Shown: one piece after another, positions 1 through 64,000 of the stretch
How positions within the stretch are numbered: the first letter of the stretch is position 1
Layout: each line of letters starts with the position of its first letter
Assembly (NCBI RefSeq): GCF_014200395.1
Contig: NZ_JACHBS010000001.1
Coordinates: 496,001 to 560,000, forward strand
Length of the DNA: 64,000 nucleotides
Direction of reading: 5' to 3'
Source: Microcella frigidaquae
GTDB lineage: Bacteria; Actinomycetota; Actinomycetes; Actinomycetales; Microbacteriaceae
Translations under genes and position numbers: made by a program
Notes under the pieces: model-generated
What the model was told of the DNA's origin: nothing
Seen by the model: the letters and a program-made list of their open reading frames with translations, nothing else
Databases searched by the model: none

Positions 1-127
1 TGAACACGGCGGCGGCGGCCGACGACGGCCCGTCGTTGACGACGAGCGCGAGGTCGAGGGCGCCGGAGCGCTTGAGCCCGGCGGCGACGCCGGCGGCGCG
101 AAAGCCCTTCGGGGCGGTGACGGTCAC
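1..127 (-). CDS. argJ: Bifunctional ornithine acetyltransferase / N-acetylglutamate synthase ArgJ, N-terminal part
   Basis: Only the first ~42 codons are in the window; the gene runs off the left edge. The N-terminus reads (V)[18 protein letters not shown] and then [14 protein letters not shown], which is the ArgJ start pattern. ArgJ moves the acetyl group from N-acetylornithine to glutamate in the cyclic arginine pathway. The GTG start at 127 overlaps the argC stop by 4 bp (GTGA), so the two are translationally coupled. Identification rests on a short segment plus the classic argC-argJ order. Confidence 0.85.
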
Positions 128-1170
128 GGGGCGACTCCGTTCACGGGCAGGCCGAGCGTCTCGGGCAGGCCGAGCGCGAGGTTGAGGGACTGCACGGCGG
201 CACCCGCCGTGCCCTTCACGAGGTTGTCGAGGGCGACCACGATCACGGCGCGCTGCGCGTCGGCATCGAGGGCGAGCCCGATAAGGGCGGTGTTGGCGCC
301 GACCGCCGAGGCAGTGGTCGGGAACCGTCCGGCGGGCAGCACGTGCACGAAAGGCTCGTCGGCGTAGGCGTCGACCCAGGCGGCGCGGAGGCCCGCCTCG
401 TCGACACCCGGGGCGAGGCGCGCGGTGACGGTGGCGAGGATGCCCCGGGCCATCGGCACGAGCACGGGCGTGAACGAGATGCTCGCGTCGGCGGCACCGG
501 CGAGGGCGACGTTCTGCAGGATCTCGGGGATGTGCCGGTGCACCCCGCCCACCGCGTACGGCGCGGCGGAGCCCAGCAGCTCGCTGGCGAGAAGGTCGGT
601 GCGCAGGGTGCGTCCGGCGCCGCTCGGACCGACGGCGAGCGCGGCCGTCGTATCGTGGGCCTCGATGACCCCGGCGCGGATGCCCGGCACGAGCCCGAGC
701 GACACCGCGGTGACGTTGCACCCGGGTACCGCCACGCGCCGCGCCCCGACGAGCTTCTCGCGCTGACGCGTGCCGTCGACGTGGATCAGCTCGGGCAGAC
801 CGTAGGCCCAGGCGCCGTGGTACTCGCCGCCGTAGAACCGCTGCCACGCGGCCTCGCTCGTGAGCCGGTGATCGGCGCCGCAGTCGAGCACGAGCACGTC
901 ATCCGGAAGCTCGGCGGCGATCGCACCGGACGCGCCGTGCGGGAGCGCGAGCACGACGATGTCGTGCCCGGCCAGGGTCTCGGCGGTCGTCTCGCGCAGC
1001 TCGAGATCGGCATACGAGCGCAGGTGCGGGTGCACATCGATGAGGGGCTGGCCCGCGTTGCTGTGCGCGGTGACCGTGCGCACCTCGAGCTCGGGGTGCG
1101 CCGCCATCAGGCGCAGCACCTCGCCGCCCGCGTATCCGCTGGCGCCGGCGATCGCGACCGAGAGAGTCAT
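124..1170 (-). CDS. argC: N-acetyl-gamma-glutamyl-phosphate reductase
   Basis: 348 aa, full length for the family. ArgC makes the NADPH-dependent reduction of N-acetylglutamyl-phosphate to the semialdehyde, the third step of arginine synthesis. An N-terminal Rossmann motif ([17 protein letters not shown]) is followed by the catalytic cysteine in [10 protein letters not shown] near residue 150 and a conserved [10 protein letters not shown] histidine segment. ATG at 1170 follows a purine-rich stretch (AAGGGC close to the start). It heads an operon continuing into argJ and is divergent from the DUF937 gene with a 77-bp shared intergenic region. Confidence 0.96.
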
Positions 1171-1247
1171 GCCCTTAACTCTTCCATGACAATACGATGG
1201 CCATCGACACGGGCGCGCGCCCGCACCCGACGACGCAAGGAGCCCCC

Positions 1248-1808
1248 ATGACCGACCTCAGCGGCCTCATCGACATGATCCCGATCGGCGACATCGCCGA
1301 GAAGCTCGGTGTCGACCGGAGTGTGGCCGAAGCCGCCGTCGAGGTCGCGGTACCCGCCATCGTCGGCGGCATGGCGGCCAACGCGAAGGACGACGACGGT
1401 GCGGCCTCGCTGCAGAAGGCGCTCGGCCACCACAAGGGCAAGGCGCCGAAGAAGCTGGCCGACATCGACGAGTCCGACGGCGAGAAGATCGTCGCCAACG
1501 TCTTCGGCGCGAAGAAGAACGATGTCGCCCGGGCCGCCGCCACGAAGGCGGCGACGAAGGCCGAGGGCTTCGACATCGGGCCGATCGTCGAGCAGGTGCT
1601 GCCGATCATCGCCCCCATCGTGCTGGCCTGGGTCGCCAACCAGTTCCTCGGCGGCGGCGCGGCCGAGCCCGAGAAGACCCCCGCGAAGAAGGAGACCTCG
1701 AGCGGCAACCCGCTCGGAGACCTGCTCGGCGGCCTCATCGGCAGCAAGGAGGGCCAGGACCTCATCGCCGGCGCCCTCGGCGGGCTGCTCGGCGGCGGAC
1801 GCCGCTAG
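1248..1808 (+). CDS. DUF937 domain-containing protein
   Basis: 186 aa from the ATG at 1248, chosen because AAGGAG lies just upstream at 1237-1242; the reading frame stays open further upstream but without a ribosome site. The N-terminal two thirds ([20 protein letters not shown], then [13 protein letters not shown]) match the DUF937 fold of short helical repeats. The C-terminus is glycine-rich with an LLGGLIG-type tail. There is no signal peptide; one hydrophobic stretch ([20 protein letters not shown]) could be a buried helix. Function is unknown for the family. Confidence 0.8.
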
Positions 1809-1834
1809 GCGCGGCCCGCGCGCGCGAAGCGTCT

Positions 1835-4324
1835 CTAGGCTCGCAGCGTCGCGCCGAACCGGTCGGCGGCGACCGCGAGGCCCGCGAGCTTCGCCTCGGT
1901 TGCCTCGGCGGCCGTCAGTGTGCGGTCGCTCGCGCGGAACCGCAGGGCGAGGGTGAGCGACTTCGTCCCCGGCTCGAGCCCGGTGCCGCGGTAGTCGTCG
2001 ACCAGGGTCGCCGATTCCAGCAGCTCTCCGGCGCCCTCGACCACCGCGTCCCGCACCGCCCCGGCCGGAACCGACTCGGCGACGACCAGCGAGAGGTCCT
2101 GCGTGGCGGCGGGGAATCCGGCGATCACGCCCGCCTCGACGGCGCTCGAGCCGGCGGCCATGAGCGCGTCGAGGTCGAGCTCGAGCATGCCGACGCGGCG
2201 CGGCAGGTCGCGCTCGAGGGCCACCGCGGGCAGCAGCTCGCCCGCGACGCCGACCGGCAGGTCTCCGACGAACAGGGCGGCGGTGCGGCCCGGGTGCAGC
2301 GCAGGGTGCGAGCCCTGCGCGACGCGCAGCGCGGCCCCGGCGACGTTCGCCACGAGGTGCGCCGCAGCGAGCGCGTCGGCCACACCGCCTGGCTCGGCCG
2401 CCTGGCCGATTCCGCGCGGGCGGCGGTCGCCGACGAGCAGCGCGGCCAGGTACCAGGGCTGGGCCGGGATGCTGTGCTCGAGCGCGTCGAGCACGGGCGC
2501 CTCGGGGCGCGCCTGGATGCCCGGCACCGCATCCACGCCGTAGGCGCGACCGGTCTCGGGCTGGAAGACGTGGCCGATCTCGAACACGGCGAGGTCGGTG
2601 AGGCCGCGCGCGATGTTGCGGTGCGCGATGCGCGTCAGGCCGGGCAGCAGGCTGCGGCGCAGCTGCGCCTGGTCGCTGTCGAAGGGGTTCGCGAGCGCGA
2701 CACTCGGGGCGTCACCGTCGGTCAGCGCGATTTCGTCGCGCGACGAGAACGGGTACGCGAGCACCTCGGTGAAGCCGCTCGCGGCGAGCGCATCGGCGAC
2801 GGCGCGGCGGACGCGCTGCTCGCGGGTGAGGCCGCGCCCGGGCGGGGCGACGGGCAGCACGGCGGGGATGCGGTCGTAGCCGACGATGCGGGCGACTTCC
2901 TCGGCGAGCGACGGGGCGTCGACGAGGTCGGGGCGCCAGCTCGGCGGGGTGACCTGCCAGCCGTCCGTCTGCACCTCGAGGCGGCAGCCGATCGCGGTGA
3001 GGGTGTCAGTGATCTCGTCGAGCGAGAAGTCGACGCCGATGAGGCGATCCACCGCGCCCTCGGGCAGGTGGATGGCGGTCGGCAGCATCGCGTCGATCCA
3101 CCGCGAGCCGAGGGTGTCGACGGTGCCGCCGGCGAGCTCGACCAGCAGGTCGACGACGCGCTGGGCCGCCGGCTCGGCGACGAGCGGGTCGACACCGCGG
3201 GCGAAGCGGCGCGAGGCTTCGCTGGGCAGCTTGTGGCGGCGCGAGGTGCGCGCGATCGTGACGGCCTCGAAGTGGGCGGCCTCGATGAGTACGTCGACCG
3301 TGCTGTCGGAGATCTCGGTGCTGGCGCCGCCCATGACGCCGGCGAGCCCGATGGGGCCCGACTCGTCGGTGATGAGCAGGTCCTCCGGGTAGAGGGTGCG
3401 GGTCTGGCCGTCGAGGGTCTCGAGGGTCTCCCCCGGCGCGGCGCGGCGCACCGTGATGCCGCCCTGCAGCGCGGCCAGGTCGTAGGCGTGGATCGGCTGG
3501 CCGAGCTCGAGCATCACGTAGTTGGTGATGTCGACGACGAGCGAGATCGAGCGGATGCCCGCGAGCTGCAGGCGGGAGGACATCCACGGCGGCGTCGGAC
3601 GCGACGGATCGATGCCGCGCACGACCCGCGTGACGAAGGCGTCGCAGCCCCGACGGCCGCGGATCGGCGCACGGTCGTCGACGACGACGCGGAAGCCCTC
3701 GGCCGGGGTCGTCGGCAGGGCGGCGGGGTCGCGGAACACCGCGCCGGTCGAGTGCGAGTACTCGCGAGCGATGCCGCGGATCGACAGGGCGTACCCGCGG
3801 TCGGGGGTCACGTTCACCTCGACGGCGATGTCGTCGAGACCGAGCAGGGCGATCGCGTCGGTGCCGACCTCCGGGTCGAGACCGAGAGTGGTCAGGCGCA
3901 GGATGCCGTCGTGGTCGTCGCCGAGGCCGAGCTCGCGCGCGCTCGCGATCATGCCATCGGAGACGTGGCCGTAGGTCGTGCGCGCCGCGATGGGGAACGG
4001 CCCAGGCAGCACGGCGCCGGGCAGCGTGACGACGACCTTGTCGCCCACGTGGAAGTTGCGCGCGCCGCAGACGATGCCGCGCACCTCGCCGGGCGCGGTC
4101 TGCACCTGGCACCAGCGGATCGTCTTGCCGTTGGCCTGCGGTTCTTCGACGAACTCGAGCACCTGGCCGACGACGATCGGGCCGGTCAGGGCGGCGCCGT
4201 GGACGTCCTCCTCCTCGAGCCCGACCTTCACGAGGGCGGCGTGGAGCGCATCGGCGTCGGCACGGGCCTCACCCGTCGTCGGAACGGGCACGTACTCGCG
4301 GAGCCACGAGAGCGGGATGCGCAT
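1835..4324 (-). CDS. pheT: Phenylalanyl-tRNA synthetase beta subunit
   Basis: 829 aa. The reading frame is open further upstream, but the true start is the ATG at 4324, giving [15 protein letters not shown], the standard PheT N-terminus. Domains in order: B1 and a tRNA-binding EMAP-like domain (about 40-150, with GDKVVVTLPGAVLPG), B3/B4 editing domain, B5, a catalytic-like core, and the C-terminal anticodon-binding FDX-ACB domain (FPAATQDLSLVV). With PheS it forms the cytosolic alpha2beta2 enzyme that charges and proofreads tRNA-Phe. The start overlaps the pheS stop by one base (TGATG). Confidence 0.96.
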   Translation of the reverse strand: MRIPLSWLREYVPVPTTGEARADADALHAALVKVGLEEEDVHGAALTGPIVVGQVLEFVEEPQANGKTIRWCQVQTAPGEVRGIVCGARNFHVGDKVVVTLPGAVLPGPFPIAARTTYGHVSDGMIASARELGLGDDHDGILRLTTLGLDPEVGTDAIALLGLDDIAVEVNVTPDRGYALSIRGIAREYSHSTGAVFRDPAALPTTPAEGFRVVVDDRAPIRGRRGCDAFVTRVVRGIDPSRPTPPWMSSRLQLAGIRSISLVVDITNYVMLELGQPIHAYDLAALQGGITVRRAAPGETLETLDGQTRTLYPEDLLITDESGPIGLAGVMGGASTEISDSTVDVLIEAAHFEAVTIARTSRRHKLPSEASRRFARGVDPLVAEPAAQRVVDLLVELAGGTVDTLGSRWIDAMLPTAIHLPEGAVDRLIGVDFSLDEITDTLTAIGCRLEVQTDGWQVTPPSWRPDLVDAPSLAEEVARIVGYDRIPAVLPVAPPGRGLTREQRVRRAVADALAASGFTEVLAYPFSSRDEIALTDGDAPSVALANPFDSDQAQLRRSLLPGLTRIAHRNIARGLTDLAVFEIGHVFQPETGRAYGVDAVPGIQARPEAPVLDALEHSIPAQPWYLAALLVGDRRPRGIGQAAEPGGVADALAAAHLVANVAGAALRVAQGSHPALHPGRTAALFVGDLPVGVAGELLPAVALERDLPRRVGMLELDLDALMAAGSSAVEAGVIAGFPAATQDLSLVVAESVPAGAVRDAVVEGAGELLESATLVDDYRGTGLEPGTKSLTLALRFRASDRTLTAAEATEAKLAGLAVAADRFGATLRA

Positions 4325-5382
4325 CAGACCACCATTCCGAACTGCTGCGAGAAGCGCACATCGCCCTCGACCATGTCGCGCATGTCCTGCACCCCGTTGC
4401 GGAACATCAGCGTGCGCTCGATACCCATGCCGAAGGCGAAGCCCTGGTAGACCTCGGGGTCGATGCCGGCGGCGCGGAGAACGTTGGGGTTGACCATGCC
4501 GCAGCCGCCCCACTCGATCCAGCGCGCGCCCTCCTTGAAGGTCGGGTGCCACACGTCGAGCTCGGCGCTGGGCTCGGTGAACGGGAAGTAGTTGGGGCGC
4601 AGGCGGATGCGCGCGCCCTCGCCGATGACCGCGCGAGCGAGGTGCTCGAGCGTGCCGCGCAGGTGCGCCATCGTCAGACCCTTGTCGATCGCGATGCCCT
4701 CGAGCTGGTGGAAGACCGGCGTGTGCGTCGCGTCGAGCTCGTCCTTGCGGAACACCCGACCGGGCGACACCACGTAGAGCGGCACGCCGCGGTCGAGCAG
4801 CGAGCGCACCTGCACGGGGCTGGTCTGGGTGCGCAGCAGCAGGTGCCGCTCCTCCGGCTCGACGAAGAAGGTGTCCTGCGTGCCGCGGGCGGGGTGGTCG
4901 GCGTCCATGTTGAGGGCGTCGAAGTTGAACCACTCGTTCTCGAGCTCGGGCCCCTCCGCGACCTCCCAGCCCATGGCGATGAAGATGTCGCTCATCTGCT
5001 CCATGAGCGTGCTGAGCGGGTGGCGGGCGCCCGGCAGGGCGCGGGCCGGGATCGCCGTGACGTCGATCGCCTCGGCGGCGAGCCGCGCGGTCTCCTCGGC
5101 TTCGGCGAGCTCGGCCTCGCGGGCGGCCAGCGCCTGCCCGACCTGCGCACGCGCCCGGCCGACGAGAGCACCGAGCGCCGCCTTCTGATCCGCCGGCACG
5201 TCGCGCAGCGTGGCGTTGAGCGCCGCGAGCGGTGAGGCCTCCCCGGCGTGCGCCGACTTCGCGGCCTTGAGCTGCGCGGTGTCGCCGGCGGCGGCGATCG
5301 CGGCCAGCGCCGCCTCGACGGCAGCGGCGACGGCCTGCTCGGAGATCACGGCGTTCGGGGAGTTCTCGGGGCTGGGCGGCAC
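4324..5382 (-). CDS. pheS: Phenylalanyl-tRNA synthetase alpha subunit
   Basis: 352 aa from the GTG at 5382. An N-terminal coiled coil of Ala/Glu-rich sequence (about 10-90) is followed by the class II catalytic core with motif 2 ([19 protein letters not shown]) and motif 3 ([13 protein letters not shown]). I chose GTG 5382 because longer starts run back into the preceding methyltransferase gene and lack homology to the family start. No Shine-Dalgarno is visible; a TAAACT hexamer at 5391-5396, overlapping the upstream TAA stop, lies 8 nt before the GTG and could drive a nearly leaderless transcript. pheT follows directly. Confidence 0.94.
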
Positions 5383-5393
5383 GAGAGTCGAGT

Positions 5394-6215
5394 TTAGTGC
5401 GGCGCGACCGCACCGCTCGCCCGCAGGGCGAACGCGCTCTCGTACAGGCACACGGCGGCCGCGGTCGCCAGGTTCAGCGACTCGGCCGCACCGTAGATGG
5501 GTACGATCACCGCACGGTCGGCGAGCGCCAGCTGCTCGGGGTCGAGCCCGCGGGCCTCGTTACCGAACAGCCAGGCGGTCGGGCCGTCGAGCAGCCCTTC
5601 CGAGCGCACGGCGAGCAGATCGTCGCCCGAGATGTCAGCGGCGAGCACGCGCAGCCCCGCGGCACGCAGGCCGCGCAGCGTCGGCTCGAGGCCGACCCCG
5701 GTGACGACGGGCAGGTGGAACAGCGACCCCGTGGTGGCCCGCACCACCTTCGGGTTGAAGACGTCGACGCTCGTGCCCGTGAGAATCACCGCATCCGCAC
5801 CGGCGGCATCGGCCACGCGGATGATCGTTCCCGCGTTGCCCGGATCCCGCACCTCCTCGAGCACCGCCACCAACCGGGGCCGCGCGGCCACGAGGTCGTC
5901 GAGCTCGACCGTGCGCTGGCGGCAGACCGCGACAACGCCCTGCGGGGTGACCGTGTCGGCGATCACCTCGAGCACCGCATCCGTCACCCGCTCGACCCGC
6001 ACGCCCGCAGCGTCGGCGTCGCGCAGCAGCGACGGGTGCCGGTCGAGTGCGGCTGCCGTGCAGAAGACCTCGACCACCCGGTCGGGGCAGTGCTGCAGAG
6101 CCTCGGCGACCGCCTGCGGCCCTTCCACGAGGAAGAGGCCGGTCTCGGCCCGCTGGTTCTTCTTGGCGAGCTTCGCCGCGGCGCGCACGCGGGGCGAGCG
6201 CGGGTTGTCGATCAC
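5394..6215 (-). CDS. TrmH/SpoU-family RNA 2'-O-methyltransferase
   Basis: 273 aa. SpoU enzymes methylate a ribose 2'-OH in rRNA or tRNA using SAM bound in a deep trefoil knot. An N-terminal substrate-binding domain ([20 protein letters not shown]) precedes the catalytic domain with the three SPOUT motifs: [29 protein letters not shown], and [22 protein letters not shown]. It sits just upstream of pheS, the usual actinobacterial order. The GTG start at 6215 has a TACCAT hexamer (6222-6227) exactly 6 nt upstream and no ribosome site, so the mRNA is probably leaderless. Target nucleotide cannot be assigned. Confidence 0.9.
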
Positions 6216-6256
6216 GCGGCCATGGTAGCGAGGCGAGGATGAACCCCGGGTGAACG

Positions 6257-6299
6257 CGCGAACGCGGCGCGCCCCGGTCAGGGGCGCGCCGCGTTCGCG
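6257..6299. terminator. Perfect 19-bp hairpin between rplT and the trmH-like gene
   Basis: Arms 6257-6275 and 6281-6299 are perfectly complementary around a 5-nt loop (GGTCA). It lies 28 bp past the rplT stop and just upstream of the promoter-like TACCAT of the next gene, so it probably ends the infC-rpmI-rplT transcript. No T-run follows, as is common in high-GC actinobacteria. Confidence 0.75.
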
Positions 6300-6326
6300 G
6301 GATGCGGACCGATGCCGCGGGCGGTG

Positions 6327-6713
6327 CTAGGCGGCGGTCTTCGGCGCCGAGGTGTCGGCCGGGAGGGCCTCCTTGGCGACCTTCACGAGCGCGGTGAAGG
6401 CCGCGGGCTCGTTGACGGCCAGCTCGGCCAGCATGCGGCGGTCGACCTCGACACCCGCGAGGCCGAGGCCCTGGATGAGGCGGTTGTAGGTCATGCCGTT
6501 GGCGCGGGCCGCGGCGTTGATGCGCTGGATCCACAGGCGACGGAACTCGCCCTTCTTGGCGCGGCGGTCGCGGTACGCGTAGACGAGCGAGTGGGTGACC
6601 TGCTCCTTAGCCTTGCGGTAGAGGCGCGACCGCTGGCCGCGGTAGCCCTCGGCGCGCTCGAGGATGACCCGACGCTTCTTCTGGGCGTTGACAGCCCGCT
6701 TGACTCTTGCCAT
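6327..6713 (-). CDS. rplT: 50S ribosomal protein L20
   Basis: 128 aa. Typical basic L20 N-terminus ([32 protein letters not shown]) followed by the globular part with [21 protein letters not shown]20 binds 23S rRNA early in large-subunit assembly. It is the last gene of infC-rpmI-rplT, 31 bp after rpmI, and is followed by a strong hairpin. Confidence 0.98.
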
Positions 6714-6744
6714 TTCTTCAGTCCTTCAGATCGTGTCTCGGGCG

Positions 6745-6942
6745 TTACTTCTTGCCGATGAGCTTCTTGATGACCTTCGCGTCCTGCGGGGCGAGGACGA
6801 CCTCGCGGTTCAGGCGGCGGGTGGTCTCGCTCGACTTCTTCTCCAGGTTGTGGCGCATGCCTGCGCCCTGCTTCATGACCTTGCCGGAGCCGGTCAGCTT
6901 GAAGCGCTTCTTGGCACCGGAGTGCGTCTTCTGCTTGGGCAT
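6745..6942 (-). CDS. rpmI: 50S ribosomal protein L35
   Basis: 65 aa, standard length. [20 protein letters not shown] is the L35 signature and the C-terminus ends in VIKKLIGKK. It lies between infC and rplT, 35 bp from infC. A GAGGAAGC ribosome-binding site precedes the ATG. Confidence 0.98.
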
Positions 6943-6977
6943 TGCTTCCTCGTTTCTCGTGGTCGGGGTGCGAGACG

Positions 6978-7781
<804 letters not shown>

Positions 7782-7940
7782 GCGATTCTCCTCTGTCGTG
7801 ATCCGTTCGGATCAGTGATGATTCCGTCGGAGAGCGGGAGAACGCACCCTGGCAAACATGCCAGCACCACCCGCAGACCTCGCGCGGCGCGAGGCCGACG
7901 AGCGGGGTGATTCGACCCGGTAACCTGTAAGCGGTCAAGC
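7782..7940 (-). promoter_or_regulatory. infC 5' leader with hairpins and candidate promoter
   Basis: On the minus strand a TTGACC -35 (7938-7933) and TCGAAT -10 (7915-7910) are spaced 17 bp. The leader that follows contains three stem-loops: a GC-rich one around 7878-7895, CTGGCA/TGCCAG (7849-7864, loop AACA), and TGATCCG/CGGATCA (7799-7814) ending a few bases before the ribosome site. IF3 or L20 autoregulation through this leader is inference; such leaders are known in other phyla. Confidence 0.45.
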
Positions 7941-8069
7941 GCGGGTGGGAGGTTCCTCCACTTTCCTTCCAGGGTTGACGCCCCGGAGACCGCATAAGAC
8001 TAGCAGGCGCGCAGCCTTTCCGGAACGACGGCCCGTCGGCCCCTGCCGCCCCACGACCCGAAAGGCCCC

Positions 8070-8405
8070 ATGAGCGAGATCACCTCCGACCCGTCGCGCG
8101 ATATCGCCGAGGTTCCGGCCGTCGAGATCATCAACACTGTCGCCGTGCACCTGCTGAGCGCCGCGGCGGTCAAGTGCGGCCTCTCGGAGAACGGCGAGGA
8201 CGAGATCGACCTCGCCGAGGCGCGCAAGCTCATCACCGCACTTGCCGGCCTCATCACCGCTGCCGCGCCGGAGCTCGGCGACCACCACGCCCGCGTGCTG
8301 CGCGACGGCCTCCGCTCGGTGCAGCTCGCCTTCCGCGAGGCCTCGCCCTTCCCCGACGCTCCCGGTCAGGGTCCCGGAGAGAAGTACACCGGCCCCGTCA
8401 GCTAG
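8070..8405 (+). CDS. DUF1844 domain-containing protein
   Basis: 111 aa. The whole protein matches the small actinobacterial DUF1844 pattern: IINTVAVHLLSAAAVKCGL, then LAEARKLITALAGLI and LRDGLRSVQLAFREAS. No membrane segment or signal peptide. GAAAGG precedes the ATG by a few bases. It lies divergent from infC, a conserved location in actinobacteria, and its last 4 bp overlap the convergent SseB-type gene. No function is known. Confidence 0.85.
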   Translation: MSEITSDPSRDIAEVPAVEIINTVAVHLLSAAAVKCGLSENGEDEIDLAEARKLITALAGLITAAAPELGDHHARVLRDGLRSVQLAFREASPFPDAPGQGPGEKYTGPVS

Positions 8406-9187
8406 TCGCCGGCCGAGGTCCCCATCACCGGCTGCACGGTCAGCGAATCGATCCGCTCGGCCACGGCCGGCTCGGCCGCCCAGGTCGCACTGAGCGCGGC
8501 GACGATGTCGCGCACCCGCTCGGGCGGGGTGCCGCGCTCGACCCCGAGCCGCACGACGACCTCGGGCCGCTCCCCGTGTCCCTCCGGGTCTCCGGCCAGC
8601 AGGCTGACACCCCAGACCTCCGGATGCTGCGCCGCGGGCCGCGCGACCGCCTCCAGCACTTCGGGGTCGTCGACGGCAGGCACCCACGGCTCGCCCTGCG
8701 CGATCGCCCACACCGCCGGCCGCGGCAGCACGACCAGAGTCTCGGGGCTGCGCGGATCGATGACCACGCGGTCGGTGTGCTCGGAGGCGGCGGCCAGGGC
8801 GACGCGCACCGCGTCGGCGGGCACCGGGCGAGCATCCGGCCGCCACCGGCGCATCGCGTCGACGGAGGAGAACACGGGCAGGATCGGGCGCCCGTCGGGG
8901 CCGGCGACGGTGACGATCGAGAGCTCCTGCGTCTTGTCGACGACGAGGCCCGTGTCGGTCACGCCGGTCCCGCCGGCGACGGCGACGAGCGGGATGAGGA
9001 ACCGGCAGCCGCGCACGGCGTCGACCACCGCGGCGATCGTCGTCGCGCCCGCGCGGAAGGCGGCCATCGCGGCGACGAACTCCGGCGGCGCGGAGCCGTC
9101 GTCATCGGCGCTGGCGTTCGGCTCGAACCGCCGCCCCTCCCAGGGCTGACCGGCCGAGTCGGCCGGTCGATCAGCGGCCGGCGACAT
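8402..9187 (-). CDS. SseB family protein
   Basis: 261 aa. The middle and C-terminus carry SseB-type features ([61 protein letters not shown]). Members are of unknown biochemical role; the name comes from enteric SseB. It is last in the histidine operon, starting 17 bp inside the end of priA, so it is co-transcribed with histidine genes. Confidence 0.8.
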
Positions 9188-9920
9188 CCAGTGCTTCGGG
9201 CAGGGTGAACGCGCCCGCGTAGAGCGCCTTGCCGACGATCGCGCCCTCGAGGCCGAGCGGCACGAGCTCGCGAAGCGCGGCGATGTCGTCGAGGCTCGAG
9301 ACGCCGCCCGAGGCGATCACGGGACGGTGGGTGCGCTCCATGACCGAGCGCAGCAGGTCGAGGTTCGGGCCCTTGAGCGTTCCGTCCTTGGTGACGTCGG
9401 TGACGACGTAGCGCGCGCAGCCGGCGGCCTCCAGTCGCTCGAGGACGGCCCAGAGGTCACCACCCTCCTCGGTCCAGCCGCGGGCGGCGAGCGTCGTTCC
9501 GCGCACGTCGAGACCGACCGCGATCGCTTCGCCGTACTCCGCGATCACGTGGGCGGCCCACTCGGGGTTCTCCAGCGCGGCCGTGCCGAGGTTGATGCGC
9601 TTGGCGCCCGTGGCGAGCGCGGCCTCGAGGCTGGCGTCGTCGCGGATGCCGCCGGAGAGCTCGATGTTGACGTTCTTCGCCGTCGTCTTGACGACCTTCT
9701 TGATGATCGAGCGGTTGCTGCCGCGCCCGAAGGCCGCGTCGAGGTCGACGAGGTGGATCCACTCGGCGCCCTGCTCCGCCCACTCGTGCGCGGCATCGAT
9801 CGGGTCGCCGTAGCTGGTCTCGGTTCCGGCCTCCCCCTGGGTGAGGCGCACGGCCTTGCCTCCTGCGACATCCACCGCCGGAAGGAGGGTGAGGGCGGGG
9901 ATGGTCGAGAACTCGCTCAT
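9171..9920 (-). CDS. priA: Bifunctional HisA/TrpF isomerase PriA
   Basis: 249 aa, (beta-alpha)8 barrel. [15 protein letters not shown] opens the barrel with the catalytic Asp; the phosphate-binding motifs ELSGGIRD and [12 protein letters not shown] are present, as is [15 protein letters not shown] with the second catalytic Asp. In actinobacteria the enzyme isomerises both ProFAR and phosphoribosylanthranilate, serving histidine and tryptophan synthesis. I place the start at ATG 9920 (AGAAAG 6 nt upstream) rather than the TTG two codons earlier. A 126-bp gap separates it from hisH. Confidence 0.93.
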
Positions 9921-10046
9921 CGACAACTTTCTGATCGGATCACTCGCGGACTCGCCGGTTTCCGGCGGCCAAACACAAGATCGTACTCCGTCGCGCCCGG
10001 GCGCCCGGCCAGCATCGATGCGGGCGGTCGGCGCCGCGGCGGCAGG

Positions 10047-10676
10047 TCAGAGGGTGACGAGCCAGTTCGACAGCAGGCGGAGCCCCGCCTGGCCCGACTT
10101 CTCGGGGTGGAACTGGGTGGAACTCAGCGGACCGTTCTCGACCGCGGCGATGAAGCGCTCGCCGTGCTCGGCCCAGGTGACCATCGGCGCGGGGATCGCC
10201 GGGTGCGGATCGAGGGTCCACTCGTGGGCGGCGTAGGAGTGCACGAAGTAGAAGCGCTCGTCGTGCAGACCGTCGAACAGGCGCGAGCCCTCGGGGGCCT
10301 CCACCGTGTTCCAGCCCATGTGCGGCACCGTCGGTGCGTGCAGCGCCGTGACCGTGCCCGGCCACTGGCCGAGCCCCTCGGTGACCTCGCCGCGCTCATC
10401 GCCGCGCTCGAAGAGGATCTGCTGGCCCACGCAGATGCCCAGCACTGGGCGGCCGCCGGCGAGGCGCCGGTCGATCAACTCGTCGCCGCGCACGGCGCGG
10501 AGGGCATCCATCACCGCACGGAACGCGCCCACGCCGGGCACCAGGAGGCCGTCGGCGGCCATCACGCGCTCGCGGTCGGCCGTCAGCTCGACCCGGGCTC
10601 CTGCCGCCTCGACCGCCTTCGCCGCCGAGTGGACGTTGCCGGAGCCGTAGTCGAGCACGACCACGCGGGGCGCCAC
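10047..10676 (-). CDS. hisH: Imidazole glycerol phosphate synthase subunit HisH
   Basis: 209 aa. Glutamine amidotransferase class I: nucleophile Cys in [11 protein letters not shown] (near residue 82), the oxyanion segment [11 protein letters not shown], and the His-Glu pair in [10 protein letters not shown]. It feeds ammonia to HisF, which is not in this window. Five bases separate it from hisB. Confidence 0.97.
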
Positions 10677-10681
10677 GGCGG

Positions 10682-11287
10682 TCAGAGCGCGCCCTTCGTC
10701 GAGGGGATGCCCTGGACGCGCGGATCATGCTGCACGGCCTGGCGGAAGGCGCGCGCGAAGGCCTTGAACTCGGCCTCGGCGATGTGGTGCGGGTCGCGCC
10801 CGCCGAGCACGGTGAGGTGCACGGTGAGGCCGGCGTGCATGGTGATGGCCTCGAACACGTGCCGAACCATCGAGCCGGTGAAGTGGCCGCCGATCAGGTG
10901 GAACTCGAAGCCGGCCGGCTCGCCGCTGTGCACGAGGTACGGGCGGCCGCTGACGTCGACGACGGCCTGCGCGAGCGCCTCGTCGAGCGGCACGAGGGCA
11001 TCACCGAAGCGGGCGATGCCGGCCTTGTCGCCGAGCGCCTGCGCGATGGCGGCGCCGAGCACGATGCCGGTGTCTTCGACCGTGTGGTGCACGTCGATGT
11101 CGATGTCGCCGCGGGCCGTCACGTCGAGATCGACGAGCGCGTGCTTCGCGAAGGCCGTCAGCAGGTGGTCGAAGAAGGGCACGGTCGTCGAGATCGACGA
11201 ACGGCCGGTGCCGTCGAGGTTCAGCCGCAGCGCGATCGACGACTCGCTCGTCTCCCGGCTCAGCTCGGCGATGCGGGGGGTGCTCAC
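10682..11287 (-). CDS. hisB: Imidazoleglycerol-phosphate dehydratase
   Basis: 201 aa, the monofunctional dehydratase without the phosphatase domain. Metal-binding histidine motifs [26 protein letters not shown] and the C-terminal [16 protein letters not shown] are all present. GTG start at 11287 overlaps the hisC stop by 4 bp (GTGA). Confidence 0.97.
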
Positions 11288-12378
11288 CGGGCCATCCTAG
11301 CCAGCACGTCCAGGAACTCCGTGGTCTCCGCCGGGGTCCCGGCGGTGACGCGGAGGTGGTTCGGCAGACCGACGTCGCGAATCAGGATGTCGTGGGCGAG
11401 CAGGTGCTCGAAGGTCGCCTGCGGGTCGGCGACCCCGCCGAACAGCACGAAGTTCGCCCAGCTGGCGTGGGGGGCGTAGCCGAGCCCCGCCAGCTCGACG
11501 AGCAGACGGTCTCGCTGCTCGCGGATCGCGTCGACCGTGCGCAGCATCGTCGGAGCGTGCTCGAGCGCGGCCACCGCGGCCGCCTGGGTGAGTGCCGACA
11601 GGTGGTAGGGCAGGCGCACGAGCCGGAGGGCGTCGATCACGGCGGGGTCGGCGGCGAGGTACCCCAGTCGGGCACCGGCGAAGGCGAAGGCCTTGCTCAT
11701 CGTGCGCGAGACGACGAGGCGCTCACGGCCGGGCAGCAGGCTCAGCGCGTCCGGCTCGCCCGCGGGCATGAACTCGGCGTAGGCCTCGTCGACCATGACG
11801 ATGCCGCGGCTCGCCTCGTAGACCGCCGCGATCGTGTCGAGGCCGAGCGGCGTTCCGGTCGGGTTGTTCGGCGCGCACAGGAAGACGACGTCGGGATCGT
11901 GCCGGTCGACAGCCGCCGCGGCCGTCGCGGGGCTCAGCCGGAAGTCGGCGTCGCGCTGCCCGGTGACCCAGGTCGTTCCGGTACCGGCGGCGATGATCGC
12001 GTGCATCGAGTAGGTGGGCGGAAAGCCCAGCACCGTCCGACCAGGACCGCCGAAGGCCTGCAGGAGGTGCTGGATGACCTCATTGGAGCCGTTCGCGGCC
12101 CAGATCTGCTCCCGGGCCACCGTGACGGGCGACGCGGATGCGGTGCTCAGGTAGCCCGCGAGTTGCTCGCGCAGCGCGGTGAACTCGCGGTCGGGATACC
12201 GGTTCACCGAGCGGAGGGCCCGCTCGACCGCGCGCGTCACGTGCGCGACGACCTCGTCCGGCACCGGGTGGGTGTTCTCGTTGACGTTCAGGGCAATGCG
12301 CACGGCCTTCTGCGGAGCACCGTAGGGCGTCAGGCCCCGCAGGTCGTCGCGGATCGGCAGGTCGGCGAGGCTCGTCAC
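11284..12378 (-). CDS. hisC: Histidinol-phosphate aminotransferase
   Basis: 364 aa, fold-type I PLP aminotransferase. Seen: [12 protein letters not shown] near the N-terminus, [19 protein letters not shown], and the PLP lysine in [17 protein letters not shown]. It is the first gene of hisC-hisB-hisH-priA-sseB. The GTG start at 12378 has a TACGAT hexamer (12385-12390) exactly 6 nt upstream and no ribosome site, so the operon mRNA is probably leaderless. Confidence 0.95.
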
Positions 12379-12430
12379 CCGGCCATCGTAGTCGCGGGCG
12401 CCTGGGCGCCTCTCGCGGCTGAGGTGCGAA

Positions 12431-12784
12431 TCAGTCGGCGTAGGCGGCCGGGACGATGAGCACCTGGCCGGGCAGCACCGCTCCGCCGGCGAGGCCGTTG
12501 ACGGCGACCAGGTCGGCGACGACGTCGGCGGTGGCCGCGTCGGGCGCGAGCTCCTCCGCCAGGCTCCAGAGCGACTGACCCGCCTGGACGGTCACGGTCT
12601 CCGGGGCCGCGGTCGAACCGGCGACCGCGCCACCGCCGTTGAGGGCGATGCCGAGCAGGCCGAGCACGAGCGGGAGCGAGACGAGGGCGGCGACGACGAA
12701 GCGCCCGCGACGGGTGAGGCGCAGGCGGGTGCGTGCGACCGTCGGCATGGCGAAGGCCGTGCTGCTGTAGGTGATGCTGCTCAT
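12431..12784 (-). CDS. LysM-domain membrane protein, probable SOS-induced division inhibitor (YneA/ChiZ type)
   Basis: 117 aa from the ATG at 12784 (AGAGAGG upstream). A short cytoplasmic N-terminus with arginines (TRLRLTRRGR) precedes one membrane segment (FVVAALVSLPLVLGLLGIAL) and a C-terminal LysM domain (TVQAGQSLWSLAEELAPDA, then VLPGQVLIVP). It is transcribed divergently from lexA, and its promoter carries a LexA box. In Bacillus (yneA) and Mycobacterium (Rv2719c/ChiZ) small LysM membrane proteins beside lexA block division during DNA damage; that role is inferred from context and architecture. Confidence 0.82.
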   Translation of the reverse strand: MSSITYSSTAFAMPTVARTRLRLTRRGRFVVAALVSLPLVLGLLGIALNGGGAVAGSTAAPETVTVQAGQSLWSLAEELAPDAATADVVADLVAVNGLAGGAVLPGQVLIVPAAYAD

Positions 12785-12926
12785 GTCATCGACCTCTCTG
12801 ATCGTGGTCCTCGATGTCCGCGATGTTCTCGACGTTCGCGAGGGGGTACAGGCCCCCCGGCGCCGGGGGGCCGCCGGGGGGGTGCATCCGACTCTCGGCC
12901 GGGAGAGCCCGATGCGAACCTGTGTT

Positions 12927-12958
12927 TCGAACATACCTTCTATCGAACACAGATACAA
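12927..12958 (-). promoter_or_regulatory. SOS-box promoter of the LysM gene
   Basis: Minus strand: -35 TTGTAT (12958-12953), 17-bp spacer, -10 TATGTT (12935-12930). The LexA-type box TAGAAGGTATGTTCGA (12942-12927) matches the actinobacterial consensus TCGAAC-N4-GTTCGA at 10 of 12 positions and covers the -10. Confidence 0.75.
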
Positions 12959-12997
12959 CCCTTTTCGCCCGGTTCGTCTCCGGATCGCCGGACACGC

Positions 12998-13038
12998 TCG
13001 AACAGATGTTTGAGCAGAGCCCGAGAACTGGATAGAGT
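12998..13038 (+). promoter_or_regulatory. lexA promoter with LexA autoregulatory box
   Basis: The box TCGAACAGATGTTTGA (12998-13013) matches TCGAAC-N4-GTTCGA with one mismatch. It overlaps the -35 TTGAGC (13010-13015); a 17-bp spacer leads to the -10 TAGAGT (13033-13038). The layout is classic LexA autorepression. The 327 bp between the LysM gene and lexA holds these two promoters and no additional gene. Confidence 0.85.
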
Positions 13039-13111
13039 TTCGAGGGTCGCGAGAACAGTGAACCCGTGACCCCCGACATTCCGACGGGGACCTCCGACGA
13101 TCGGAGCCGTG

Positions 13112-13804
13112 ATGGCCGATGAGACCGAGTTCGGCGGCGCGACCCGCCGCCGCACCACCCTGAGCGAGAAGCAGCGCGCGATCCTCGGCGTGATCCAGGC
13201 CTCGGTCGCGCGCCGGGGCTACCCGCCGAGCATGCGCGAGATCGGCGAGGCCGTGGGGCTCGCATCCCTCTCGAGCGTGTCACACCAGCTGGGCCAGCTC
13301 GAGCTCGCCGGCTACCTGCGGCGCGACACCAACCGTCCGCGCGCCCTCGAGGTGCTCATCGACCTCGAGCACGACGCCGGCGGCAGCGGCGGCATCGGCT
13401 CCGAGACCGTCCCCGGCCCCTCCGTGGGCGACGCGGCGATGGTGCCGCTGGTCGGCCGCATCGCGGCGGGCATTCCGATCACAGCCGATCAGATGGTCGA
13501 GGAGGTCGTCCCGCTCCCCCGGCAGCTCGTCGGCAAGGGGGAGCTCTTCATGCTCACCGTCGTCGGCGACTCGATGATCGACGCGGCCATCTGCGACGGC
13601 GACTGGGTCGTCGTGCGGCAGCAGAGCACCGCCGAGAACGGCGAGATCGTCGCCGCCATGCTCGACGGGGAGGCCACCGTCAAGGTGTTCAAGCAGCGCG
13701 ACGGCCACACCTGGCTGCTGCCGCAGAACTCGGCCTACGAACCCATCCTGGGCGACCAGGCGACCGTGCTGGGCAAGGTCGTGGCGGTGCTGCGCTCGGT
13801 CTGA
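13112..13804 (+). CDS. lexA: LexA repressor
   Basis: 230 aa from the ATG at 13112; a GTG one codon earlier is also possible, but CGGAG is better spaced for the ATG. N-terminal winged helix ([20 protein letters not shown]), then the self-cleavage site Ala119-Gly120 ([10 protein letters not shown]), catalytic Ser154 ([13 protein letters not shown]) and Lys191 (ATVKVFK). LexA represses SOS genes until RecA filaments trigger cleavage. Boxes in this window lie on its own promoter, on the LysM gene and upstream of recA. Confidence 0.97.
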
Positions 13805-13816
13805 GCCCGTGCGCGA

Positions 13817-15394
13817 CTAGCGCGCGTCGGCCGCCGGTGCGTCGGTGACGACGTACGGCTCGACCAGGGTCGCGACCTCGGGCGGCGCGAAGGCATGCAC
13901 CCGGGTTCCCTGCTCGACGTAGGTGGTCTCGACGATGCGGCCGCGCTCGTGCAGCAGCGACACCAGGTCGCCGCGGTCGTAGGGCACGACGACCCACAGC
14001 TCGACATCCGGGTTCGGCAGCAGTTCGGCGATGCGGTGCTGCAGCTCCTCGATGCCCTCCCCCGTCTTCGCCGAGACGAAGACCGCGTCGGGCACGAGCC
14101 CGCGCAGCAGCAGCCGCGCGTCGTCGTCGAGCAGGTCGCTCTTGTTGACGGCGACGAGCTCCGGCAGCTCGCGGGCCCCCACCTCGCCGATCACGTCGCG
14201 CACCGTCGCCAGCTGGGCGGCGGGGTCGGGATGCGCGCCATCGACCACGTGCAGGATCACGTCCGACTCCGCGACCTCCTCGAGGGTCGAGCGGAAGGCC
14301 TCGACCAGCTGGTGCGGCAGGTTGCGCACGAAGCCGACGGTGTCGGCGATCGTGTACGGCCGGCCGTCGGGAGTCGTCGTCTTGCGCACCGTCGGGTCAA
14401 GGGTCGCGAACAGCGCGTTCTCGACGAGGACGCCCGCCCGCGTGATGCGGTTGAGCAGGCTCGACTTGCCCGCGTTCGTGTAGCCCGCGATCGCGACGCT
14501 CGGCACCGCGTACCGGTCGCGGTTGGCGCGCTTGGCCGCGCGAGCGGGCGCGAAGCCCTTGATCTGGCGGCGCAGCTTCGCCATGCGGGTGTTGATGCGG
14601 CGGCGGTCGAGCTCGATCTTCGTCTCACCGGGGCCGCGCGAGCCCATGCCCGCGCCGGCGGCGCCGACCTGGCCACCGGCCTGTCGCGACATCGACTCTC
14701 CCCAGCCGCGCAGGCGCGGCAGCAGGTACTCGAGCTGGGCGAGCTCGACCTGCGCCTTGCCCTCGCGGCTCTTCGCGTGCTGGCTGAAGATGTCGAGGAT
14801 CACCGCCGTGCGGTCGATCACCTTCACCTTGACGACGTCCTCCAGCGCGCGCCGCTGGCTCGGGGCGAGCTCGGTGTCGGCGATGACCGTGTCGGCGCCG
14901 AGCTCCTTGACGATGAGGGCGAGCTCGTGCGCCTTGCCCTTGCCGAGGTAGGTGCTGGGGTCGGGATGCGGGCGCCGCTGTAGCAGACCATCGAGCACCA
15001 CGGCTCCGGCCGTCTCGGCGAGGGCGGCGAGCTCGCGCAGCGAGTTCTCGGCGTCCTCCAGGTCGCCTTGCGCGTAGATGCCGATCAGCACGACGTTCTC
15101 GAGCCGCAGCTGGCGGTACTCGACCTCGGTGACGTCCTCGAGCTCGGTCGAGAGGCCGCGCACGCGGCGCAGGGCCGCGCGCTCCTCGCGGTCGAACTGG
15201 TCGCCGTCGCGATCGTCGAGGTAGGCCGCGTCGGCCTGCAGGGCCGCCGCGGGCTGCACGACGACGCGGCGGGCGCGCGACTCGGCGGTCGCCAGCACGC
15301 GGGCCACCGCATCCGTCGCCGTGTCGCTGTCGGAGGCGGTGCCGGCACCGGCGTCGGCGGGGGCGTCGGTCAAGGAATGGTCGCGATCGGTCAT
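13817..15394 (-). CDS. hflX: Ribosome-associated GTPase HflX
   Basis: 525 aa from the ATG at 15394 (MTDRDHSL); the frame stays open far upstream, but that part is antisense to the neighbouring gene. An N-terminal nucleotide-binding domain (GKGKAHELALIVKELGADTV) and glycine-rich linker precede the G domain: G1 IAGYTNAGKSSLLNR, G3 DTVGFVRNLPHQ, G4 NKSD. HflX splits stalled or dormant ribosomes. The first ~70 residues are acidic and Ala-rich. TACAGT ends 9 nt before the start. Confidence 0.94.
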   Translation of the reverse strand: MTDRDHSLTDAPADAGAGTASDSDTATDAVARVLATAESRARRVVVQPAAALQADAAYLDDRDGDQFDREERAALRRVRGLSTELEDVTEVEYRQLRLENVVLIGIYAQGDLEDAENSLRELAALAETAGAVVLDGLLQRRPHPDPSTYLGKGKAHELALIVKELGADTVIADTELAPSQRRALEDVVKVKVIDRTAVILDIFSQHAKSREGKAQVELAQLEYLLPRLRGWGESMSRQAGGQVGAAGAGMGSRGPGETKIELDRRRINTRMAKLRRQIKGFAPARAAKRANRDRYAVPSVAIAGYTNAGKSSLLNRITRAGVLVENALFATLDPTVRKTTTPDGRPYTIADTVGFVRNLPHQLVEAFRSTLEEVAESDVILHVVDGAHPDPAAQLATVRDVIGEVGARELPELVAVNKSDLLDDDARLLLRGLVPDAVFVSAKTGEGIEELQHRIAELLPNPDVELWVVVPYDRGDLVSLLHERGRIVETTYVEQGTRVHAFAPPEVATLVEPYVVTDAPAADAR

Positions 15395-15436
15395 GTGCCG
15401 TTCACTGTACTCGCCCGGCTTCGGTAGATTCTGCGC

Positions 15437-16081
15437 ATGGCTGCCGACCACTACTTCTCCGCTCAGCCGAGCGGGGAGCTCGTCGCACGGCCGTTGACCG
15501 TCACGCTCGCGGGCCGCGAGGTGACGCTGCAGACCGCGGGCGGCGTCTTCAGCCCGGGGGGCCTCGACATCGGCACAGGGGTGCTGCTCGGTCATGTGCC
15601 GCCTCCCCCGACGAGCGGCGACCTGCTCGACCTCGGCTGCGGCTGGGGGCCGATCGCGCTGACTCTGGCGCTCGAGTCGCCGCGCGCGACGGTGTGGGCG
15701 GTCGACATCAACGAGCGGGCGCGCGAACTGACCCGGCGCAACGCCGAGCTGCTCGGGCTCGACAATGTGCGGGTGGCGGCGCCCGATGAGGTTCCGGAGG
15801 ACATCCGGTTCATGACGATCTGGTCGAACCCGCCGATCCGCATCGGCAAGAACGAGCTGCACGGCATGCTCGACGCCTGGCTGCCGCGGCTGCGCGAGGC
15901 CGCCGACGCCTGGCTGGTCGTCGCCCGCAACCTCGGCAGCGACTCGCTGCAGCGCTGGATGGAGGACCGCTACCGGGGGGAGCTCGCCGTCTCACGGTAT
16001 GCGACCAACAAGGGGTTCCGCGTGCTGCGGGTGCGCAACCGCTCGGGACTCACCGGGCCGATCACGACGATCACCGGCTGA
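15437..16081 (+). CDS. Class I SAM methyltransferase, RsmC/RlmG-like
   Basis: 214 aa. Single MTS-type domain: SAM motif LLDLGCGWGPIALTLAL, acidic motif VWAVDINERA, and the substrate motif WSNPPIRIGK, an NPPxR-type sequence typical of guanine-N2 rRNA methylases. It lacks the extra N-terminal domain of E. coli RsmC. The ATG at 15437 has TAGATT (15425-15430) exactly 6 nt upstream, so the transcript is probably leaderless. Confidence 0.85.
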   Translation: MAADHYFSAQPSGELVARPLTVTLAGREVTLQTAGGVFSPGGLDIGTGVLLGHVPPPPTSGDLLDLGCGWGPIALTLALESPRATVWAVDINERARELTRRNAELLGLDNVRVAAPDEVPEDIRFMTIWSNPPIRIGKNELHGMLDAWLPRLREAADAWLVVARNLGSDSLQRWMEDRYRGELAVSRYATNKGFRVLRVRNRSGLTGPITTITG

Positions 16082-16090
16082 GCCGAAGGG

Positions 16091-16966
16091 TCAGAGTGTG
16101 ATCTCGCCCGAGTAGACCAGCTCGGCGGGGCCGGAGAGGGTGACGTGCTCGCCACCCTCGGTCGGGATCATCCGCACCCCGAGCACCCCGCCCGGCACGG
16201 TGACCTGCCACGCGCTCGGCGCGCCGGCGCCCGCCCAGTGCCGCACGGCGAGGGCCGCGGCTGCCGCGCCCGTGCCGCAGGAAAGCGTCTCGCCGCTGCC
16301 GCGCTCGTGCACGCGCATCCGGATGCGCCCCACTCCGTCCACGACGAGCGGGTCGGCGGGGACGACGAACTCGACGTTCGCCCCGGCCTCGGGCTCCGGG
16401 TCGAGCAGCGGGGCGCGGCCGAGGTCGAGGGCCTCGAGCTCTTCCTCGCTCGCGAGCGCCACGACGACATGCGGGTTGCCGACGTCGATGCCGAGCCCGG
16501 GGCGGGCGACCGGAAGGCCGCGCGCCCGCACCAGCGGCTCGGTGCCGTCGAGCCGCCAGCGGCCCAGGTCGGCCGCGAACCCGGCGGTCAGGCGGTGCAC
16601 GTCGACGATGCCGGCGCGGGTCGCGATCGGGAGCGTCCCGCCCGGCGGAAGCTCGGCGAGGCCCTCCTCGATCAGGTACCGGGCGAAGACGCGGATGCCG
16701 TTGCCGCACATCTCGGCGAGGCTGCCGTCGGCATTCGTATAGTCCATGAACCACTCGGCGTCCGGCTCGTGCTCGAGTACGGCCCGCCCGGCGGGCAGGT
16801 GCTGGGAGCGGACGGCGCGGATGACACCGTCGCCCCCGATGCCGAAACGCCGGTCGGCGAGAGCCGCACGCTGCGCGGGCGTCAGGCTGAGCGCGCCGTC
16901 GGGGTCGCTCAGCAGCACGAAGTCGTTGCCCGTGCCGTGGCCCTTGGTGAATCGCAGCGTGGTCAC
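16091..16966 (-). CDS. dapF: Diaminopimelate epimerase
   Basis: 291 aa. The two catalytic cysteines are in [13 protein letters not shown] and in [15 protein letters not shown]. Converts LL- to meso-diaminopimelate for lysine and peptidoglycan. It ends the recA-recX-miaB-miaA-dapF gene run, 9 bp after miaA. The GTG at 16966 has TAGCAT (16973-16978) 6 nt upstream, so an internal leaderless promoter is likely as well. Confidence 0.96.
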
Positions 16967-16975
16967 TCGCCCATG

Positions 16976-17899
16976 CTAGTCAGCGCGGTCGAGCGCGAGC
17001 CGGCGCTCAGCCGCGGCGACGAGGTCGTCGGCCGCGGCGTCGAGCCACTCGACTGTCGTATCGCGCCGGAACCAGCCGACCTGCCGACGGGCGTAACGCC
17101 GGGTGAGCGCCTGCGTCTGCGCGATCGCCTCCGCCTCGTCGAGCGCGCCGCGCAGCTGCGCGATCGCCTGCGCGTAGCCGATCGCCCGGCTCGCAGTGAC
17201 GCCGCGCTCGAGGCCGAGCGGCAGCAGCCCGCGCACCTCGTCGAGCAGCCCGGCCGCCCACATGCCCCGCACGCGGTCGTCGAGGCGCGGCACGAGCCGG
17301 TCGCGGTCGAGCGCGAGCCCGAGCTGCCGGTACGGCCGCCAGGGCCGCTCACGGGCATCCAGCCCCGCCCCGAAGGGCTCGCCCGTCAGCTCGACGACCT
17401 CCAGGGCGCGCACCAGGCGGCGGCCGTTATGCGGGCCGATGGCGGCGGCAGCGGCCGGGTCGCGCTCGGCGAGGGCGGCGTGCAGGGATGCGGGCCCGCG
17501 CTCGGCGAGCTCCGCCTCCCAGCGCGCCCGCAGGTCGGCATCGGTTCCCGGGAAGCGGAATTCGGTGAGCACGGCGGCGACGTAGAGCCCCGAGCCCCCG
17601 ACCAGGATCGGCACGGCGCCGCGGTCGAGCACCTGCTCGATGGCTGCGCGCGCCTGCCGTTGATACTGGGCGACGCTCGCCTCGTCGGTCACGTCGAGCA
17701 CGTCGATGAGGTGATGCGGCACGCCCCGCCGCTCGCTCTCGCTGAGCTTCGCGGTGCCGATGTCCATGCCCCGGTAGAGCTGCATCGCGTCAGCGTTGAC
17801 GACCTCGGCGGCGATGCCGCGCGCCGCCCAGCGCTCGGCGAGGGCGAGCGACAAGCCGCTCTTGCCAGTGCCGGTCGCGCCGACGATCGCGACGATCAT
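16976..17899 (-). CDS. miaA: tRNA dimethylallyltransferase
   Basis: 307 aa from the ATG at 17899, giving [20 protein letters not shown] with the P-loop. Also seen: [19 protein letters not shown] and the tRNA-binding [16 protein letters not shown]. Transfers a dimethylallyl group to A37 of tRNAs reading U-initial codons. Its product is the MiaB substrate, and miaB lies 13 bp upstream. Confidence 0.96.
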
Positions 17900-17912
17900 C
17901 GCGAGAATCCGC

Positions 17913-19460
17913 TCAGGCGCCCGAGGCGGGACCGCTGCCGATGCGGAGCGTGGGGAGCCCGAGGGACACGGCACGCGCCCCGCCGGCCGCCGTGCCGCCG
18001 GTGGCCGGGGCAGGCACGCCGCAGCTCTCGGCCTGCTGGCGGTCCCAGGCGTCGCCCGCGCGCGTGCGGCGGATGCGCAGGGGCGCGTCGTGGTCGGCGA
18101 TCAGGTGGAACGGCGCGGCATGGGTGATCGTCGTGGTGACGACGTCGCCGGGGCGCGGGCGGTCGGAGCCCGCCGGCACGGCGAGGTGCACGAGCCGGTT
18201 GTCCTCCGCGCGGCCGGAGATGCGCTCGGTCTCCGCATCCTTCTTGCCCTCGCCCATCGCGATGAGCACCTGCACCTCGCGGCCGACCTGCGCCCGGTTC
18301 TCCTCGGCACTGATCCCGTCTTGCAGGGCGATGAGCCGCTCGTAGCGCTCCTGCACGACCTCCTTCGGCACCTGGTCAGCCATCGTGGCCGCCGGAGTGC
18401 CGGGACGGATCGAGTACTGGAACGTGAACGCGCTGGCGAAGCGCGCCTGCTCGACGACCCGCAGGGTGTCGACGAAGTCCTCCTCGGTCTCCCCGGGGAA
18501 GCCGACGATGATGTCGGTCGTGATCGCGGCGTGCGGGATGCGCTCGCGCACCCGATCGAGGATGCCCAGGAAGCGCTCGCTGCGGTAGGAGCGGCGCATC
18601 GCCTTGAGGACGCGGTCGGAGCCCGACTGCAGAGGCATGTGGAGCTGCGGCATGACGGACGGCGTCTCGGCCATCGCGTCGATGACATCGTCGGTGAAGG
18701 CGGCCGGATGCGGGCTCGTGAACCGCAGACGCTCGAGCCCCTCGATCTGGCCTGCGGCCCGCAGGAGCTTGCCGAAGGCGAGGCGGTCGCCGAACTCGAC
18801 GCCGTAGGAGTTGACGTTCTGCCCGAGCAGGGTCACCTCGATGGCGCCGTCGTCGACGAGGGCCTGGATCTCGGCGAGGATGTCGCCCGGCCGGCGGTCC
18901 TTCTCCTTGCCCCGCAGGGCGGGGACGATGCAGAAGGTGCAGGTGTTGTTGCAGCCGACGGAGATGCTGACCCAACCGCTGGAGACGGAGTCGCGGCGGG
19001 TGGGGAGCGTGGAGGGGAACACCTCGAGCGACTCGAGGATCTCAAGCTGCGCTTCGCCGTTGTGCCGCGCGCGCTCCAGCAGTGCGGGGAGGGAGCCCAT
19101 GTTGTGGGTGCCAAAAACGACGTCGACGTAGGGCGCCCGCTCGAGGATGGTGTTCTTGTCCTTCTGGGCGAGGCAGCCGCCGACCGCGATCTGGAGGCCC
19201 TCGTGCTCGCGCTTCTTCGCGGCGAGGTGTCCGAGGGTGCCGTAGAGCTTGTTGTCGGCGTTCTCGCGGACCGCGCAGGTGTTGATGACGACGACGTCGG
19301 CCTGGCCGCTCTCGACGCGCACGTAGCCAGCGGCCTCGAGCGAGCCGCTGAGCCGCTCGGAGTCGTGGACGTTCATCTGGCAGCCGAAGGTGCGCACCTC
19401 GTAGGTGCGCGCACGCTCGGCGGGCGCGAGGTCGACGGGCGACAGCGTGGCGGTGCTCAT
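17913..19460 (-). CDS. miaB: tRNA-2-methylthio-N6-dimethylallyladenosine synthase
   Basis: 515 aa. N-terminal UPF0004 domain ([15 protein letters not shown]), radical-SAM cluster motif [14 protein letters not shown] with the three cysteines, and a C-terminal TRAM domain. Beyond TRAM is an ~60-residue Ala/Gly/Pro-rich extension ([11 protein letters not shown] onwards) with no clear role. Adds the methylthio group to i6A37. The start has TAGACT ending 9 nt upstream. Confidence 0.96.
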
Positions 19461-19482
19461 GGTGCGCCCAGTCTACGGCGGG

Positions 19483-20394
19483 CTAATGGAACTCGACGGG
19501 GCGGCGGCCGCCCGGGCCCCCGTCTCGGGCGCCGGCCCCGGAGCGCCCGCCGCGCGGCCCCGCGCCGTCGAGAGCGCGTCGCGCGGCCTCGCGTGCGCGC
19601 GAGCCGCTGTGGCCCTTGCGGGCGAGGTAGTCGACGAGGCGCCGTTCGGCGGTGACCCGGTCGAGGCCGCCGAGCCGACGGGCGCGGTCGCGCGCGAGCT
19701 CGTCGACGAGTTCGTCGTCGGCATGGTCGTCCGCGATCGTGGCGAGGGCAGCCTCGATCGCGTCGCGATCGAGGCGGCGCCGCTGCAGCTCGGCCCGGAG
19801 CGCGCTGGCCCCGAGCTTCTTGCGGGCGCGGAGCCGATCGACGAGGTCACGGGCGAGCGCCACGTCATCGATGAGCCCGACACCGGCGAGCCGCTCGAGC
19901 TCGGCCTCGACGACCTCCGGCGGGAGCTCGCGGCGCACGAGGAGGTCGGCGACCTCGGCGCGCGATTGTCCGCGGCGGGTGAGCGCATGCAGGGCGACGT
20001 TCTCGGCCCGTCGCGCCGCTCGTGCAGCACCGGGGTCGTCGGCGAGGCGGTTGGGCAGCTCGTCGGGAGGCATGCTCTCGATCTGCCGCACCTGCTGCTC
20101 GAGGGCCCGCAGCTCGTCCGCCGATGGCCGGCGGTGCTCGATGACCGTGAGCGCAGGGGGCTGGACGACCTCATCGGCCTCGGCACCAGCGGCTGCAACC
20201 TCAGCCTCAGCCTCAGCCTCAGCCTCAGCCTCAGCCGGACCGGCCACGACCGCATCGGCCACGACCTTCTGCACCGCGCCACGACCGTCACGGCGCGCCG
20301 CACGGGCACCGGCGAGGGAGATCACCGGGGCGATGCGATCATCGCTCACCGGGGGGACGCCCTCGCCGGCGCCGTGCATGGGGATGTCTGTCAC
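19483..20394 (-). CDS. recX: Regulatory protein RecX with long N-terminal extension
   Basis: 303 aa from a GTG at 20394, 13 bp after the recA stop; an ATG at 20379 is the alternative. The C-terminal ~165 residues are RecX three-helix repeats (AENVALHALTRRGQSRAEVADLL, GLIDDVALARDLVDRL, YLARKGHSGSRAREAARRAL). The first ~130 residues are low-complexity, with an (Ala-Glu)6 run encoded by six perfect hexanucleotide repeats. RecX caps and restrains RecA filaments; coupling to recA fits this. Confidence 0.88.
   Translation of the reverse strand: MTDIPMHGAGEGVPPVSDDRIAPVISLAGARAARRDGRGAVQKVVADAVVAGPAEAEAEAEAEAEVAAAGAEADEVVQPPALTVIEHRRPSADELRALEQQVRQIESMPPDELPNRLADDPGAARAARRAENVALHALTRRGQSRAEVADLLVRRELPPEVVEAELERLAGVGLIDDVALARDLVDRLRARKKLGASALRAELQRRRLDRDAIEAALATIADDHADDELVDELARDRARRLGGLDRVTAERRLVDYLARKGHSGSRAREAARRALDGAGPRGGRSGAGARDGGPGGRRPVEFH
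20201..20236. repeat. (TCAGCC)6 perfect hexanucleotide repeat inside recX
   Basis: Six exact tandem copies on the plus strand encode alternating Ala-Glu in RecX on the minus strand. Being a multiple of three, copy changes would alter linker length but not frame. Confidence 0.95.
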
Positions 20395-20407
20395 GGCGCC
20401 GGGGTCA

Positions 20408-21544
<1,137 letters not shown>

Positions 21545-21741
21545 TGCGGTCTCCTTCATCTCGTGCGCGGTGTGCCTGTCTTCTGTCGCTCCTCGTCCGG
21601 CCGATGGAGCAGGGCCGGTCGGATCACGACAAGGCGTGACGGCGATCGCCGACGAGACCGACGGTACGCTCCTCCCCCGACATCAGCCGGGCTCGACGCG
21701 CGTTCCGTGCAGTGACTCGTGTTCGAGTGCCGCTGGGAGGG

Positions 21742-21771
21742 AGTCTAGCCCGCAGGCGAACAGATGTTCGA
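21742..21771 (-). promoter_or_regulatory. recA promoter region with SOS box
   Basis: The box TCGAACATCTGTTCGC (minus strand, 21771-21756) matches TCGAAC-N4-GTTCGA at 11 of 12 positions. A TAGACT -10 (21747-21742) follows, placing the box over the -35. The mRNA leader would be about 190 nt. No gene is visible in the 306 bp between recA and the DUF3046 gene. Confidence 0.82.
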
Positions 21772-21850
21772 ACGGTTGCGGCGCGGCGTGTCGTCCGTGC
21801 GGCGCGCGCCCGCATCCCGGAGGCGGACGCCCACCGACGGTGCGGCCGGG

Positions 21851-22078
21851 TCAGGACCGGCGGGGCTCCGGGCGGCCCGCGCCGTACCAGCGCTCGCGCG
21901 GGACATCCATGACAGCACAGAGGGCCAGCCAGACCTCGCGCGGGGCGAGACCCTGCGCGAGCGCCTCCTCGGCGGTGCGGTCTCCGAGCGCTCCCAGTAC
22001 GAGATCGCGCACCAGGCTGCGCCCGTACGCCTCACCGAACTCGTCGTCGATGGCGCGGAGGAACTCGCTGCGGGTCAC
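21851..22078 (-). CDS. DUF3046 domain-containing protein
   Basis: 75 aa. MTRSEFLRAIDDEFGEAYG and APREVWLALCAVMDVPRERWYG match the small actinobacterial DUF3046 family, found beside recA across the phylum. No catalytic motif or membrane segment. It lies between clgR and recA on the same strand. Function unknown. Confidence 0.85.
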   Translation of the reverse strand: MTRSEFLRAIDDEFGEAYGRSLVRDLVLGALGDRTAEEALAQGLAPREVWLALCAVMDVPRERWYGAGRPEPRRS

Positions 22079-22138
22079 GCGGGAGCCGGGCCGTGTCGGG
22101 CGCTGCCGGAGGAGCGGGCGATGCGGTGAGCGCGGGGC

Positions 22139-22447
22139 TCAGCGCATCGCGAGGTCGGCGTCGAACTCGGCGACCAGCTCGTCGGGCAGGGTGTCGGGAA
22201 CCGTCGAGAGGCCCTCGATGACGGCGAGGCGGTCGCCCACCTCGCGCATGATGACCGAGATCGGGGTGTCGAGCGCCTCGGCGACCGAGGCGAGGATCTC
22301 GCTCGACGCCTCCTTCTGGCCGCGCTCGACCTCGCTCAGGTAGCCCAGCGCCACGCTCGCGCGACTGGCGACCTGCCGCAGGGTGCGGCCCTTCTGGAGG
22401 CGGACATCGCGGAGGACCTCGCCGATCTCTTGCCGGACCAGAACCAT
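22139..22447 (-). CDS. clgR: XRE-type regulator, ClgR-like
   Basis: 102 aa from the ATG at 22447, which has a near-perfect GAAGGAGGT ribosome site. Cro/CI helix-turn-helix: IGEVLRDVRLQKGRTLRQVA, then SVALGYLSEVERGQKEASSE. Order cinA-clgR-recA matches the place of clgR (activator of clp protease genes) in Corynebacterium and Mycobacterium; assignment rests on similarity and context. A 12-bp palindrome (22566-22577, ACACG-AC-CGTGT) lies in the upstream region. Confidence 0.82.
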   Translation of the reverse strand: MVLVRQEIGEVLRDVRLQKGRTLRQVASRASVALGYLSEVERGQKEASSEILASVAEALDTPISVIMREVGDRLAVIEGLSTVPDTLPDELVAEFDADLAMR

Positions 22448-22631
22448 GGTGACCTCCTTCACTGCCTCTCGGGCGGCTTGCGCCGGGCGGGTAACACTAC
22501 CCGAACCGGATGCGATTACTGTAACCGCCGCCACCTGTGCGCCGGTTGTCAGTCTGCTGTCTGTAACACGACCGTGTCGTATGGCATTCCCGAGCATCGT
22601 GGGCTCGTCAGCGCGGCGTCACGCAGCGGCG

Positions 22632-23171
22632 TCACGCGGCAGAGAACGCATCGAGCGCGTCGGCGAGCAGCGCGAGCGCCGCCGCGACCGCCTGGCGCCG
22701 CACCGCCGCGCGGTCGCCGGCGAAGCGGTGCTCGCGGACGAGCGTGCGCTCCGCATCCGCCACCGCGACGTAGACCAGGCCCACCGGGGCCGCACCCTGC
22801 GGATCGGGGCCGGCCACGCCCGTCGTCGCGACGCCCCAATCAGCCGGATGCCCGCCGACGGCCGCGACCGCGCGCACCCCCTCGGCCATCGCACTGGCGA
22901 CCGCCGGGTCGACCGGACCCGCCGCCGCGAGCAGCCCGGCATCGACCCCGAGCAGCGAATGCTTCAGCGCGGTGTCGTAGGCGACGACTCCCCCGCGGAC
23001 GACCGCGGAGGCACCGGGCACGCGGATCAACTCGGCGAGGAGCGCACCGCCGGTCAGCGACTCCGCGACCGCGACCGAACGGCCCTCGGCGATCAGCCGC
23101 TCGACGAGGACGGCGGTCGAGTCGACGGAGCCCGCGCCCGCCGCCGGGCTCGCCGCTCCCGCCACGGTCAC
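22632..23171 (-). CDS. CinA-family nicotinamide-nucleotide amidohydrolase (single domain)
   Basis: 179 aa, only the C-terminal CinA (PncC) domain: VAVAESLTGGALLAELIRVPGAS, VRGGVVAYDTALKHSLLGV, GVATTGVAGPDPQ. Such proteins deamidate NMN to recycle pyridine nucleotides. The N-terminal COG1058 half of full CinA is absent, as usual in actinobacteria. GTG start at 23171 follows pgsA by 7 bp. The 184 bp between this gene and clgR holds no gene. Confidence 0.9.
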   Translation of the reverse strand: MTVAGAASPAAGAGSVDSTAVLVERLIAEGRSVAVAESLTGGALLAELIRVPGASAVVRGGVVAYDTALKHSLLGVDAGLLAAAGPVDPAVASAMAEGVRAVAAVGGHPADWGVATTGVAGPDPQGAAPVGLVYVAVADAERTLVREHRFAGDRAAVRRQAVAAALALLADALDAFSAA

Positions 23172-23178
23172 GATGCCG

Positions 23179-23859
23179 TCACTCGGCGCGACGCGCGTGC
23201 CGCCGCGCCTGCACCAGGTACTCGATGCCGGTGACGACGGTCAGAACCACGGCGGCGGTCATGAGGACGGTGTTGAGGATGTGCACCCACTCGCCGAGCA
23301 CGGCCCAGAGCGGCAGCAGCGCGAACGAGATGGCGACCGCCTGCACCACCGTCTTGAGCTTGCCGCCGCGCGAGGCGGGGATCACCCGGTCGCGCAGGGC
23401 GATGAAGCGGTAGACGGTGATGCCCCACTCGCGCACGAGGATGATCGCCACCACCCACCAGGGAAGCTCGGCCAGGACCGCGAGCATGACGAGGGCCGCG
23501 CCGGTCAGCAGCTTGTCGGCGATCGGGTCGAGGAGGATCCCGAGGTCGGTGACGAGGTTGCGACGCCGTGCGAGCATGCCGTCGACGCCGTCGGTCGCGA
23601 TGGCGACGATGAAGAGCACGGCGGCCGCGACGCGGAGCGGCCCGTCGGCGCCGCCGTCCAGCACGAGGAGGACGACGAACAGCGGGGCGAGCAGGATGCG
23701 CACCACGGTGATGATGTTCGCCAGGTTGCCGCTGCTCGCGGGCGTCTCGCCCGCGCGTACCACCCGCCCGCGGAAGGAGTACGACCGGGTGCTCGCCTCG
23801 GGGTCGGTCACGCGGTCCTCCAGGTCGGCGCGGTCACGAGGCGTCGGCGCCTCAGTCAC
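23179..23859 (-). CDS. pgsA: CDP-diacylglycerol-glycerol-3-phosphate 3-phosphatidyltransferase
   Basis: 226 aa, integral membrane protein. The CDP-alcohol phosphotransferase signature is present: [10 protein letters not shown] followed by [12 protein letters not shown]. About five hydrophobic segments. Makes phosphatidylglycerol phosphate. It starts 8 bp inside ftsK and precedes cinA, a conserved actinobacterial order. Confidence 0.93.
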
Positions 23860-26587
23860 GATCGGTGAGCTGCCAGGCGTCCTCGTCCGAGTCGCCCTCG
23901 ACCTCAGGATAGCCCTCGGTCATGCGGGCGACGGGGTCGTCGGCCGCAGCACCACTGCTCGACCCGCCGCCCCCCGTCCCGCCGCCGGGGGCGCCGGCCG
24001 ACGCGGCGGGAGGCTCCTCGCCCCGCAGCCGCGCGAGCACCTCGGGCAGCTGGTCGGGCGACACGAGCACGTCGCGGGCCTTCGACCCCTCGGAGGGGCC
24101 GACGATCTCGCGCGACTCGAGGAGGTCCATCAGGCGGCCGGCCTTGGCGAAGCCGACCCGGAGCTTGCGCTGCAGCATCGAGGTCGACCCGAACTGCGTG
24201 CTGATGACCAGCTCGGCGGCGGCGAGCAGCACCTCGAGGTCGTCGCCGATGTCGCTGTCGATCTCGCGCTTCTGGGCCTCGGCTGCGACGTCGGCGCGGT
24301 ACTCGGGCAGGGCCTGCTGCTTGACGTGCTCGACGACGGCGTGGATCTCCTCCTCGGTGACCCAGGCTCCCTGCACGCGGATCGCCTTCGAGGCGCCCAT
24401 CGGCAGGAAGAGCGCATCGCCCTGGCCGATCAACTTGTCGGCGCCCGGCTGGTCAAGGATCACGCGGCTGTCCGTCATGCTCGAGACGGCGAAGGCGAGA
24501 CGGCTGGGCACGTTCGCCTTGATGAGGCCGGTCACGACGTCGACGCTCGGCCGCTGGGTCGCCAGCACCAGGTGGATGCCGCTCGCCCGGGCCAGCTGGG
24601 TGATGCGCACGATCGAGTCCTCGACATCGCGCGGCGCGACCATCATGAGGTCGGCGAGCTCGTCGACGACGACAAGCAGGTAGGGGTACGGCTGCAGCTG
24701 CCGCTGAGAGCCCTCGGGCAGCACGATCTCGTTGGCGAGCACGGCGCGGTTGAAGTCGTCGATGTGGCGGAACCCGAACGACGCGAGGTCGTCGTACCGC
24801 ATGTCCATCTCCTTGACGACCCACTGCAGTGCCTCGGCCGCCTTCTTCGGATTCGTGATGATCGGCGTGATGAGGTGCGGCACGCCCTGGTAGGCGGCCA
24901 GCTCGACGCGCTTCGGGTCGACGAGGACCATGCGCACCTCGGCCGGCTTCGCCCGCATGAGCACGCTCGTGATCATCGAGTTGATGAAGCTCGACTTTCC
25001 CGACCCGGTCGAACCGGCGACGAGCAGGTGCGGCATCTTGGCGAGGTTCGCGACGACGTAGCCGCCCTCGACGTCCTTGCCGACCCCGATCGCCATCGGG
25101 TGCAGGGCCTTGGATGCTGCGCTCGAGCGCAGCACATCGCCGAGGCTCACGATCTCGCGGTCGACGTTCGGGATCTCCACGCCGATCGCGCTCTTGCCGG
25201 GAATCGGCGAAAGGATGTTGACCTCGTTGCTCGCGACGGCGTACGAGATGTTGCGAGTGAGGGCCGTGAAGCGCTCCACCTTCACGCCCGGACCGAGCTC
25301 GACCTCGTACCGCGTCACGCTGGGGCCGCGGCTGAACCCCGTGACCCGAGCGTCGACCTGGAACTGCGTGAGCACCTCGGTGATCGCGGCCACCACGCTG
25401 TCGTTGGCGGCCGACTTCGCCTTCGGGGGATCCCCCGGCTTGAGGATGGTGGCCGCCGGCAGGCGGTAGGGCCGTGCGCCGGATGACCGGGGCGCGGGCG
25501 CGGAGAACTCGCCCGCCGCGCCGCGCTCGCTCGCCGTCGTGGCGAAGCCCGGGAGGACGGCCGGCGTCGCGGACTCGCGCGGGCTCGCGGGGGCATCCAC
25601 TTCGCCGGTGAACCGGGCCACGGCCTGCTCGGCCGCCGAGAGCACCTCGCCGAGGTTCTCCGTCACCGTCGCGCGCTCGAGCGGGTCGATGACCTCGGTG
25701 ACCGGGTCGCGCTCGACCGGGCTGTCGAAGGCGGCCGACTCGCGCGCCGAGCGGCCCTTGCGCCACCACGGCATCGAACTCGTGTCGTCGAGGTCGAGCC
25801 CCAGGTCGGTGAGCGAGCCGAACTCGACCGGCGTCGTCTCGCTCGCGGGCTTCTGCTTCGGCTCGCGCGGCGCCAGCTCGGCGCCGAACAGGTACGCGTA
25901 GAGCTCGCGCAGGCGGTCGCCGATGCGGTTCGGCGGCGTCTTGGTCATGATCAGCACTGACAGCAGGGCGAGCAGCACGAGGGCGGGAACGGCCACCCAG
26001 ATGCTCGCGAGCAGCAGCACGCCGCCGAGCACCCAGCCCACGAGGCCCCCGGCCTGCGCGAGCGCGAGTGGCGGGAGCGCGGGCTGCGGGGCGCCGAGCG
26101 CGACATGGCACAGGGCGCTCACGCTCGCGACCAGCAGCCCGAGGCCGATGCCGATGCGGGTGTTGTCGTGCACGCTCGCCGGGTGCCGAAACAGCCAGGC
26201 CGCGAAGACGATGAGGATCACCGGCAGCGCGAACGAGACGCGTCCGATCAATCCGCCGAAGGTCCAGGCGTTGAGCGCGACCGCCACCGGGTCGGCCATG
26301 AAGAACCACTCGACGACGACGCCGATGACGGCGAGCACGATGAAGAAGAACGGCACGCCGTCGCGGCGCTCCTCCTTGGCCAGGGTCTCGCGGCCGAACA
26401 CGCGGAACGCGGCACCGGTCACGTGGGCGAGGCCCATCCAGGCGCGGGTCAGGATGCCCGGCTGCGGCTCGGCGACCGGCAGCTTCTTCGTGGCCGCGGC
26501 GGAGGAGCTGCGGTTGCGGGTCGAGCCCGACCCCGAGCGCGCCGAACCCGAGCGCGGGCGCGCCGACGACCGTGTGCTCGAAGCCAT
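23852..26587 (-). CDS. ftsK: DNA translocase FtsK
   Basis: 911 aa. N-terminal basic region, then four or five membrane segments between about 60 and 220 ([20 protein letters not shown] onwards), a ~170-residue linker, the RecA-like motor ([17 protein letters not shown]alker [15 protein letters not shown]alker B) and a C-terminal winged-helix gamma domain ([20 protein letters not shown]). Moves chromosome ends through the division septum. The ATG has TACCGT (26594-26599) exactly 6 nt upstream, suggesting a leaderless transcript. Confidence 0.97.
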
Positions 26588-26635
26588 GCGCCCACGGTAC
26601 CCGCGCGATCCGACGCGGCCCGGGGCGACACGCGC

Positions 26636-26803
26636 CTACGCTCCGTCGGGCTCCGGCGGCTGCCCGGCGGCGTCCTCGGCGGCCCAGCCGCCGAGCGACA
26701 TGAGCGACTCGAGAGTCGGCGGAACGGCCATGGCGAAGTCCGGACCGCACATCGCCAGGGCGGGCAGGAGGCCCGCCGAGGGCAGGAAGCGCGGATTCGT
26801 CAC
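26636..26803 (-). CDS. Possible small protein upstream of ftsK
   Basis: 55 codons from GTG 26803 to TAG 26636, starting MTNPRFLPSAGLLPALAMCG. Third codon positions are strongly GC, as in the real genes here, and the frame is the only sensible one in the 400 bp between ftsK and RNase J. No ribosome site, no recognisable domain, so this remains tentative. Confidence 0.35.
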   Translation of the reverse strand: MTNPRFLPSAGLLPALAMCGPDFAMAVPPTLESLMSLGGWAAEDAAGQPPEPDGA

Positions 26804-26866
26804 GAGGTCAGGCTACGCCCCCGGCCCGAGGCGTCGCGACACCCGTTCGGGGTGAGGGAGGGCTAC

Positions 26867-26988
26867 GCCTCGGCCCGCGCCGCTGCGCGGCGCGGCAAAC
26901 CGGCGCTGTCTGGGTGATCGAGGCCGTCAGGCCTCGGCCCGCGCCGCTCCGCGGCGCGGCAAACCGGCGCTGTCTGGGTGATCGAGGC
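26867..26988. repeat. Tandem 58-bp repeat with internal hairpins downstream of RNase J
   Basis: Two copies (26867-26924 and 26931-26988) differ at one base and are 6 bp apart. Each contains a 9-bp inverted repeat (CCGCGCCGC/GCGGCGCGG, 3-nt loop). A third perfect 9-bp hairpin, GATCGAGGC/GCCTCGATC at 26980-27000, straddles the RNase J stop codon. Together they may act as transcript terminators or 3'-end stabilisers. Confidence 0.8.
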
Positions 26989-28664
26989 TACGCCTCGATC
27001 ACCACCGGCACGATCATCGGACGGCGACGGTGCTGCGTGTTCACCCAGCGGCCGACCACGCGCCGCACGACCTGGCTGAAGGCGTGCTGGTCGCGCGTCC
27101 CATTCGCCGCGGCCTCGGCGAGCGCCGCCACGATCTGCGGCTTCACCTCATCGAACACCGCCTCGTCGGGCGCGAAGCCGCGGGCGTGGATCTCGGGCCC
27201 GACGACGGCGCGCCCGGTCTGCGCATCCACCGCCACGAAGATGGAGATGAAGCCCTCCTCCGCGAGGATCCGGCGGTCCTTCAGGTCGGCGTCGGTGATC
27301 GCGCCGACGGTCGAGCCGTCGACGTAGACGAAGCCGATGTCGAGCTGGCCGACGACGCGGGCGACGCCGTCGCGCAGGTCGACGACCGAGCCGTTGTCGG
27401 CGAGCAGCACGTTCTGCTCGGGCACGCCGGTCGCGATGGCGAGCTCGGCGTTCGCGACGAGGTGCCGCTGCTCGCCATGCACCGGCATGACGTTCTTGGG
27501 CCGCAGCACGTTGTAGAAGTAGAGCAGCTCGCCGGCCGAGGCGTGGCCCGAGACGTGCACGCGCGCGGTGCCCTTGTGCACGACCTTCGCGCCGAGCTTC
27601 ATGAGCCCGTTGATGACGCGGTAGACGGCATTCTCGTTGCCCGGGATCAGGCTCGAGGCGAGGATGACCGTGTCACCCTCGCCGATCTCGATCTGGTGCT
27701 CGAGGTTCGCCATGCGCGCGAGCACGGCCATCGGCTCGCCCTGGCTGCCGGTCGACATGTAGACGATCTGGTCGTCGGGCAGCGTGGCAGCCTTCTTGTG
27801 GTCGATCAGGATGCCCTCCGGCACCTTCAGGAACCCGAGATCGGCGGCGATCGTCATGTTGCGCACCATGCTGCGGCCCATGAGCGCCACCTTGCGGCCG
27901 TTGGCGTGGGCGGCGTCGAGCACCTGCTGCACGCGGTGCACGTGGCTCGAGAAGCTGGCCACGATGACGCGGCGGCGGGCGCGGGCGATGACGTTCTCGA
28001 GCACGGGACCGATGTCGCGCTCGAGCGCGGTGAAGCCGGGCACGTCGGCGTTCGTCGAGTCGCTCAGCACGAGGTCGACGCCCTTCTCGCCCCAGCGGGC
28101 CACCGCGCGGAGGTCGGTGATGCGGTCGTCGAGGGGAAGCTGGTCCATCTTGAAGTCGCCGGTGTGGAGCACGGTGCCGGCGGGCGTGGAGACGACGATG
28201 GCGAGAGCATCCGGGATCGAGTGGTTCACGGCGATGAACTCGAGCGCGAACGGGCCGAGCTGCTCGACCTGCCCCTCCTTCACCGTGTGGGTGTAGGGCT
28301 GGATGCGGTGCTCCTTGAGCTTCGCCTCGATGAGCGCGAGCGTGAGGGTCGAGCCGATGATCGGGATGTCCTGCCGCATCCGCAGCAGGTACGGCACAGC
28401 GCCGATGTGGTCCTCGTGGCCGTGGGTGAGCACCACGGCGACGACGTCGTCGAGCCGGTCGCGGATCGGGCCGAAGTCGGGGAGGATCAGGTCGACGCCG
28501 GGCTGGGTCTCCTCGGGGAAGAGCACGCCGGCGTCGATGATGAGCAGCTTGCCGCCGAACTCGTAGGCGGTCATGTTGCGGCCGATCTCGCCGACGCCGC
28601 CCAGCGGGATGATGCGCAGGGTGCTCGGGTCGAGGGCGGGCGGGTCGAAGAGGTCGTGGGGCAT
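26988..28664 (-). CDS. rnj: Ribonuclease J
   Basis: 558 aa from the ATG at 28664 (MPHDLFDPPALDP). Metallo-beta-lactamase/beta-CASP architecture: LTHGHEDHIGAVPYLL, LHTGDFKMD, LSDSTNADVPG, VHVSGHASAGELL and MPVHGEQRHL, then the C-terminal dimerisation domain. A 5'-exonuclease and endonuclease in mRNA decay and rRNA maturation. It is 67 bp after dapA, the common actinobacterial arrangement. Confidence 0.96.
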   Translation of the reverse strand: MPHDLFDPPALDPSTLRIIPLGGVGEIGRNMTAYEFGGKLLIIDAGVLFPEETQPGVDLILPDFGPIRDRLDDVVAVVLTHGHEDHIGAVPYLLRMRQDIPIIGSTLTLALIEAKLKEHRIQPYTHTVKEGQVEQLGPFALEFIAVNHSIPDALAIVVSTPAGTVLHTGDFKMDQLPLDDRITDLRAVARWGEKGVDLVLSDSTNADVPGFTALERDIGPVLENVIARARRRVIVASFSSHVHRVQQVLDAAHANGRKVALMGRSMVRNMTIAADLGFLKVPEGILIDHKKAATLPDDQIVYMSTGSQGEPMAVLARMANLEHQIEIGEGDTVILASSLIPGNENAVYRVINGLMKLGAKVVHKGTARVHVSGHASAGELLYFYNVLRPKNVMPVHGEQRHLVANAELAIATGVPEQNVLLADNGSVVDLRDGVARVVGQLDIGFVYVDGSTVGAITDADLKDRRILAEEGFISIFVAVDAQTGRAVVGPEIHARGFAPDEAVFDEVKPQIVAALAEAAANGTRDQHAFSQVVRRVVGRWVNTQHRRRPMIVPVVIEA

Positions 28665-28731
28665 GGTCCGCCTGACTGGTTGTGATGCGCGGTCTGTCGC
28701 GCTCGGAGGGGCTCGTGCCCCGGGGTGTGGT

Positions 28732-29706
28732 CTATCGGGTGGTGCCGGCCACCTTCGGCAGGGCACCGCCGGCCGCCGCGTTGCGGTCGGGCCGGAAGTT
28801 GCGGAAGTCGACGCCCTGCAGGTCGCTCACCAGGTCGAGCTCGGCCTCGATGATCGCGGCCTCGTGCTCCTCCGGGCCGACCAGGGGAAGCCGAACGCGC
28901 GGCGAGCCGATGCGGCCGAGACCGTGCAGCACGTACTTGGTGGCGACGGTGCCGGGGACGTGGGTCATGATGGCGCGCACGAGCGGCTCGAGGCGCTGGT
29001 GCTCGGCGGTGGCCGTCGCCAGGTCGTTGCGGTTCACCGCGTCGACGATGGTGCGGTACGCCCCGGGGACGACGTTCGCCGTGACGCCGATGAGGCCCGT
29101 GCCGCCGATCGCGAGCGTCGGCAGAACGTTCGCGTCGTCGCCGGCGAAGTACATCAGGTCGGTCTGGTTCATGACCCGGCTGACCTCGCTCAGGTCGCCC
29201 TTCGCGTCTTTCACCGCCAGGATGTTCGGGTGCTTCGCGGCGCGCAGGACGGTCTCGTACGTGATCTCGATGCCCGCGCGGCCCGGGATGTCGTAGAGGA
29301 TCACCGGCAGATCGGTCGCGTCGGCGATCATGCGGAAGTGCGTGAGCACACCGGCCTGGGTCGGCTTGTTGTAGTAGGGCGTCACGATCATGACGCCGTC
29401 GGCGCCGGCCTTCTCGCTGGCCTTGTAGAGCTCGATGGCGTGCGCGGTCTCGTTCGAGCCGCCGCCCGTGATGATGGATGCCCGGCCGGCGCTGACCGAC
29501 TTGCCGACCTCGACCAGGCGCAGCTTCTCGGCGTCGGTGAGGGTGCTGGTCTCACCGGTCGTGCCGGTGACGACGACGCCGTCGGCCCCGTTGCTGATCA
29601 CATCGTCGATGTGCTTCTCGACCGCGGCCCAGTCGACCTCGCCGTCGGGGAGCATGGGCGTGACGAGGGCGACGAGCACCTGGCCGAAGGGATTGTTCGC
29701 AGACAC
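28732..29706 (-). CDS. dapA: 4-hydroxy-tetrahydrodipicolinate synthase
   Basis: 324 aa. Barrel enzyme with VVVTGTTGETSTLTDAEK, MIVTPYYNKPTQ, the Schiff-base lysine in NILAVKDAKGDLSEV and the catalytic YDIPGRAG tyrosine segment. First committed step of lysine/DAP synthesis. The GTG at 29706 has TACCCT (29714-29719) 7 nt upstream, a leaderless pattern. dapB and dapF are elsewhere in this window. Confidence 0.96.
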   Translation of the reverse strand: MSANNPFGQVLVALVTPMLPDGEVDWAAVEKHIDDVISNGADGVVVTGTTGETSTLTDAEKLRLVEVGKSVSAGRASIITGGGSNETAHAIELYKASEKAGADGVMIVTPYYNKPTQAGVLTHFRMIADATDLPVILYDIPGRAGIEITYETVLRAAKHPNILAVKDAKGDLSEVSRVMNQTDLMYFAGDDANVLPTLAIGGTGLIGVTANVVPGAYRTIVDAVNRNDLATATAEHQRLEPLVRAIMTHVPGTVATKYVLHGLGRIGSPRVRLPLVGPEEHEAAIIEAELDLVSDLQGVDFRNFRPDRNAAAGGALPKVAGTTR

Positions 29707-29748
29707 GTGCTTCAGGGTATCGCGCCGCGGTGCCGAGCGGGCCGCGGG

Positions 29749-30483
29749 CTACGGGGCGACGCGGCCGTTGCCGTTGAACGACTCGTAGGTGAGCGGCATG
29801 AGCGCGGCGAAGTGCTGCTCCATCTGCTCGGCGACCATCTCGATCTCGCGCTGCGGGAAGGACGGGAAGTGCGTGCCCTCGCGCTTGGTGCGCAGCGAGA
29901 GGAAGTTCATGAGCGAGCGGGCGTTCATCGTGACGTACATGGTGCTGTAGATCGTCACGGGGAGGACCGCGCGGGCCACCTCGCGCGCGATGCCCGCGTC
30001 GAGCATCCGCTGATACGACGCGTAGGCGGCGGTGCAGGATGCCCGCACCTCGGCGTCGACGAGCGCGAGCTGCTCGGCACTGCCCGGCAGGAACTCGTAG
30101 GCGCCGGGCTTGCCGACCTGCACGAGGTTGCGGTCGGGGCCGGGAACGTAGAACACGGGGCGCAGCTCGCGATAGCGGCCCGACTCCTCGTTGTACGAGG
30201 CGATGCGGTGCCGCATGAACTCGCGGAAGACGAAGATCGGCGCCTGCACGTAGAAGGTCATCGAGTTGTGCTCGAAGGGCGAGCCGTGGCGGTCTCGCAT
30301 CAGGTAGTTGATGAGGCCGCGATCGCGGGCGGTCGCCTCGTCGCCGCTCGCCGCGGCCTCGAGGGTCTGCTCGCCCTGCGTCGAGACGCGGGCGGCGAAC
30401 AGCACGTCGCTGTCGTGAGCACTGGCCCGGACGAGCTCGACGGTCACGTCGGAGCGGAACTGGATCTCGGCGGCGTCGGTCAC
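29749..30483 (-). CDS. thyX: Flavin-dependent thymidylate synthase ThyX
   Basis: 244 aa from the GTG at 30483 (MTDAAEIQFRSDVTVELV). The ThyX signature RHRIASYNEESGRY is intact, with the C-terminal MNARSLMNFLSLR. Converts dUMP to dTMP using methylene-THF and FAD. I chose this start because TAGGGT (30491-30496) lies 7 nt upstream, the spacing seen at many genes here, and because homology begins there. It precedes dapA by 42 bp. Confidence 0.95.
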   Translation of the reverse strand: MTDAAEIQFRSDVTVELVRASAHDSDVLFAARVSTQGEQTLEAAASGDEATARDRGLINYLMRDRHGSPFEHNSMTFYVQAPIFVFREFMRHRIASYNEESGRYRELRPVFYVPGPDRNLVQVGKPGAYEFLPGSAEQLALVDAEVRASCTAAYASYQRMLDAGIAREVARAVLPVTIYSTMYVTMNARSLMNFLSLRTKREGTHFPSFPQREIEMVAEQMEQHFAALMPLTYESFNGNGRVAP

Positions 30484-30588
30484 GATCGCCACCCTATCGG
30501 GGTGCCCCGGCCACCGCGGCGGCCCGCTCGCGCGTCGCACAGCGTCATACGCGGGAATACCCGACGCGCGTTTCCTATTGTGAGGGGC

Positions 30589-31014
30589 ATGGATGCTCTC
30601 ACCGCCCTGCTCTTGATCGCCGGTCTCATCGGCGCGGCGACCCTGCTCGGGTTGCTCGTGCGGGCCCGCGGCACGCGCGTCGCCGAGGGCTGCGGCGGAG
30701 ACGAGCACCAGCTCGCCGTGGAGGGCGCCGAGGTCACCCTCGTGCAGCTGTCGAGTCCGGTGTGCTCGGCGTGCGCCGCGATGCGGCGGGTCGCCGAGAC
30801 GCTGGTCGCCGCCGACCCGACGGTCGCCCACCGCGAGATCGACGTCGTCGACGAGCCGGAGGTTGCCCGGCGGCACTCGGTGTACTCGACGCCGACGACG
30901 CTTGTGCTCGACGGGGAAGGGCACGTTCGCGCCCGCCTGATCGGCGCGGTGACGCCCGCCGACGTGCGCGCGGCGGTCGACGCCGCCCGCCTGCCCGTGG
31001 CGGTGCCGGCGTGA
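30589..31014 (+). CDS. Membrane-anchored thioredoxin-like protein
   Basis: 141 aa. One N-terminal membrane helix (ALTALLLIAGLIGAATLLGL), then a thioredoxin fold facing outside with a CxxC centre (SSPVCSACAAMRR) and the cis-Pro loop VYSTPTTLVLDG. Its start overlaps a TATTGT hexamer spaced 7 nt (30576-30581), so the mRNA may be leaderless. The stop overlaps the next gene by 4 bp; DUF4395 partners often accompany such thioredoxins. Confidence 0.85.
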   Translation: MDALTALLLIAGLIGAATLLGLLVRARGTRVAEGCGGDEHQLAVEGAEVTLVQLSSPVCSACAAMRRVAETLVAADPTVAHREIDVVDEPEVARRHSVYSTPTTLVLDGEGHVRARLIGAVTPADVRAAVDAARLPVAVPA

Positions 31015-31535
31015 GCGGCGAGCGTCCGGCACCGGACGCCCCGGCGGGCACGCCGTTCGGCATCGACCCGCGCGGCCCCCGGTTCGGGGCGGCCATCACA
31101 GCGGCGCTGCTGCTCGTCGTCATCCTGCTCGGGCTCACCGAGCAGCAGGGGGCCGACCTCGTGGCCCGCGCGCTGCAGCCCTCCGCCCTGCTGCTCACCG
31201 CGCTTGTCGCGCTGTTCGCGTGGGGGGCGTTCGCGGGCATCCAGAAGCACCCCTACGGTCTGCTGTTCCGCCGCCTGATCGCCCCGCGCCTGGCCCCGCC
31301 GACCGAGCGCGAGCACCCCGCTCCCCCGACGTTCGCGCAACTGGTGGGCCTTCTGGTGACGGTGACGGGCCTCGTGCTGCACCTGATCGGGGTGCCCGGT
31401 GCCCTCGTCGTGGCCGCTGCGGCCGCGTTCATCGCCGCGTTCCTCAACGCGGCGTTCGCCTACTGCCTGGGATGCCAGCTGTACGTGCTCCTGGCGAGGC
31501 TGGGAATCCTCCGCACGCGGGGTGCGCGCGCGTAG
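31011..31535 (+). CDS. DUF4395 membrane protein
   Basis: 174 aa from a GTG that overlaps the preceding stop (GTGA). Four hydrophobic segments; FGIDPRGPRFGAAITA and a late YCLGCQLYVLL with a CxxC are typical of DUF4395. The cysteine pair and coupling to a thioredoxin-like gene suggest redox exchange across the membrane, which is inference. Confidence 0.82.
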   Translation: MSGERPAPDAPAGTPFGIDPRGPRFGAAITAALLLVVILLGLTEQQGADLVARALQPSALLLTALVALFAWGAFAGIQKHPYGLLFRRLIAPRLAPPTEREHPAPPTFAQLVGLLVTVTGLVLHLIGVPGALVVAAAAAFIAAFLNAAFAYCLGCQLYVLLARLGILRTRGARA

Positions 31536-31575
31536 GCTGGAGACCTCCCGACCCCGAGACGCAAGGAGCACCGCC

Positions 31576-32001
31576 ATGGCCGTGACCAGTGAAGCGACGA
31601 CCCTCTGGTTCGGGTCGCTCATGGAGGGGTCGGGGACGACCTCACTCGATTCGTCCGACGCCGGCGAGTTCCCGGTCACCTGGGCCGCCCGCTCGGAGGG
31701 CGTCGCGGGCCGCAGCAACCCGGAGGAGTTGCTCGGCGCCGCGCACTCGGCCTGCTACTCGATGGCGCTGTCGCACGCCCTGGCCGGTGCCGGGCACGCG
31801 CCCGAGAGCCTGCAGGTGACGGCCGCCGTCACCTTCGTGCCCGGCGAGGGCATCACCGGCAGCCACCTGCTCGTGAGCGCGAAGGTGCCGGGCCTGACGG
31901 CCGAGCAGTTCCAGGAGTTCGCCGAGGGCGCGAAGACCGGCTGCCCGGTGTCGCGGGCCCTCGCGGGCATCCCCATCACGCTCGAAGCCTCGCTCGCGTA
32001 G
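31576..32001 (+). CDS. OsmC/Ohr family peroxidase
   Basis: 141 aa. The two reactive cysteines are in LLGAAHSACYSMALSHAL and EGAKTGCPVSRALAGI, so catalysis of organic hydroperoxide reduction is plausible. AAGGAG precedes the ATG at 31576. The stop is shared by one base with the downstream epimerase start. A TAGGCT hexamer sits at 31533-31538, about 40 bp upstream. Confidence 0.88.
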   Translation: MAVTSEATTLWFGSLMEGSGTTSLDSSDAGEFPVTWAARSEGVAGRSNPEELLGAAHSACYSMALSHALAGAGHAPESLQVTAAVTFVPGEGITGSHLLVSAKVPGLTAEQFQEFAEGAKTGCPVSRALAGIPITLEASLA

Positions 32002-32924
32002 TGGCGGCCGCGACACCTCTCACGGTGCTGATCGCCGGCGCATCCGGGATGATCGGCACCGAGCTGCAGCGCCAGCTGCGCGCCGACGGCCACACCGTGC
32101 TCACGCTCGTGCGCCGCGCGCCGCGCAGCGAGACCGAGTTCGCCTGGTCGCCCGGGTCGGGAGTGCTCGACACCGGGGTCTTCGACCGTGCCGACGCGGT
32201 CGTCAACCTGTCGGGCGCCTCGATCGCGCGGATCCCCTGGACCCGCGGCTACAAGAAGCAGATCCTCGAGTCGCGCGTGCGGGCGACGCGCGCGCTCGCC
32301 GAGGGCATGGCAAAGTCGTCGAACCCTCCCTCCGTGTTCCTCAGCGGCTCGGCGGTCGGCTACTACGGCGATCGTCCGGCCGTGCGCCTGACCGAGGATG
32401 CGAGCAAGGGCGAGGGCTTCCTCAGCGACGTCGTCGCCGCGTGGGAGGAGGCCGCGAGCCTCGCGCCCGCGAAAACCCGCACGGTCTTCCTCCGCACCGG
32501 TCTGGTGATCGGTCGGGGCGGAGCCATGACGCCGCTGCGGCTGCTCACCGCCGTCGGCGCGGCTGCCCGTGTCGGCTCGGGAGGCCAGCACTGGCCGTGG
32601 ATCAGCCTCTACGACGAGGCCGCCGCGATCCGCCACCTGCTCACCTCGACGCTGCGCGGCCCGGTGAACCTGGCCGGCCCCACCCCCGCGACGAGCGACC
32701 GCGTGACGCGGGCGCTGGCAGCGGCGATGCACCGCTGGCACCTGCTGCGCCTGCCGGAAGGTCTCATCGGCACGATAATGGGCGACGCGGGCCGCGAGCT
32801 GCTGCTGTCGAGCCAGAAGCAGGTCCCCGCCAAGCTGCTCGCCGACGGCTTCCGCTTCCGGCATGAGACCGTCGAGCAGGCGCTGGAGGAGCTGGTGCGG
32901 CCGACTCCGGCCGAGGAGGCCTAG
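32001..32924 (+). CDS. TIGR01777 family epimerase / SDR-like protein
   Basis: 307 aa from a GTG overlapping the OsmC stop by one base. Extended SDR fold: TVLIAGASGMIGTELQRQL, VVNLSGASIARIPWT, SGSAVGYYGDR and the C-terminal DUF1731 region (LPEGLIGTIMGDAGRELLLS, LLADGFRFRHETVEQAL). Family relatives include cell division inhibitor SulA-like YfcH; the substrate is unknown. Its last 4 bp overlap the convergent membrane gene. Confidence 0.88.
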   Translation: MAAATPLTVLIAGASGMIGTELQRQLRADGHTVLTLVRRAPRSETEFAWSPGSGVLDTGVFDRADAVVNLSGASIARIPWTRGYKKQILESRVRATRALAEGMAKSSNPPSVFLSGSAVGYYGDRPAVRLTEDASKGEGFLSDVVAAWEEAASLAPAKTRTVFLRTGLVIGRGGAMTPLRLLTAVGAAARVGSGGQHWPWISLYDEAAAIRHLLTSTLRGPVNLAGPTPATSDRVTRALAAAMHRWHLLRLPEGLIGTIMGDAGRELLLSSQKQVPAKLLADGFRFRHETVEQALEELVRPTPAEEA

Positions 32925-33385
32925 GCCGCTCCCTCGGCCGCGGTCTCGGCCCGCTCGAGTCGGAGCGCCTCGCGCATCGCCCAGCGGGCACGGCGCCTGT
33001 CGCTCGCCGCGTCGTAGGCGAGCGCGAGCCGGAACCAGTGCTGCCACGAGCCGGGGTGCTGCTGCACCTCGGCCGCGTAGCGCTCGAAGATCGCGTCGGC
33101 GGCGGCGCGCTCGACGCGACCGCTGACGCGGGCGGGCGCCTCGTCGTCGGGCAGGCCGCCCTCGACCTCGAGGCGGCGGGCGAGTCGCTCGGCGCCGAAG
33201 CCGAAGCGTAGCTCGACGGCGAGCCCCCAGACGCCGACGAGCGGCAGCACGACCAGCGCCCAGCCCATGGCCTGCACGATCGGCAGCGGGTCGCGGACCA
33301 GGTTGACCGCGTAGCCGATGACGACGGCGAGGTACAGGGCGAGAAGGAGCGCCATCAGCAGCGCTCCCCAGCGGGCGCGCGTCAT
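32921..33385 (-). CDS. Membrane protein with helical repeat tail
   Basis: 154 aa from the ATG at 33385, which overlaps the dapB stop (ATGA). Two membrane helices (LLMALLLALYLAVVIGYAV and ALVVLPLVGVWGLAVEL) are followed by a helical cytoplasmic part resembling a TPR unit (GSWQHWFRLALAYDAASDRRRARWAM). No named family recognised. Co-transcribed with dapB. Confidence 0.8.
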   Translation of the reverse strand: MTRARWGALLMALLLALYLAVVIGYAVNLVRDPLPIVQAMGWALVVLPLVGVWGLAVELRFGFGAERLARRLEVEGGLPDDEAPARVSGRVERAAADAIFERYAAEVQQHPGSWQHWFRLALAYDAASDRRRARWAMREALRLERAETAAEGAA

Positions 33386-34167
33386 CCGCGGTCGCTCCGG
33401 TCGGGAGCCGCCGCGGTATCGGATCCCGCGACGGGCGAGGTGAGACCGAGCAGGCTGTCGAGCCCGACGACGAGACCGGTGGTCTCGGCCGCGGCCCTCA
33501 GGCCGAGCAGGATGCCCGCCTCGTAGGAGCTCGGCGACAGCGTCTCGTGGGTGATGGTCACGACCTCGCCGGTGCCGCCGAGGTGGACCTCCTGCCGCGC
33601 GACCACGCCCTGGAGACGCAGCGAGTGGATCGGCACGCTCGCGACCTGCTGTCCGCGGGCGCGCTGGTCGGTGTGCGGCGCGACGACCGGGCCGAGGTCG
33701 GCGCGGGCGTGCCCGATGAGCTCGGCGGTGCGCACGGCCGTGCCCGAGGGCGAGTCGACCTTGGCGGCGTGGTGCGCCTCGACGATCTCGATCGACTCGA
33801 AGTAGCGGGCGGCGATGGTGGCCAGGTGCGTCGCGACGACGGAGCCGAGCGCGAAGTTCGGGATCACCACGACCCCCGCATCCGGATGCTGCGCCACGAG
33901 CGCGCGAAGGGTGCGCAGCCGGTCCTCGCTCCAGCCGCTGGTGCCGACCAGCACCTTCAGGCCCGACCGCACAGCGTGATCGACGACGGTCGGCGAGACT
34001 CCCGGCGCGGTGACATCGAGCACAACGTCGGCCCCGAGCATCTCGCCGAGGTCGCTGCGCGAGTCGAGCCGCGCGACGAGGGCGAGGTCGCTCTGCTGCT
34101 CGATGAGCGTGCATGCGAGCGAGCCGAGACGGCCGCTCGCCCCGACGACGGCGACCCGGATGACCAT
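33382..34167 (-). CDS. dapB: 4-hydroxy-tetrahydrodipicolinate reductase
   Basis: 261 aa. Nucleotide motif VAVVGASGRLGSLACTLI, substrate motif EAHHAAKVDSPSGTA with the catalytic His and Lys, and HETLSPSSYEAGILL. Second step of DAP synthesis. The ATG has TAGACT (34174-34179) exactly 6 nt upstream and no ribosome site: likely leaderless. Confidence 0.95.
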   Translation of the reverse strand: MVIRVAVVGASGRLGSLACTLIEQQSDLALVARLDSRSDLGEMLGADVVLDVTAPGVSPTVVDHAVRSGLKVLVGTSGWSEDRLRTLRALVAQHPDAGVVVIPNFALGSVVATHLATIAARYFESIEIVEAHHAAKVDSPSGTAVRTAELIGHARADLGPVVAPHTDQRARGQQVASVPIHSLRLQGVVARQEVHLGGTGEVVTITHETLSPSSYEAGILLGLRAAAETTGLVVGLDSLLGLTSPVAGSDTAAAPDRSDRG

Positions 34168-34209
34168 GCCGCCAGTCTACGGCGCGGCAACGGTGCCTAG
34201 GCTGGGGTC

Positions 34210-34695
34210 ATGGTGACCTGGCGCTCCGCCCTGCCGAGCGACGATGCGGCGCGCGTGCTGCTCGATCAGTACTTCCAGGCGCGCGCGCAGGGCTTCCCCG
34301 ACGGGCCGGAGGCGTACCGGCGCACCGAGCCCATCGATGCGGAGTACCGCCTCCCCGTCGGCGTGTTCCTGATCGCGGAGGGCGAGAACCTGAGCGGCGA
34401 GCCCGCCGATGTCGGCTGCGGCGGCATCCGCCGGGTCGCCGACGGTCCGCTCGGGGCGCGGTTCGAGCTCAAGCACCTCTGGGTGCTGCCGCACGCCCGT
34501 CGCCGGGGGGTCGGGCGGGCGCTGCTCGACGAGCTCGTCGATCGGGCCCGTGCGCTCGGCGGTCAGGAGCTCGTTCTCGACACCCATCGCTCGCTCGACG
34601 CTGCCGCGGCCCTGTACGCCGCGCTCGGCTTCAGCCCGATCGAGCCGTACAACGACAACCCCAACGCGACGACCTGGCTCGGTCGGGCGCTCTGA
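34210..34695 (+). CDS. GNAT family N-acetyltransferase
   Basis: 161 aa. Acetyl-CoA loop LPHARRRGVGRALLDELVDRA and the C-terminal AALYAALGFSPIEPYNDNPN fit the GNAT fold. Substrate unknown. TAGGCT (34198-34203) lies 6 nt before the ATG, again a leaderless signature; the gene is divergent from dapB with only 42 bp between the starts. Confidence 0.88.
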   Translation: MVTWRSALPSDDAARVLLDQYFQARAQGFPDGPEAYRRTEPIDAEYRLPVGVFLIAEGENLSGEPADVGCGGIRRVADGPLGARFELKHLWVLPHARRRGVGRALLDELVDRARALGGQELVLDTHRSLDAAAALYAALGFSPIEPYNDNPNATTWLGRAL

Positions 34696-34707
34696 CCCCG
34701 CTCGCGC

Positions 34708-34974
34708 TCAGGCGAGGCTGAGGAACAGCTTCTCGAGGTCGGCGACCTCGACGGGGTCGCCGCTGCCGTCCTCCCGCAGGCACTCCTTCATGGCCGAGGC
34801 GATGATGGCGAAGCCCGCACGATCGATCGCGCTCGACGCGGCGCTGAGCTGGGTGACGATCTCGCGGCAGTCGCGCCCCTCCTCGATCATGCCGAGCACG
34901 GCGCCGAGCTGCCCCTGCGCTCGGCGCAGCCGGTTGGCGATGCGCTTGGCCTCCTCGGCCGGGATGGTGGTCAT
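34708..34974 (-). CDS. CsoR-family repressor, CstR-like (persulfide-sensing type)
   Basis: 88 aa, all-helical DUF156 fold (KRIANRLRRAQGQLGAVLGM). Cys36 and Cys65 line up with the copper ligands of mycobacterial CsoR, but the middle ligand, His61, is Ala61. Loss of that His with two Cys kept is the pattern of CstR, which senses persulfides by Cys crosslinking. The neighbours are rhodanese and a CoA-disulfide/persulfide reductase, and a perfect CsoR-type operator heads the operon. The start overlaps the rhodanese stop (ATGA). Confidence 0.85.
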   Translation of the reverse strand: MTTIPAEEAKRIANRLRRAQGQLGAVLGMIEEGRDCREIVTQLSAASSAIDRAGFAIIASAMKECLREDGSGDPVEVADLEKLFLSLA

Positions 34975-35288
34975 CGGTCGTCCCCTGTCTCGTAGTCGAG
35001 CCCGCGCTGCACCCACGCCATCGTGCCGCCTGCGACCGAGACGGCGTCGAACCCGTTGGCGAGGAGGAAGTCGGCGGCGCGCAGACTGCGGGCACCGGAG
35101 CGGCAGATGATGAACAGCCGCTCGTCGTGCGGAAGGGCATCCAGCTCATCGGGGAGCGTGCCGAGCGGCACGAGCCGCACGCCGGGCACGTGCGCGTCGA
35201 TGTACTCGTCGACCTCGCGCACGTCGATCACGGTCGCGCCGCGCTCGCGCTCGATCACGAGCTGATCGACGGTGATCTCATCGGCCAT
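34971..35288 (-). CDS. Single-domain rhodanese
   Basis: 105 aa from the ATG at 35288, which has AGGAGAT in place. Active-site loop IICRSGARS with Cys62, and the CH2A-like segment VIDVREVDEYIDAHVPG. Cytosolic sulfurtransferase that would move persulfide sulfur to acceptors. Middle gene of the sulfur operon, 58 bp after the reductase-rhodanese fusion gene. Confidence 0.92.
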   Translation of the reverse strand: MADEITVDQLVIERERGATVIDVREVDEYIDAHVPGVRLVPLGTLPDELDALPHDERLFIICRSGARSLRAADFLLANGFDAVSVAGGTMAWVQRGLDYETGDDR

Positions 35289-35346
35289 CGGTATCTCCTC
35301 TCGGTGGTGCGGACGGTGCGGGTGCTGCGATGGTGCGGGCGGGTCG

Positions 35347-36996
35347 TCAGGATGCGGAGCCCGCCCCGGCGGCGACCGCCTGCGTTCCGGCGCGCCAGGT
35401 GGTGTAGCCCCCGTCGAGGTTCGCCACGATGACACCGTACTGCCGCAGGAGCGCGGCGGCCGTGTGCCCGCGCTGACCGACCTTGCAGTGCACGATCACC
35501 CGCTGGCCGCGCAGGCTCTCGGCGTGCTCGCGCAGCTCGTCCACCGGCATGAGCGTGCTGCCCGGGATGGCGCCGAGGGCGTTCTCGCCCGCGGTGCGCA
35601 CGTCGATGAGGCGCCAGCCCTCCGCGAGCCGGGCCTCGACCTCGTGCCACTGCACGCTGAGCTCGCCGTCGATCAGGTTGTCGTCGACGTAGCCGAGCAT
35701 GTTGACGGGGTCTTTCGCCGAGGCGAACTGCGGCGCGTAGGCGAGCTCGAGATCGGCGAGGCCGCGCGCGGGGATGCCGCCCGCCATCGCGGTGGCGATG
35801 ACGTCGATGCGCTTGTCGGCACCGCCGCCGACGGCCTGCGCGCCCAGGATGGCATCGGTCTCGGCGTCGACGATGAGCTTGAGGGCGAGCAGCTCGGCGC
35901 CCGGGTAGTAGCCGGCGTGATCGGTGGGGTGGGTGTGGATCACGCGGATCGCCCTCCCCTCTGCGCGGAGCTCGCGCTCGGTGCGACCGACCGCGGCCGC
36001 GGTGAGCCCGAACAGCCCGATGACGGCGGTACCGAGTGCGGGCACGGCGGCGTGCGGTCGCCCGGCGATGGCGTCGGCCGCGAGCCGGCCGTGCCGGTTG
36101 GCGAGTCCGGCGAGCCAGACCGGTGCGGGGTCGCCGTCGAAGCGCCGCTTGACGACCGCGTCGCCCACCGCGTAGACGGCGGGGTCGGAGGTGCGCTGGA
36201 GCTCGTCGACGACGATATGGCCGCGGTCGTCGAGGGCGAGACCCGCCGCCCGCGCGATCGCGCTGTCGGCCTGCACCCCCACCGAGAGCACGACGAGGTC
36301 GCTCGGCAGGGTGCGGCCGTCCGAGAGCACGACGTGGTCATCGGCGATCGCGGTGACCGTCGTGCCGAGGTGCAGCTGCACCCCGTTGGCCCGAAGACGC
36401 TGTGCGACGATGTGCGCCATCTCGATGTCGAACGGGCGCAGCACGTGCGGCATCGACTGCACGACCGCCACCTCGAGGCCGCGATGGCGGAGGTTCTCGG
36501 CCAGCTCGAGGCCGATGAATCCCGCGCCGACGATGACCGCACGGCGGGCATCCTGCGCCGCGGCGATGATGCGGTCCATGTCGCCGATGTCGCGCAGGGT
36601 CAGTCCGCGATCGACGCCGGCGATCGGCGGGCGCACGGGTGCGGCACCGGGGCTGAGGATGAGCGCGTCGTAGCCGATCGCCTCCTCCGCGCCGGTGCGG
36701 AGGTCGCGCGCGAGCACAGTGCGGGCATCCCGGTCGATCGCCACAGCCTCGGTGCGCACCCGCACGTCGAGGGCGAAGCGCGCCGCGAGCGAGGCGGGCG
36801 TCTGCAGGATGAGCGACTCGCGGTCGGCGATGACGCCGCCGACGTGGTACGGCAGCCCGCAGTTGGCGAAGGAGACGTGCTCGCCGCGCTCGAGCACGAC
36901 GATGCGCGCGGTCTCGTCGAGGCGGCGGAGGCGCGTGGCGGCCGACATGCCACCGGCGACACCGCCCACGATGACGTAGGTGCGAGGAGAGGTCAT
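35347..36996 (-). CDS. CoA-disulfide / persulfide reductase with C-terminal rhodanese domain
   Basis: 549 aa. FAD domain (YVIVGGVAGGMSAATRLRRL), redox Cys46 in SFANCGLPYHVGG, NAD domain (AVIVGAGFIGLELAENL), dimerisation domain, and a C-terminal rhodanese with Cys504 in VHCKVGQRG. This fusion equals CoADR-RHD/Npsr, which reduces CoA persulfides and polysulfides. First gene of the operon with rhodanese and the CstR-like repressor. TATCAT (37003-37008) ends 6 nt before the ATG: leaderless promoter directly beneath the operator. Confidence 0.92.
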   Translation of the reverse strand: MTSPRTYVIVGGVAGGMSAATRLRRLDETARIVVLERGEHVSFANCGLPYHVGGVIADRESLILQTPASLAARFALDVRVRTEAVAIDRDARTVLARDLRTGAEEAIGYDALILSPGAAPVRPPIAGVDRGLTLRDIGDMDRIIAAAQDARRAVIVGAGFIGLELAENLRHRGLEVAVVQSMPHVLRPFDIEMAHIVAQRLRANGVQLHLGTTVTAIADDHVVLSDGRTLPSDLVVLSVGVQADSAIARAAGLALDDRGHIVVDELQRTSDPAVYAVGDAVVKRRFDGDPAPVWLAGLANRHGRLAADAIAGRPHAAVPALGTAVIGLFGLTAAAVGRTERELRAEGRAIRVIHTHPTDHAGYYPGAELLALKLIVDAETDAILGAQAVGGGADKRIDVIATAMAGGIPARGLADLELAYAPQFASAKDPVNMLGYVDDNLIDGELSVQWHEVEARLAEGWRLIDVRTAGENALGAIPGSTLMPVDELREHAESLRGQRVIVHCKVGQRGHTAAALLRQYGVIVANLDGGYTTWRAGTQAVAAGAGSAS

Positions 36997-37002
36997 GGGA
37001 CG

Positions 37003-37023
37003 ATGATATACCCCCGGGGGTAT
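37003..37023 (-). promoter_or_regulatory. CsoR/CstR-type operator overlapping the sulfur operon promoter
   Basis: ATACCCCCGGGGGTAT at 37008-37023 is a perfect 16-bp palindrome of the TACCC-N-GGGTA type bound by CsoR-family tetramers. It overlaps the upstream edge of the TATCAT -10 (37008-37003), which is 6 nt from the ATG. Only one copy was found in the window. Binding by the repressor encoded at 34708-34974 is inferred. Confidence 0.85.
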
Positions 37024-37108
37024 TTTCGCCAGTCATCCCCGCGGCATCGAACCGGCCCTCTCAGCCCACTCCCGAACGACGCTCAGCACGGTGTGCGACA
37101 GTCTCAGC

Positions 37109-38047
37109 ATGCCACGCCCCGTTCCGCTCGAGCGCGCTCGCGGCCGCATCCTGGTCATGTTCTCGGGCGACCCGCAGGGCACGCCCGACTGGGTTCGCGC
37201 CCTCGAGACCGGCGACGACGAGGGCTGGTTCGGCCCTGGATCAGCGGTCTGGGAGGTGCACAGCGGCATCCCCACGGTCGTCGCCGGCATCCGCGCCCTC
37301 CTCATGCAGACCCTGCACCCCGGGGCGATGGCGGGGGTGCACGACCACTCGCGCTATCGGGAGGACCCGCTCGGTCGGCTCGCCGGAACCGTGCGCTGGG
37401 TGCTCACGACGACCTTCGCGGATCGCGCGCAGGCCGAAGCCGCCTGCGCCTGGGTGACGCGCCTGCACGGCACGGTGCGCGGCACGTACGCGTCGGCCGA
37501 CGGCTCGACGGTCGCCTACTCGGCCGACGACGCCGACCTCATCGGCTGGGTGCACTGCGTGTTCGCCGACGCCTTCATCGGCAGCCATGAGACGTGGGGC
37601 GGGCCGGTTGCGGGCGGCTCCGACCAGTATGTGCGCGAATGGGCGCGCGCGGGCGAGCTCATGGGCATGGTCGACCCGCCGCGCAGCCGCGCCGAGCTCG
37701 ATGCCGCCATCGCCTCGTTCCTGCCCGTGCTGCGGCGCGACGAGCGGGTCGAGGAGGCTGTGCGCTGGCTCCGGCGCCCTCCGCTCGGGCGCGGGGTCGG
37801 GCCCGCGTACCGCATCCTCTTCGCCGGCGCCGTGGCCTCCTTGCCCGACACCTATCGCGAGCTGCTCGGCCTGCGGAGACCCCGCTGGCCGGCGATCGCC
37901 CTCACCGGTCTCGCGCTGCGATGGATGCGGATGCTGCTGGGCAGCGAATCATCGAGCCTGCACTACACGCGCCGTCGGCTCGCACGGCTCGCTGCCGCCC
38001 GACCCGGCGGCGTCACGAGCACCGGCACCGCCGACCGCGTCGCCTAG
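37109..38047 (+). CDS. MpaB-like oxygenase family protein (DUF2236)
   Basis: 312 aa from the ATG at 37109; GACAGT (37097-37102) lies 6 nt upstream. A GTG at 37091 is the alternative start. Matches DUF2236 across its length: PTVVAGIRALLMQTLHPGAM, VHDHSRYREDPLGRLAGTV, LIGWVHCVFADAFIGSHE and a C-terminal helical region. The family is named for the fungal mycophenolate oxygenase MpaB and latex-clearing protein relatives; histidines in LHPGAMAGVHDH could bind haem. Substrate unknown. Confidence 0.85.
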   Translation: MPRPVPLERARGRILVMFSGDPQGTPDWVRALETGDDEGWFGPGSAVWEVHSGIPTVVAGIRALLMQTLHPGAMAGVHDHSRYREDPLGRLAGTVRWVLTTTFADRAQAEAACAWVTRLHGTVRGTYASADGSTVAYSADDADLIGWVHCVFADAFIGSHETWGGPVAGGSDQYVREWARAGELMGMVDPPRSRAELDAAIASFLPVLRRDERVEEAVRWLRRPPLGRGVGPAYRILFAGAVASLPDTYRELLGLRRPRWPAIALTGLALRWMRMLLGSESSSLHYTRRRLARLAAARPGGVTSTGTADRVA

Positions 38048-38646
38048 AAGGGCTGGTCGACAGGCAGACCCGTGCGCAGCTCGGCCGGGAGGTGGCCGAG
38101 GTCGTTGTGGGCGACGAGCACGGGCGGCTTCGCGCTGCGCACCCGGATGATCGTGAGCCCGCAGTTCGCCTGGTTGATCCCCATCCAGCGCCATGCCGGC
38201 GCCCCGAAGACCTCGCGAACGAACCAGGCGATGACGAAGTTGTGCGTGATGAGCAGCTCGTGACGGTCATCCCGCGAGGGCGAGAGCCACTCCGCGGTCG
38301 CGTCGGCCATCTGCGCCTCACCGGCCGCGATCTCCTCGGGGGTGATGCCGCCGTAGAAGGGCTCGAAGACGCTGGGCATGTCAGGAGTCGGGCCGGAGGG
38401 GATGCAGTCCATGAGCAGTGCCGAGGGCTCGGGCTCGATCGAGGGCATGTACTCGGTCATGAGCTTGGCCGTCTCGACCGCGCGCTGGAGGGGCGACGTG
38501 CGCACGCGGGAGAACGGCACGCCGCTGAGCCGTTCGGCGATGGCGCGAGCCTGACGCTGGCCGCGCCCGCTCAGCGGTCCGTCGGGGAGGCCGTGCTCCG
38601 CATCCAGCTGCTCGCCGTGCCGAACCAGATAGACGTACCGCGACAC
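38044..38646 (-). CDS. Histidine phosphatase family protein (phosphoglycerate mutase-like)
   Basis: 200 aa from the GTG at 38646, with AAGGAG about 10 nt upstream. Catalytic His in YVYLVRHGEQLD, arginine motif VRTSPLQRAVETAKL, and the second His in LLITHNFVIAWFV. Substrate cannot be predicted. Its last 4 bp overlap the convergent MpaB gene; on the other side it is divergent from the TetR gene across a palindromic operator. Confidence 0.87.
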   Translation of the reverse strand: MSRYVYLVRHGEQLDAEHGLPDGPLSGRGQRQARAIAERLSGVPFSRVRTSPLQRAVETAKLMTEYMPSIEPEPSALLMDCIPSGPTPDMPSVFEPFYGGITPEEIAAGEAQMADATAEWLSPSRDDRHELLITHNFVIAWFVREVFGAPAWRWMGINQANCGLTIIRVRSAKPPVLVAHNDLGHLPAELRTGLPVDQPF

Positions 38647-38716
38647 GTGACCCACGCTCCTTCTCGACCCCTCAGAGCCTAGGCCATGCCCGACACGCGA
38701 ACGGGGTACAGACAAC

Positions 38717-38749
38717 GGACAGACAGCCCTGTCTGTCCCCTGCTACAGT
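38717..38749 (+). promoter_or_regulatory. Palindromic operator and -10 for the TetR gene
   Basis: GGACAGACAG-CC-CTGTCTGTCC (38717-38738) is a perfect 22-bp inverted repeat, followed by a TACAGT -10 at 38744-38749. Position between the divergent phosphatase and TetR genes suggests autoregulation and possible control of both. Confidence 0.8.
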
Positions 38750-38814
38750 GGCGCCATCGGATGCTTCAACCCCCACCCGAGGGAGCCGAGCGCCGCGGAC
38801 AAGCCGGAGCCAGC

Positions 38815-39450
38815 GTGACCCTCCCCGCCCCCGCCGACAGCGCACTGCGCATGCCCCCCGCCAAGCGGAGGATCCTCGAGGCCGCCACGCGGCTGTTCGC
38901 CGCGGAGGGCATCCGCGCGGTCGGGGTCGACCGGCTCATCCACGAGTCGTCGGTCACCAAGGCGACCTTCTACAAGCACTTCGGGTCGAAGGACCGTCTG
39001 ATCCAGGACTACCTCCGGGCGGCTTCGGCACAGGCGCTCGCCTCGCTCGACGAGCGCATCCGATCGGCCGCAAGCCCGGAGGACGGGCTCGCGGCCCTCA
39101 CCGACGATGTGAGCGCGGCCCTGCAGTCCGAGTGCTTCCGGGGGTCGCTGTTCGTCAATGCGGCGGCCGAGTTTCCCGACCCGCACGACCCGGTTCGGCA
39201 GATCATCGCCGAGCACCACGAAGCGATCGCCGGGAGGGTGACCGAGCTGCTGCGGCAGACCGGCCATGTGCTCGCGGGCGAGGCCGCCGACCAGATCATG
39301 GTCGCGTACGTGGGTGCGCTGTCGTGGGGGCACGTGGGCGATCCCATCGGCGCCGCCATCGCGTTCCGCCGGGCGGTCGAGCGCGTTCTCGACGACCGCA
39401 CCGTCGCGGCCTGGGGCGCTCGCGCGCCGGGGTCGCCGATCAGGCGCTGA
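38815..39450 (+). CDS. TetR family transcriptional regulator
   Basis: 211 aa if read from the GTG at 38815 (CGGAG upstream); an ATG at 38761 would add 18 residues. DNA-binding domain: RILEAATRLFAAEGIRAVGV, then SVTKATFYKHFGSKDRLI. The ligand domain includes SECFRGSLFVNAAAEFPDPH, typical of the AcrR-like group. The perfect palindrome and -10 upstream indicate autorepression. The 3' end overlaps the convergent aldo/keto reductase by 11 bp. Confidence 0.88.
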   Translation: MTLPAPADSALRMPPAKRRILEAATRLFAAEGIRAVGVDRLIHESSVTKATFYKHFGSKDRLIQDYLRAASAQALASLDERIRSAASPEDGLAALTDDVSAALQSECFRGSLFVNAAAEFPDPHDPVRQIIAEHHEAIAGRVTELLRQTGHVLAGEAADQIMVAYVGALSWGHVGDPIGAAIAFRRAVERVLDDRTVAAWGARAPGSPIRR

Positions 39451-40417
39451 CGCGGTCGAGCTCGGTGAGATGGTGCCGCGCGAGCGGCGTGCGCGGTGCG
39501 GCCATGATCGCATCGAGCTGCTGGGGCCCGCTCACCGAGACCACCGGGGCGACGACCCGCGGGCGGCTCAGCAGCCACGAGAGCGCCACGGTCGCCGGTT
39601 CGACCCCGAGCTCGTGCGCGACGCGATCGAGCGCGGCGATGACGCGCAGGCCGCGACGGTTCAGGTACCGGGAGGCCTCGGCCCCCCGGCGCTCGCGCTC
39701 GAGATCGGCACGGCTGCGGTACTTTCCCGAGAGGAAGCCCGCCGCGAGGGCGAACCGCGGCAGCACGCCGACATCGAGCTGGGCCGCCACGCGAGCGAGG
39801 TCGCCCTCGTACTCGTCGCGATGCACGAGGTTGTAGTGCTTCTGCAGCGCCACCATGTGCGCGACGCCGAGCTGCCCGGCGGCGATGCGCGCCTCGAGCA
39901 GGCGCTCGCCGGTGTGGTCGCTGCCGCCGAAGTAGCGCACGTCACCGGCGCGGATGAGCTCGTCGACGGCGAGGAGCGTCTCCTCGAAGGGCACGCCGGG
40001 GTCGTCGATGTGCAGGAAGAGCAGGTCGATGCGATCGACGCGCAGTCGGCGCAGCGACGCCTCGACGGCGGCCCGGATGGCCGGGGCCGACAGCCCCGGA
40101 TGATCGGCACTCTTGCCGACCTTGGTGGCCAGGGTGATGGCGTCGCGATTGCCGCGGCCGCGCATCCAGTTGCCGATCATGATCTCGCTGCGCCCACCGG
40201 CGTACGAGTCGGCGGTGTCGACGAAGGTGCCGCCGAGCTCGACGTAGCGATCGAGCACCGCGGTCGTGGTCGGCCCGTCGGCCGTCCAGCCGAACACGGT
40301 GCCGCTCAACGCGATCGGGTAGACCTGCAGCGCGCTCGGCCCGAGGCGGCGCGGCAGCACTACGGGCGCGGTCGAGACCGCGGTGGCTCCGCCGCGGGGG
40401 GCCTGGCTGTCGTTCAC
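39440..40417 (-). CDS. Aldo/keto reductase
   Basis: 325 aa from a GTG at 40417. NADPH-dependent barrel: GGTFVDTADSYAGGRSEIMIG contains the catalytic Asp and Tyr, the lysine is in LATKVGKSADH, and the histidine in DLLFLHIDDPGVPF. The C-terminal cofactor motif LLSRPRVVAPVVSVSGPQQL is intact. Aldehyde or ketone substrate unknown. Confidence 0.9.
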   Translation of the reverse strand: MNDSQAPRGGATAVSTAPVVLPRRLGPSALQVYPIALSGTVFGWTADGPTTTAVLDRYVELGGTFVDTADSYAGGRSEIMIGNWMRGRGNRDAITLATKVGKSADHPGLSAPAIRAAVEASLRRLRVDRIDLLFLHIDDPGVPFEETLLAVDELIRAGDVRYFGGSDHTGERLLEARIAAGQLGVAHMVALQKHYNLVHRDEYEGDLARVAAQLDVGVLPRFALAAGFLSGKYRSRADLERERRGAEASRYLNRRGLRVIAALDRVAHELGVEPATVALSWLLSRPRVVAPVVSVSGPQQLDAIMAAPRTPLARHHLTELDRVSA

Positions 40418-40507
40418 GGTCGTGGATGCTCTCGCTGAGATTGTGCCGGGGGCACCGGTGGTTGAGGCCGACAGTACTCCGTGAGCGGTGCTCGCTCGGG
40501 GACCCGC

Positions 40508-40525
40508 GCCCGATCGTTATCGGGC
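40508..40525. terminator. Hairpin downstream of the rhodopsin gene
   Basis: GCCCGAT/ATCGGGC stem of 7 bp with a 4-nt loop, 84-101 bp beyond the rhodopsin stop. No T-run. The rest of the 190 bp between the rhodopsin and aldo/keto reductase genes shows nothing else clear. Confidence 0.4.
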
Positions 40526-40608
40526 CGTGTCGCGGCCGACCGCAGACGCCGCGGCGCGGCCGCACCCTCGAGGGGCACGACCGCGCCGGGAGTGTTGCGT
40601 GCGGAGAC

Positions 40609-41316
40609 CTAGCTCTTCTTGGCCGCCCGCACCGCGATGATGCCGAAGCCCACCTTGTTCAGCACGTCGGCGATCACGTAGATGATCGCGGCGATGCTGA
40701 TGGCGAGGGCCGCGTCGCCGCCGCCGAGCTCGATTAACTCCTGGGTGGCGGTGCCGATGGGGTAGATCGCCCAGCCGGCGATCACGAACCACTTCATGAT
40801 CGAGACCGCGCGCTGCACGTGCGCCGGGGCGTCCGAGCCGAGCTTCAGGGTGAAGACGACGTAAACGATGTAGAGCCAGCCGAGCGTCGAGATGATGAAG
40901 AAGATGTAGTTGGTCGCGCTGCCGGGCGTGCCCACCTCACCGAGGTAGCCGAACACGATCATGATGATGTCGGCGATGATCAGCTTGGTCAGGAGGCCCT
41001 TCTTCAGGGCGCCCGCGAGAGCCACGATCAGCGCGAACTCCACGAGGAGCAGCGGCGTGGTGAGCAGCCAGTCGATGTACCGCAGCGGCAGCGTGGCGTC
41101 GACGTCGGCCGCCGTGATCTCCCCACCGGGGAACTTCACGACGTCCTTCATGACGTAGTACATGATCGCGGCGATGAACGTGATGACCGCGGCGTAGGTC
41201 GCCACCGAGCGGTGCTCGGGCTTCAGGTCATTGCGCTCGAGGTAGAACCACAGGGTGCCGGCCGCCATGGCGACGAAACCGAGCATGAAAAACGCTTGGA
41301 CGATCTGGAAGTCCAC
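40609..41316 (-). CDS. Light-driven proton-pumping microbial rhodopsin
   Basis: 235 aa from the GTG at 41316, which has GAAGGAG a few bases upstream; longer starts give a non-homologous N-terminus. Seven membrane helices. Helix C reads RYIDWLLTTPLLLVEF: Asp82 (proton acceptor), Thr86 and Glu93 (donor) form the DTE triad of outward proton pumps; Leu90 at the spectral tuning site predicts green absorption. The retinal Schiff-base Lys221 lies in IADVLNKVGFG. The helix B histidine of marine proteorhodopsin is replaced by Met52. No carotenoid or retinal synthesis genes are in this window. Confidence 0.95.
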   Translation of the reverse strand: MDFQIVQAFFMLGFVAMAAGTLWFYLERNDLKPEHRSVATYAAVITFIAAIMYYVMKDVVKFPGGEITAADVDATLPLRYIDWLLTTPLLLVEFALIVALAGALKKGLLTKLIIADIIMIVFGYLGEVGTPGSATNYIFFIISTLGWLYIVYVVFTLKLGSDAPAHVQRAVSIMKWFVIAGWAIYPIGTATQELIELGGGDAALAISIAAIIYVIADVLNKVGFGIIAVRAAKKS

Positions 41317-41450
41317 AATTCTCCTTCGAACCGTGTCAGGTCTCGGGCGGGTGGCCCTCGACAGGTGGGGTTGGGTGTCGTGTCGAACGTCCTTCATGCG
41401 GTCAGCGATCGGGGTCCGGCCGCGAGAAGCACCCTGACGCTACGCCGCTC

Positions 41451-41475
41451 GCCTGGTACCAGCCGCATACCAGGC
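41451..41475. promoter_or_regulatory. Inverted repeat upstream of the rhodopsin gene
   Basis: GCCTGGTA/TACCAGGC, perfect 8-bp arms with a 9-nt spacer, about 135-160 bp upstream of the rhodopsin start. It contains the inner palindrome CTGGTACCAG. It could be an operator for a light- or nutrient-responsive regulator; no -35/-10 pair was clear nearby. Confidence 0.4.
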
Positions 41476-41592
41476 ACAACCTGGCTGTGTGCAGCCTGAC
41501 GAAACGCTGATTACCTGAGGCAGATTCATGAAGTAGCCATGCGGTGCGGCGACCGTTCTCCGAGCGGCTCGGGCGGCGATGGCACGGACGAC

Positions 41593-41626
41593 GGATGCCC
41601 GCCCTCCGACGGGAGGACGGGCATCC
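41593..41626. terminator. Terminator-like hairpin after pnp
   Basis: A 9-bp stem (GGATGCCCG/CGGGCATCC), one C-A mismatch and 5 more pairs (CCTCC/GGAGG) close a 4-nt loop. It begins 27 bp past the pnp stop and isolates pnp from the rhodopsin gene on the same strand. Confidence 0.7.
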
Positions 41627-41652
41627 GGTGATCGTGCCGAGAGTCGGACGGA

Positions 41653-43926
41653 CTAGCCGTCCTCGCCCTCCGGAGCGGCGGGGGCGTCGCCGCCCTCGCC
41701 CTCGGTGAGCACGGGCGAGAGCGACAGCTTGCCGCGGTCGTCGGTCTTGGTGATCTCGACCAGGATCTTCTGCCCCACCGAGAGCACGTCCTCGACGTTG
41801 TCGACCCGCTTGCCGCCGGCGAGCTTGCGCACCTCGCTGATGTGCAGCAGGCCGTCCTTGCCGGGCATGAGCGAGACGAAGGCACCGAACGCCGCGAGCT
41901 TCACGACCGTGCCCAGGTACTGCTCGCCGACCTCGGGGTTGATCGGGTTGGCGATCGCGTTGACCTGCGCACGCGCGGCCTCGGCCGAGGCGCCATCGGT
42001 CGCGCCGATGTAGACGGTGCCGTCCTCCTCGATCGAGATCTGCGCGCCGGTCTCGTCCTGGATGGCGTTGATCGTCTTGCCCTTCGGGCCGATGAGCTCG
42101 CCGATCTTGTCGACCGGGATCTGCACGCTGATGACGCGCGGCGCGGTCGGGGCCATCTCGTCGGGGCCGTCGATCGCCTGGTTCATGACCGCGAGGATCG
42201 CCATGCGGGCATCCTTCGCCTGCCCCAGCGCCTGGTGCAGCACCGACGAGGGAATGCCGTCGAGCTTGGTGTCGAGCTGGATCGCCGTGACGAACTCGCT
42301 CGTGCCGGCGACCTTGAAGTCCATGTCGCCCAGCGCGTCCTCGGCGCCGAGGATGTCGGTGAGGGCCGCGTAGCGGGTCTCACCATCCACCTCGTCGCTG
42401 ATGAGGCCCATGGCGATGCCCGCGACGGGCGCCTTGAGCGGCACACCGGCGTTCAGCAGCGACAGGGTCGAGGCACACACCGAGCCCATCGACGTCGAGC
42501 CGTTCGAGCTCAGCGCCTCGGAGACCTGGCGGATCGCGTAGGGGAACTCCTCGCGGCTCGGCAGCACCGGCACGAGGGCGCGCTCGGCGAGGAAGCCGTG
42601 CCCGATCTCGCGACGCTTCGGGCTGCCGACGCGGCCGGTCTCACCAGTCGAGTAGGGCGGGAAGTTGTAGTGGTGCAGGTAGCGCTTGCTCGTCACCGGG
42701 TTGAGCGAGTCGATCTGCTGCTCCATCTTCAGCATGTTGAGCGTCGTGACACCGAGGATCTGCGTCTCGCCGCGCTGGAAGATGGCCGAGCCGTGCACGC
42801 GCGGGATCACCTGCACCTCGGCGTCGAGCGCCCGGATGTCGGCCAGGCCGCGACCGTCGATGCGCACGCCCTCGGTGAGCACGCGCGCGCGCATGATCTT
42901 CTTCGAGACCGACTTGTAGGCGGCGCCGAACTGCGACAGCGCGTCCTCCGGCAGCTCGCCGGCGGCGACCTTGGCCGCGATGGCCTCCTTGGTCGACGCC
43001 TTGAGCACGTCGTCGGCGTTCTGCCGCTCGACCTTGTCGGCGATCTGGTAGACGCGGGCGAGCTCGTCGTGCGCGACAGCGTCGACGGCGGCGTAGAGCT
43101 CGTCGCTGTAGGGCAGGAAGACCGGGTACTCCTGGATCTCCTTGGCGCTCTGCGCGGCGAGCTGCTGCTGGGCCTTCACGAGCTGCGCGAGGAACGGCTT
43201 GGCCGCCTCGAGACCCTCGGCCACGACGGCCTCGCTCGGCTTGATGGCCCCGCCCTGGATGAGGTTCCAGCTCGACTCGGTGGCCTCGGCCTCGACCATC
43301 ATGATCGCGACATCCTCGGTGCCGTCAGCCTTCGTGACGATGCGGCCGGCGACCGTGAGGTCGAAGACCGCCTCGGCCAGCTGGCTGTGCTTGGGGAACG
43401 CGACCCACTGGCCGGTGCCGTCGCTCTTCGGCATGAGCGCGAGGCGCACACCGGCGATCGGGCCGCTGAACGGCAGGCCCGAGATCTGGGTCGAGGCGCT
43501 CGCCGCGTTGATGGCGAGGGCGTCGTAGAACTCGTCGGGCGCGATGCTCAGCACGGTGATGACGATCTGCACCTCGTTGCGCAGGCCGTCGACGAACGAG
43601 GGGCGCAGCGGGCGGTCGATGAGACGGCAGACCAGGATCGCCTCGGTCGAGGGCCGCCCCTCGCGCCGGAAGAACGAGCCGGGGATCTTGCCCGCGGCGT
43701 ACGACCGCTCCTCGACATCCACCGTCAGCGGGAAGAAGTCGAAGCCGTCGCGCGGCTGCTTGCTGGCGCTCGTCGCGCTCAGCAGCATGGTCTCCTCGTC
43801 GAGGTAGGCGGCCACGGCGCCCTGCGCCTGCTGGGCCAGCCGACCCGTCTCGAAGCGGATGGTGCGGGTGCCGTACGAGCCATTGTCGATGACCGTCTCG
43901 GCGAACTTGATTTCAGGACCTTCCAC
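41653..43926 (-). CDS. pnp: Polyribonucleotide nucleotidyltransferase (PNPase)
   Basis: 757 aa. Two RNase PH domains ([40 protein letters not shown]), a KH domain ([20 protein letters not shown]) and an S1 domain ([28 protein letters not shown]). Phosphorolytic 3'-exonuclease and RNA-tailing enzyme of the degradosome. GGAAGG precedes the ATG. pnp usually follows rpsO; here about 5.2 kb with a lipoprotein cassette lies between. Confidence 0.97.
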
Positions 43927-44174
43927 GAGGTCTGTCTCCTTATACGTCTGTGTTCACACGTCTCTGCGCGCGGCATCCCGGAAGGATGCACGGCGCAGCG
44001 CGCGGAGCAGGAGCGGGCAGGAAGGGACGTCGGCGGTGTGCCGCCGGGTCTGCTCTGGCCAACAGTAGACATCCACCGCTCCGACTCTCTCGCGTCGGTC
44101 GACGCGGGAGACGAATCGGGAGATCACCACCGGTGACCAGCTTCGAGCCGGCCTGCTCCGTGCGGTATTCACTT

Positions 44175-44202
44175 GAACGGCGCGAGGAATCGCGCCGGGT
44201 TC
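44175..44202. terminator. Hairpin between the 161-aa membrane protein gene and pnp
   Basis: GGCGCGA/TCGCGCC with a GGAA loop, extended by GAAC/GTTC pairs with one bulged G. It lies 27 bp past the stop of the membrane protein gene. The rest of the 302-bp region up to pnp is a probable pnp leader with no gene. Confidence 0.55.
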
Positions 44203-44228
44203 ACCTTATCAGCCCGGCGTGTCGCGAC

Positions 44229-44714
44229 CTAGAGCCGCCGGAATCCCGGCGCGTCATCGATGTCGACGATCGGGATCCCCAGGCTGTAAGCAAGACCCTC
44301 GAGGCGCACCGGGTCGAGGTCGGGGCTGATCGGCACGGCGCGACGCTCGCCGTCGAAGAGCCAGTAGGTCGGTGTGAGGGCCGAGTCGAGGCCGCGGCCG
44401 AGAATGTCGCGGTCGGTCACCGGCACCACGCGAGCGCCGAGCGGATCGCGCACGACGAGAGACTCGCCGTCGAAACGCACCGAGGTGCGCCAGCGAACGG
44501 TGATGACCGCGACGCTCGCGGCTCCGAGCCCGAAGGCGGCGAGCGTCAGCAGGCTCGCGATGACGCGCGGGATGCCCTCCGGAACCGCCTCCGCCAGCAG
44601 CGCGCCCGCCCCGAGCACCACGAGCACGGCGGCCACGACGAGCCGGCGCCCCCACCGCCCGACCCCGGCCCTCACCACCGGATCCGGCGGGCGCTGCGAC
44701 CCGCTCACGAGCAC
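44229..44714 (-). CDS. Membrane protein, PH-like cytoplasmic part
   Basis: 161 aa. Two hydrophobic helices (RLVVAAVLVVLGAGALLAEA and VIASLLTLAAFGLGAASVAVI) precede a beta-rich region (SVRFDGESLVVRDPLGARVVPV) like the bacterial PH-like domains of small membrane proteins. GTG start at 44714 or 44708. It is last in the lipoprotein run, 7 bp after lipoprotein 1, and may act with it. No specific family could be named. Confidence 0.72.
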   Translation of the reverse strand: MLVSGSQRPPDPVVRAGVGRWGRRLVVAAVLVVLGAGALLAEAVPEGIPRVIASLLTLAAFGLGAASVAVITVRWRTSVRFDGESLVVRDPLGARVVPVTDRDILGRGLDSALTPTYWLFDGERRAVPISPDLDPVRLEGLAYSLGIPIVDIDDAPGFRRL

Positions 44715-44721
44715 GCCGGGG

Positions 44722-45414
44722 TCATGGCCGGCCCCCGCTCATCACGGCCTCGCGCTCGGCGAGCAGCCGCTCGCTCGGCGGGCACAGCACGAGCGCCCGC
44801 TGCAGCGCCGCGGGGTCGGCGGCCAGCAGCGCGTAGGGGTTCCAGGCAGCCGTCGTCTCGAGCCGCTGGCCGAACTCCTCCGCCGACGGCAGGCTCGGCA
44901 CGACCAGGCCCGCGGCCCGGAGGCAGGGCAGCAGGCGCTGCTGCGCGTCGGCGAACCGCCAGGCCCTCTCCACCGGTCCGCTCTGCCGCAGCTCGCGCGG
45001 CTCGGCCACCCCGAACTGTGCCGTGCAACTCTCGATCGCCCAGCGGGAACGGTCGAAATCCTCCCCGACCATGCCGAAGTACGACACCGTCAACCGGTCG
45101 TCGACGCGGTCGGCCCGGATGCGCGGGTCGGCACGGTCGATGCACGCCGCGACCGCATCGGGCCAGACCTCGCGGGCGACGAGCCCCTGGAACTCGGGCA
45201 CGGGCACGCCGAGCTCGGCGATGCGCGCGGATGACGACGCCACGAAGGCGTCGAACCGCTCGCGCTCCGCGGCCTCGAGCGCCGCGCGGCGCTCGGCGAG
45301 GGAGTCGTCGAGAGTGGGGGCGGCGGGGGCGGCGGCGGCGCATCCGGAAACCAGCACGGCCAGCAGAGCGCCCGTGCAGGCGACCAGCGCGCACCGCCGG
45401 GCCGCGCGGATCAC
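44722..45414 (-). CDS. Four-cysteine lipoprotein 1 (paralogous cassette)
   Basis: 230 aa from the GTG at 45414. Signal peptide RRCALVACTGALLAVLVSGC with a lipobox ending in Cys, so it is lipid-anchored outside. The mature part keeps the four-cysteine signature of its paralogs: an AACI cysteine, SCTAQF, LLPCLRAAGL and a C-terminal NPYAL...LCPPS motif. The start overlaps the upstream paralog's stop (GTGA). This is the most intact-looking copy with lipoprotein 2. No known family or enzyme motif recognised. Confidence 0.8.
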   Translation of the reverse strand: MIRAARRCALVACTGALLAVLVSGCAAAAPAAPTLDDSLAERRAALEAAERERFDAFVASSSARIAELGVPVPEFQGLVAREVWPDAVAACIDRADPRIRADRVDDRLTVSYFGMVGEDFDRSRWAIESCTAQFGVAEPRELRQSGPVERAWRFADAQQRLLPCLRAAGLVVPSLPSAEEFGQRLETTAAWNPYALLAADPAALQRALVLCPPSERLLAEREAVMSGGRP

Positions 45415-46157
45415 GGCACCCCTCCCGAACCGGTCGGGCCCACATCGATCGACCGGATCTCCGCCGGGCCGAGCTGCGCGAGCATGCGGCCAGGGTCGGG
45501 GCACTGCGCGCGGATGCAGGCCTCGGTGACCGCGTCGGCCCCCCGCAGCTCGGCCGCGAGCCAGACGCTCTGCGTCGCCGCCAGCTCGCGGCTCGCCGAG
45601 GTCGGGAAGATCGACGCGTCGACCGCACGGTCGAGGTCGGCGACCACGAGCTCGGCACCCCAGCGCCGCGCGCACGCCGGGAGAGCGACCGTGAGCTGAT
45701 GCCGCACCCACTCCTGCTCCACGGGCCCGCCGAACGGGTACAGCCCCGTCCACGGAATGAGCGCGACCTGGCAGCGCAGCTGTGCGACCGGCAGCTGCCA
45801 GGTGGGCTCATCCTCGGGCCGCGGGAACAGCGAGACGATGCCGTTCGCCGACACCGTGCCCGCTGGCCGCTCGAGGATCCCCTCCATGCAGGCGAGCGTC
45901 TCGGGGATCGCCGACTGCTCGTCGACCCACCGCTCGAAGCGCAGCGGCGGATACTCCGCCTCCGGCCAGTCGCGCTCGATGTAGTCCTCGGTGGCGGCCG
46001 CCGCGCGCACCCAGGCGGCCGTCATCGTCAGCGAGCGCTCCGCCTGCACCTGCTCGAGACTCGGAACCTCGGGCGGCTCGGCGCAGCCGACGAGCCCCAG
46101 CAGCGACAGGGTCGCCCCGGTCGCCAGACCGGCCAGGAGCGCCGGACCGCGCCTCAC
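45411..46157 (-). CDS. Four-cysteine lipoprotein 2 (paralogous cassette)
   Basis: 248 aa from the GTG at 46157. Signal peptide GPALLAGLATGATLSLLGLVGC with a lipobox. Cysteine pattern: TLACMEG, QLRCQVALIP, LPACARRWG and a C-terminal QCPDP. A tryptophan/proline-rich middle is shared with the paralogs. It is overlapped by 4 bp on both sides (GTGA). The role is unknown; an extracytoplasmic folding domain with two disulfides is inferred. Confidence 0.8.
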   Translation of the reverse strand: MRRGPALLAGLATGATLSLLGLVGCAEPPEVPSLEQVQAERSLTMTAAWVRAAAATEDYIERDWPEAEYPPLRFERWVDEQSAIPETLACMEGILERPAGTVSANGIVSLFPRPEDEPTWQLPVAQLRCQVALIPWTGLYPFGGPVEQEWVRHQLTVALPACARRWGAELVVADLDRAVDASIFPTSASRELAATQSVWLAAELRGADAVTEACIRAQCPDPGRMLAQLGPAEIRSIDVGPTGSGGVP

Positions 46158-46873
46158 CGCGACACCTCGCCGCGGACGCGCTCGGTGGGCACGCCCGAGA
46201 CCTCCGCACCCACCGGAGACAGACCCGCGAGCAGCACCGCGGGATGCGGGCAGACCGCCTGCACCCGGCGCAGGGTCGGCGCATCGCCGCGCACAGCGGC
46301 ATAGGGATCCCAGCTCGGCGTCGACCCGCCCGCGACGATCGCGAAGGGATCGGAGGACAGCGGCTGGGCGATCACCCCCTCGCGGCGCAGGCAGGCCGGC
46401 AGCGTCTCGCGGGCGTACTGGGTGACCCACGCGATCTCGACGGGGCCCGGCTCGGCCACGGCGAAGCCGGGCGGCGGCAGGGTTCCCTGGCACAGGTAGA
46501 TCGCCAGATCGAGGTCGCGCCGCTCGGCGACCGACTGCGGCGGAGGGTCGGCGATGACCCCGGCCTCGAGGCTCACCCGCACCCGCAGGCCCGACGCCTC
46601 CGACGCGCACTGCTCGAACGCCGTGGTCCAGTAACCGGGCGCGAGCCAGGCCTCGATCGTCGGCTCGGGCAGGCGCACGCCCGGCCAGCGGTCGGTGAGG
46701 TAGCTCGCGAAGCCGGCGAGCAGCTCGTCCACGCGGGCTTCGGCCCGGTCGGCGCGCTCCTGGGCGACGGCCTCGAGCCCGAGGCTGTCGCGGTGGGGCC
46801 CGGCGCACGCCGTGAGCGCGCATCCGACGATGACGACGATCGCCGCCTAGCGGGGGGTGGATGCGGCGCTCAC
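46154..46873 (-). pseudogene. Four-cysteine lipoprotein 3, interrupted by an early amber codon
   Basis: Read from the GTG at 46873 (GTGA overlap with the upstream copy), the frame is MSAASTPR, then TAG at 46849-46847, then AAIVVIVGCALTACAG, a lipoprotein signal with lipobox, and the full four-cysteine body (EQCASEAS, YLCQG, LPACLRREG, VCPHPAVLL). Apart from the TAG, 239 codons are open. Reinitiation at GTG 46732 would lose the signal peptide. Either a recent nonsense mutation or a sequencing error; with the damage next door, decay is likelier. Confidence 0.8.
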
Positions 46874-47173
46874 CCCGCCCCCTCCAGCACCGTCTCGGGC
46901 GCCGGGCAGCGGGCCGCCGCGCGGGCCCGGTCGCCCGCCGCCTCCCCGACGAGCGCATAGGGGTCGAACGCCGCATCGGTGCGCCAGCGATCCGCGAACT
47001 CGCGCGGCCCCGGGGCGGTCGGAACCTCGTAGCCGTGCGCGAGCAGGCACGGCACGAGCGAGGCCCTCACGTACTCGAACGCCCAGGGAGCCTCGATGGC
47101 GCGCACGTCATCCTCGAACCAGGTCAGCACCGGGTAGCGGGCCTGGCAGACCCAGCCCGCCACATCGATCTCG
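46870..47173 (-). pseudogene. Four-cysteine lipoprotein 4, C-terminal piece cut off by an IS element
   Basis: The reading frame enters from the IS end and gives EIDVAGWVCQARYP, ASLVPCLLAHGYEVP, FDPYALVGEAAG and CPAPETVL, the C-terminal half of the lipoprotein family. Its first nine bases are one copy of the target duplication. Joining it to the piece at 48583-48967 after removing the IS and one duplicate restores the frame (REFFEIDVAGWVCQ). Confidence 0.85.
47165..47173. repeat. Left copy of the 8-9 bp IS target duplication
   Basis: TCGATCTCG, repeated at 48583-48591. Eight bases suffice if the final G belongs to the IS; IS256-family elements usually make 8-9 bp duplications. Confidence 0.85.
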
Positions 47174-48582
47174 CCTGAGTCCCGTGGGGTGGTGGACTTT
47201 CCGGTCCTGAGCGTCGTGTCGTTGACGTGAGGGGCCACCGTGCGATGGTCAGTGAGAACGACCAAGTTACTCACGACAGGAGATCGCACGATGGCCCTCA
47301 ATCAGTCTGCCCTGCTTCAGCTGCTCGCCGAGCTGAAACTCACCGACACCACCGACCGCATCCGTCAGATGACCGAACGGCTCTACCAAGAACTGATCGA
47401 CGCCGAAGCCGCGTCGGTGATCGGCGCCGGACCCTACGAGCGCACCGCCGAGCGCGTTGCGACTCGCAACGGGGCGAGGTTGCGCACCCTGTCGACCACT
47501 GCGGGAGATCTGGAGTTGCGGATCCCGAAGCTGCGGGCCGGCAGTTTCTTTCCGTCGTTGTTGGAGCGGCGCCGCCGGGTCGATCAGGCGCTGTTCGCCG
47601 TGGTGATGGAGGCCTACCTGCACGGCGTCTCCACCCGCAAGGTTGACGATCTGGTCAAGGCGCTCGGCGCCGACACGGGCATCTCGAAGTCCGAGGTGTC
47701 TCGCATCTGCGCCGGCCTGGACGCGACGGTTGCGGCATTCCGCGACCGATCCCTGTCTCAGATCGCCTACCCCTACGTCTTCTTGGACGCCACCTATTGC
47801 AAGGTTCGCATCGACGGGCGGGTGGTGTCTCAAGCGGTTGTGGTCGCGATCGGGATCACCGCTGACGGGCACCGTCAGGTGCTCGGCTTTGACGTGGGCG
47901 ACAGCGAAACGGAGGAGTTCTGGAAAGCGTTCCTGCGATCGTTGAAAGCTCGAGGGCTTTCCGGGGTGAAGCTGGTGATCTCCGACGCGCACGCGGGTTT
48001 GAAAGCAGCTATCGCGGTGGTGGTGCAGGGAGCGGCCTGGCAGCGGTGCCGCGTGCATTTCATGCGCAACGTGCTCACCGTCCTGCCTAAGGGTCGGCAG
48101 GAGATGGTGGCCTCGATCATCCGCACGATCTTCGCCCAACCCGACGCTGAGCATATTGACGCGCAGTTCGAGGAGGTTGCTCGCATGATCGACCGCGTTC
48201 ACCCCAAGGCTGCCCAGATGCTCCACGATGCCCGAGCCGACGTGCTGGCGTTCAAGCACTTCCCCGCCCGGCATTGGCGGCAGATCTGGTCGACGAATCC
48301 GCTGGAACGGCTGAACCGTGAGATCAAACGTCGCACCGACGTCGTCGGAGTGTTCCCGAACACTGCCAGCCTGCTGCGCCTGACCGGCGCCGTTTTGATC
48401 GAGCAGCACGACGAATGGGAAGCTGGCGACCGCCGTTACTTTTCCGAAGCGTCCATGGCCGAACTCACCGCCACCAGCTCGGTCGAGGACGCGGTGATGC
48501 TGCCCGAGATCACGGCCGCCTAGACTGCAGCCAGCTGATCATCGCGTGGAAACGAAAGACCACCACTCAGCGGGACGTGGCC
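47174..48582 (+). mobile_element. IS256-family insertion sequence
   Basis: About 1.41 kb, one transposase gene, imperfect terminal inverted repeats: 23-nt blocks at 47179-47201 and 48554-48576 match at 19 positions (both start GTCCCG and contain GTGGTGG and CTTTC). Flanked by TCGATCTCG on both sides. It lies inside a lipoprotein gene, which reads in frame once the element is removed. The intact ORF and clean duplication suggest a recent insertion. Confidence 0.93.
47291..48523 (+). CDS. IS256-family (Mutator-type) transposase
   Basis: 410 aa. DDE catalytic residues visible at Asp166 (VFLDATYCKV), Asp232 (ISDAHAGL) and Glu339 (STNPLERLNREIKRR); the family CxxH motif is QRCRVHF at 253-256. N-terminal helix-turn-helix region TRKVDDLVKALGADTGISKS. 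Base composition is less GC-extreme than the flanking genes. Intact, so the element may still be mobile. Closest to the IS1081/IS1554-like group by general appearance, which I cannot verify. Confidence 0.95.
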   Translation: MALNQSALLQLLAELKLTDTTDRIRQMTERLYQELIDAEAASVIGAGPYERTAERVATRNGARLRTLSTTAGDLELRIPKLRAGSFFPSLLERRRRVDQALFAVVMEAYLHGVSTRKVDDLVKALGADTGISKSEVSRICAGLDATVAAFRDRSLSQIAYPYVFLDATYCKVRIDGRVVSQAVVVAIGITADGHRQVLGFDVGDSETEEFWKAFLRSLKARGLSGVKLVISDAHAGLKAAIAVVVQGAAWQRCRVHFMRNVLTVLPKGRQEMVASIIRTIFAQPDAEHIDAQFEEVARMIDRVHPKAAQMLHDARADVLAFKHFPARHWRQIWSTNPLERLNREIKRRTDVVGVFPNTASLLRLTGAVLIEQHDEWEAGDRRYFSEASMAELTATSSVEDAVMLPEITAA

Positions 48583-48591
48583 TCGATCTCG
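48583..48591. repeat. Right copy of the IS target duplication
   Basis: TCGATCTCG, identical to 47165-47173. Confidence 0.85.
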
Positions 48592-48967
48592 AAGAACTCG
48601 CGCGTGCTCTGCACCCGTGCGCCGCTGTAGTCGAGGCGCTCGCCGTCATCAGCGGGCCGCACCCCCGGAAAGCCCGACTCGCCGAGGCAGCGGGCCATCG
48701 CCGGGCCCCACTCCCCCACCGTCACCCAGCGCACGATCGGCTCGTCGGGCAGCGCGACCGGGCCCCACTTGTCGCGCAGGAAGACGGCGGCCCGGTCGAG
48801 AGCGGCCTCGTGCGCCTGCGCCGCCGCCGCATCGCGCTCGGCGCGCACCTCCGCGACGCCCCGACGCCGACCGCGGCATCGGCGCACCCCGCCAGCCCAG
48901 CGGCGCCCACCGCGGCGACAACGAGCGCGACGAGGCGCAACGCGGCGGCGACGGCGCGGGCGGGCAT
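48583..48967 (-). pseudogene. Four-cysteine lipoprotein 4, N-terminal piece, also frameshifted
   Basis: ATG 48967 begins a lipoprotein signal (MPARAVAAALRLVALVVAAV, then GAAGLAGC). After ADAAVGVG the frame breaks at a run of four C (48859-48862, G on the coding strand); adding one base continues into VAEVRAERDAAAAQAHEAAL and DKWGPVALPDEPIVRW, MARCLGESG, up to the IS. With that base restored and the IS removed the gene would encode 226 aa, close to its paralogs. Two independent lesions argue for a dead gene. Confidence 0.83.
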
Positions 48968-49064
48968 GGGTTCAGGGTGCCACGATGCGCGGCGCGACGG
49001 CTGTGCGCACGCTCAGAGCAGCGGCGGGCATCCGTCACCGCCTGCACAGACCGCAGAAACCACA

Positions 49065-49097
49065 ACGGCCGCCCCCGATCTCTCGGGTGGCGGCCGT
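49065..49097. terminator. rpsO terminator-like hairpin
   Basis: A 14-bp stem with one bulged base and a 4-nt loop, 29 bp past the rpsO stop on the minus strand. It would partly insulate the lipoprotein cassette from rpsO transcription. Confidence 0.65.
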
Positions 49098-49125
49098 CGC
49101 AGAAGAAGCTCGCGGTGTCGTTCGA

Positions 49126-49395
49126 CTAGCGGCGCAGCCCCAGGCGCTCGATCAGCGAGCGGTAGCGCTCGATGTCGACGTCGGCCAGGTAGCCCAGCAG
49201 ACGACGACGCTGACCGACCAGCAGCAGCAGGCCACGACGCGAGTGGTGGTCGTGCTTGTGCTGCTTCAGGTGCTCGGTGAGGTCTTTGATGCGACGCGTC
49301 AGCATCGCGACCTGGACCTCGGGGGATCCGGTGTCACCGGGGTGGGTTGCGTACTCGTCGATGATCGCCTTCTTGACGTCTGCTTCCAGTGCCAT
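49126..49395 (-). CDS. rpsO: 30S ribosomal protein S15
   Basis: 89 aa, exact family length. Helical protein with [35 protein letters not shown] and RRRLLGYL. Binds 16S rRNA centrally. AAGGGGG precedes the ATG at 49395. It is normally paired with pnp; the pair here is separated by the lipoprotein cassette. The 104 bp upstream holds no gene and no certain promoter. Confidence 0.98.
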
Positions 49396-49499
49396 AGAGG
49401 GACCCCCTTCTCTGCTCGTTGCGCGGCGCTGCGGGCCCGATGCCCGTAGCTCTCTGTATCCGCGGCCGTTGGACGGCAACCTTCAGATACTAGCAGGGG

Positions 49500-50069
49500 T
49501 CAGATGCTCTGGACCGCAGGGCTGTACTTGACGAAGAGGGCCATATCCACACCATCACCTTCATTAAGCAAGATCTCGATTCTGGAGTCACTGCTCCGAA
49601 AGACGGCATGCCAGGTCATGTGCCCCAGGCCTACTGCGAGACCCCAGCTCTCCGGGTCATCCTCGAAGAGGTCGTTGCTCCAAATCTGCTTCTCCTGACC
49701 CTCTCCGAATTGTGCTTCGCAAGCGACCTTGATTCTCTGAAACAACTCGACGTTCGCATCTTCATCCGGCAACTCGTCGACGAGGAGCAATTCGCCCTTC
49801 TCGAGTGTGTTCTTGAAGAACGAGTACCTCGCCAACCAACGCTGTCCGAAGAATCGGACTTCGAAGTGGAGCTCGTCAGACCCGGAGTCTGCGGTCAAGG
49901 GCTCGCGGACTTCTCGCCTTTGGACTTCATCCTTCGACACCCCCCACGGGACGCTTCGGAAGAGCGACGGGACACTCGGGGTAGCGACCCGTGATTCGTC
50001 TTCCCAGACCCATTCGCCGGTGGGAAAGAGAACGACTTGCCGACCGTCCTCCGTTGTCGCCCTCATCAT
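49500..50069 (-). CDS. Hypothetical protein downstream of hsdR
   Basis: 189 aa from the ATG at 50069 (AAGGAGAT upstream). Opens with TTEDGRQVVLFPTGEWVWED, a short beta motif seen in many unassigned proteins, then a mixed alpha/beta body with SVPWGVSKDEVQRRE and a repeated aromatic pattern. No membrane segment or catalytic motif. The sequence is visibly poorer in GC than the housekeeping genes, pointing to acquisition with the defence island. No family recognised. Confidence 0.75.
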   Translation of the reverse strand: MMRATTEDGRQVVLFPTGEWVWEDESRVATPSVPSLFRSVPWGVSKDEVQRREVREPLTADSGSDELHFEVRFFGQRWLARYSFFKNTLEKGELLLVDELPDEDANVELFQRIKVACEAQFGEGQEKQIWSNDLFEDDPESWGLAVGLGHMTWHAVFRSSDSRIEILLNEGDGVDMALFVKYSPAVQSI

Positions 50070-50124
50070 GGGATCTCCTTTCTGAACTTCTCGCCGATCT
50101 TGCCCGCTACCCGGGACATGACGT

Positions 50125-53100
50125 TCACGCAACCTCCGCCGTCTGGCGCACACGGCGCAGCACCACGATCAACTCTGCGACCTGCTCTTCGCTGAACAGG
50201 GCCTGCGGGCCCGTCGGCGCGAGGCCGGTGAAGGGGTCTTCGAAGAGCAGCCCCGGCTCGACGATGCCCCGCATGGTGAGCTGCGACACCAGCAGGTCGA
50301 GGAACGCCAGCTGATTGGCGGTGAAGGTCTCGCCGGCGATGAAGTCGGCCAACGCATCCTGAGCAGCGGAGCGATCGAGGCCGAGCAAAGAGCGCACGAA
50401 GAGACCGAGGCCGTCGGCCTCAGTGGTGGCGAGCGCCAGCTCGCCCTCGGTGAACTCGCCACTCTCGCGCATGATCGCGTCGAGCTGCTCGATGTCGAGC
50501 GCCGTCAGCTGCTTACCGTGCCGAACCTTGTACAGCACCGCGTCGTCGGCGTGCGCGCGCAGAAAGGCGAGGGCCTTCGAGCGGAAGCGCTCACGATCGA
50601 CCCCGGGGTTCGTGGGCACGACCGTCACATCAGAGACCGGGCCGAGGGTGTCTTCGAAGTCGGTGTAGATGAGCGGCCTCTCGCGAGCGTCGATCAGGCG
50701 CACGAGGTCGCGCAGACGCACGCGCATCTGCTCGAGCATCGGCACCGTCACATCGACCCACCAGTCGATAGTGGCGACGCGGTCGATGAACTCGAGCTGC
50801 GAGGCGATGGCGGGGATCGTCTTCTGATGGGCCAATGCGTCCGCGATCCCCCGTACCCCGTTGCCCACCGCCGTGAGCGACGCCGCGTCACGGTTGAGCA
50901 CCGCCAGCTGCGCCCGCAGCGCGAGCAGGTCGAAACGCTTGGCCGCCTCGTCGGTGTCGTCGGCGTCCGCCGCCGACGGCAACGCCCCGAGTTCGGCCGC
51001 TACCGCGTACTGATCGTCATCGAGCGCCAGCCATGACTCCCCCGCGGCGAAGTGCTCGACCCTCCGGCGGTGCGGCCGCACGAGCACGTTGTCGAGCGAC
51101 ATTCCCGCAACACGATCGTGCAACCGCGCCGCAACGAGCTCGCGCAGAGCGGCGAGCTCGGGGTCGGGGTGAGCCCCTCCGCCGGACGCCTGGTCGATCG
51201 TGCGCATCAGCTCGACCCGCGCCGACACGAGCCGCTCGGTCAGCGAGGCCGTGCGGCTGGAACGGTCGGGCGGCAGCTGCTGGTTGAAGTACTCGATGTT
51301 CTGGCAGACGTCGAAGATCACGAAGTCTTTCTTGTCGTCACCAGGGCCGTAGAGCTCGGGCCGCAGCCGCGTGCCCCGCCCGACCATCTGCCAGTACTTC
51401 GTCTTCGAGTGCACCTCTTTGAAGAAGACGAGGTTCACGACGTCGGGCACGTCGATGCCGGTGTCGAGCATGTCCACCGACACCGCGATCTGCGGCAGGC
51501 GGTCGGTGGTCGAGAAGTCGTCGATCAGGCTCTGCGCGTAAGTGACCTGGTGGGTGATGATGCGCGCGAAGTGCCCGGCGTAGTGCGGGTAGTTGGCGTC
51601 GAAACGCTCGACGATGAACTGCGCGTGCCGCTGACTCTTCGCGAAGATGATCGTCTTGCCGAGCAGGTCACCGCCGTTCACGCGTCGACCCTCGGTCATG
51701 AGCACCTCGAGCACCTTGTCGACGGTGTCGGCGTTGAAGAGCCAGTTGTTCACGGCGGTCGCGTCGACCTCGTCGGGCACGTCGCCATCCGCCCAGTCGA
51801 GCAGATCCCACTGCTCCTTCTCGTCATCCGAGAGGTCGTCGTAGCGGATGCCCTGCCGCACGAACGACGTCGCCACCGCCTTGCCGACCGGGGGCACGAG
51901 GTATCCGTCGGCGATCGCGTCGGTGAGGTCGTACGAGTCGGTCGGCACCCCGTCTTCGAGCCCGAAAAGGCTGTACGTGTTGTGGTCGACCTCGTCTTTC
52001 GGTGTGGCGGTCAGGCCGACGATGTGGGCGTCGAAGTACTCGAAGATCGCGCCGTACTTTTGGTACACCGAGCGGTGCGCCTCGTCGATGACGATGAGGT
52101 CGAAGTGGTTGGGGCCAAACCTCCGAACGCCCTCGACGACCTCGTTCATCAGACCCATCATCGTCGGGTAGGTCGAGACCATCACCCGGCCGTCGACACC
52201 CTTCTCGGTGACCAGGTTGACGGGGCTCGACGCGGGCAGGTGCTGCTTGAAGGCTGCGGTCGCCTGGTTGACGAGCGCCACCCGGTCGGCAAGGAAGAGC
52301 ACACGCTTGACCCACCCGGCCCGCATCAGCAGGTCAGTGAGCGCGATCACGGTGCGGGTCTTGCCCGACCCGGTGGCCATCACGAGCAGAGCGCGCCTCT
52401 GCTGCTGCTCGAACACCTCGCCCACTCGGCGAATCGCCCGCTGCTGGTATGGCCGCTCGACGATGCGATCATCGATCGGGATGCTCGCGAGCGGCTGCCG
52501 CGTGCTGCGCCGCTGCACGGCGAGGGCGAGCTGGTCGCGCGTCGCGAACCCCTGCACCGGGCGGGGCGGGTAGAGGGTGTCGTCCCAGAGCCAGTGCTCG
52601 TATCCGTTGGTGTAGTAGATGATCGGCCGCTGTCCGTACCTGCGCTCGAGCGCGTCGGCGTAGAGCTTCGCCTGCTGCTGCCCGACCTGCGGGTCTTTAC
52701 GCGTGCGCTTGGCTTCGACCACGGCGAGGGGCATCCCGTCGGCTCCCCACAGCACGTAGTCGACGAACCCGACCCCGCCGGGCGAGGAGTTGGGCATGCC
52801 CGACACCTCGAACTCGCGGTCGCGCGGGTCGCCGAGCGGCCATCCCGCCTCCGCCAGCAGGAGGTCGATGAAGGCATCGCGCGTCGCTGCTTCGTCGTAG
52901 TCGTGCGTGTCGACCAGAGCAGCAGCGGCCTGCTTGGCGGCGGCGACCTCTGCCCGCGCCTGCTCGAGCGCGGCGGCAAGCGCGGCATTGTCGGCGCGGG
53001 CGGCTTCGAGCGCCGCATCCTGCGCCGCCAGCTGCTCGGTGAGAGCCTGCAGCTCGGCGCGGGTCTTGGCGGCGATGCCGGGTTGCGGTCGCGGAATGAG

Positions 53101-53520
53101 CGCGGCATCGAACGCTCGGCCGGCCGCGGGGCGCTGCGCCACGTCAGCGGCGTACTGAGTGGCGAACCAGAACAGCACGTGGAAGAGTTCGCGCACGACG
53201 GGCACACTCTGCGCCTCGGTATAGCCACCCGAGCGATGCACGGCCTCGTTGCCGCGCCGCCGAATGATCTGCATCTTGGTCACAACGACCGGCGGTACGA
53301 GGCGGGTGAAGGTCGGCTCGTGCAGGCGGGCGCTGAGGTCGCGCTGATAGGGCTCGCGCAACGCGGTGTCGTACTCGTACATCCACTCGACGAGCAACTC
53401 GAGCGCGCGGCGCGCGTAGAACGACGAAGTGCGGGGGTCGCGAGCGGCATAGCCTTCCGCGCGCCGCGCCTCGGCCGCGATCGGCGCGAAACGCTCGCTC
53501 AGGAATTCGAAGTTGCTCAC
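50125..53520 (-). CDS. hsdR: Type I restriction enzyme subunit R (HsdR)
   Basis: 1131 aa. N-terminal DUF4145-like helical domain ([20 protein letters not shown]), a coiled coil near 160-210, a nuclease domain with the [10 protein letters not shown]...[10 protein letters not shown] pattern, a SF2 motor ([59 protein letters not shown]), and a C-terminal helical domain for M/S contact. Translocates and cuts unmethylated DNA. It lies about 3.9 kb from hsdS, with five genes between hsdS and hsdR. Confidence 0.94.
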
Positions 53521-53731
53521 CCGGCCGTGCCCTTCATGGTCTGGTCGCCAGCCTAGGGCCGAGAGGTGACGAGCGGTCGGATTCCGCCCCGAATAGGGGC
53601 CATTGCCGAGCGAATGTCAGTGGTCTCCGCTGTGCTGGCGTACTGGCCACCTTCCGGCCGGTCGCACGCCGTCGCCGACGGTGGGCGCAGAACCCTCCGC
53701 TGAGCCGGAGCACCCCGAGGGAGATCACCCC

Positions 53732-54760
53732 ATGTCTGACACCCCCACCACCCCTGAGCCGCAGCCTGAGGCGCAGCCGCAGCCGCAGCCGCAGCCGCAG
53801 CCGTCGACCAGCACGCCGCCGCCCGCGCCTGAGCCCGCGGAGAGTGCCGTCGCGGCTGCGGCGGCCGCCACCACGCCGAAGCCGCGCTCGGCCCTCGCCC
53901 TGTGGTCGATGATCGCGGGCATCGTCGCCATGGTCGGCGCGATCATCCCGGGCCTGAGCTTCGTGGCCTGGATACCCGCTCTCGCCGCGATCGTGCTGGG
54001 CATCATCGCGCTGGTCAAGAAGACCCCGCGGCGCGGGCAGGCCCTGACCGGCGTCATTCTCGGCCCGGTCGCCTGGCTCGTGGCCATCATCGTCAGCATC
54101 GGATTCATCGCCGGCATCGGCAGCCGAGTGGACGATGTGGCCGCCGACGCGCCGGAGATCGTCGATGAGGAGCCGGCGCCGAGCGAGGCTGCCCCTGAGC
54201 CGGAGCCCGAGCCGGAGGTCGTCGAGCCTGCCCCCGACGTGGTCTACTCGGGGTCGGGCGACACGATTCTGCAGATCGAGCTGCCCGCTGGTCCCGACTC
54301 GATCGGCATCGCGACGATGACGCACAGTGGCAGAGCGAACTTCGCCGTGTGGTCGCTCGATGCCAATCTCGAGCAGACCGACCTGCTCGTGAACGAGATC
54401 GGCAGCTACAGCGGCACCGTTCCCTTCAACCAGACGACGGGCGAGCAAATCACCGCGTTCGAGATCACGGCGGATGGGCCGTGGACGGTGACGCTGCGCG
54501 ACGTGCTGTCGGTCCGCGAGGCCCCGCAGGGTGCGAGCACTACGGGGCAGGGCGACGATGTGCTCGTGTATCGCGGCGACGCAACCGTCGCCGACATCTC
54601 GCACACGGGCAGCAGCAACTTCGCAGTCTGGTCATTCGGCGACCGCAGCGACCTGCTGGTCAATGAGATCGGCACCTACAGCGGTCAGGTGCGCTGGCAG
54701 GCGGGCGCTGCGCTGATTCAGGTGTCGGCAGACGGCGCCTGGACGATCGCGCTGCAGTAG
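53732..54760 (+). CDS. DUF4190-like membrane protein with two extracellular repeat domains
   Basis: 342 aa, SD GAGGGAG. N-terminal Pro/Gln-rich segment, two membrane helices (LWSMIAGIVAMVGAIIPGLS and GVILGPVAWLVAIIVSIGFI), an acidic Glu/Pro linker, then two ~75-residue beta modules. Each has the core (H)SG..NFAVWS...DLLVNEIG.YSG and ends in ADG.WT..L. It is the only plus-strand gene inside the defence island, between hsdR and the Abi gene. The modules occur in other actinobacterial surface proteins; the ligand is unknown. Confidence 0.8.
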   Translation: MSDTPTTPEPQPEAQPQPQPQPQPSTSTPPPAPEPAESAVAAAAAATTPKPRSALALWSMIAGIVAMVGAIIPGLSFVAWIPALAAIVLGIIALVKKTPRRGQALTGVILGPVAWLVAIIVSIGFIAGIGSRVDDVAADAPEIVDEEPAPSEAAPEPEPEPEVVEPAPDVVYSGSGDTILQIELPAGPDSIGIATMTHSGRANFAVWSLDANLEQTDLLVNEIGSYSGTVPFNQTTGEQITAFEITADGPWTVTLRDVLSVREAPQGASTTGQGDDVLVYRGDATVADISHTGSSNFAVWSFGDRSDLLVNEIGTYSGQVRWQAGAALIQVSADGAWTIALQ

Positions 54761-54868
54761 CGCCGGCCAACCCGGGTGCGGGCGAGCTTCGGCTCGTCCG
54801 CACCCGAGCGCGACGTGACTTCGCCGCCATCCTCGTTTCATGGAGCACGGGTCCAATGTCGATGGCGT

Positions 54869-55522
54869 TCAGACAACTGGCCTCTTGGCCAAGACCGTCG
54901 GGATCCGAGTGACCGAGGCCGCCCACTCGCGCACCTCAGGCTCGATCCAATTCAGCACTCGAAACATCGTGAGCATGTCGCTTTCGAGATCTCGGCGATA
55001 GACCGATTCGTGATGCGCCACCCTGTTGCGCAACTCGTTCAAGGATTCGAGAGCCGCAAAGGCGGTCTGTCGACTCTGAGGCTGCAGATTCGGAAATGCA
55101 TGTCGCAGGTGCGGAGTCCACAGGGTGGCCTCGTAGCGCCGGGCCAAGAGGAACCTCCAGAAACTGAAGTTCAACTCGGCGATCACTCTGCCGGGCGACT
55201 CCGGTCTTCTGAGTTCACGAACTCGCCGCCTCGCCTTGGCGATGTCGTCATGGGCCTGAGCAGACAACACCGACAGGGGGTCGTCGTACCAGTACCCCGC
55301 GAGTGAGCCGTGATGGGCCGTGAGTTCGGCGCTCAACGCGTTGCGCACGGAGACTTCAACGATGCTTAAGGATTCGAAGCACGCACCCGAAACCTGCACG
55401 TTCCACTCGTAGAGCCGAATCGCTTGAGTGAGATCGTTGCGACACGCGCGAAGGTAGGGGCCCAATCGCTCTGACGAAAGGACGCCCTCAATCTTGGCCA
55501 TGTCAGCATGTCTGGCGGGCAT
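54869..55522 (-). CDS. Abi-like HEPN-domain protein
   Basis: 217 aa. Helical, matching the Abi_2 (abortive infection) pattern: AIRLYEWNVQVSGACFESLS, VEVSVRNALSAELTAHHGSL, FSFWRFLLARRYEATLWTP and LNELRNRVAHHESVYRRDLE, where R-N-R-V-A-H-H is the HEPN RNase motif. Such proteins act as phage-triggered growth arrest factors; that role is inferred. GAGGA precedes the ATG at 55522. The sequence is AT-richer than the neighbours. Confidence 0.8.
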   Translation of the reverse strand: MPARHADMAKIEGVLSSERLGPYLRACRNDLTQAIRLYEWNVQVSGACFESLSIVEVSVRNALSAELTAHHGSLAGYWYDDPLSVLSAQAHDDIAKARRRVRELRRPESPGRVIAELNFSFWRFLLARRYEATLWTPHLRHAFPNLQPQSRQTAFAALESLNELRNRVAHHESVYRRDLESDMLTMFRVLNWIEPEVREWAASVTRIPTVLAKRPVV

Positions 55523-55553
55523 TCAAGTCCTCGTGATACGGTAGTCATCGAAG

Positions 55554-55590
55554 ACCCCGGAAGGCCTCTGCGAAAGCACGTCTCCGGGGT
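55554..55590. other. Hairpin between vapC and the Abi-like gene
   Basis: ACCCCGGA/TCCGGGGT, 8-bp arms with a ~21-nt loop in the 163-bp gap. Could terminate vapBC transcription. No gene is visible in the gap. Confidence 0.4.
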
Positions 55591-55685
55591 TACTGCTTTC
55601 TGCACGGTAGTTCTTCACGCCACAGGTCAGTGGCCACTGCCCACATGGCCGGGCGGAAGCCCCAGTCGACCTTGACCACGTTTGC

Positions 55686-56081
55686 TCAGGTGGGCAGCAC
55701 CGACTCCACGTCGGTAAGGGCGAAGTTGTCGCCCACGTAGAGCAGCGGCTCGCCCGCGAGCTTCGCCGTGGCGTACGCCATGCAGTCGCCGTAGTTGAGC
55801 TTCGCGGCGTGTCGGCCCCGGCCGTATCGCGCCCACGCGGCCACCGCGGCGTGCGCGTGGGCGGCCGTGAAGTCTGTCGTCGTGACGCGAAAGCGGTCGA
55901 GAACCTCGGCCACGATTCGCTCAGGGTGAGCAAGACCGCGCCCTCCGAGCACGAGCCCCGCCTCGACGCGGTTCGGCGCAGAGATGGCCCGAGAGTGCGC
56001 GCCGAGCAGGACATCTCGCACGCGCGTCGCCTCCGGCTCGTCAGTGATCAGCGCTATCAAGGCGGAGGTGTCGACGATCAC
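55686..56081 (-). CDS. vapC: VapC family PIN-domain toxin
   Basis: 131 aa. All four acidic PIN residues are visible: Asp4 (VDTSALIAL), Glu40 (RVEAGLVLG), Asp99 (NYGDCMAYA) and Asp118 (VGDNFALTD). VapC toxins cut tRNA or rRNA. The start overlaps the vapB stop by 4 bp (ATGA), the standard antitoxin-toxin layout. Confidence 0.93.
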   Translation of the reverse strand: MIVDTSALIALITDEPEATRVRDVLLGAHSRAISAPNRVEAGLVLGGRGLAHPERIVAEVLDRFRVTTTDFTAAHAHAAVAAWARYGRGRHAAKLNYGDCMAYATAKLAGEPLLYVGDNFALTDVESVLPT

Positions 56082-56356
56082 GACGCGAACATCTCGTCAT
56101 GACCGAGCAGCATGTCTTCCTCTTCACGCGTGAGCGGTCGGAGGTTACGCGTCTTCGGCCAGATGTTCTCTTCGAGCCATGCAGTGGTCTCGGCGATCTC
56201 CGCCTGCAGGTCGTCGTCGCGCTGAGCGTCGAGCTCAGCGAGCCGCTGGCGCGCGAGCTCACGAATGGCGCCAGTCTTAGTGGTGCCGAGCTGACGCGCG
56301 AGTTCGGTGACGAGTGCAACCGTCTCGTCGTCTTTGATGTTCAAGCCCACGGGCAT
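56078..56356 (-). CDS. vapB: VapB family antitoxin
   Basis: 92 aa from the ATG at 56356 (GAAAGG upstream). PSK/VapB-type ribbon-helix-helix start (MPVGLNIKDDETVALVTELA) followed by GTTKTGAIRELARQRLAEL; the C-terminal part, LEENIWPKTRNLRPLTREEE, would thread into VapC. It binds its own promoter, where TTCTACC/GGTAGAA arms lie. Confidence 0.9.
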   Translation of the reverse strand: MPVGLNIKDDETVALVTELARQLGTTKTGAIRELARQRLAELDAQRDDDLQAEIAETTAWLEENIWPKTRNLRPLTREEEDMLLGHDEMFAS

Positions 56357-56358
56357 GA

Positions 56359-56386
56359 TTCTACCTTTCGACAGTGAAGGGTAGAA
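56359..56386 (-). promoter_or_regulatory. Inverted repeat in the vapBC promoter
   Basis: TTCTACC (56359-56365) and GGTAGAA (56380-56386), perfect 7-bp arms with a 14-nt spacer, immediately upstream of the vapB start. Probable VapB autoregulatory operator. Confidence 0.6.
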
Positions 56387-56446
56387 AGTAGTGAGTGACG
56401 AGCGTGGGCGATGCCACCACGGAAGATTTGTGGACGGCAACGACAG

Positions 56447-57379
56447 TCAGTCGAAGTAGTCCTCATCGACCTCGACCACGTCGTAGGTCTTCTTCACCTG
56501 CACACCAACGCGGTACTGAATCATGAGCTCGGCCAAGCGCGGGCCGTCGATCAGCACGATGCGCTGCGGGATGCTGTCGGCGTAGTCGCGCGCGCCCTGG
56601 CTGAAGCGGCTGGTGGTGACGAAGACACCCTGGGTGGCTCCGCGCCCGGCGAGGGCGCCGATGAAGCCCTGCAATTCGGGGCGCTGCACCGCGTTGTCGG
56701 CCGCGTAGCGCTTGGCTTGCACGTAGATCTGGCTGAGGCCCAGGGCATCCTGATCGATGACGCCGTCGACTCCCCCGTCGCCCGAGCGGCCGATGCGCTG
56801 GCCGCGCTGCTCCGCCCCGCCGTAGCCCATCGCGTTGAGCAGGTCGACGACCACCTGCTCGAAGAAGTCAGGATGCTGCTCTTGCAGCCGCCGAATCAGC
56901 TCGGCCGCGGCGTCAGCCTCGAAGCTCTGGATGCCCGCCTCGATCAGCTCGGTCGGGTCGTCACTCTCGTCGAACTCGCGCGCCACGAGGGTCGCGGTGC
57001 GCGTCGACGGCCGGCGGGTCGGCTCGTACTCGTTCCAGACGGGCAGCGACTTCACGTCGGCGTCGGTGATGATTCCGGGATGCGCGGCCAGGAATTCGCG
57101 GCCGAAATCCGTGATGACATTCACCCCACGCGCAGGCTTGTCGACAGCCTTGGCACGGTAGAGCGCCGAGAGCGCCCAGCCGACGCGATTGAGCGCGCGC
57201 GAGTCGCCGTCGCCGAGCTTCTCAGCCCGCTGCTCAGGAGTGAGTCCGACGTGATCGCACACAGCCTCCTTGAGGGCTCGCGACGGCCACTGCCGCCCGT
57301 CCGACATCACCTCGAGCACCGGCTTCAGGAAGGCATGCCAGGTCGGGATGGTACTCACGGCGGTGTCGTTCTCGTTCAC
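56447..57379 (-). CDS. Mrr-family restriction endonuclease
   Basis: 310 aa. N-terminal Mrr_N winged helix (WHAFLKPVLEVMSDGRQWPS, VGWALSALYRAKAVDKPARG) and a C-terminal PD-(D/E)XK-like domain with GDGGVDGVIDQ and IYVQAKRY (D...QxK). Mrr enzymes cut modified DNA. The GTG start overlaps the hsdS stop (GTGA), so it is translated as part of the hsdM-hsdS operon, in which it may target DNA modified by foreign methylases. Confidence 0.9.
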   Translation of the reverse strand: MNENDTAVSTIPTWHAFLKPVLEVMSDGRQWPSRALKEAVCDHVGLTPEQRAEKLGDGDSRALNRVGWALSALYRAKAVDKPARGVNVITDFGREFLAAHPGIITDADVKSLPVWNEYEPTRRPSTRTATLVAREFDESDDPTELIEAGIQSFEADAAAELIRRLQEQHPDFFEQVVVDLLNAMGYGGAEQRGQRIGRSGDGGVDGVIDQDALGLSQIYVQAKRYAADNAVQRPELQGFIGALAGRGATQGVFVTTSRFSQGARDYADSIPQRIVLIDGPRLAELMIQYRVGVQVKKTYDVVEVDEDYFD

Positions 57380-58530
57380 AATTCCCCTCGGATTGCGCGG
57401 GCTTGTAGGGAGTCGGTCAACAGTTGCACCTGCCTCAGAGAAGCGACAGCCCGGAGGCGTGCCTCCTCCGCATCACGTGCCAAACGACCGAACTCTCGTT
57501 GCTCCTCAATCGGCGGAAGAGCAAGCTCTATCGACTCGACAACTGTCTTACTCAACTCCTTGAACGTTGCGCCGACGCCTCGCCTCTCGAGCGTCGCGCG
57601 GTTCGCTCGCAACCACCAGTAGAGATAGGTCGAGTCGACGATCTCGGCGTCAGGAATCAGACTCTTGAACCCTTGGTTCGTGGCCATCGGAACCCCCACG
57701 ATGCCAACGAGTCCAATCGGCGCGCGTGAGCTCAAGAGAACTGCACCAGGGGGCAGAAGCCGGTTACCGATCGATCTCAGGCCTTGATCGCTGATTGTCC
57801 GAGCCGTCTTCGAGATGACCAGATCGGCATTCTTCGAAAGATCTGCCGGGGTGATCCATGGGATGTCTCCATCCCACAGTTCGGCGACACCGGACTTCGG
57901 CGTGGACCCACCAACCACCTCAGCGATGTCAGAAAGCCGCACCCGAGCCAATGATGCTGACGCCTGCGTGGCTCGGAATGCAGACCGCACCATGTCCTCG
58001 AGAAGCACAACACGACTTTCTGCAAGGCGCCGCAAGGTCTGCGCCTCGTCGAGGATGGAGGCGATTCGGCGTTGCTCGGGCAGAGGTGGAAGGAGGATGA
58101 CGACTCGCGAGACGATGGCCTTCGAAATCTCCTTGAAGGTCGCCCCGACCCCAAGTCGCTGCAGTGCGGCCTTGTTCGAAACGAGCCACCAAAAGAGGTA
58201 CTTCTCGTCTAGACGGCTTCTATCTGGAATGAAGCTCTTGAAGCCCTGGTTAGTCGCCATGGGCACCGTATTGATGGCGACATGCCCGATTGGTGCGCGC
58301 GAACTCAAGAGCACTGAATTAGCCGGCAACACCTTGGCCGCGCAGCTTCGAAGCCCCTCCGTGGTCAACCTCCGAGGTGTCTCCGAGATGTACACACCCT
58401 TCAGATTGGTCAGATCTGCAGGTGTCACCCACGGGACGTCACCACCCCAGAACTCCGGCTCGCCAGTCTTCGGGGTAGCACCACCTACGACTTCACAGAC
58501 GTCCTCGAGTGCGACACGCTCCCAGCTCAA
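57376..58530 (-). CDS. hsdS: Type I restriction specificity subunit HsdS with two similar recognition domains
   Basis: 384 aa from a TTG that overlaps the hsdM stop (TTGA). Two target recognition domains, each ~180 aa with a helical spacer: EVVGGATPKTGEPEFWGGDV and EVVGGSTPKSGVAELWDGDI; both then carry PWVTPADL/PWITPADL, LLSSRAPIG and PMATNQGFKS. The two halves are close copies, so both halves of the bipartite target should be alike. Lower GC than its neighbours. Confidence 0.93.
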   Translation of the reverse strand: MSWERVALEDVCEVVGGATPKTGEPEFWGGDVPWVTPADLTNLKGVYISETPRRLTTEGLRSCAAKVLPANSVLLSSRAPIGHVAINTVPMATNQGFKSFIPDRSRLDEKYLFWWLVSNKAALQRLGVGATFKEISKAIVSRVVILLPPLPEQRRIASILDEAQTLRRLAESRVVLLEDMVRSAFRATQASASLARVRLSDIAEVVGGSTPKSGVAELWDGDIPWITPADLSKNADLVISKTARTISDQGLRSIGNRLLPPGAVLLSSRAPIGLVGIVGVPMATNQGFKSLIPDAEIVDSTYLYWWLRANRATLERRGVGATFKELSKTVVESIELALPPIEEQREFGRLARDAEEARLRAVASLRQVQLLTDSLQARAIRGEL

Positions 58531-60038
58531 CGCTGACTCCGCAGACTCTCGGCGAGGGCGGCCGTGGCCGCGGCGATCTCGGCCTCGAGGGCCTGCAGTT
58601 CGGCGATGATCTCGAGCGGGTCGCGGTGCTTGACCTCCTCGTGCTCGACCTCCTTGTAGCGGTTGAGGCTGAGGTCGTAGCCGGCATCGACGATCTCCTG
58701 GCGAGCAACCAGGAAGCTCTGGGCCGTGCGGGGGCGATCTGCTTCAGGTGAGCCAGCATCCGTCAGCGTCTGCCAGCGGGCGAGCACGTCGGGTAGGTCG
58801 CTCGACGCGAGCGCGGTGCGCTTGTCGTCGAGGCTGAAGCCGTCGCTCTGCACGTCGTAGAACCAAACGTGGTCAGTTCCGCCCGAGCTGGTCTTGGTGA
58901 AGAACAGGATGGCGGTCGAGACTCCGGCGTAGGGCTTGAAGACACCGCTCGGCAGCTTCACCACCGCGTCGAGCTTGTGGTCGTCGACGAGCATGCGGCG
59001 CAGGGCCTTGTGCGCGGTCGACGAGCCGAACAGCACGCCGTCGGGCACGATCACCGCGGCCCGGGCACCGTTCTTCATCAGCCGCAGCATGAGTGCCAGA
59101 AACAGCAGCTCGGTCTTCTTCGTCTTCACCATGCGGGTGAGGTCGGTGGCGATCGACTCGGCATCGACCGAGCCCGCGAACGGCGGGTTCGCGAGCACCA
59201 GGGTGTACTCGCCATCGTCGGCTCCGACGCCCTCGGCGAGTGAGTCGCGCCGCTCGACCGTGGCCGCCTCCACCCCGTGCAGCAGCAGGTTCATGCTGCC
59301 GATGCGGCTCATCGTGGCATCGGAGTCGAAGCCGCTGAACGCCAGACGGTTGAAGTGGTCGCGCTTCGCAGCATCCGCCCAGATCTCGGGGTGGTGCTCC
59401 CGCAGGTACTCGCTCGCGACCGTCAAGAAGCCGGCCGTGCCGGCGGCGGGGTCGACGATGCGGTCGCCGGGCTTCGGCGCCGTCATGTCGACCATGAGCT
59501 TGATGATGTGTCGGGGAGTGCGGAACTGCCCGTTCGTGCCCGACGTCGCCAGCTTGCCGAGCATGTACTCGTAGATGTCGCCCTTGGCGTCGGTGTCGTC
59601 CATGGGGATCGCCTCGAGAAGGTCGACCACCTTCGCCAGCAGCGCCGGAGTGGGAATTGTGAAGCGCGCGTCTTTCATGTTGCGCGCGAAACTAGAGCCC
59701 TCATCGCCGAGCGCGCGGATGAACGGGAACACGTGCCCGTCGACGACCTCGAACATCGTCGCCGGGTCGAGGTTCTTGAACAACGACCAGCGCAGGTCGC
59801 TCAGCGGGCGCGGGGTGCGGCCGGGCGGCGAGCTCAAGCCCTCGCCGAAGACCACGTTCGACAGCGGCTCACCGGTGAGGCGTGCACGGTTCTCGGCCAG
59901 CTGCTGCAGCTCGTCGAGGCGGCGGATGAACAGCAGGTAGGTGATCTGCTCGATCACCTCGATCGGGTTGGCGATACCGCCCGACCAGAACGCGTTCCCG
60001 ACTGCGTCGACCTTTCCCTTCAGTGCTCCGGTCACCAT
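58527..60038 (-). CDS. hsdM: Type I restriction-modification methyltransferase HsdM
   Basis: 503 aa. N-terminal HsdM_N helical domain (EVIEQITYLLFIRRLDELQQ), SAM motif RIVDPAAGTAGFLTVASEYL and the catalytic ANPPF (LVLANPPFAGSVD), i.e. an N6-adenine methylase. AGGAGG lies about 11 nt before the ATG. First gene of hsdM-hsdS-mrr. Confidence 0.95.
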   Translation of the reverse strand: MVTGALKGKVDAVGNAFWSGGIANPIEVIEQITYLLFIRRLDELQQLAENRARLTGEPLSNVVFGEGLSSPPGRTPRPLSDLRWSLFKNLDPATMFEVVDGHVFPFIRALGDEGSSFARNMKDARFTIPTPALLAKVVDLLEAIPMDDTDAKGDIYEYMLGKLATSGTNGQFRTPRHIIKLMVDMTAPKPGDRIVDPAAGTAGFLTVASEYLREHHPEIWADAAKRDHFNRLAFSGFDSDATMSRIGSMNLLLHGVEAATVERRDSLAEGVGADDGEYTLVLANPPFAGSVDAESIATDLTRMVKTKKTELLFLALMLRLMKNGARAAVIVPDGVLFGSSTAHKALRRMLVDDHKLDAVVKLPSGVFKPYAGVSTAILFFTKTSSGGTDHVWFYDVQSDGFSLDDKRTALASSDLPDVLARWQTLTDAGSPEADRPRTAQSFLVARQEIVDAGYDLSLNRYKEVEHEEVKHRDPLEIIAELQALEAEIAAATAALAESLRSQR

Positions 60039-60112
60039 GCTGCAGGGGCCTCCTCATCGGGGTAGAACTGGGTTTGAGTGTGCCAGAGACTGGCGACGGT
60101 GCCGATCTGGGG

Positions 60113-60913
60113 CTAGCCGAGAACGGCGCCCAGCGGTTCGCTGATCACGTTGAAGGCGATCAACCCGCCGATGATGAGCGCGGCCGTCAGCCATAGTCGG
60201 TTTCGCACGATCGCCGCGGTGACTACTCGGTCGATCGTCTCAAAACGTTCGGTGACCTCATGATCAGGCATACCGTCGGTGAGCGCGCTGCCCCAGGTCG
60301 ACAGGCGAGCGGCGGCCTCCCGAAGCTCGGCGCACTGTTCCGACGAGAGGGCTCGGGGGTTGCGTCGCAGCCAGCGCGTGAGACGAGAGAGCGTGAGCAC
60401 GGCAACAACCGGCTCCTTCAAGCCGTAGCGCACCTCACGGGCGTCGACGAACACCACGATGGGTGTCACCTCGACGGGATAGCCGACAGCGGCGGAGAGT
60501 AGCCGGGCGGCGCGACCTGCCTCGTACTGCGCATTGCGCACGTACTGCGTCGGCTGCCCGTTGACCCGGATCGAGCCACCACCGGCGAAGATGCGGGCGT
60601 CATCGTGCCGCTTCGTGTTGATCGTGTAGGCCCCCGAGGGGCCGATAACCACGTGGTCGATGTCCGAGCCACGGTTGCCGATCGGCACCCCGTGGATCGC
60701 CGCCCACTCGCCACCCATCTTGTCCAGATTCCGACCGACGGCACGCTCGCCCAGGGCTCCCCGGTACCAGGCGCGAGCATCCGTTCGAAGGGGATGGATG
60801 CCGAACAGCCAGGCCAGGCGTGACTGCGGCGGGTCGGCGTCGTGGCGCGTGATGCACTCGCGCATGATGCCGATCGCCGGCGGGCGGGTGCGGAGATCGA
60901 GGACGCTGGTCAC
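60113..60913 (-). CDS. NERD-domain membrane protein
   Basis: 266 aa from the GTG at 60913, chosen because TAGTGT (60921-60926) sits 7 nt upstream. The NERD (nuclease-related) core is visible: RGALGERAVGRNLDKMGGEW, GSDIDHVVIGPSGAYTINTK and YVRNAQYEAGRAARLLSA. A single membrane helix is at the C-terminus (LTAALIIGGLIAFNVISEPL). NERD proteins often flank restriction and phage-defence genes. It lies directly upstream of hsdM on the same strand. Confidence 0.85.
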   Translation of the reverse strand: MTSVLDLRTRPPAIGIMRECITRHDADPPQSRLAWLFGIHPLRTDARAWYRGALGERAVGRNLDKMGGEWAAIHGVPIGNRGSDIDHVVIGPSGAYTINTKRHDDARIFAGGGSIRVNGQPTQYVRNAQYEAGRAARLLSAAVGYPVEVTPIVVFVDAREVRYGLKEPVVAVLTLSRLTRWLRRNPRALSSEQCAELREAAARLSTWGSALTDGMPDHEVTERFETIDRVVTAAIVRNRLWLTAALIIGGLIAFNVISEPLGAVLG

Positions 60914-60938
60914 GCCACCCACACTACGCGAGCATGAC

Positions 60939-61652
60939 TCACCCTGCCTGCTGCGAAGCCGCTGGCGTTGGGGCCAGCGCGCCCGCATCCGTGTACCCGG
61001 CCCGGTGGCGCGCCACCGCGATGACGCCCGCGATGATCAGGCCCTGCCCGAGGGTGTAGGTCAGCATGATGGGCAGGTCGACCTCCAGCACCGAGAAGCC
61101 GGGCAGGAAGCGGTCGAGCGCGAGCAGGGTGTCGCTGACGAGGAAGACGGCCGCGCCGATGCCGATAACCGGTCGGGTCGCGAGCGCGCACACGGCGGCC
61201 GCGCCGAGCACGAGCCCGTACAGCGCGACGGGCACGAGCAGCGAACCCAGGTAGAGACCCAGCGCAGCGATCATGCTGCCCCACCACACGACCCCGAGCA
61301 GGATGCCGTACCCGGGCACGCGCCGCGTGCGCAGCGGCCCCAGGTACAGCGCGAGGTAGGCGACGTGCGCAAGCCCGAACGCTCCCATGCCAAGCAGGAA
61401 CCCGATGTCGCCGGGGTTCTGCAGCAGCACGTCGCCGAGCCACGAGAACACGAGGGCGAGCCCACCCCACAGCAGCAGCCGTGAACGCCGTACCGGAAGC
61501 CCCAGTACGAGGCCGAGCAGCAGCGCGGGCATCAGCAGCGGCTTCGTTGCGGCAACGATGCCATCGGCGCCGGCGCCGATCGCGACCAGGTGCACGATCG
61601 CGACCAGGGCGTAGGGGGTCAGCGCGGGAACGGGGCGCAGCTGGGGGAGCAT
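60939..61652 (-). CDS. Lysoplasmalogenase (YhhN family)
   Basis: 237 aa with about eight membrane helices. YhhN pattern: AATKPLLMPALLLGLVLG, VFSWLGDVLLQ, FLLGMGAFGLAHVAYLAL and FLVSDTLLALDRF. Hydrolyses the vinyl ether of lysoplasmalogens in related proteins. ATG at 61652 with TAGCCT (61660-61665) 7 nt upstream, leaderless-type. It marks the right edge of the defence island. Confidence 0.9.
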   Translation of the reverse strand: MLPQLRPVPALTPYALVAIVHLVAIGAGADGIVAATKPLLMPALLLGLVLGLPVRRSRLLLWGGLALVFSWLGDVLLQNPGDIGFLLGMGAFGLAHVAYLALYLGPLRTRRVPGYGILLGVVWWGSMIAALGLYLGSLLVPVALYGLVLGAAAVCALATRPVIGIGAAVFLVSDTLLALDRFLPGFSVLEVDLPIMLTYTLGQGLIIAGVIAVARHRAGYTDAGALAPTPAASQQAG

Positions 61653-61737
61653 GCGGCTCAGGCTAGTGCGCCAGGACCTTCGTCCTGAATCTCCGACGCC
61701 CGCGGCAACCGTGCGTCGCACGCGCCAGACTGGTCGC

Positions 61738-62160
61738 ATGGCCGCCTCCCCCCTCGCCTTCACCGTGCACGCCCGCGCCGACGTCGAGAGCGCGATGCTG
61801 CTCGCCGCGAGCGACGACCTCCTCCTCGACACCCGCTGGCAACCGGATGCGCCGTCCGGCCACCCCGGACCGGCCGAGCTGCTCGCGGGCGCGTTCGCCG
61901 CGTGCCTCCTCAAGAACGTGGCCCGCTCGAGCGCGCTCCTGCCGTTCGCCTACCGGAGCGCGGAGGTGCAGGTGACGATGCACCGCCAGGAGGCGCCCCC
62001 GCGCTTCACCGCCATCGACTACGAGCTCGTGCTCACGACCGACGAGCCGCCGCACCGGGTCGAGCTGCTGCACCGCAACCTGCAGAAGTTCGGCACCGTC
62101 TACAACACCCTCGCCGCGGTCTGCGAGGTCACCGGAACGGTCACTGCCCGCGACAGCTGA
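61738..62160 (+). CDS. OsmC family protein
   Basis: 140 aa. Contains AELLAGAFAACLLKNVARSS with one cysteine and TVYNTLAAVCEVTGTV with a second, the two-cysteine OsmC-like arrangement of a separate clade from the protein at 31576. CAGACT (61726-61731) is 6 nt before the ATG. Peroxide reduction is plausible but unproven. Confidence 0.85.
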   Translation: MAASPLAFTVHARADVESAMLLAASDDLLLDTRWQPDAPSGHPGPAELLAGAFAACLLKNVARSSALLPFAYRSAEVQVTMHRQEAPPRFTAIDYELVLTTDEPPHRVELLHRNLQKFGTVYNTLAAVCEVTGTVTARDS

Positions 62161-62169
62161 CGTCGCGCC

Positions 62170-63096
62170 TCACGCCGCGATGACGAGCACGACCTTGCCG
62201 CGCAGGTGCCCGCGCTCGAGATGCTCGAAGGCGGCGCGCACCTCGTCGAACGGGTAGCGCGCCTCGATCGGGAGGTCGATGGTGCCGTCGACGACGAGCG
62301 CGGCGAGAGCATCCAGGGTCGGCGGATGCACGGGGCCGCGCCCGACCGCCCGCACCCCGTAGGCGCTCGCGTCGGTGGCGATCGTGTTGATGCGGTCGAC
62401 CGGCACGCCAACCGCAAGGGCAGCCTCGATGGTCGCGGGTCCGGCCTGGTCGAAGACGGCGTCGATGCCGTCCGGGGCGGCCGCGGCGAGCGCCGCCGCC
62501 AGATCGCCGGCGTAGTCGAGAGGCTCGACACCGCGCGAACGCAGCCAGTCGTGGTTGGCCGGGCTCGCGGTACCGATCACCCGGAGACCCCGGGCGACGG
62601 CGAGCTGGGCCAGGATGCCGCCGACGCCGCCCGCCGCGGCACTGACGACGATGGTGTCGCCGGGCTGCAGCGGCTGCGAGGCCAGGGCGTCCCACGCGGT
62701 CTGGCCGGCGAGCGACAGGCCGGCAGCCCGCTCGAGGTCGAGCCCCTCGGGCACTCGGGTCAGCGAGCCGTGCGGGGCGACCAGGTGCTCAGCGGCACAA
62801 CCCTGGCCGATCGAACCGAAGACGCGGTGGCCGAGTGCGAGTCCGTCGACCCCCGGGCCGATCGCCTCGACCCACCCTGAGAACTCGCGGCCGACCCGCA
62901 CCGGCGGCGGCAGCACGATGCGCGAGCGTCCGGCCCGCAGCTTGGCGTCGACCGGGTTGAGGCCGCAGGCGGCGACCCGCACCCGCACCTCTCCCGGGCC
63001 CGGTGCCGCGATCTCCGCCTGCTCGATCCGGAGCACCTCGGGGCCCCCGTTCTCGTGATAGGCGACGACGCGGGCGGCGATCGGGGCGAGCTCCAT
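62170..63096 (-). CDS. NADP-dependent quinone reductase-like oxidoreductase (zinc-free MDR family)
   Basis: 308 aa. GroES-like N-terminus (VVAYHENGGPEVLRIEQAEI, GRVRVAACGLNPVDAKL region), and NADP Rossmann motif VSAAAGGVGGILAQLAVARG. No zinc-binding Cys cluster, typical of the QOR subfamily. TAGGCT (63103-63108) lies 6 nt before the ATG. Confidence 0.88.
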   Translation of the reverse strand: MELAPIAARVVAYHENGGPEVLRIEQAEIAAPGPGEVRVRVAACGLNPVDAKLRAGRSRIVLPPPVRVGREFSGWVEAIGPGVDGLALGHRVFGSIGQGCAAEHLVAPHGSLTRVPEGLDLERAAGLSLAGQTAWDALASQPLQPGDTIVVSAAAGGVGGILAQLAVARGLRVIGTASPANHDWLRSRGVEPLDYAGDLAAALAAAAPDGIDAVFDQAGPATIEAALAVGVPVDRINTIATDASAYGVRAVGRGPVHPPTLDALAALVVDGTIDLPIEARYPFDEVRAAFEHLERGHLRGKVVLVIAA

Positions 63097-63207
63097 GCCG
63101 CCAGCCTATTCAGCCGCACTCGCCGACGGCGAGGGTTTCGGGACCTTCGGCCCTACTCCCGGGCGAGGCGCGGACGCTGGAATGGATCGACCGAGAGGAG
63201 CGCTGCC

Positions 63208-63636
63208 ATGGTCATGGGATTCGGGGGAATCACCGAGCTGACGAACGACCAGTGCTGGGCGCTCCTCCGGTCGAACGACCTCGGTCGTATCGCGGTGAGC
63301 GCCGCCGGCCTCGTCGACATCTTCCCCATCAACTACGCCGTCGATGAGGGTGCCCGCACGGTGTACTTCCGCACCGCGCCGGGGACGAAGCTGCTCGAGC
63401 TCGCCATCAACGACCGCATCGCGCTCGAGATCGACGGGCATGACGAGCACGAGGCATGGAGCGTCGTCGTCAAGGGCAGCGCCGAGCGGGTGGAACGGCA
63501 GAGCGAGATGGATGCCGCGGAACGGCTCGGCCTCGAGCCGTGGATCCCGACGCTGAAGTACCGGTGGGTGCGCATCCGCCCCCTCGAGATCGCCGGGCGC
63601 CGTTTCGCCCTGGGCCCGGAGCCCTCCCGCGTCTAG
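63208..63636 (+). CDS. Pyridoxamine 5'-phosphate oxidase-related flavin protein
   Basis: 142 aa, SD GAGAGGAG. Split beta-barrel: LRSNDLGRIAVSAAGLVDIF, VYFRTAPGTKLLELAIN and SVVVKGSAERVE match the small PNPOx-like family that binds FMN or F420. Substrate unknown. Confidence 0.85.
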   Translation: MVMGFGGITELTNDQCWALLRSNDLGRIAVSAAGLVDIFPINYAVDEGARTVYFRTAPGTKLLELAINDRIALEIDGHDEHEAWSVVVKGSAERVERQSEMDAAERLGLEPWIPTLKYRWVRIRPLEIAGRRFALGPEPSRV

Positions 63637-63693
63637 GCTGACCCCCACGGGGCGCGACCGCGCCCCGACCACCATCCCGAAAGCAGGAGCTTC

Positions 63694-64000
63694 ATGGCTG
63701 CCACGTCCGCCGCCCCCTCCCCCGTCGTGCTCGAACGGGGCTTCGTCATCGCCTCCGCCCTCTCGGCGATCGCCCTCGGCGTCGCCGCCCTCGTCTGGCC
63801 GGGCGCGACCCTCTTCACCGTGGCGCTGCTGTTCGGCGCCTACCTGGTGGTGAGCGGCATCTTCCGCCTGGTCATCGCGTTCACCGCCGACTCGCTCACT
63901 GCCGGCGTCCGCTGGCTCGTCGGGATCCTCGGCGCGCTGATCATCGTCGCGGGTATCGTCGCCCTCAACAACCTGGCCGGTTCGCTCGTCGTGCTCGCCT
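63694..64000 (+). CDS. DUF308/HdeD-like membrane protein, 5' part
   Basis: The first ~102 codons are present before the window ends. Three hydrophobic helices so far (GFVIASALSAIALGVAALVW, FTVALLFGAYLVVSGIFRLV, WLVGILGALIIVAGIVALNN) fit the DUF308 pattern. AGCAGGAG precedes the ATG. Partial. Confidence 0.75.
   Translation, partial: MAATSAAPSPVVLERGFVIASALSAIALGVAALVWPGATLFTVALLFGAYLVVSGIFRLVIAFTADSLTAGVRWLVGILGALIIVAGIVALNNLAGSLVVLA

Follow-up and report, generated by a model that had tools for sequence, protein, structure and literature searches.

The window analysed here is a stretch of 64,000 nucleotides from Microcella frigidaquae (Microbacteriaceae), and coordinates count from its first letter. 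Between rpsO and pnp, the minus strand carries four paralogous lipoprotein genes, which we designate A, B, C and D starting from the rpsO side, followed by a gene for a 161-residue membrane protein. Gene A is interrupted by an insertion sequence. The features are as follows; G011 denotes a species of the same genus with four open copies.

41653..43926, minus strand: pnp (polynucleotide phosphorylase), the downstream boundary of the array; open reading frame with RNase_PH matches, in the same order in relatives
44229..44714, minus strand: gene for a 161-residue membrane protein, 3' of the array; no Pfam family over the cut-off (DUF202 at E 0.47)
44722..45414, minus strand: gene D, intact lipoprotein of 230 residues, orthogroup D; dN/dS 0.35 against G011
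45411..46157, minus strand: gene C, intact lipoprotein of 248 residues, orthogroup C; dN/dS 0.26 against G011; GTGA overlap with D
46154..46873, minus strand: gene B, pseudogene with an in-frame TAG 5' of the lipobox, remaining frame open; GTGA overlap with C
46870..47172, minus strand: gene A, 3' part, downstream of the IS256-family element; matches the G011 orthologue; GTGA overlap with B
47165..47172, no strand: target-site duplication TCGATCTC, left copy
47173..48582, plus strand: IS256-family insertion sequence of 1,410 bp with a transposase open reading frame at about 47291-48523 (PF00872, NF033543); copies elsewhere
48583..48590, no strand: target-site duplication TCGATCTC, right copy
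48583..48967, minus strand: gene A, 5' part; frameshifted, the lipobox and the remainder (open reading frame 48567-48887) being read in different frames
49126..49395, minus strand: rpsO, the upstream boundary of the array; open reading frame, found in the rpsO search

This gene anatomy and the assignment of the array to one family are, in our judgement, close to certain. The open reading frames and cross-matches confirm the four paralogous minus-strand lipoprotein genes that an earlier note on this DNA had placed between rpsO and pnp, and the GTGA overlap that it described between consecutive members is present at all three junctions (45411, 46154 and 46870). Its description of four genes of 226-248 residues built as one translation unit holds for intact relatives but not for the window's genome, in which A and B are broken and only C and D are intact among the four. 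The insertion sequence, lying inside the interval 44722..48967 that the note covered, had gone unmentioned there.

The transposase matches PF00872 of Pfam with an E-value of 7.6e-139 and NF033543 of NCBIfam with 366.9 bits against a curated cut-off of 150, which places the element in the IS256 family. Its inverted terminal arms (47179-47201 and 48554-48576) are 83% identical, and these ends, with the 8-bp duplication, are of the IS256 type. Seven other fetched copies are identical across the full 1,410 bp, six of them having a direct repeat at the ends and one (L005) having none, and a genome search returned, besides the copy in gene A, 10 near-full-length copies together with several pieces in the window's genome.

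Gene A runs from 48967 to 46870 and is split at 47173-48582 by the element, which lies in the opposite orientation with the 8-bp sequence directly repeated on both flanks; the insertion is secure. The 3' part shows 76% identity over 103 residues to the G011 orthologue, a few of these residues lying inside the element. Independently of the insertion, gene A is frameshifted, its lipobox being out of frame with the rest of the 5' part. In gene B, an in-frame TAG follows after eight codons, within the signal peptide and ahead of the lipobox. With G011 as the reference, the two pieces of A have dN/dS ratios of 0.28 and 0.31, and the open part of B has 0.26; C stands at 0.26, D at 0.35, the 161-residue membrane protein at 0.20 and pnp at 0.05. 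Because the ratios of A and B are about as low as those of C and D, A and B look as if they were lost recently in this strain. C and D are intact and under constraint. The same low ratios, and an intact, near-identical B in other sequence data (P0098), would also suit the view that sequencing errors produced the stop in B and the frameshift in A, and that A is the sole gene truly broken, by the insertion sequence. However, recent loss is expected to give the same dN/dS pattern, and an insertion with a target duplication cannot arise as a base-calling artefact, and we consider this view improbable.

The family is defined by its cysteines. Each of the four extracytoplasmic cysteines is kept in 69 of 69 aligned relatives, the lipobox cysteine is present in 67 of 68 and is preceded by G, A or S, and the same alignment has an invariant glycine five residues past the third cysteine. 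The sequences and this alignment bear out the cysteine plan reported before, that is, a lipobox plus four cysteines in the described motifs. In a wider set of 144 sequences, the four columns hold cysteine in 141, 144, 142 and 133 cases, with exceptions that are mostly gaps in truncated matches; paired losses of cysteines, a possible clue to disulfide partners, were not found in that set. The four invariant cysteines probably form two disulfides. The signal peptide and lipobox cysteine of a bacterial lipoprotein are visible in C and D, and A and B of the window are unable to make a lipobox-bearing protein as they stand. The sequences predict that each intact protein is exported and, after cleavage at the lipobox, fixed by a lipid anchor on the outer face of the membrane.

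The relatedness of the array members is not due to chance: a search of the window's genome with gene D alone retrieves both the 3' part of A (E 1.7e-10) and B (E 1.5e-9), and the G011 orthologues of A, B and C cross-match other members with E-values from 3e-8 to 9e-14. Pairs from different orthogroups mostly share 20-30% identity. At E 1, the array proteins matched nothing in Pfam or NCBIfam, and at E 0.001 nothing in PADLOC; a PDB profile search returned nothing at E 1. This agrees with the earlier note, which had recognised no known family. Structure prediction had been proposed as a check for a shared fold, and such a fold is supported for gene D and one dispersed relative, whose AlphaFold models are confident (pLDDT 91.2 and 94.5) and have the same order of elements. 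With both models, Foldseek and VIA-align yielded no more than weak, partial hits to a small alpha/beta core at residues ~53-112, including the copper chaperone Atx1 and the CTD of MamM; the absence of a fuller fold match is uninformative, and we claim no fold name. The predicted architecture is a small alpha/beta core (helix-strand-strand-helix) with further helices.

Among 60 relatives, gene D has matches in 23 genomes, all of them in the genus Microcella, and the array or part of it lies at rpsO-pnp in 22 of the 26 genomes of the genus. The copy number is four in 6 of these 22 (including the window's own genome with its two broken members), three in 10, two in 2 and one in 3, and the array is cut by a contig end in 1; one flank is unseen in three of them, since pnp is absent from the contig in L042, rpsO is absent in L045 and L056 was fetched without rpsO. 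Four-member cassettes occur in five relatives (L042, L043, L044, L048 and L049). There was no match in G003, G018 and G021, and G012, which is 71% complete, has a dispersed member only and no array. In a FastTree tree of 81 sequences, with weakly supported deep branches and an arbitrary midpoint root, orthogroups A-D separate and members at the same position group across species, which implies that the duplications predate much of the genus and were followed by losses. The locus is best explained as an old series of tandem genes, A-B-C-D, from an unnamed family of actinobacterial lipoproteins, now decaying in this strain after a recent IS256-family insertion and a frameshift in A and a stop codon in B.

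The family is not confined to the genus. A profile built from six dispersed members has matches in 29 of 120 Microbacteriaceae genomes and 24 of 85 genera, and a wider profile in 11 of 296 genomes across the class. With rpsO and pnp located in the same 120 genomes, members inside rpsO-pnp were found in five of the 84 other sampled genera (G069, G085, G090, G114 and G123) and were confirmed on the fetched intervals; uniform placement would put about 0.06 matches in the interval in these five genomes, which were picked after the fact. Of 20 fetched rpsO-pnp intervals, a selection made to contain these five, the other 15 hold no member. The rpsO-pnp interval is a site that holds this family in several genera of one bacterial family.

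Dispersed members have a different neighbourhood. In Microcella, they flank a module consisting of a PG_binding_1 protein (the adaptor), an ABC ATPase and an FtsX permease (L058, L066, L067 and L069). Outside the genus, we fetched 40 regions around family members, chosen by eye from the 74 match rows of the two profile searches (9 rows belong to the window's own genome), and 19 of the 40 hold an adjacent adaptor, ABC ATPase and FtsX-type permease together. The 19 regions include four loci of G037, from another family of the order (L146-L149), and three loci from one family outside the order (f38; L145, L152 and L154). In 20 of the 40 regions, the dispersed member stands without the module, and one more (L157) is an rpsO-pnp interval. 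The full module was found in 0 of 15 member-free rpsO-pnp intervals, two of which have an ABC match only, and in none of five member-bearing rpsO-pnp intervals of other genera. Comparing 19/39 with 0/15 (L157 left out) gives a Fisher p of 4e-4, with rpsO-pnp intervals rather than random stretches as controls and related genomes that are not independent samples. In 12 of these 19 module regions, the lipoprotein gene precedes the adaptor match on the same strand by 116-680 bp; it is upstream on the other strand in three and downstream in four. In simple gene models of L146, L147 and L148, adjacent module genes overlap briefly, and the models of L147 and L148 have a lipoprotein-adaptor overlap as well.

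A reverse search with the adaptor gave matches in 49 of 120 genomes. A family member lies within the fetched flanks of 17 of the 30 returned adaptor loci, two of these being weak (E 3e-4 and 4.5e-4), and 13 have no member in the flanks, two of the 13 having one just outside. Adaptor matches occur in 8 of the 26 genomes of the genus, five strong (E below 1e-80) and three weak (G008, G015 and G019), the weak ones being set aside before the count in the genus. A strong adaptor is present in 5 of 7 genus genomes with a dispersed member against 0 of 19 without (p = 3e-4, relatedness ignored), and in G014 the adaptor and family members are on one contig. G000 and G016 have a dispersed member without the module. 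The corresponding place in G000 is occupied by the lipoprotein, PIN and amidohydrolase genes together with IS21-type genes and a further transposase, for which reason the module may have been lost there.

Four adaptors scanned with Pfam have PG_binding_1 only and no HlyD-type domain. The module ATPase scores best in NCBIfam against FtsE, with 176.7 bits, below the cut-off of 264.85. A lactococcin 972-type bacteriocin exporter (TIGR03608) was also considered and set aside, the ATPase reaching 166.8 bits under a cut-off of 254.85. Among the other neighbours, a PIN-domain gene adjoins the dispersed member in three loci (L065, L068 and L069), which fits other readings; the remaining scanned neighbours vary and include fumarase and UvrA. 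We lean towards an exporter-linked role for the dispersed members.

The array itself stands apart from such a module. The adaptor searches gave no match in the window's genome, and its single FtsX-domain match is the cell-division FtsX (NF038346, 367.8 bits, cut-off 250). None of the array loci carries the full module. An ABC ATPase lies between rpsO and the array in five loci (L046, L047, L049, L050 and L056), and L053 has a weaker ABC ATPase match beyond pnp; in L046, the one case scanned with Pfam, the ATPase is accompanied by a MacB-type permease and a TetR regulator. Because no adaptor and only the FtsX permease were found in the window's genome, the array would hardly serve such an exporter here. 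Since no full module occurs at the array loci and none in the window's genome, the array would have to work alone or with something else.

As dispersed members often stand beside the exporter module, the lipoproteins of this family most likely served originally, by analogy, as accessories of a MacAB/YknXYZ-like exporter. Such a lipoprotein would capture a peptide or another envelope-active compound at the membrane surface and would either hand it to the adaptor or protect the membrane against it. On this view, the rpsO-pnp array would be a derived branch of diverged surface binders without a transporter of their own, and the loss of a single member would be tolerated because each copy might have its own ligand; the tree does not settle whether the array or the dispersed branch came first. 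Our best explanation as a whole, to which we assign a probability of about 0.5, is a decaying lipoprotein array of exporter-accessory origin that forms a free-standing branch. The part of it that concerns the array's own function, as a surface binder or in protection, is tentative. Equally speculative is a wider proposal, in which the family might be the fourth subunit of an undescribed actinobacterial exporter, together with a peptidoglycan-binding adaptor, an ABC ATPase and an FtsX-type permease, and might have repeatedly escaped the transporter at rpsO-pnp of Microbacteriaceae, expanding into arrays of disulfide-stapled, peptide-protective binders. Among the papers listed for exporters of actinobacteria or other Gram-positive bacteria, no title or abstract describes one that combines a peptidoglycan-binding partner with a lipoprotein, which does not prove its absence.

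Other functions could be imagined for a free-standing array. The members might be immunity or decoy lipoproteins against secreted toxins or bacteriocins of neighbours, acting without a transporter, and duplication, divergence and pseudogenes would then track changing toxins. The low identity of most cross-orthogroup pairs (20-30%), the variation from one to four copies across the genus, the recent loss of two members in this strain and the persistence of the array without a recognised exporter are all compatible with such a role. However, conserved orthogroups under purifying selection do not resemble a fast-changing repertoire, and no secreted toxin was recognised among the scanned neighbours, and we regard immunity as unlikely. 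The toxin-like neighbours were the PIN-domain genes mentioned above, possibly encoding VapC-type toxins, and, in the L085 interval, a DarT-like gene at a distance of 4.9 kb from a member; toxins of the PIN/VapC and DarT-like kinds act inside the cell. A general association of members with adjoining secreted toxins was not borne out among the scanned neighbours.

The peptidoglycan-binding domain in the linked module, the best NCBIfam score of the module ATPase against FtsE, albeit below the cut-off (176.7 versus 264.85 bits), and FtsX as the only such permease found in the window's genome might instead indicate envelope-maintenance lipoproteins, which would be structural or signalling partners of an FtsX-type complex in cell-wall assembly, here perhaps FtsEX. 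FtsEX is widespread, whereas the family is patchy, with the 29 of 120 Microbacteriaceae genomes and 11 of 296 class genomes given above, and we give this role a small chance. Slightly less probable still would be lipoproteins that bind small molecules or, through cysteine ligation, metals, with copies specialised by ligand, for which the four invariant cysteines, the divergent tandem copies and the alpha/beta core among the weak fold matches (among them the copper chaperone Atx1 and the MamM CTD) could be cited.

The insertion sequence has the mutator-type transposase, the inverted-repeat ends and the 8-bp target duplication of the IS256 family and no notable difference from it; it is an ordinary, recently multiplied element. 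For the array, the earlier note had suggested an expanded version of the LppU locus of Mycobacterium tuberculosis, where the lipoprotein gene lppU lies between rpsO and gpsI (pnp). This position is the likeness; the setting differs, in that all 20 loci fetched from other families of the class have rpsO and pnp side by side and lack a gene of this kind in the interval, the 20 being drawn from 59 genomes with an rpsO match and possibly including no mycobacteria. Because these 20 intervals lack such a gene, independent insertion at rpsO-pnp appears likelier than an expanded LppU locus, within a sample that mycobacteria may lie outside.

The closest parallels for the dispersed members are pumps of the MacAB type. 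AS-48EFGH of Enterococcus faecalis, linked to protection against a peptide bacteriocin, is described as a MacB-type transporter with an adaptor and an extra protein (PMC5985334). The likeness lies in this composition; the extra protein is a predicted four-helix membrane protein, unlike the lipoprotein here. YknWXYZ of Bacillus is a MacAB-like pump of four components that gives protection against a peptide toxin; its adaptor binds peptidoglycan, and a fourth protein modulates the pump (PMC5985334, PMC4887032). The role of this accessory protein, YknW, is called enigmatic there (PMC5985334). YknWXYZ shares with the dispersed members a separate ABC ATPase, an FtsX/MacB-type permease, a peptidoglycan-binding extracytoplasmic adaptor and a proposed fourth accessory protein. 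It differs in that its accessory is a Yip1-type membrane protein rather than a four-cysteine lipoprotein, that the adaptor here has PG_binding_1 and no HlyD match, and that the rpsO-pnp array has no such exporter. By this analogy, a YknWXYZ-like mode of working could apply at most to the dispersed members, and we do not file the array, caught in the act of decay, as an exporter component. The comparison gives the four-cysteine lipoprotein family a context in Gram-positive actinobacteria, where it may supply MacAB-like pumps with an additional subunit.

The interval between rpsO and pnp is a variable spot in Microbacteriaceae, because both its length, which may be only a few hundred bases or reach tens of kilobases, and its content, including glutamine synthetase, luciferase-like, DarT-like and other genes, shift between genera of this family, whereas rpsO and pnp are adjacent in the 20 loci fetched from other families. 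In the window, a protein resembling the R subunit of type I restriction systems (HSDR_N, ResIII, EcoEI_R_C; 50125-53520) is encoded upstream of rpsO, and a bacteriorhodopsin-like protein (PF01036, E 4e-45; 40612-41316) shortly past pnp. Three further features are considered here:

44229-44714 (window), gene for a 161-aa membrane protein
47173-48582 (window), IS256-family element
about 1,057,430-1,058,002 (window's own genome, locus L065), dispersed relative of the array lipoproteins

The membrane protein gene accompanies the lipoprotein array in 21 of the 22 array loci, that of the window included, the exception being L056. The family search with its product returned nothing over the cut-off, and its dN/dS is lower than that of the array lipoproteins.

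The single dispersed member at L065 adjoins IS21-type and other transposase genes. At the corresponding place, with the same amidohydrolase gene close by, two relatives (L067 and L069) carry the exporter module. L065, L068 and L069 all have a PIN-domain gene adjoining the dispersed member.

The IS256-family element, which splits array gene A, has undergone a recent transposition burst in this genome, since its 2.55 Mb contain 10 other near-full-length copies at ~100% identity and additional pieces, along with a related element (74% identity) present four times.
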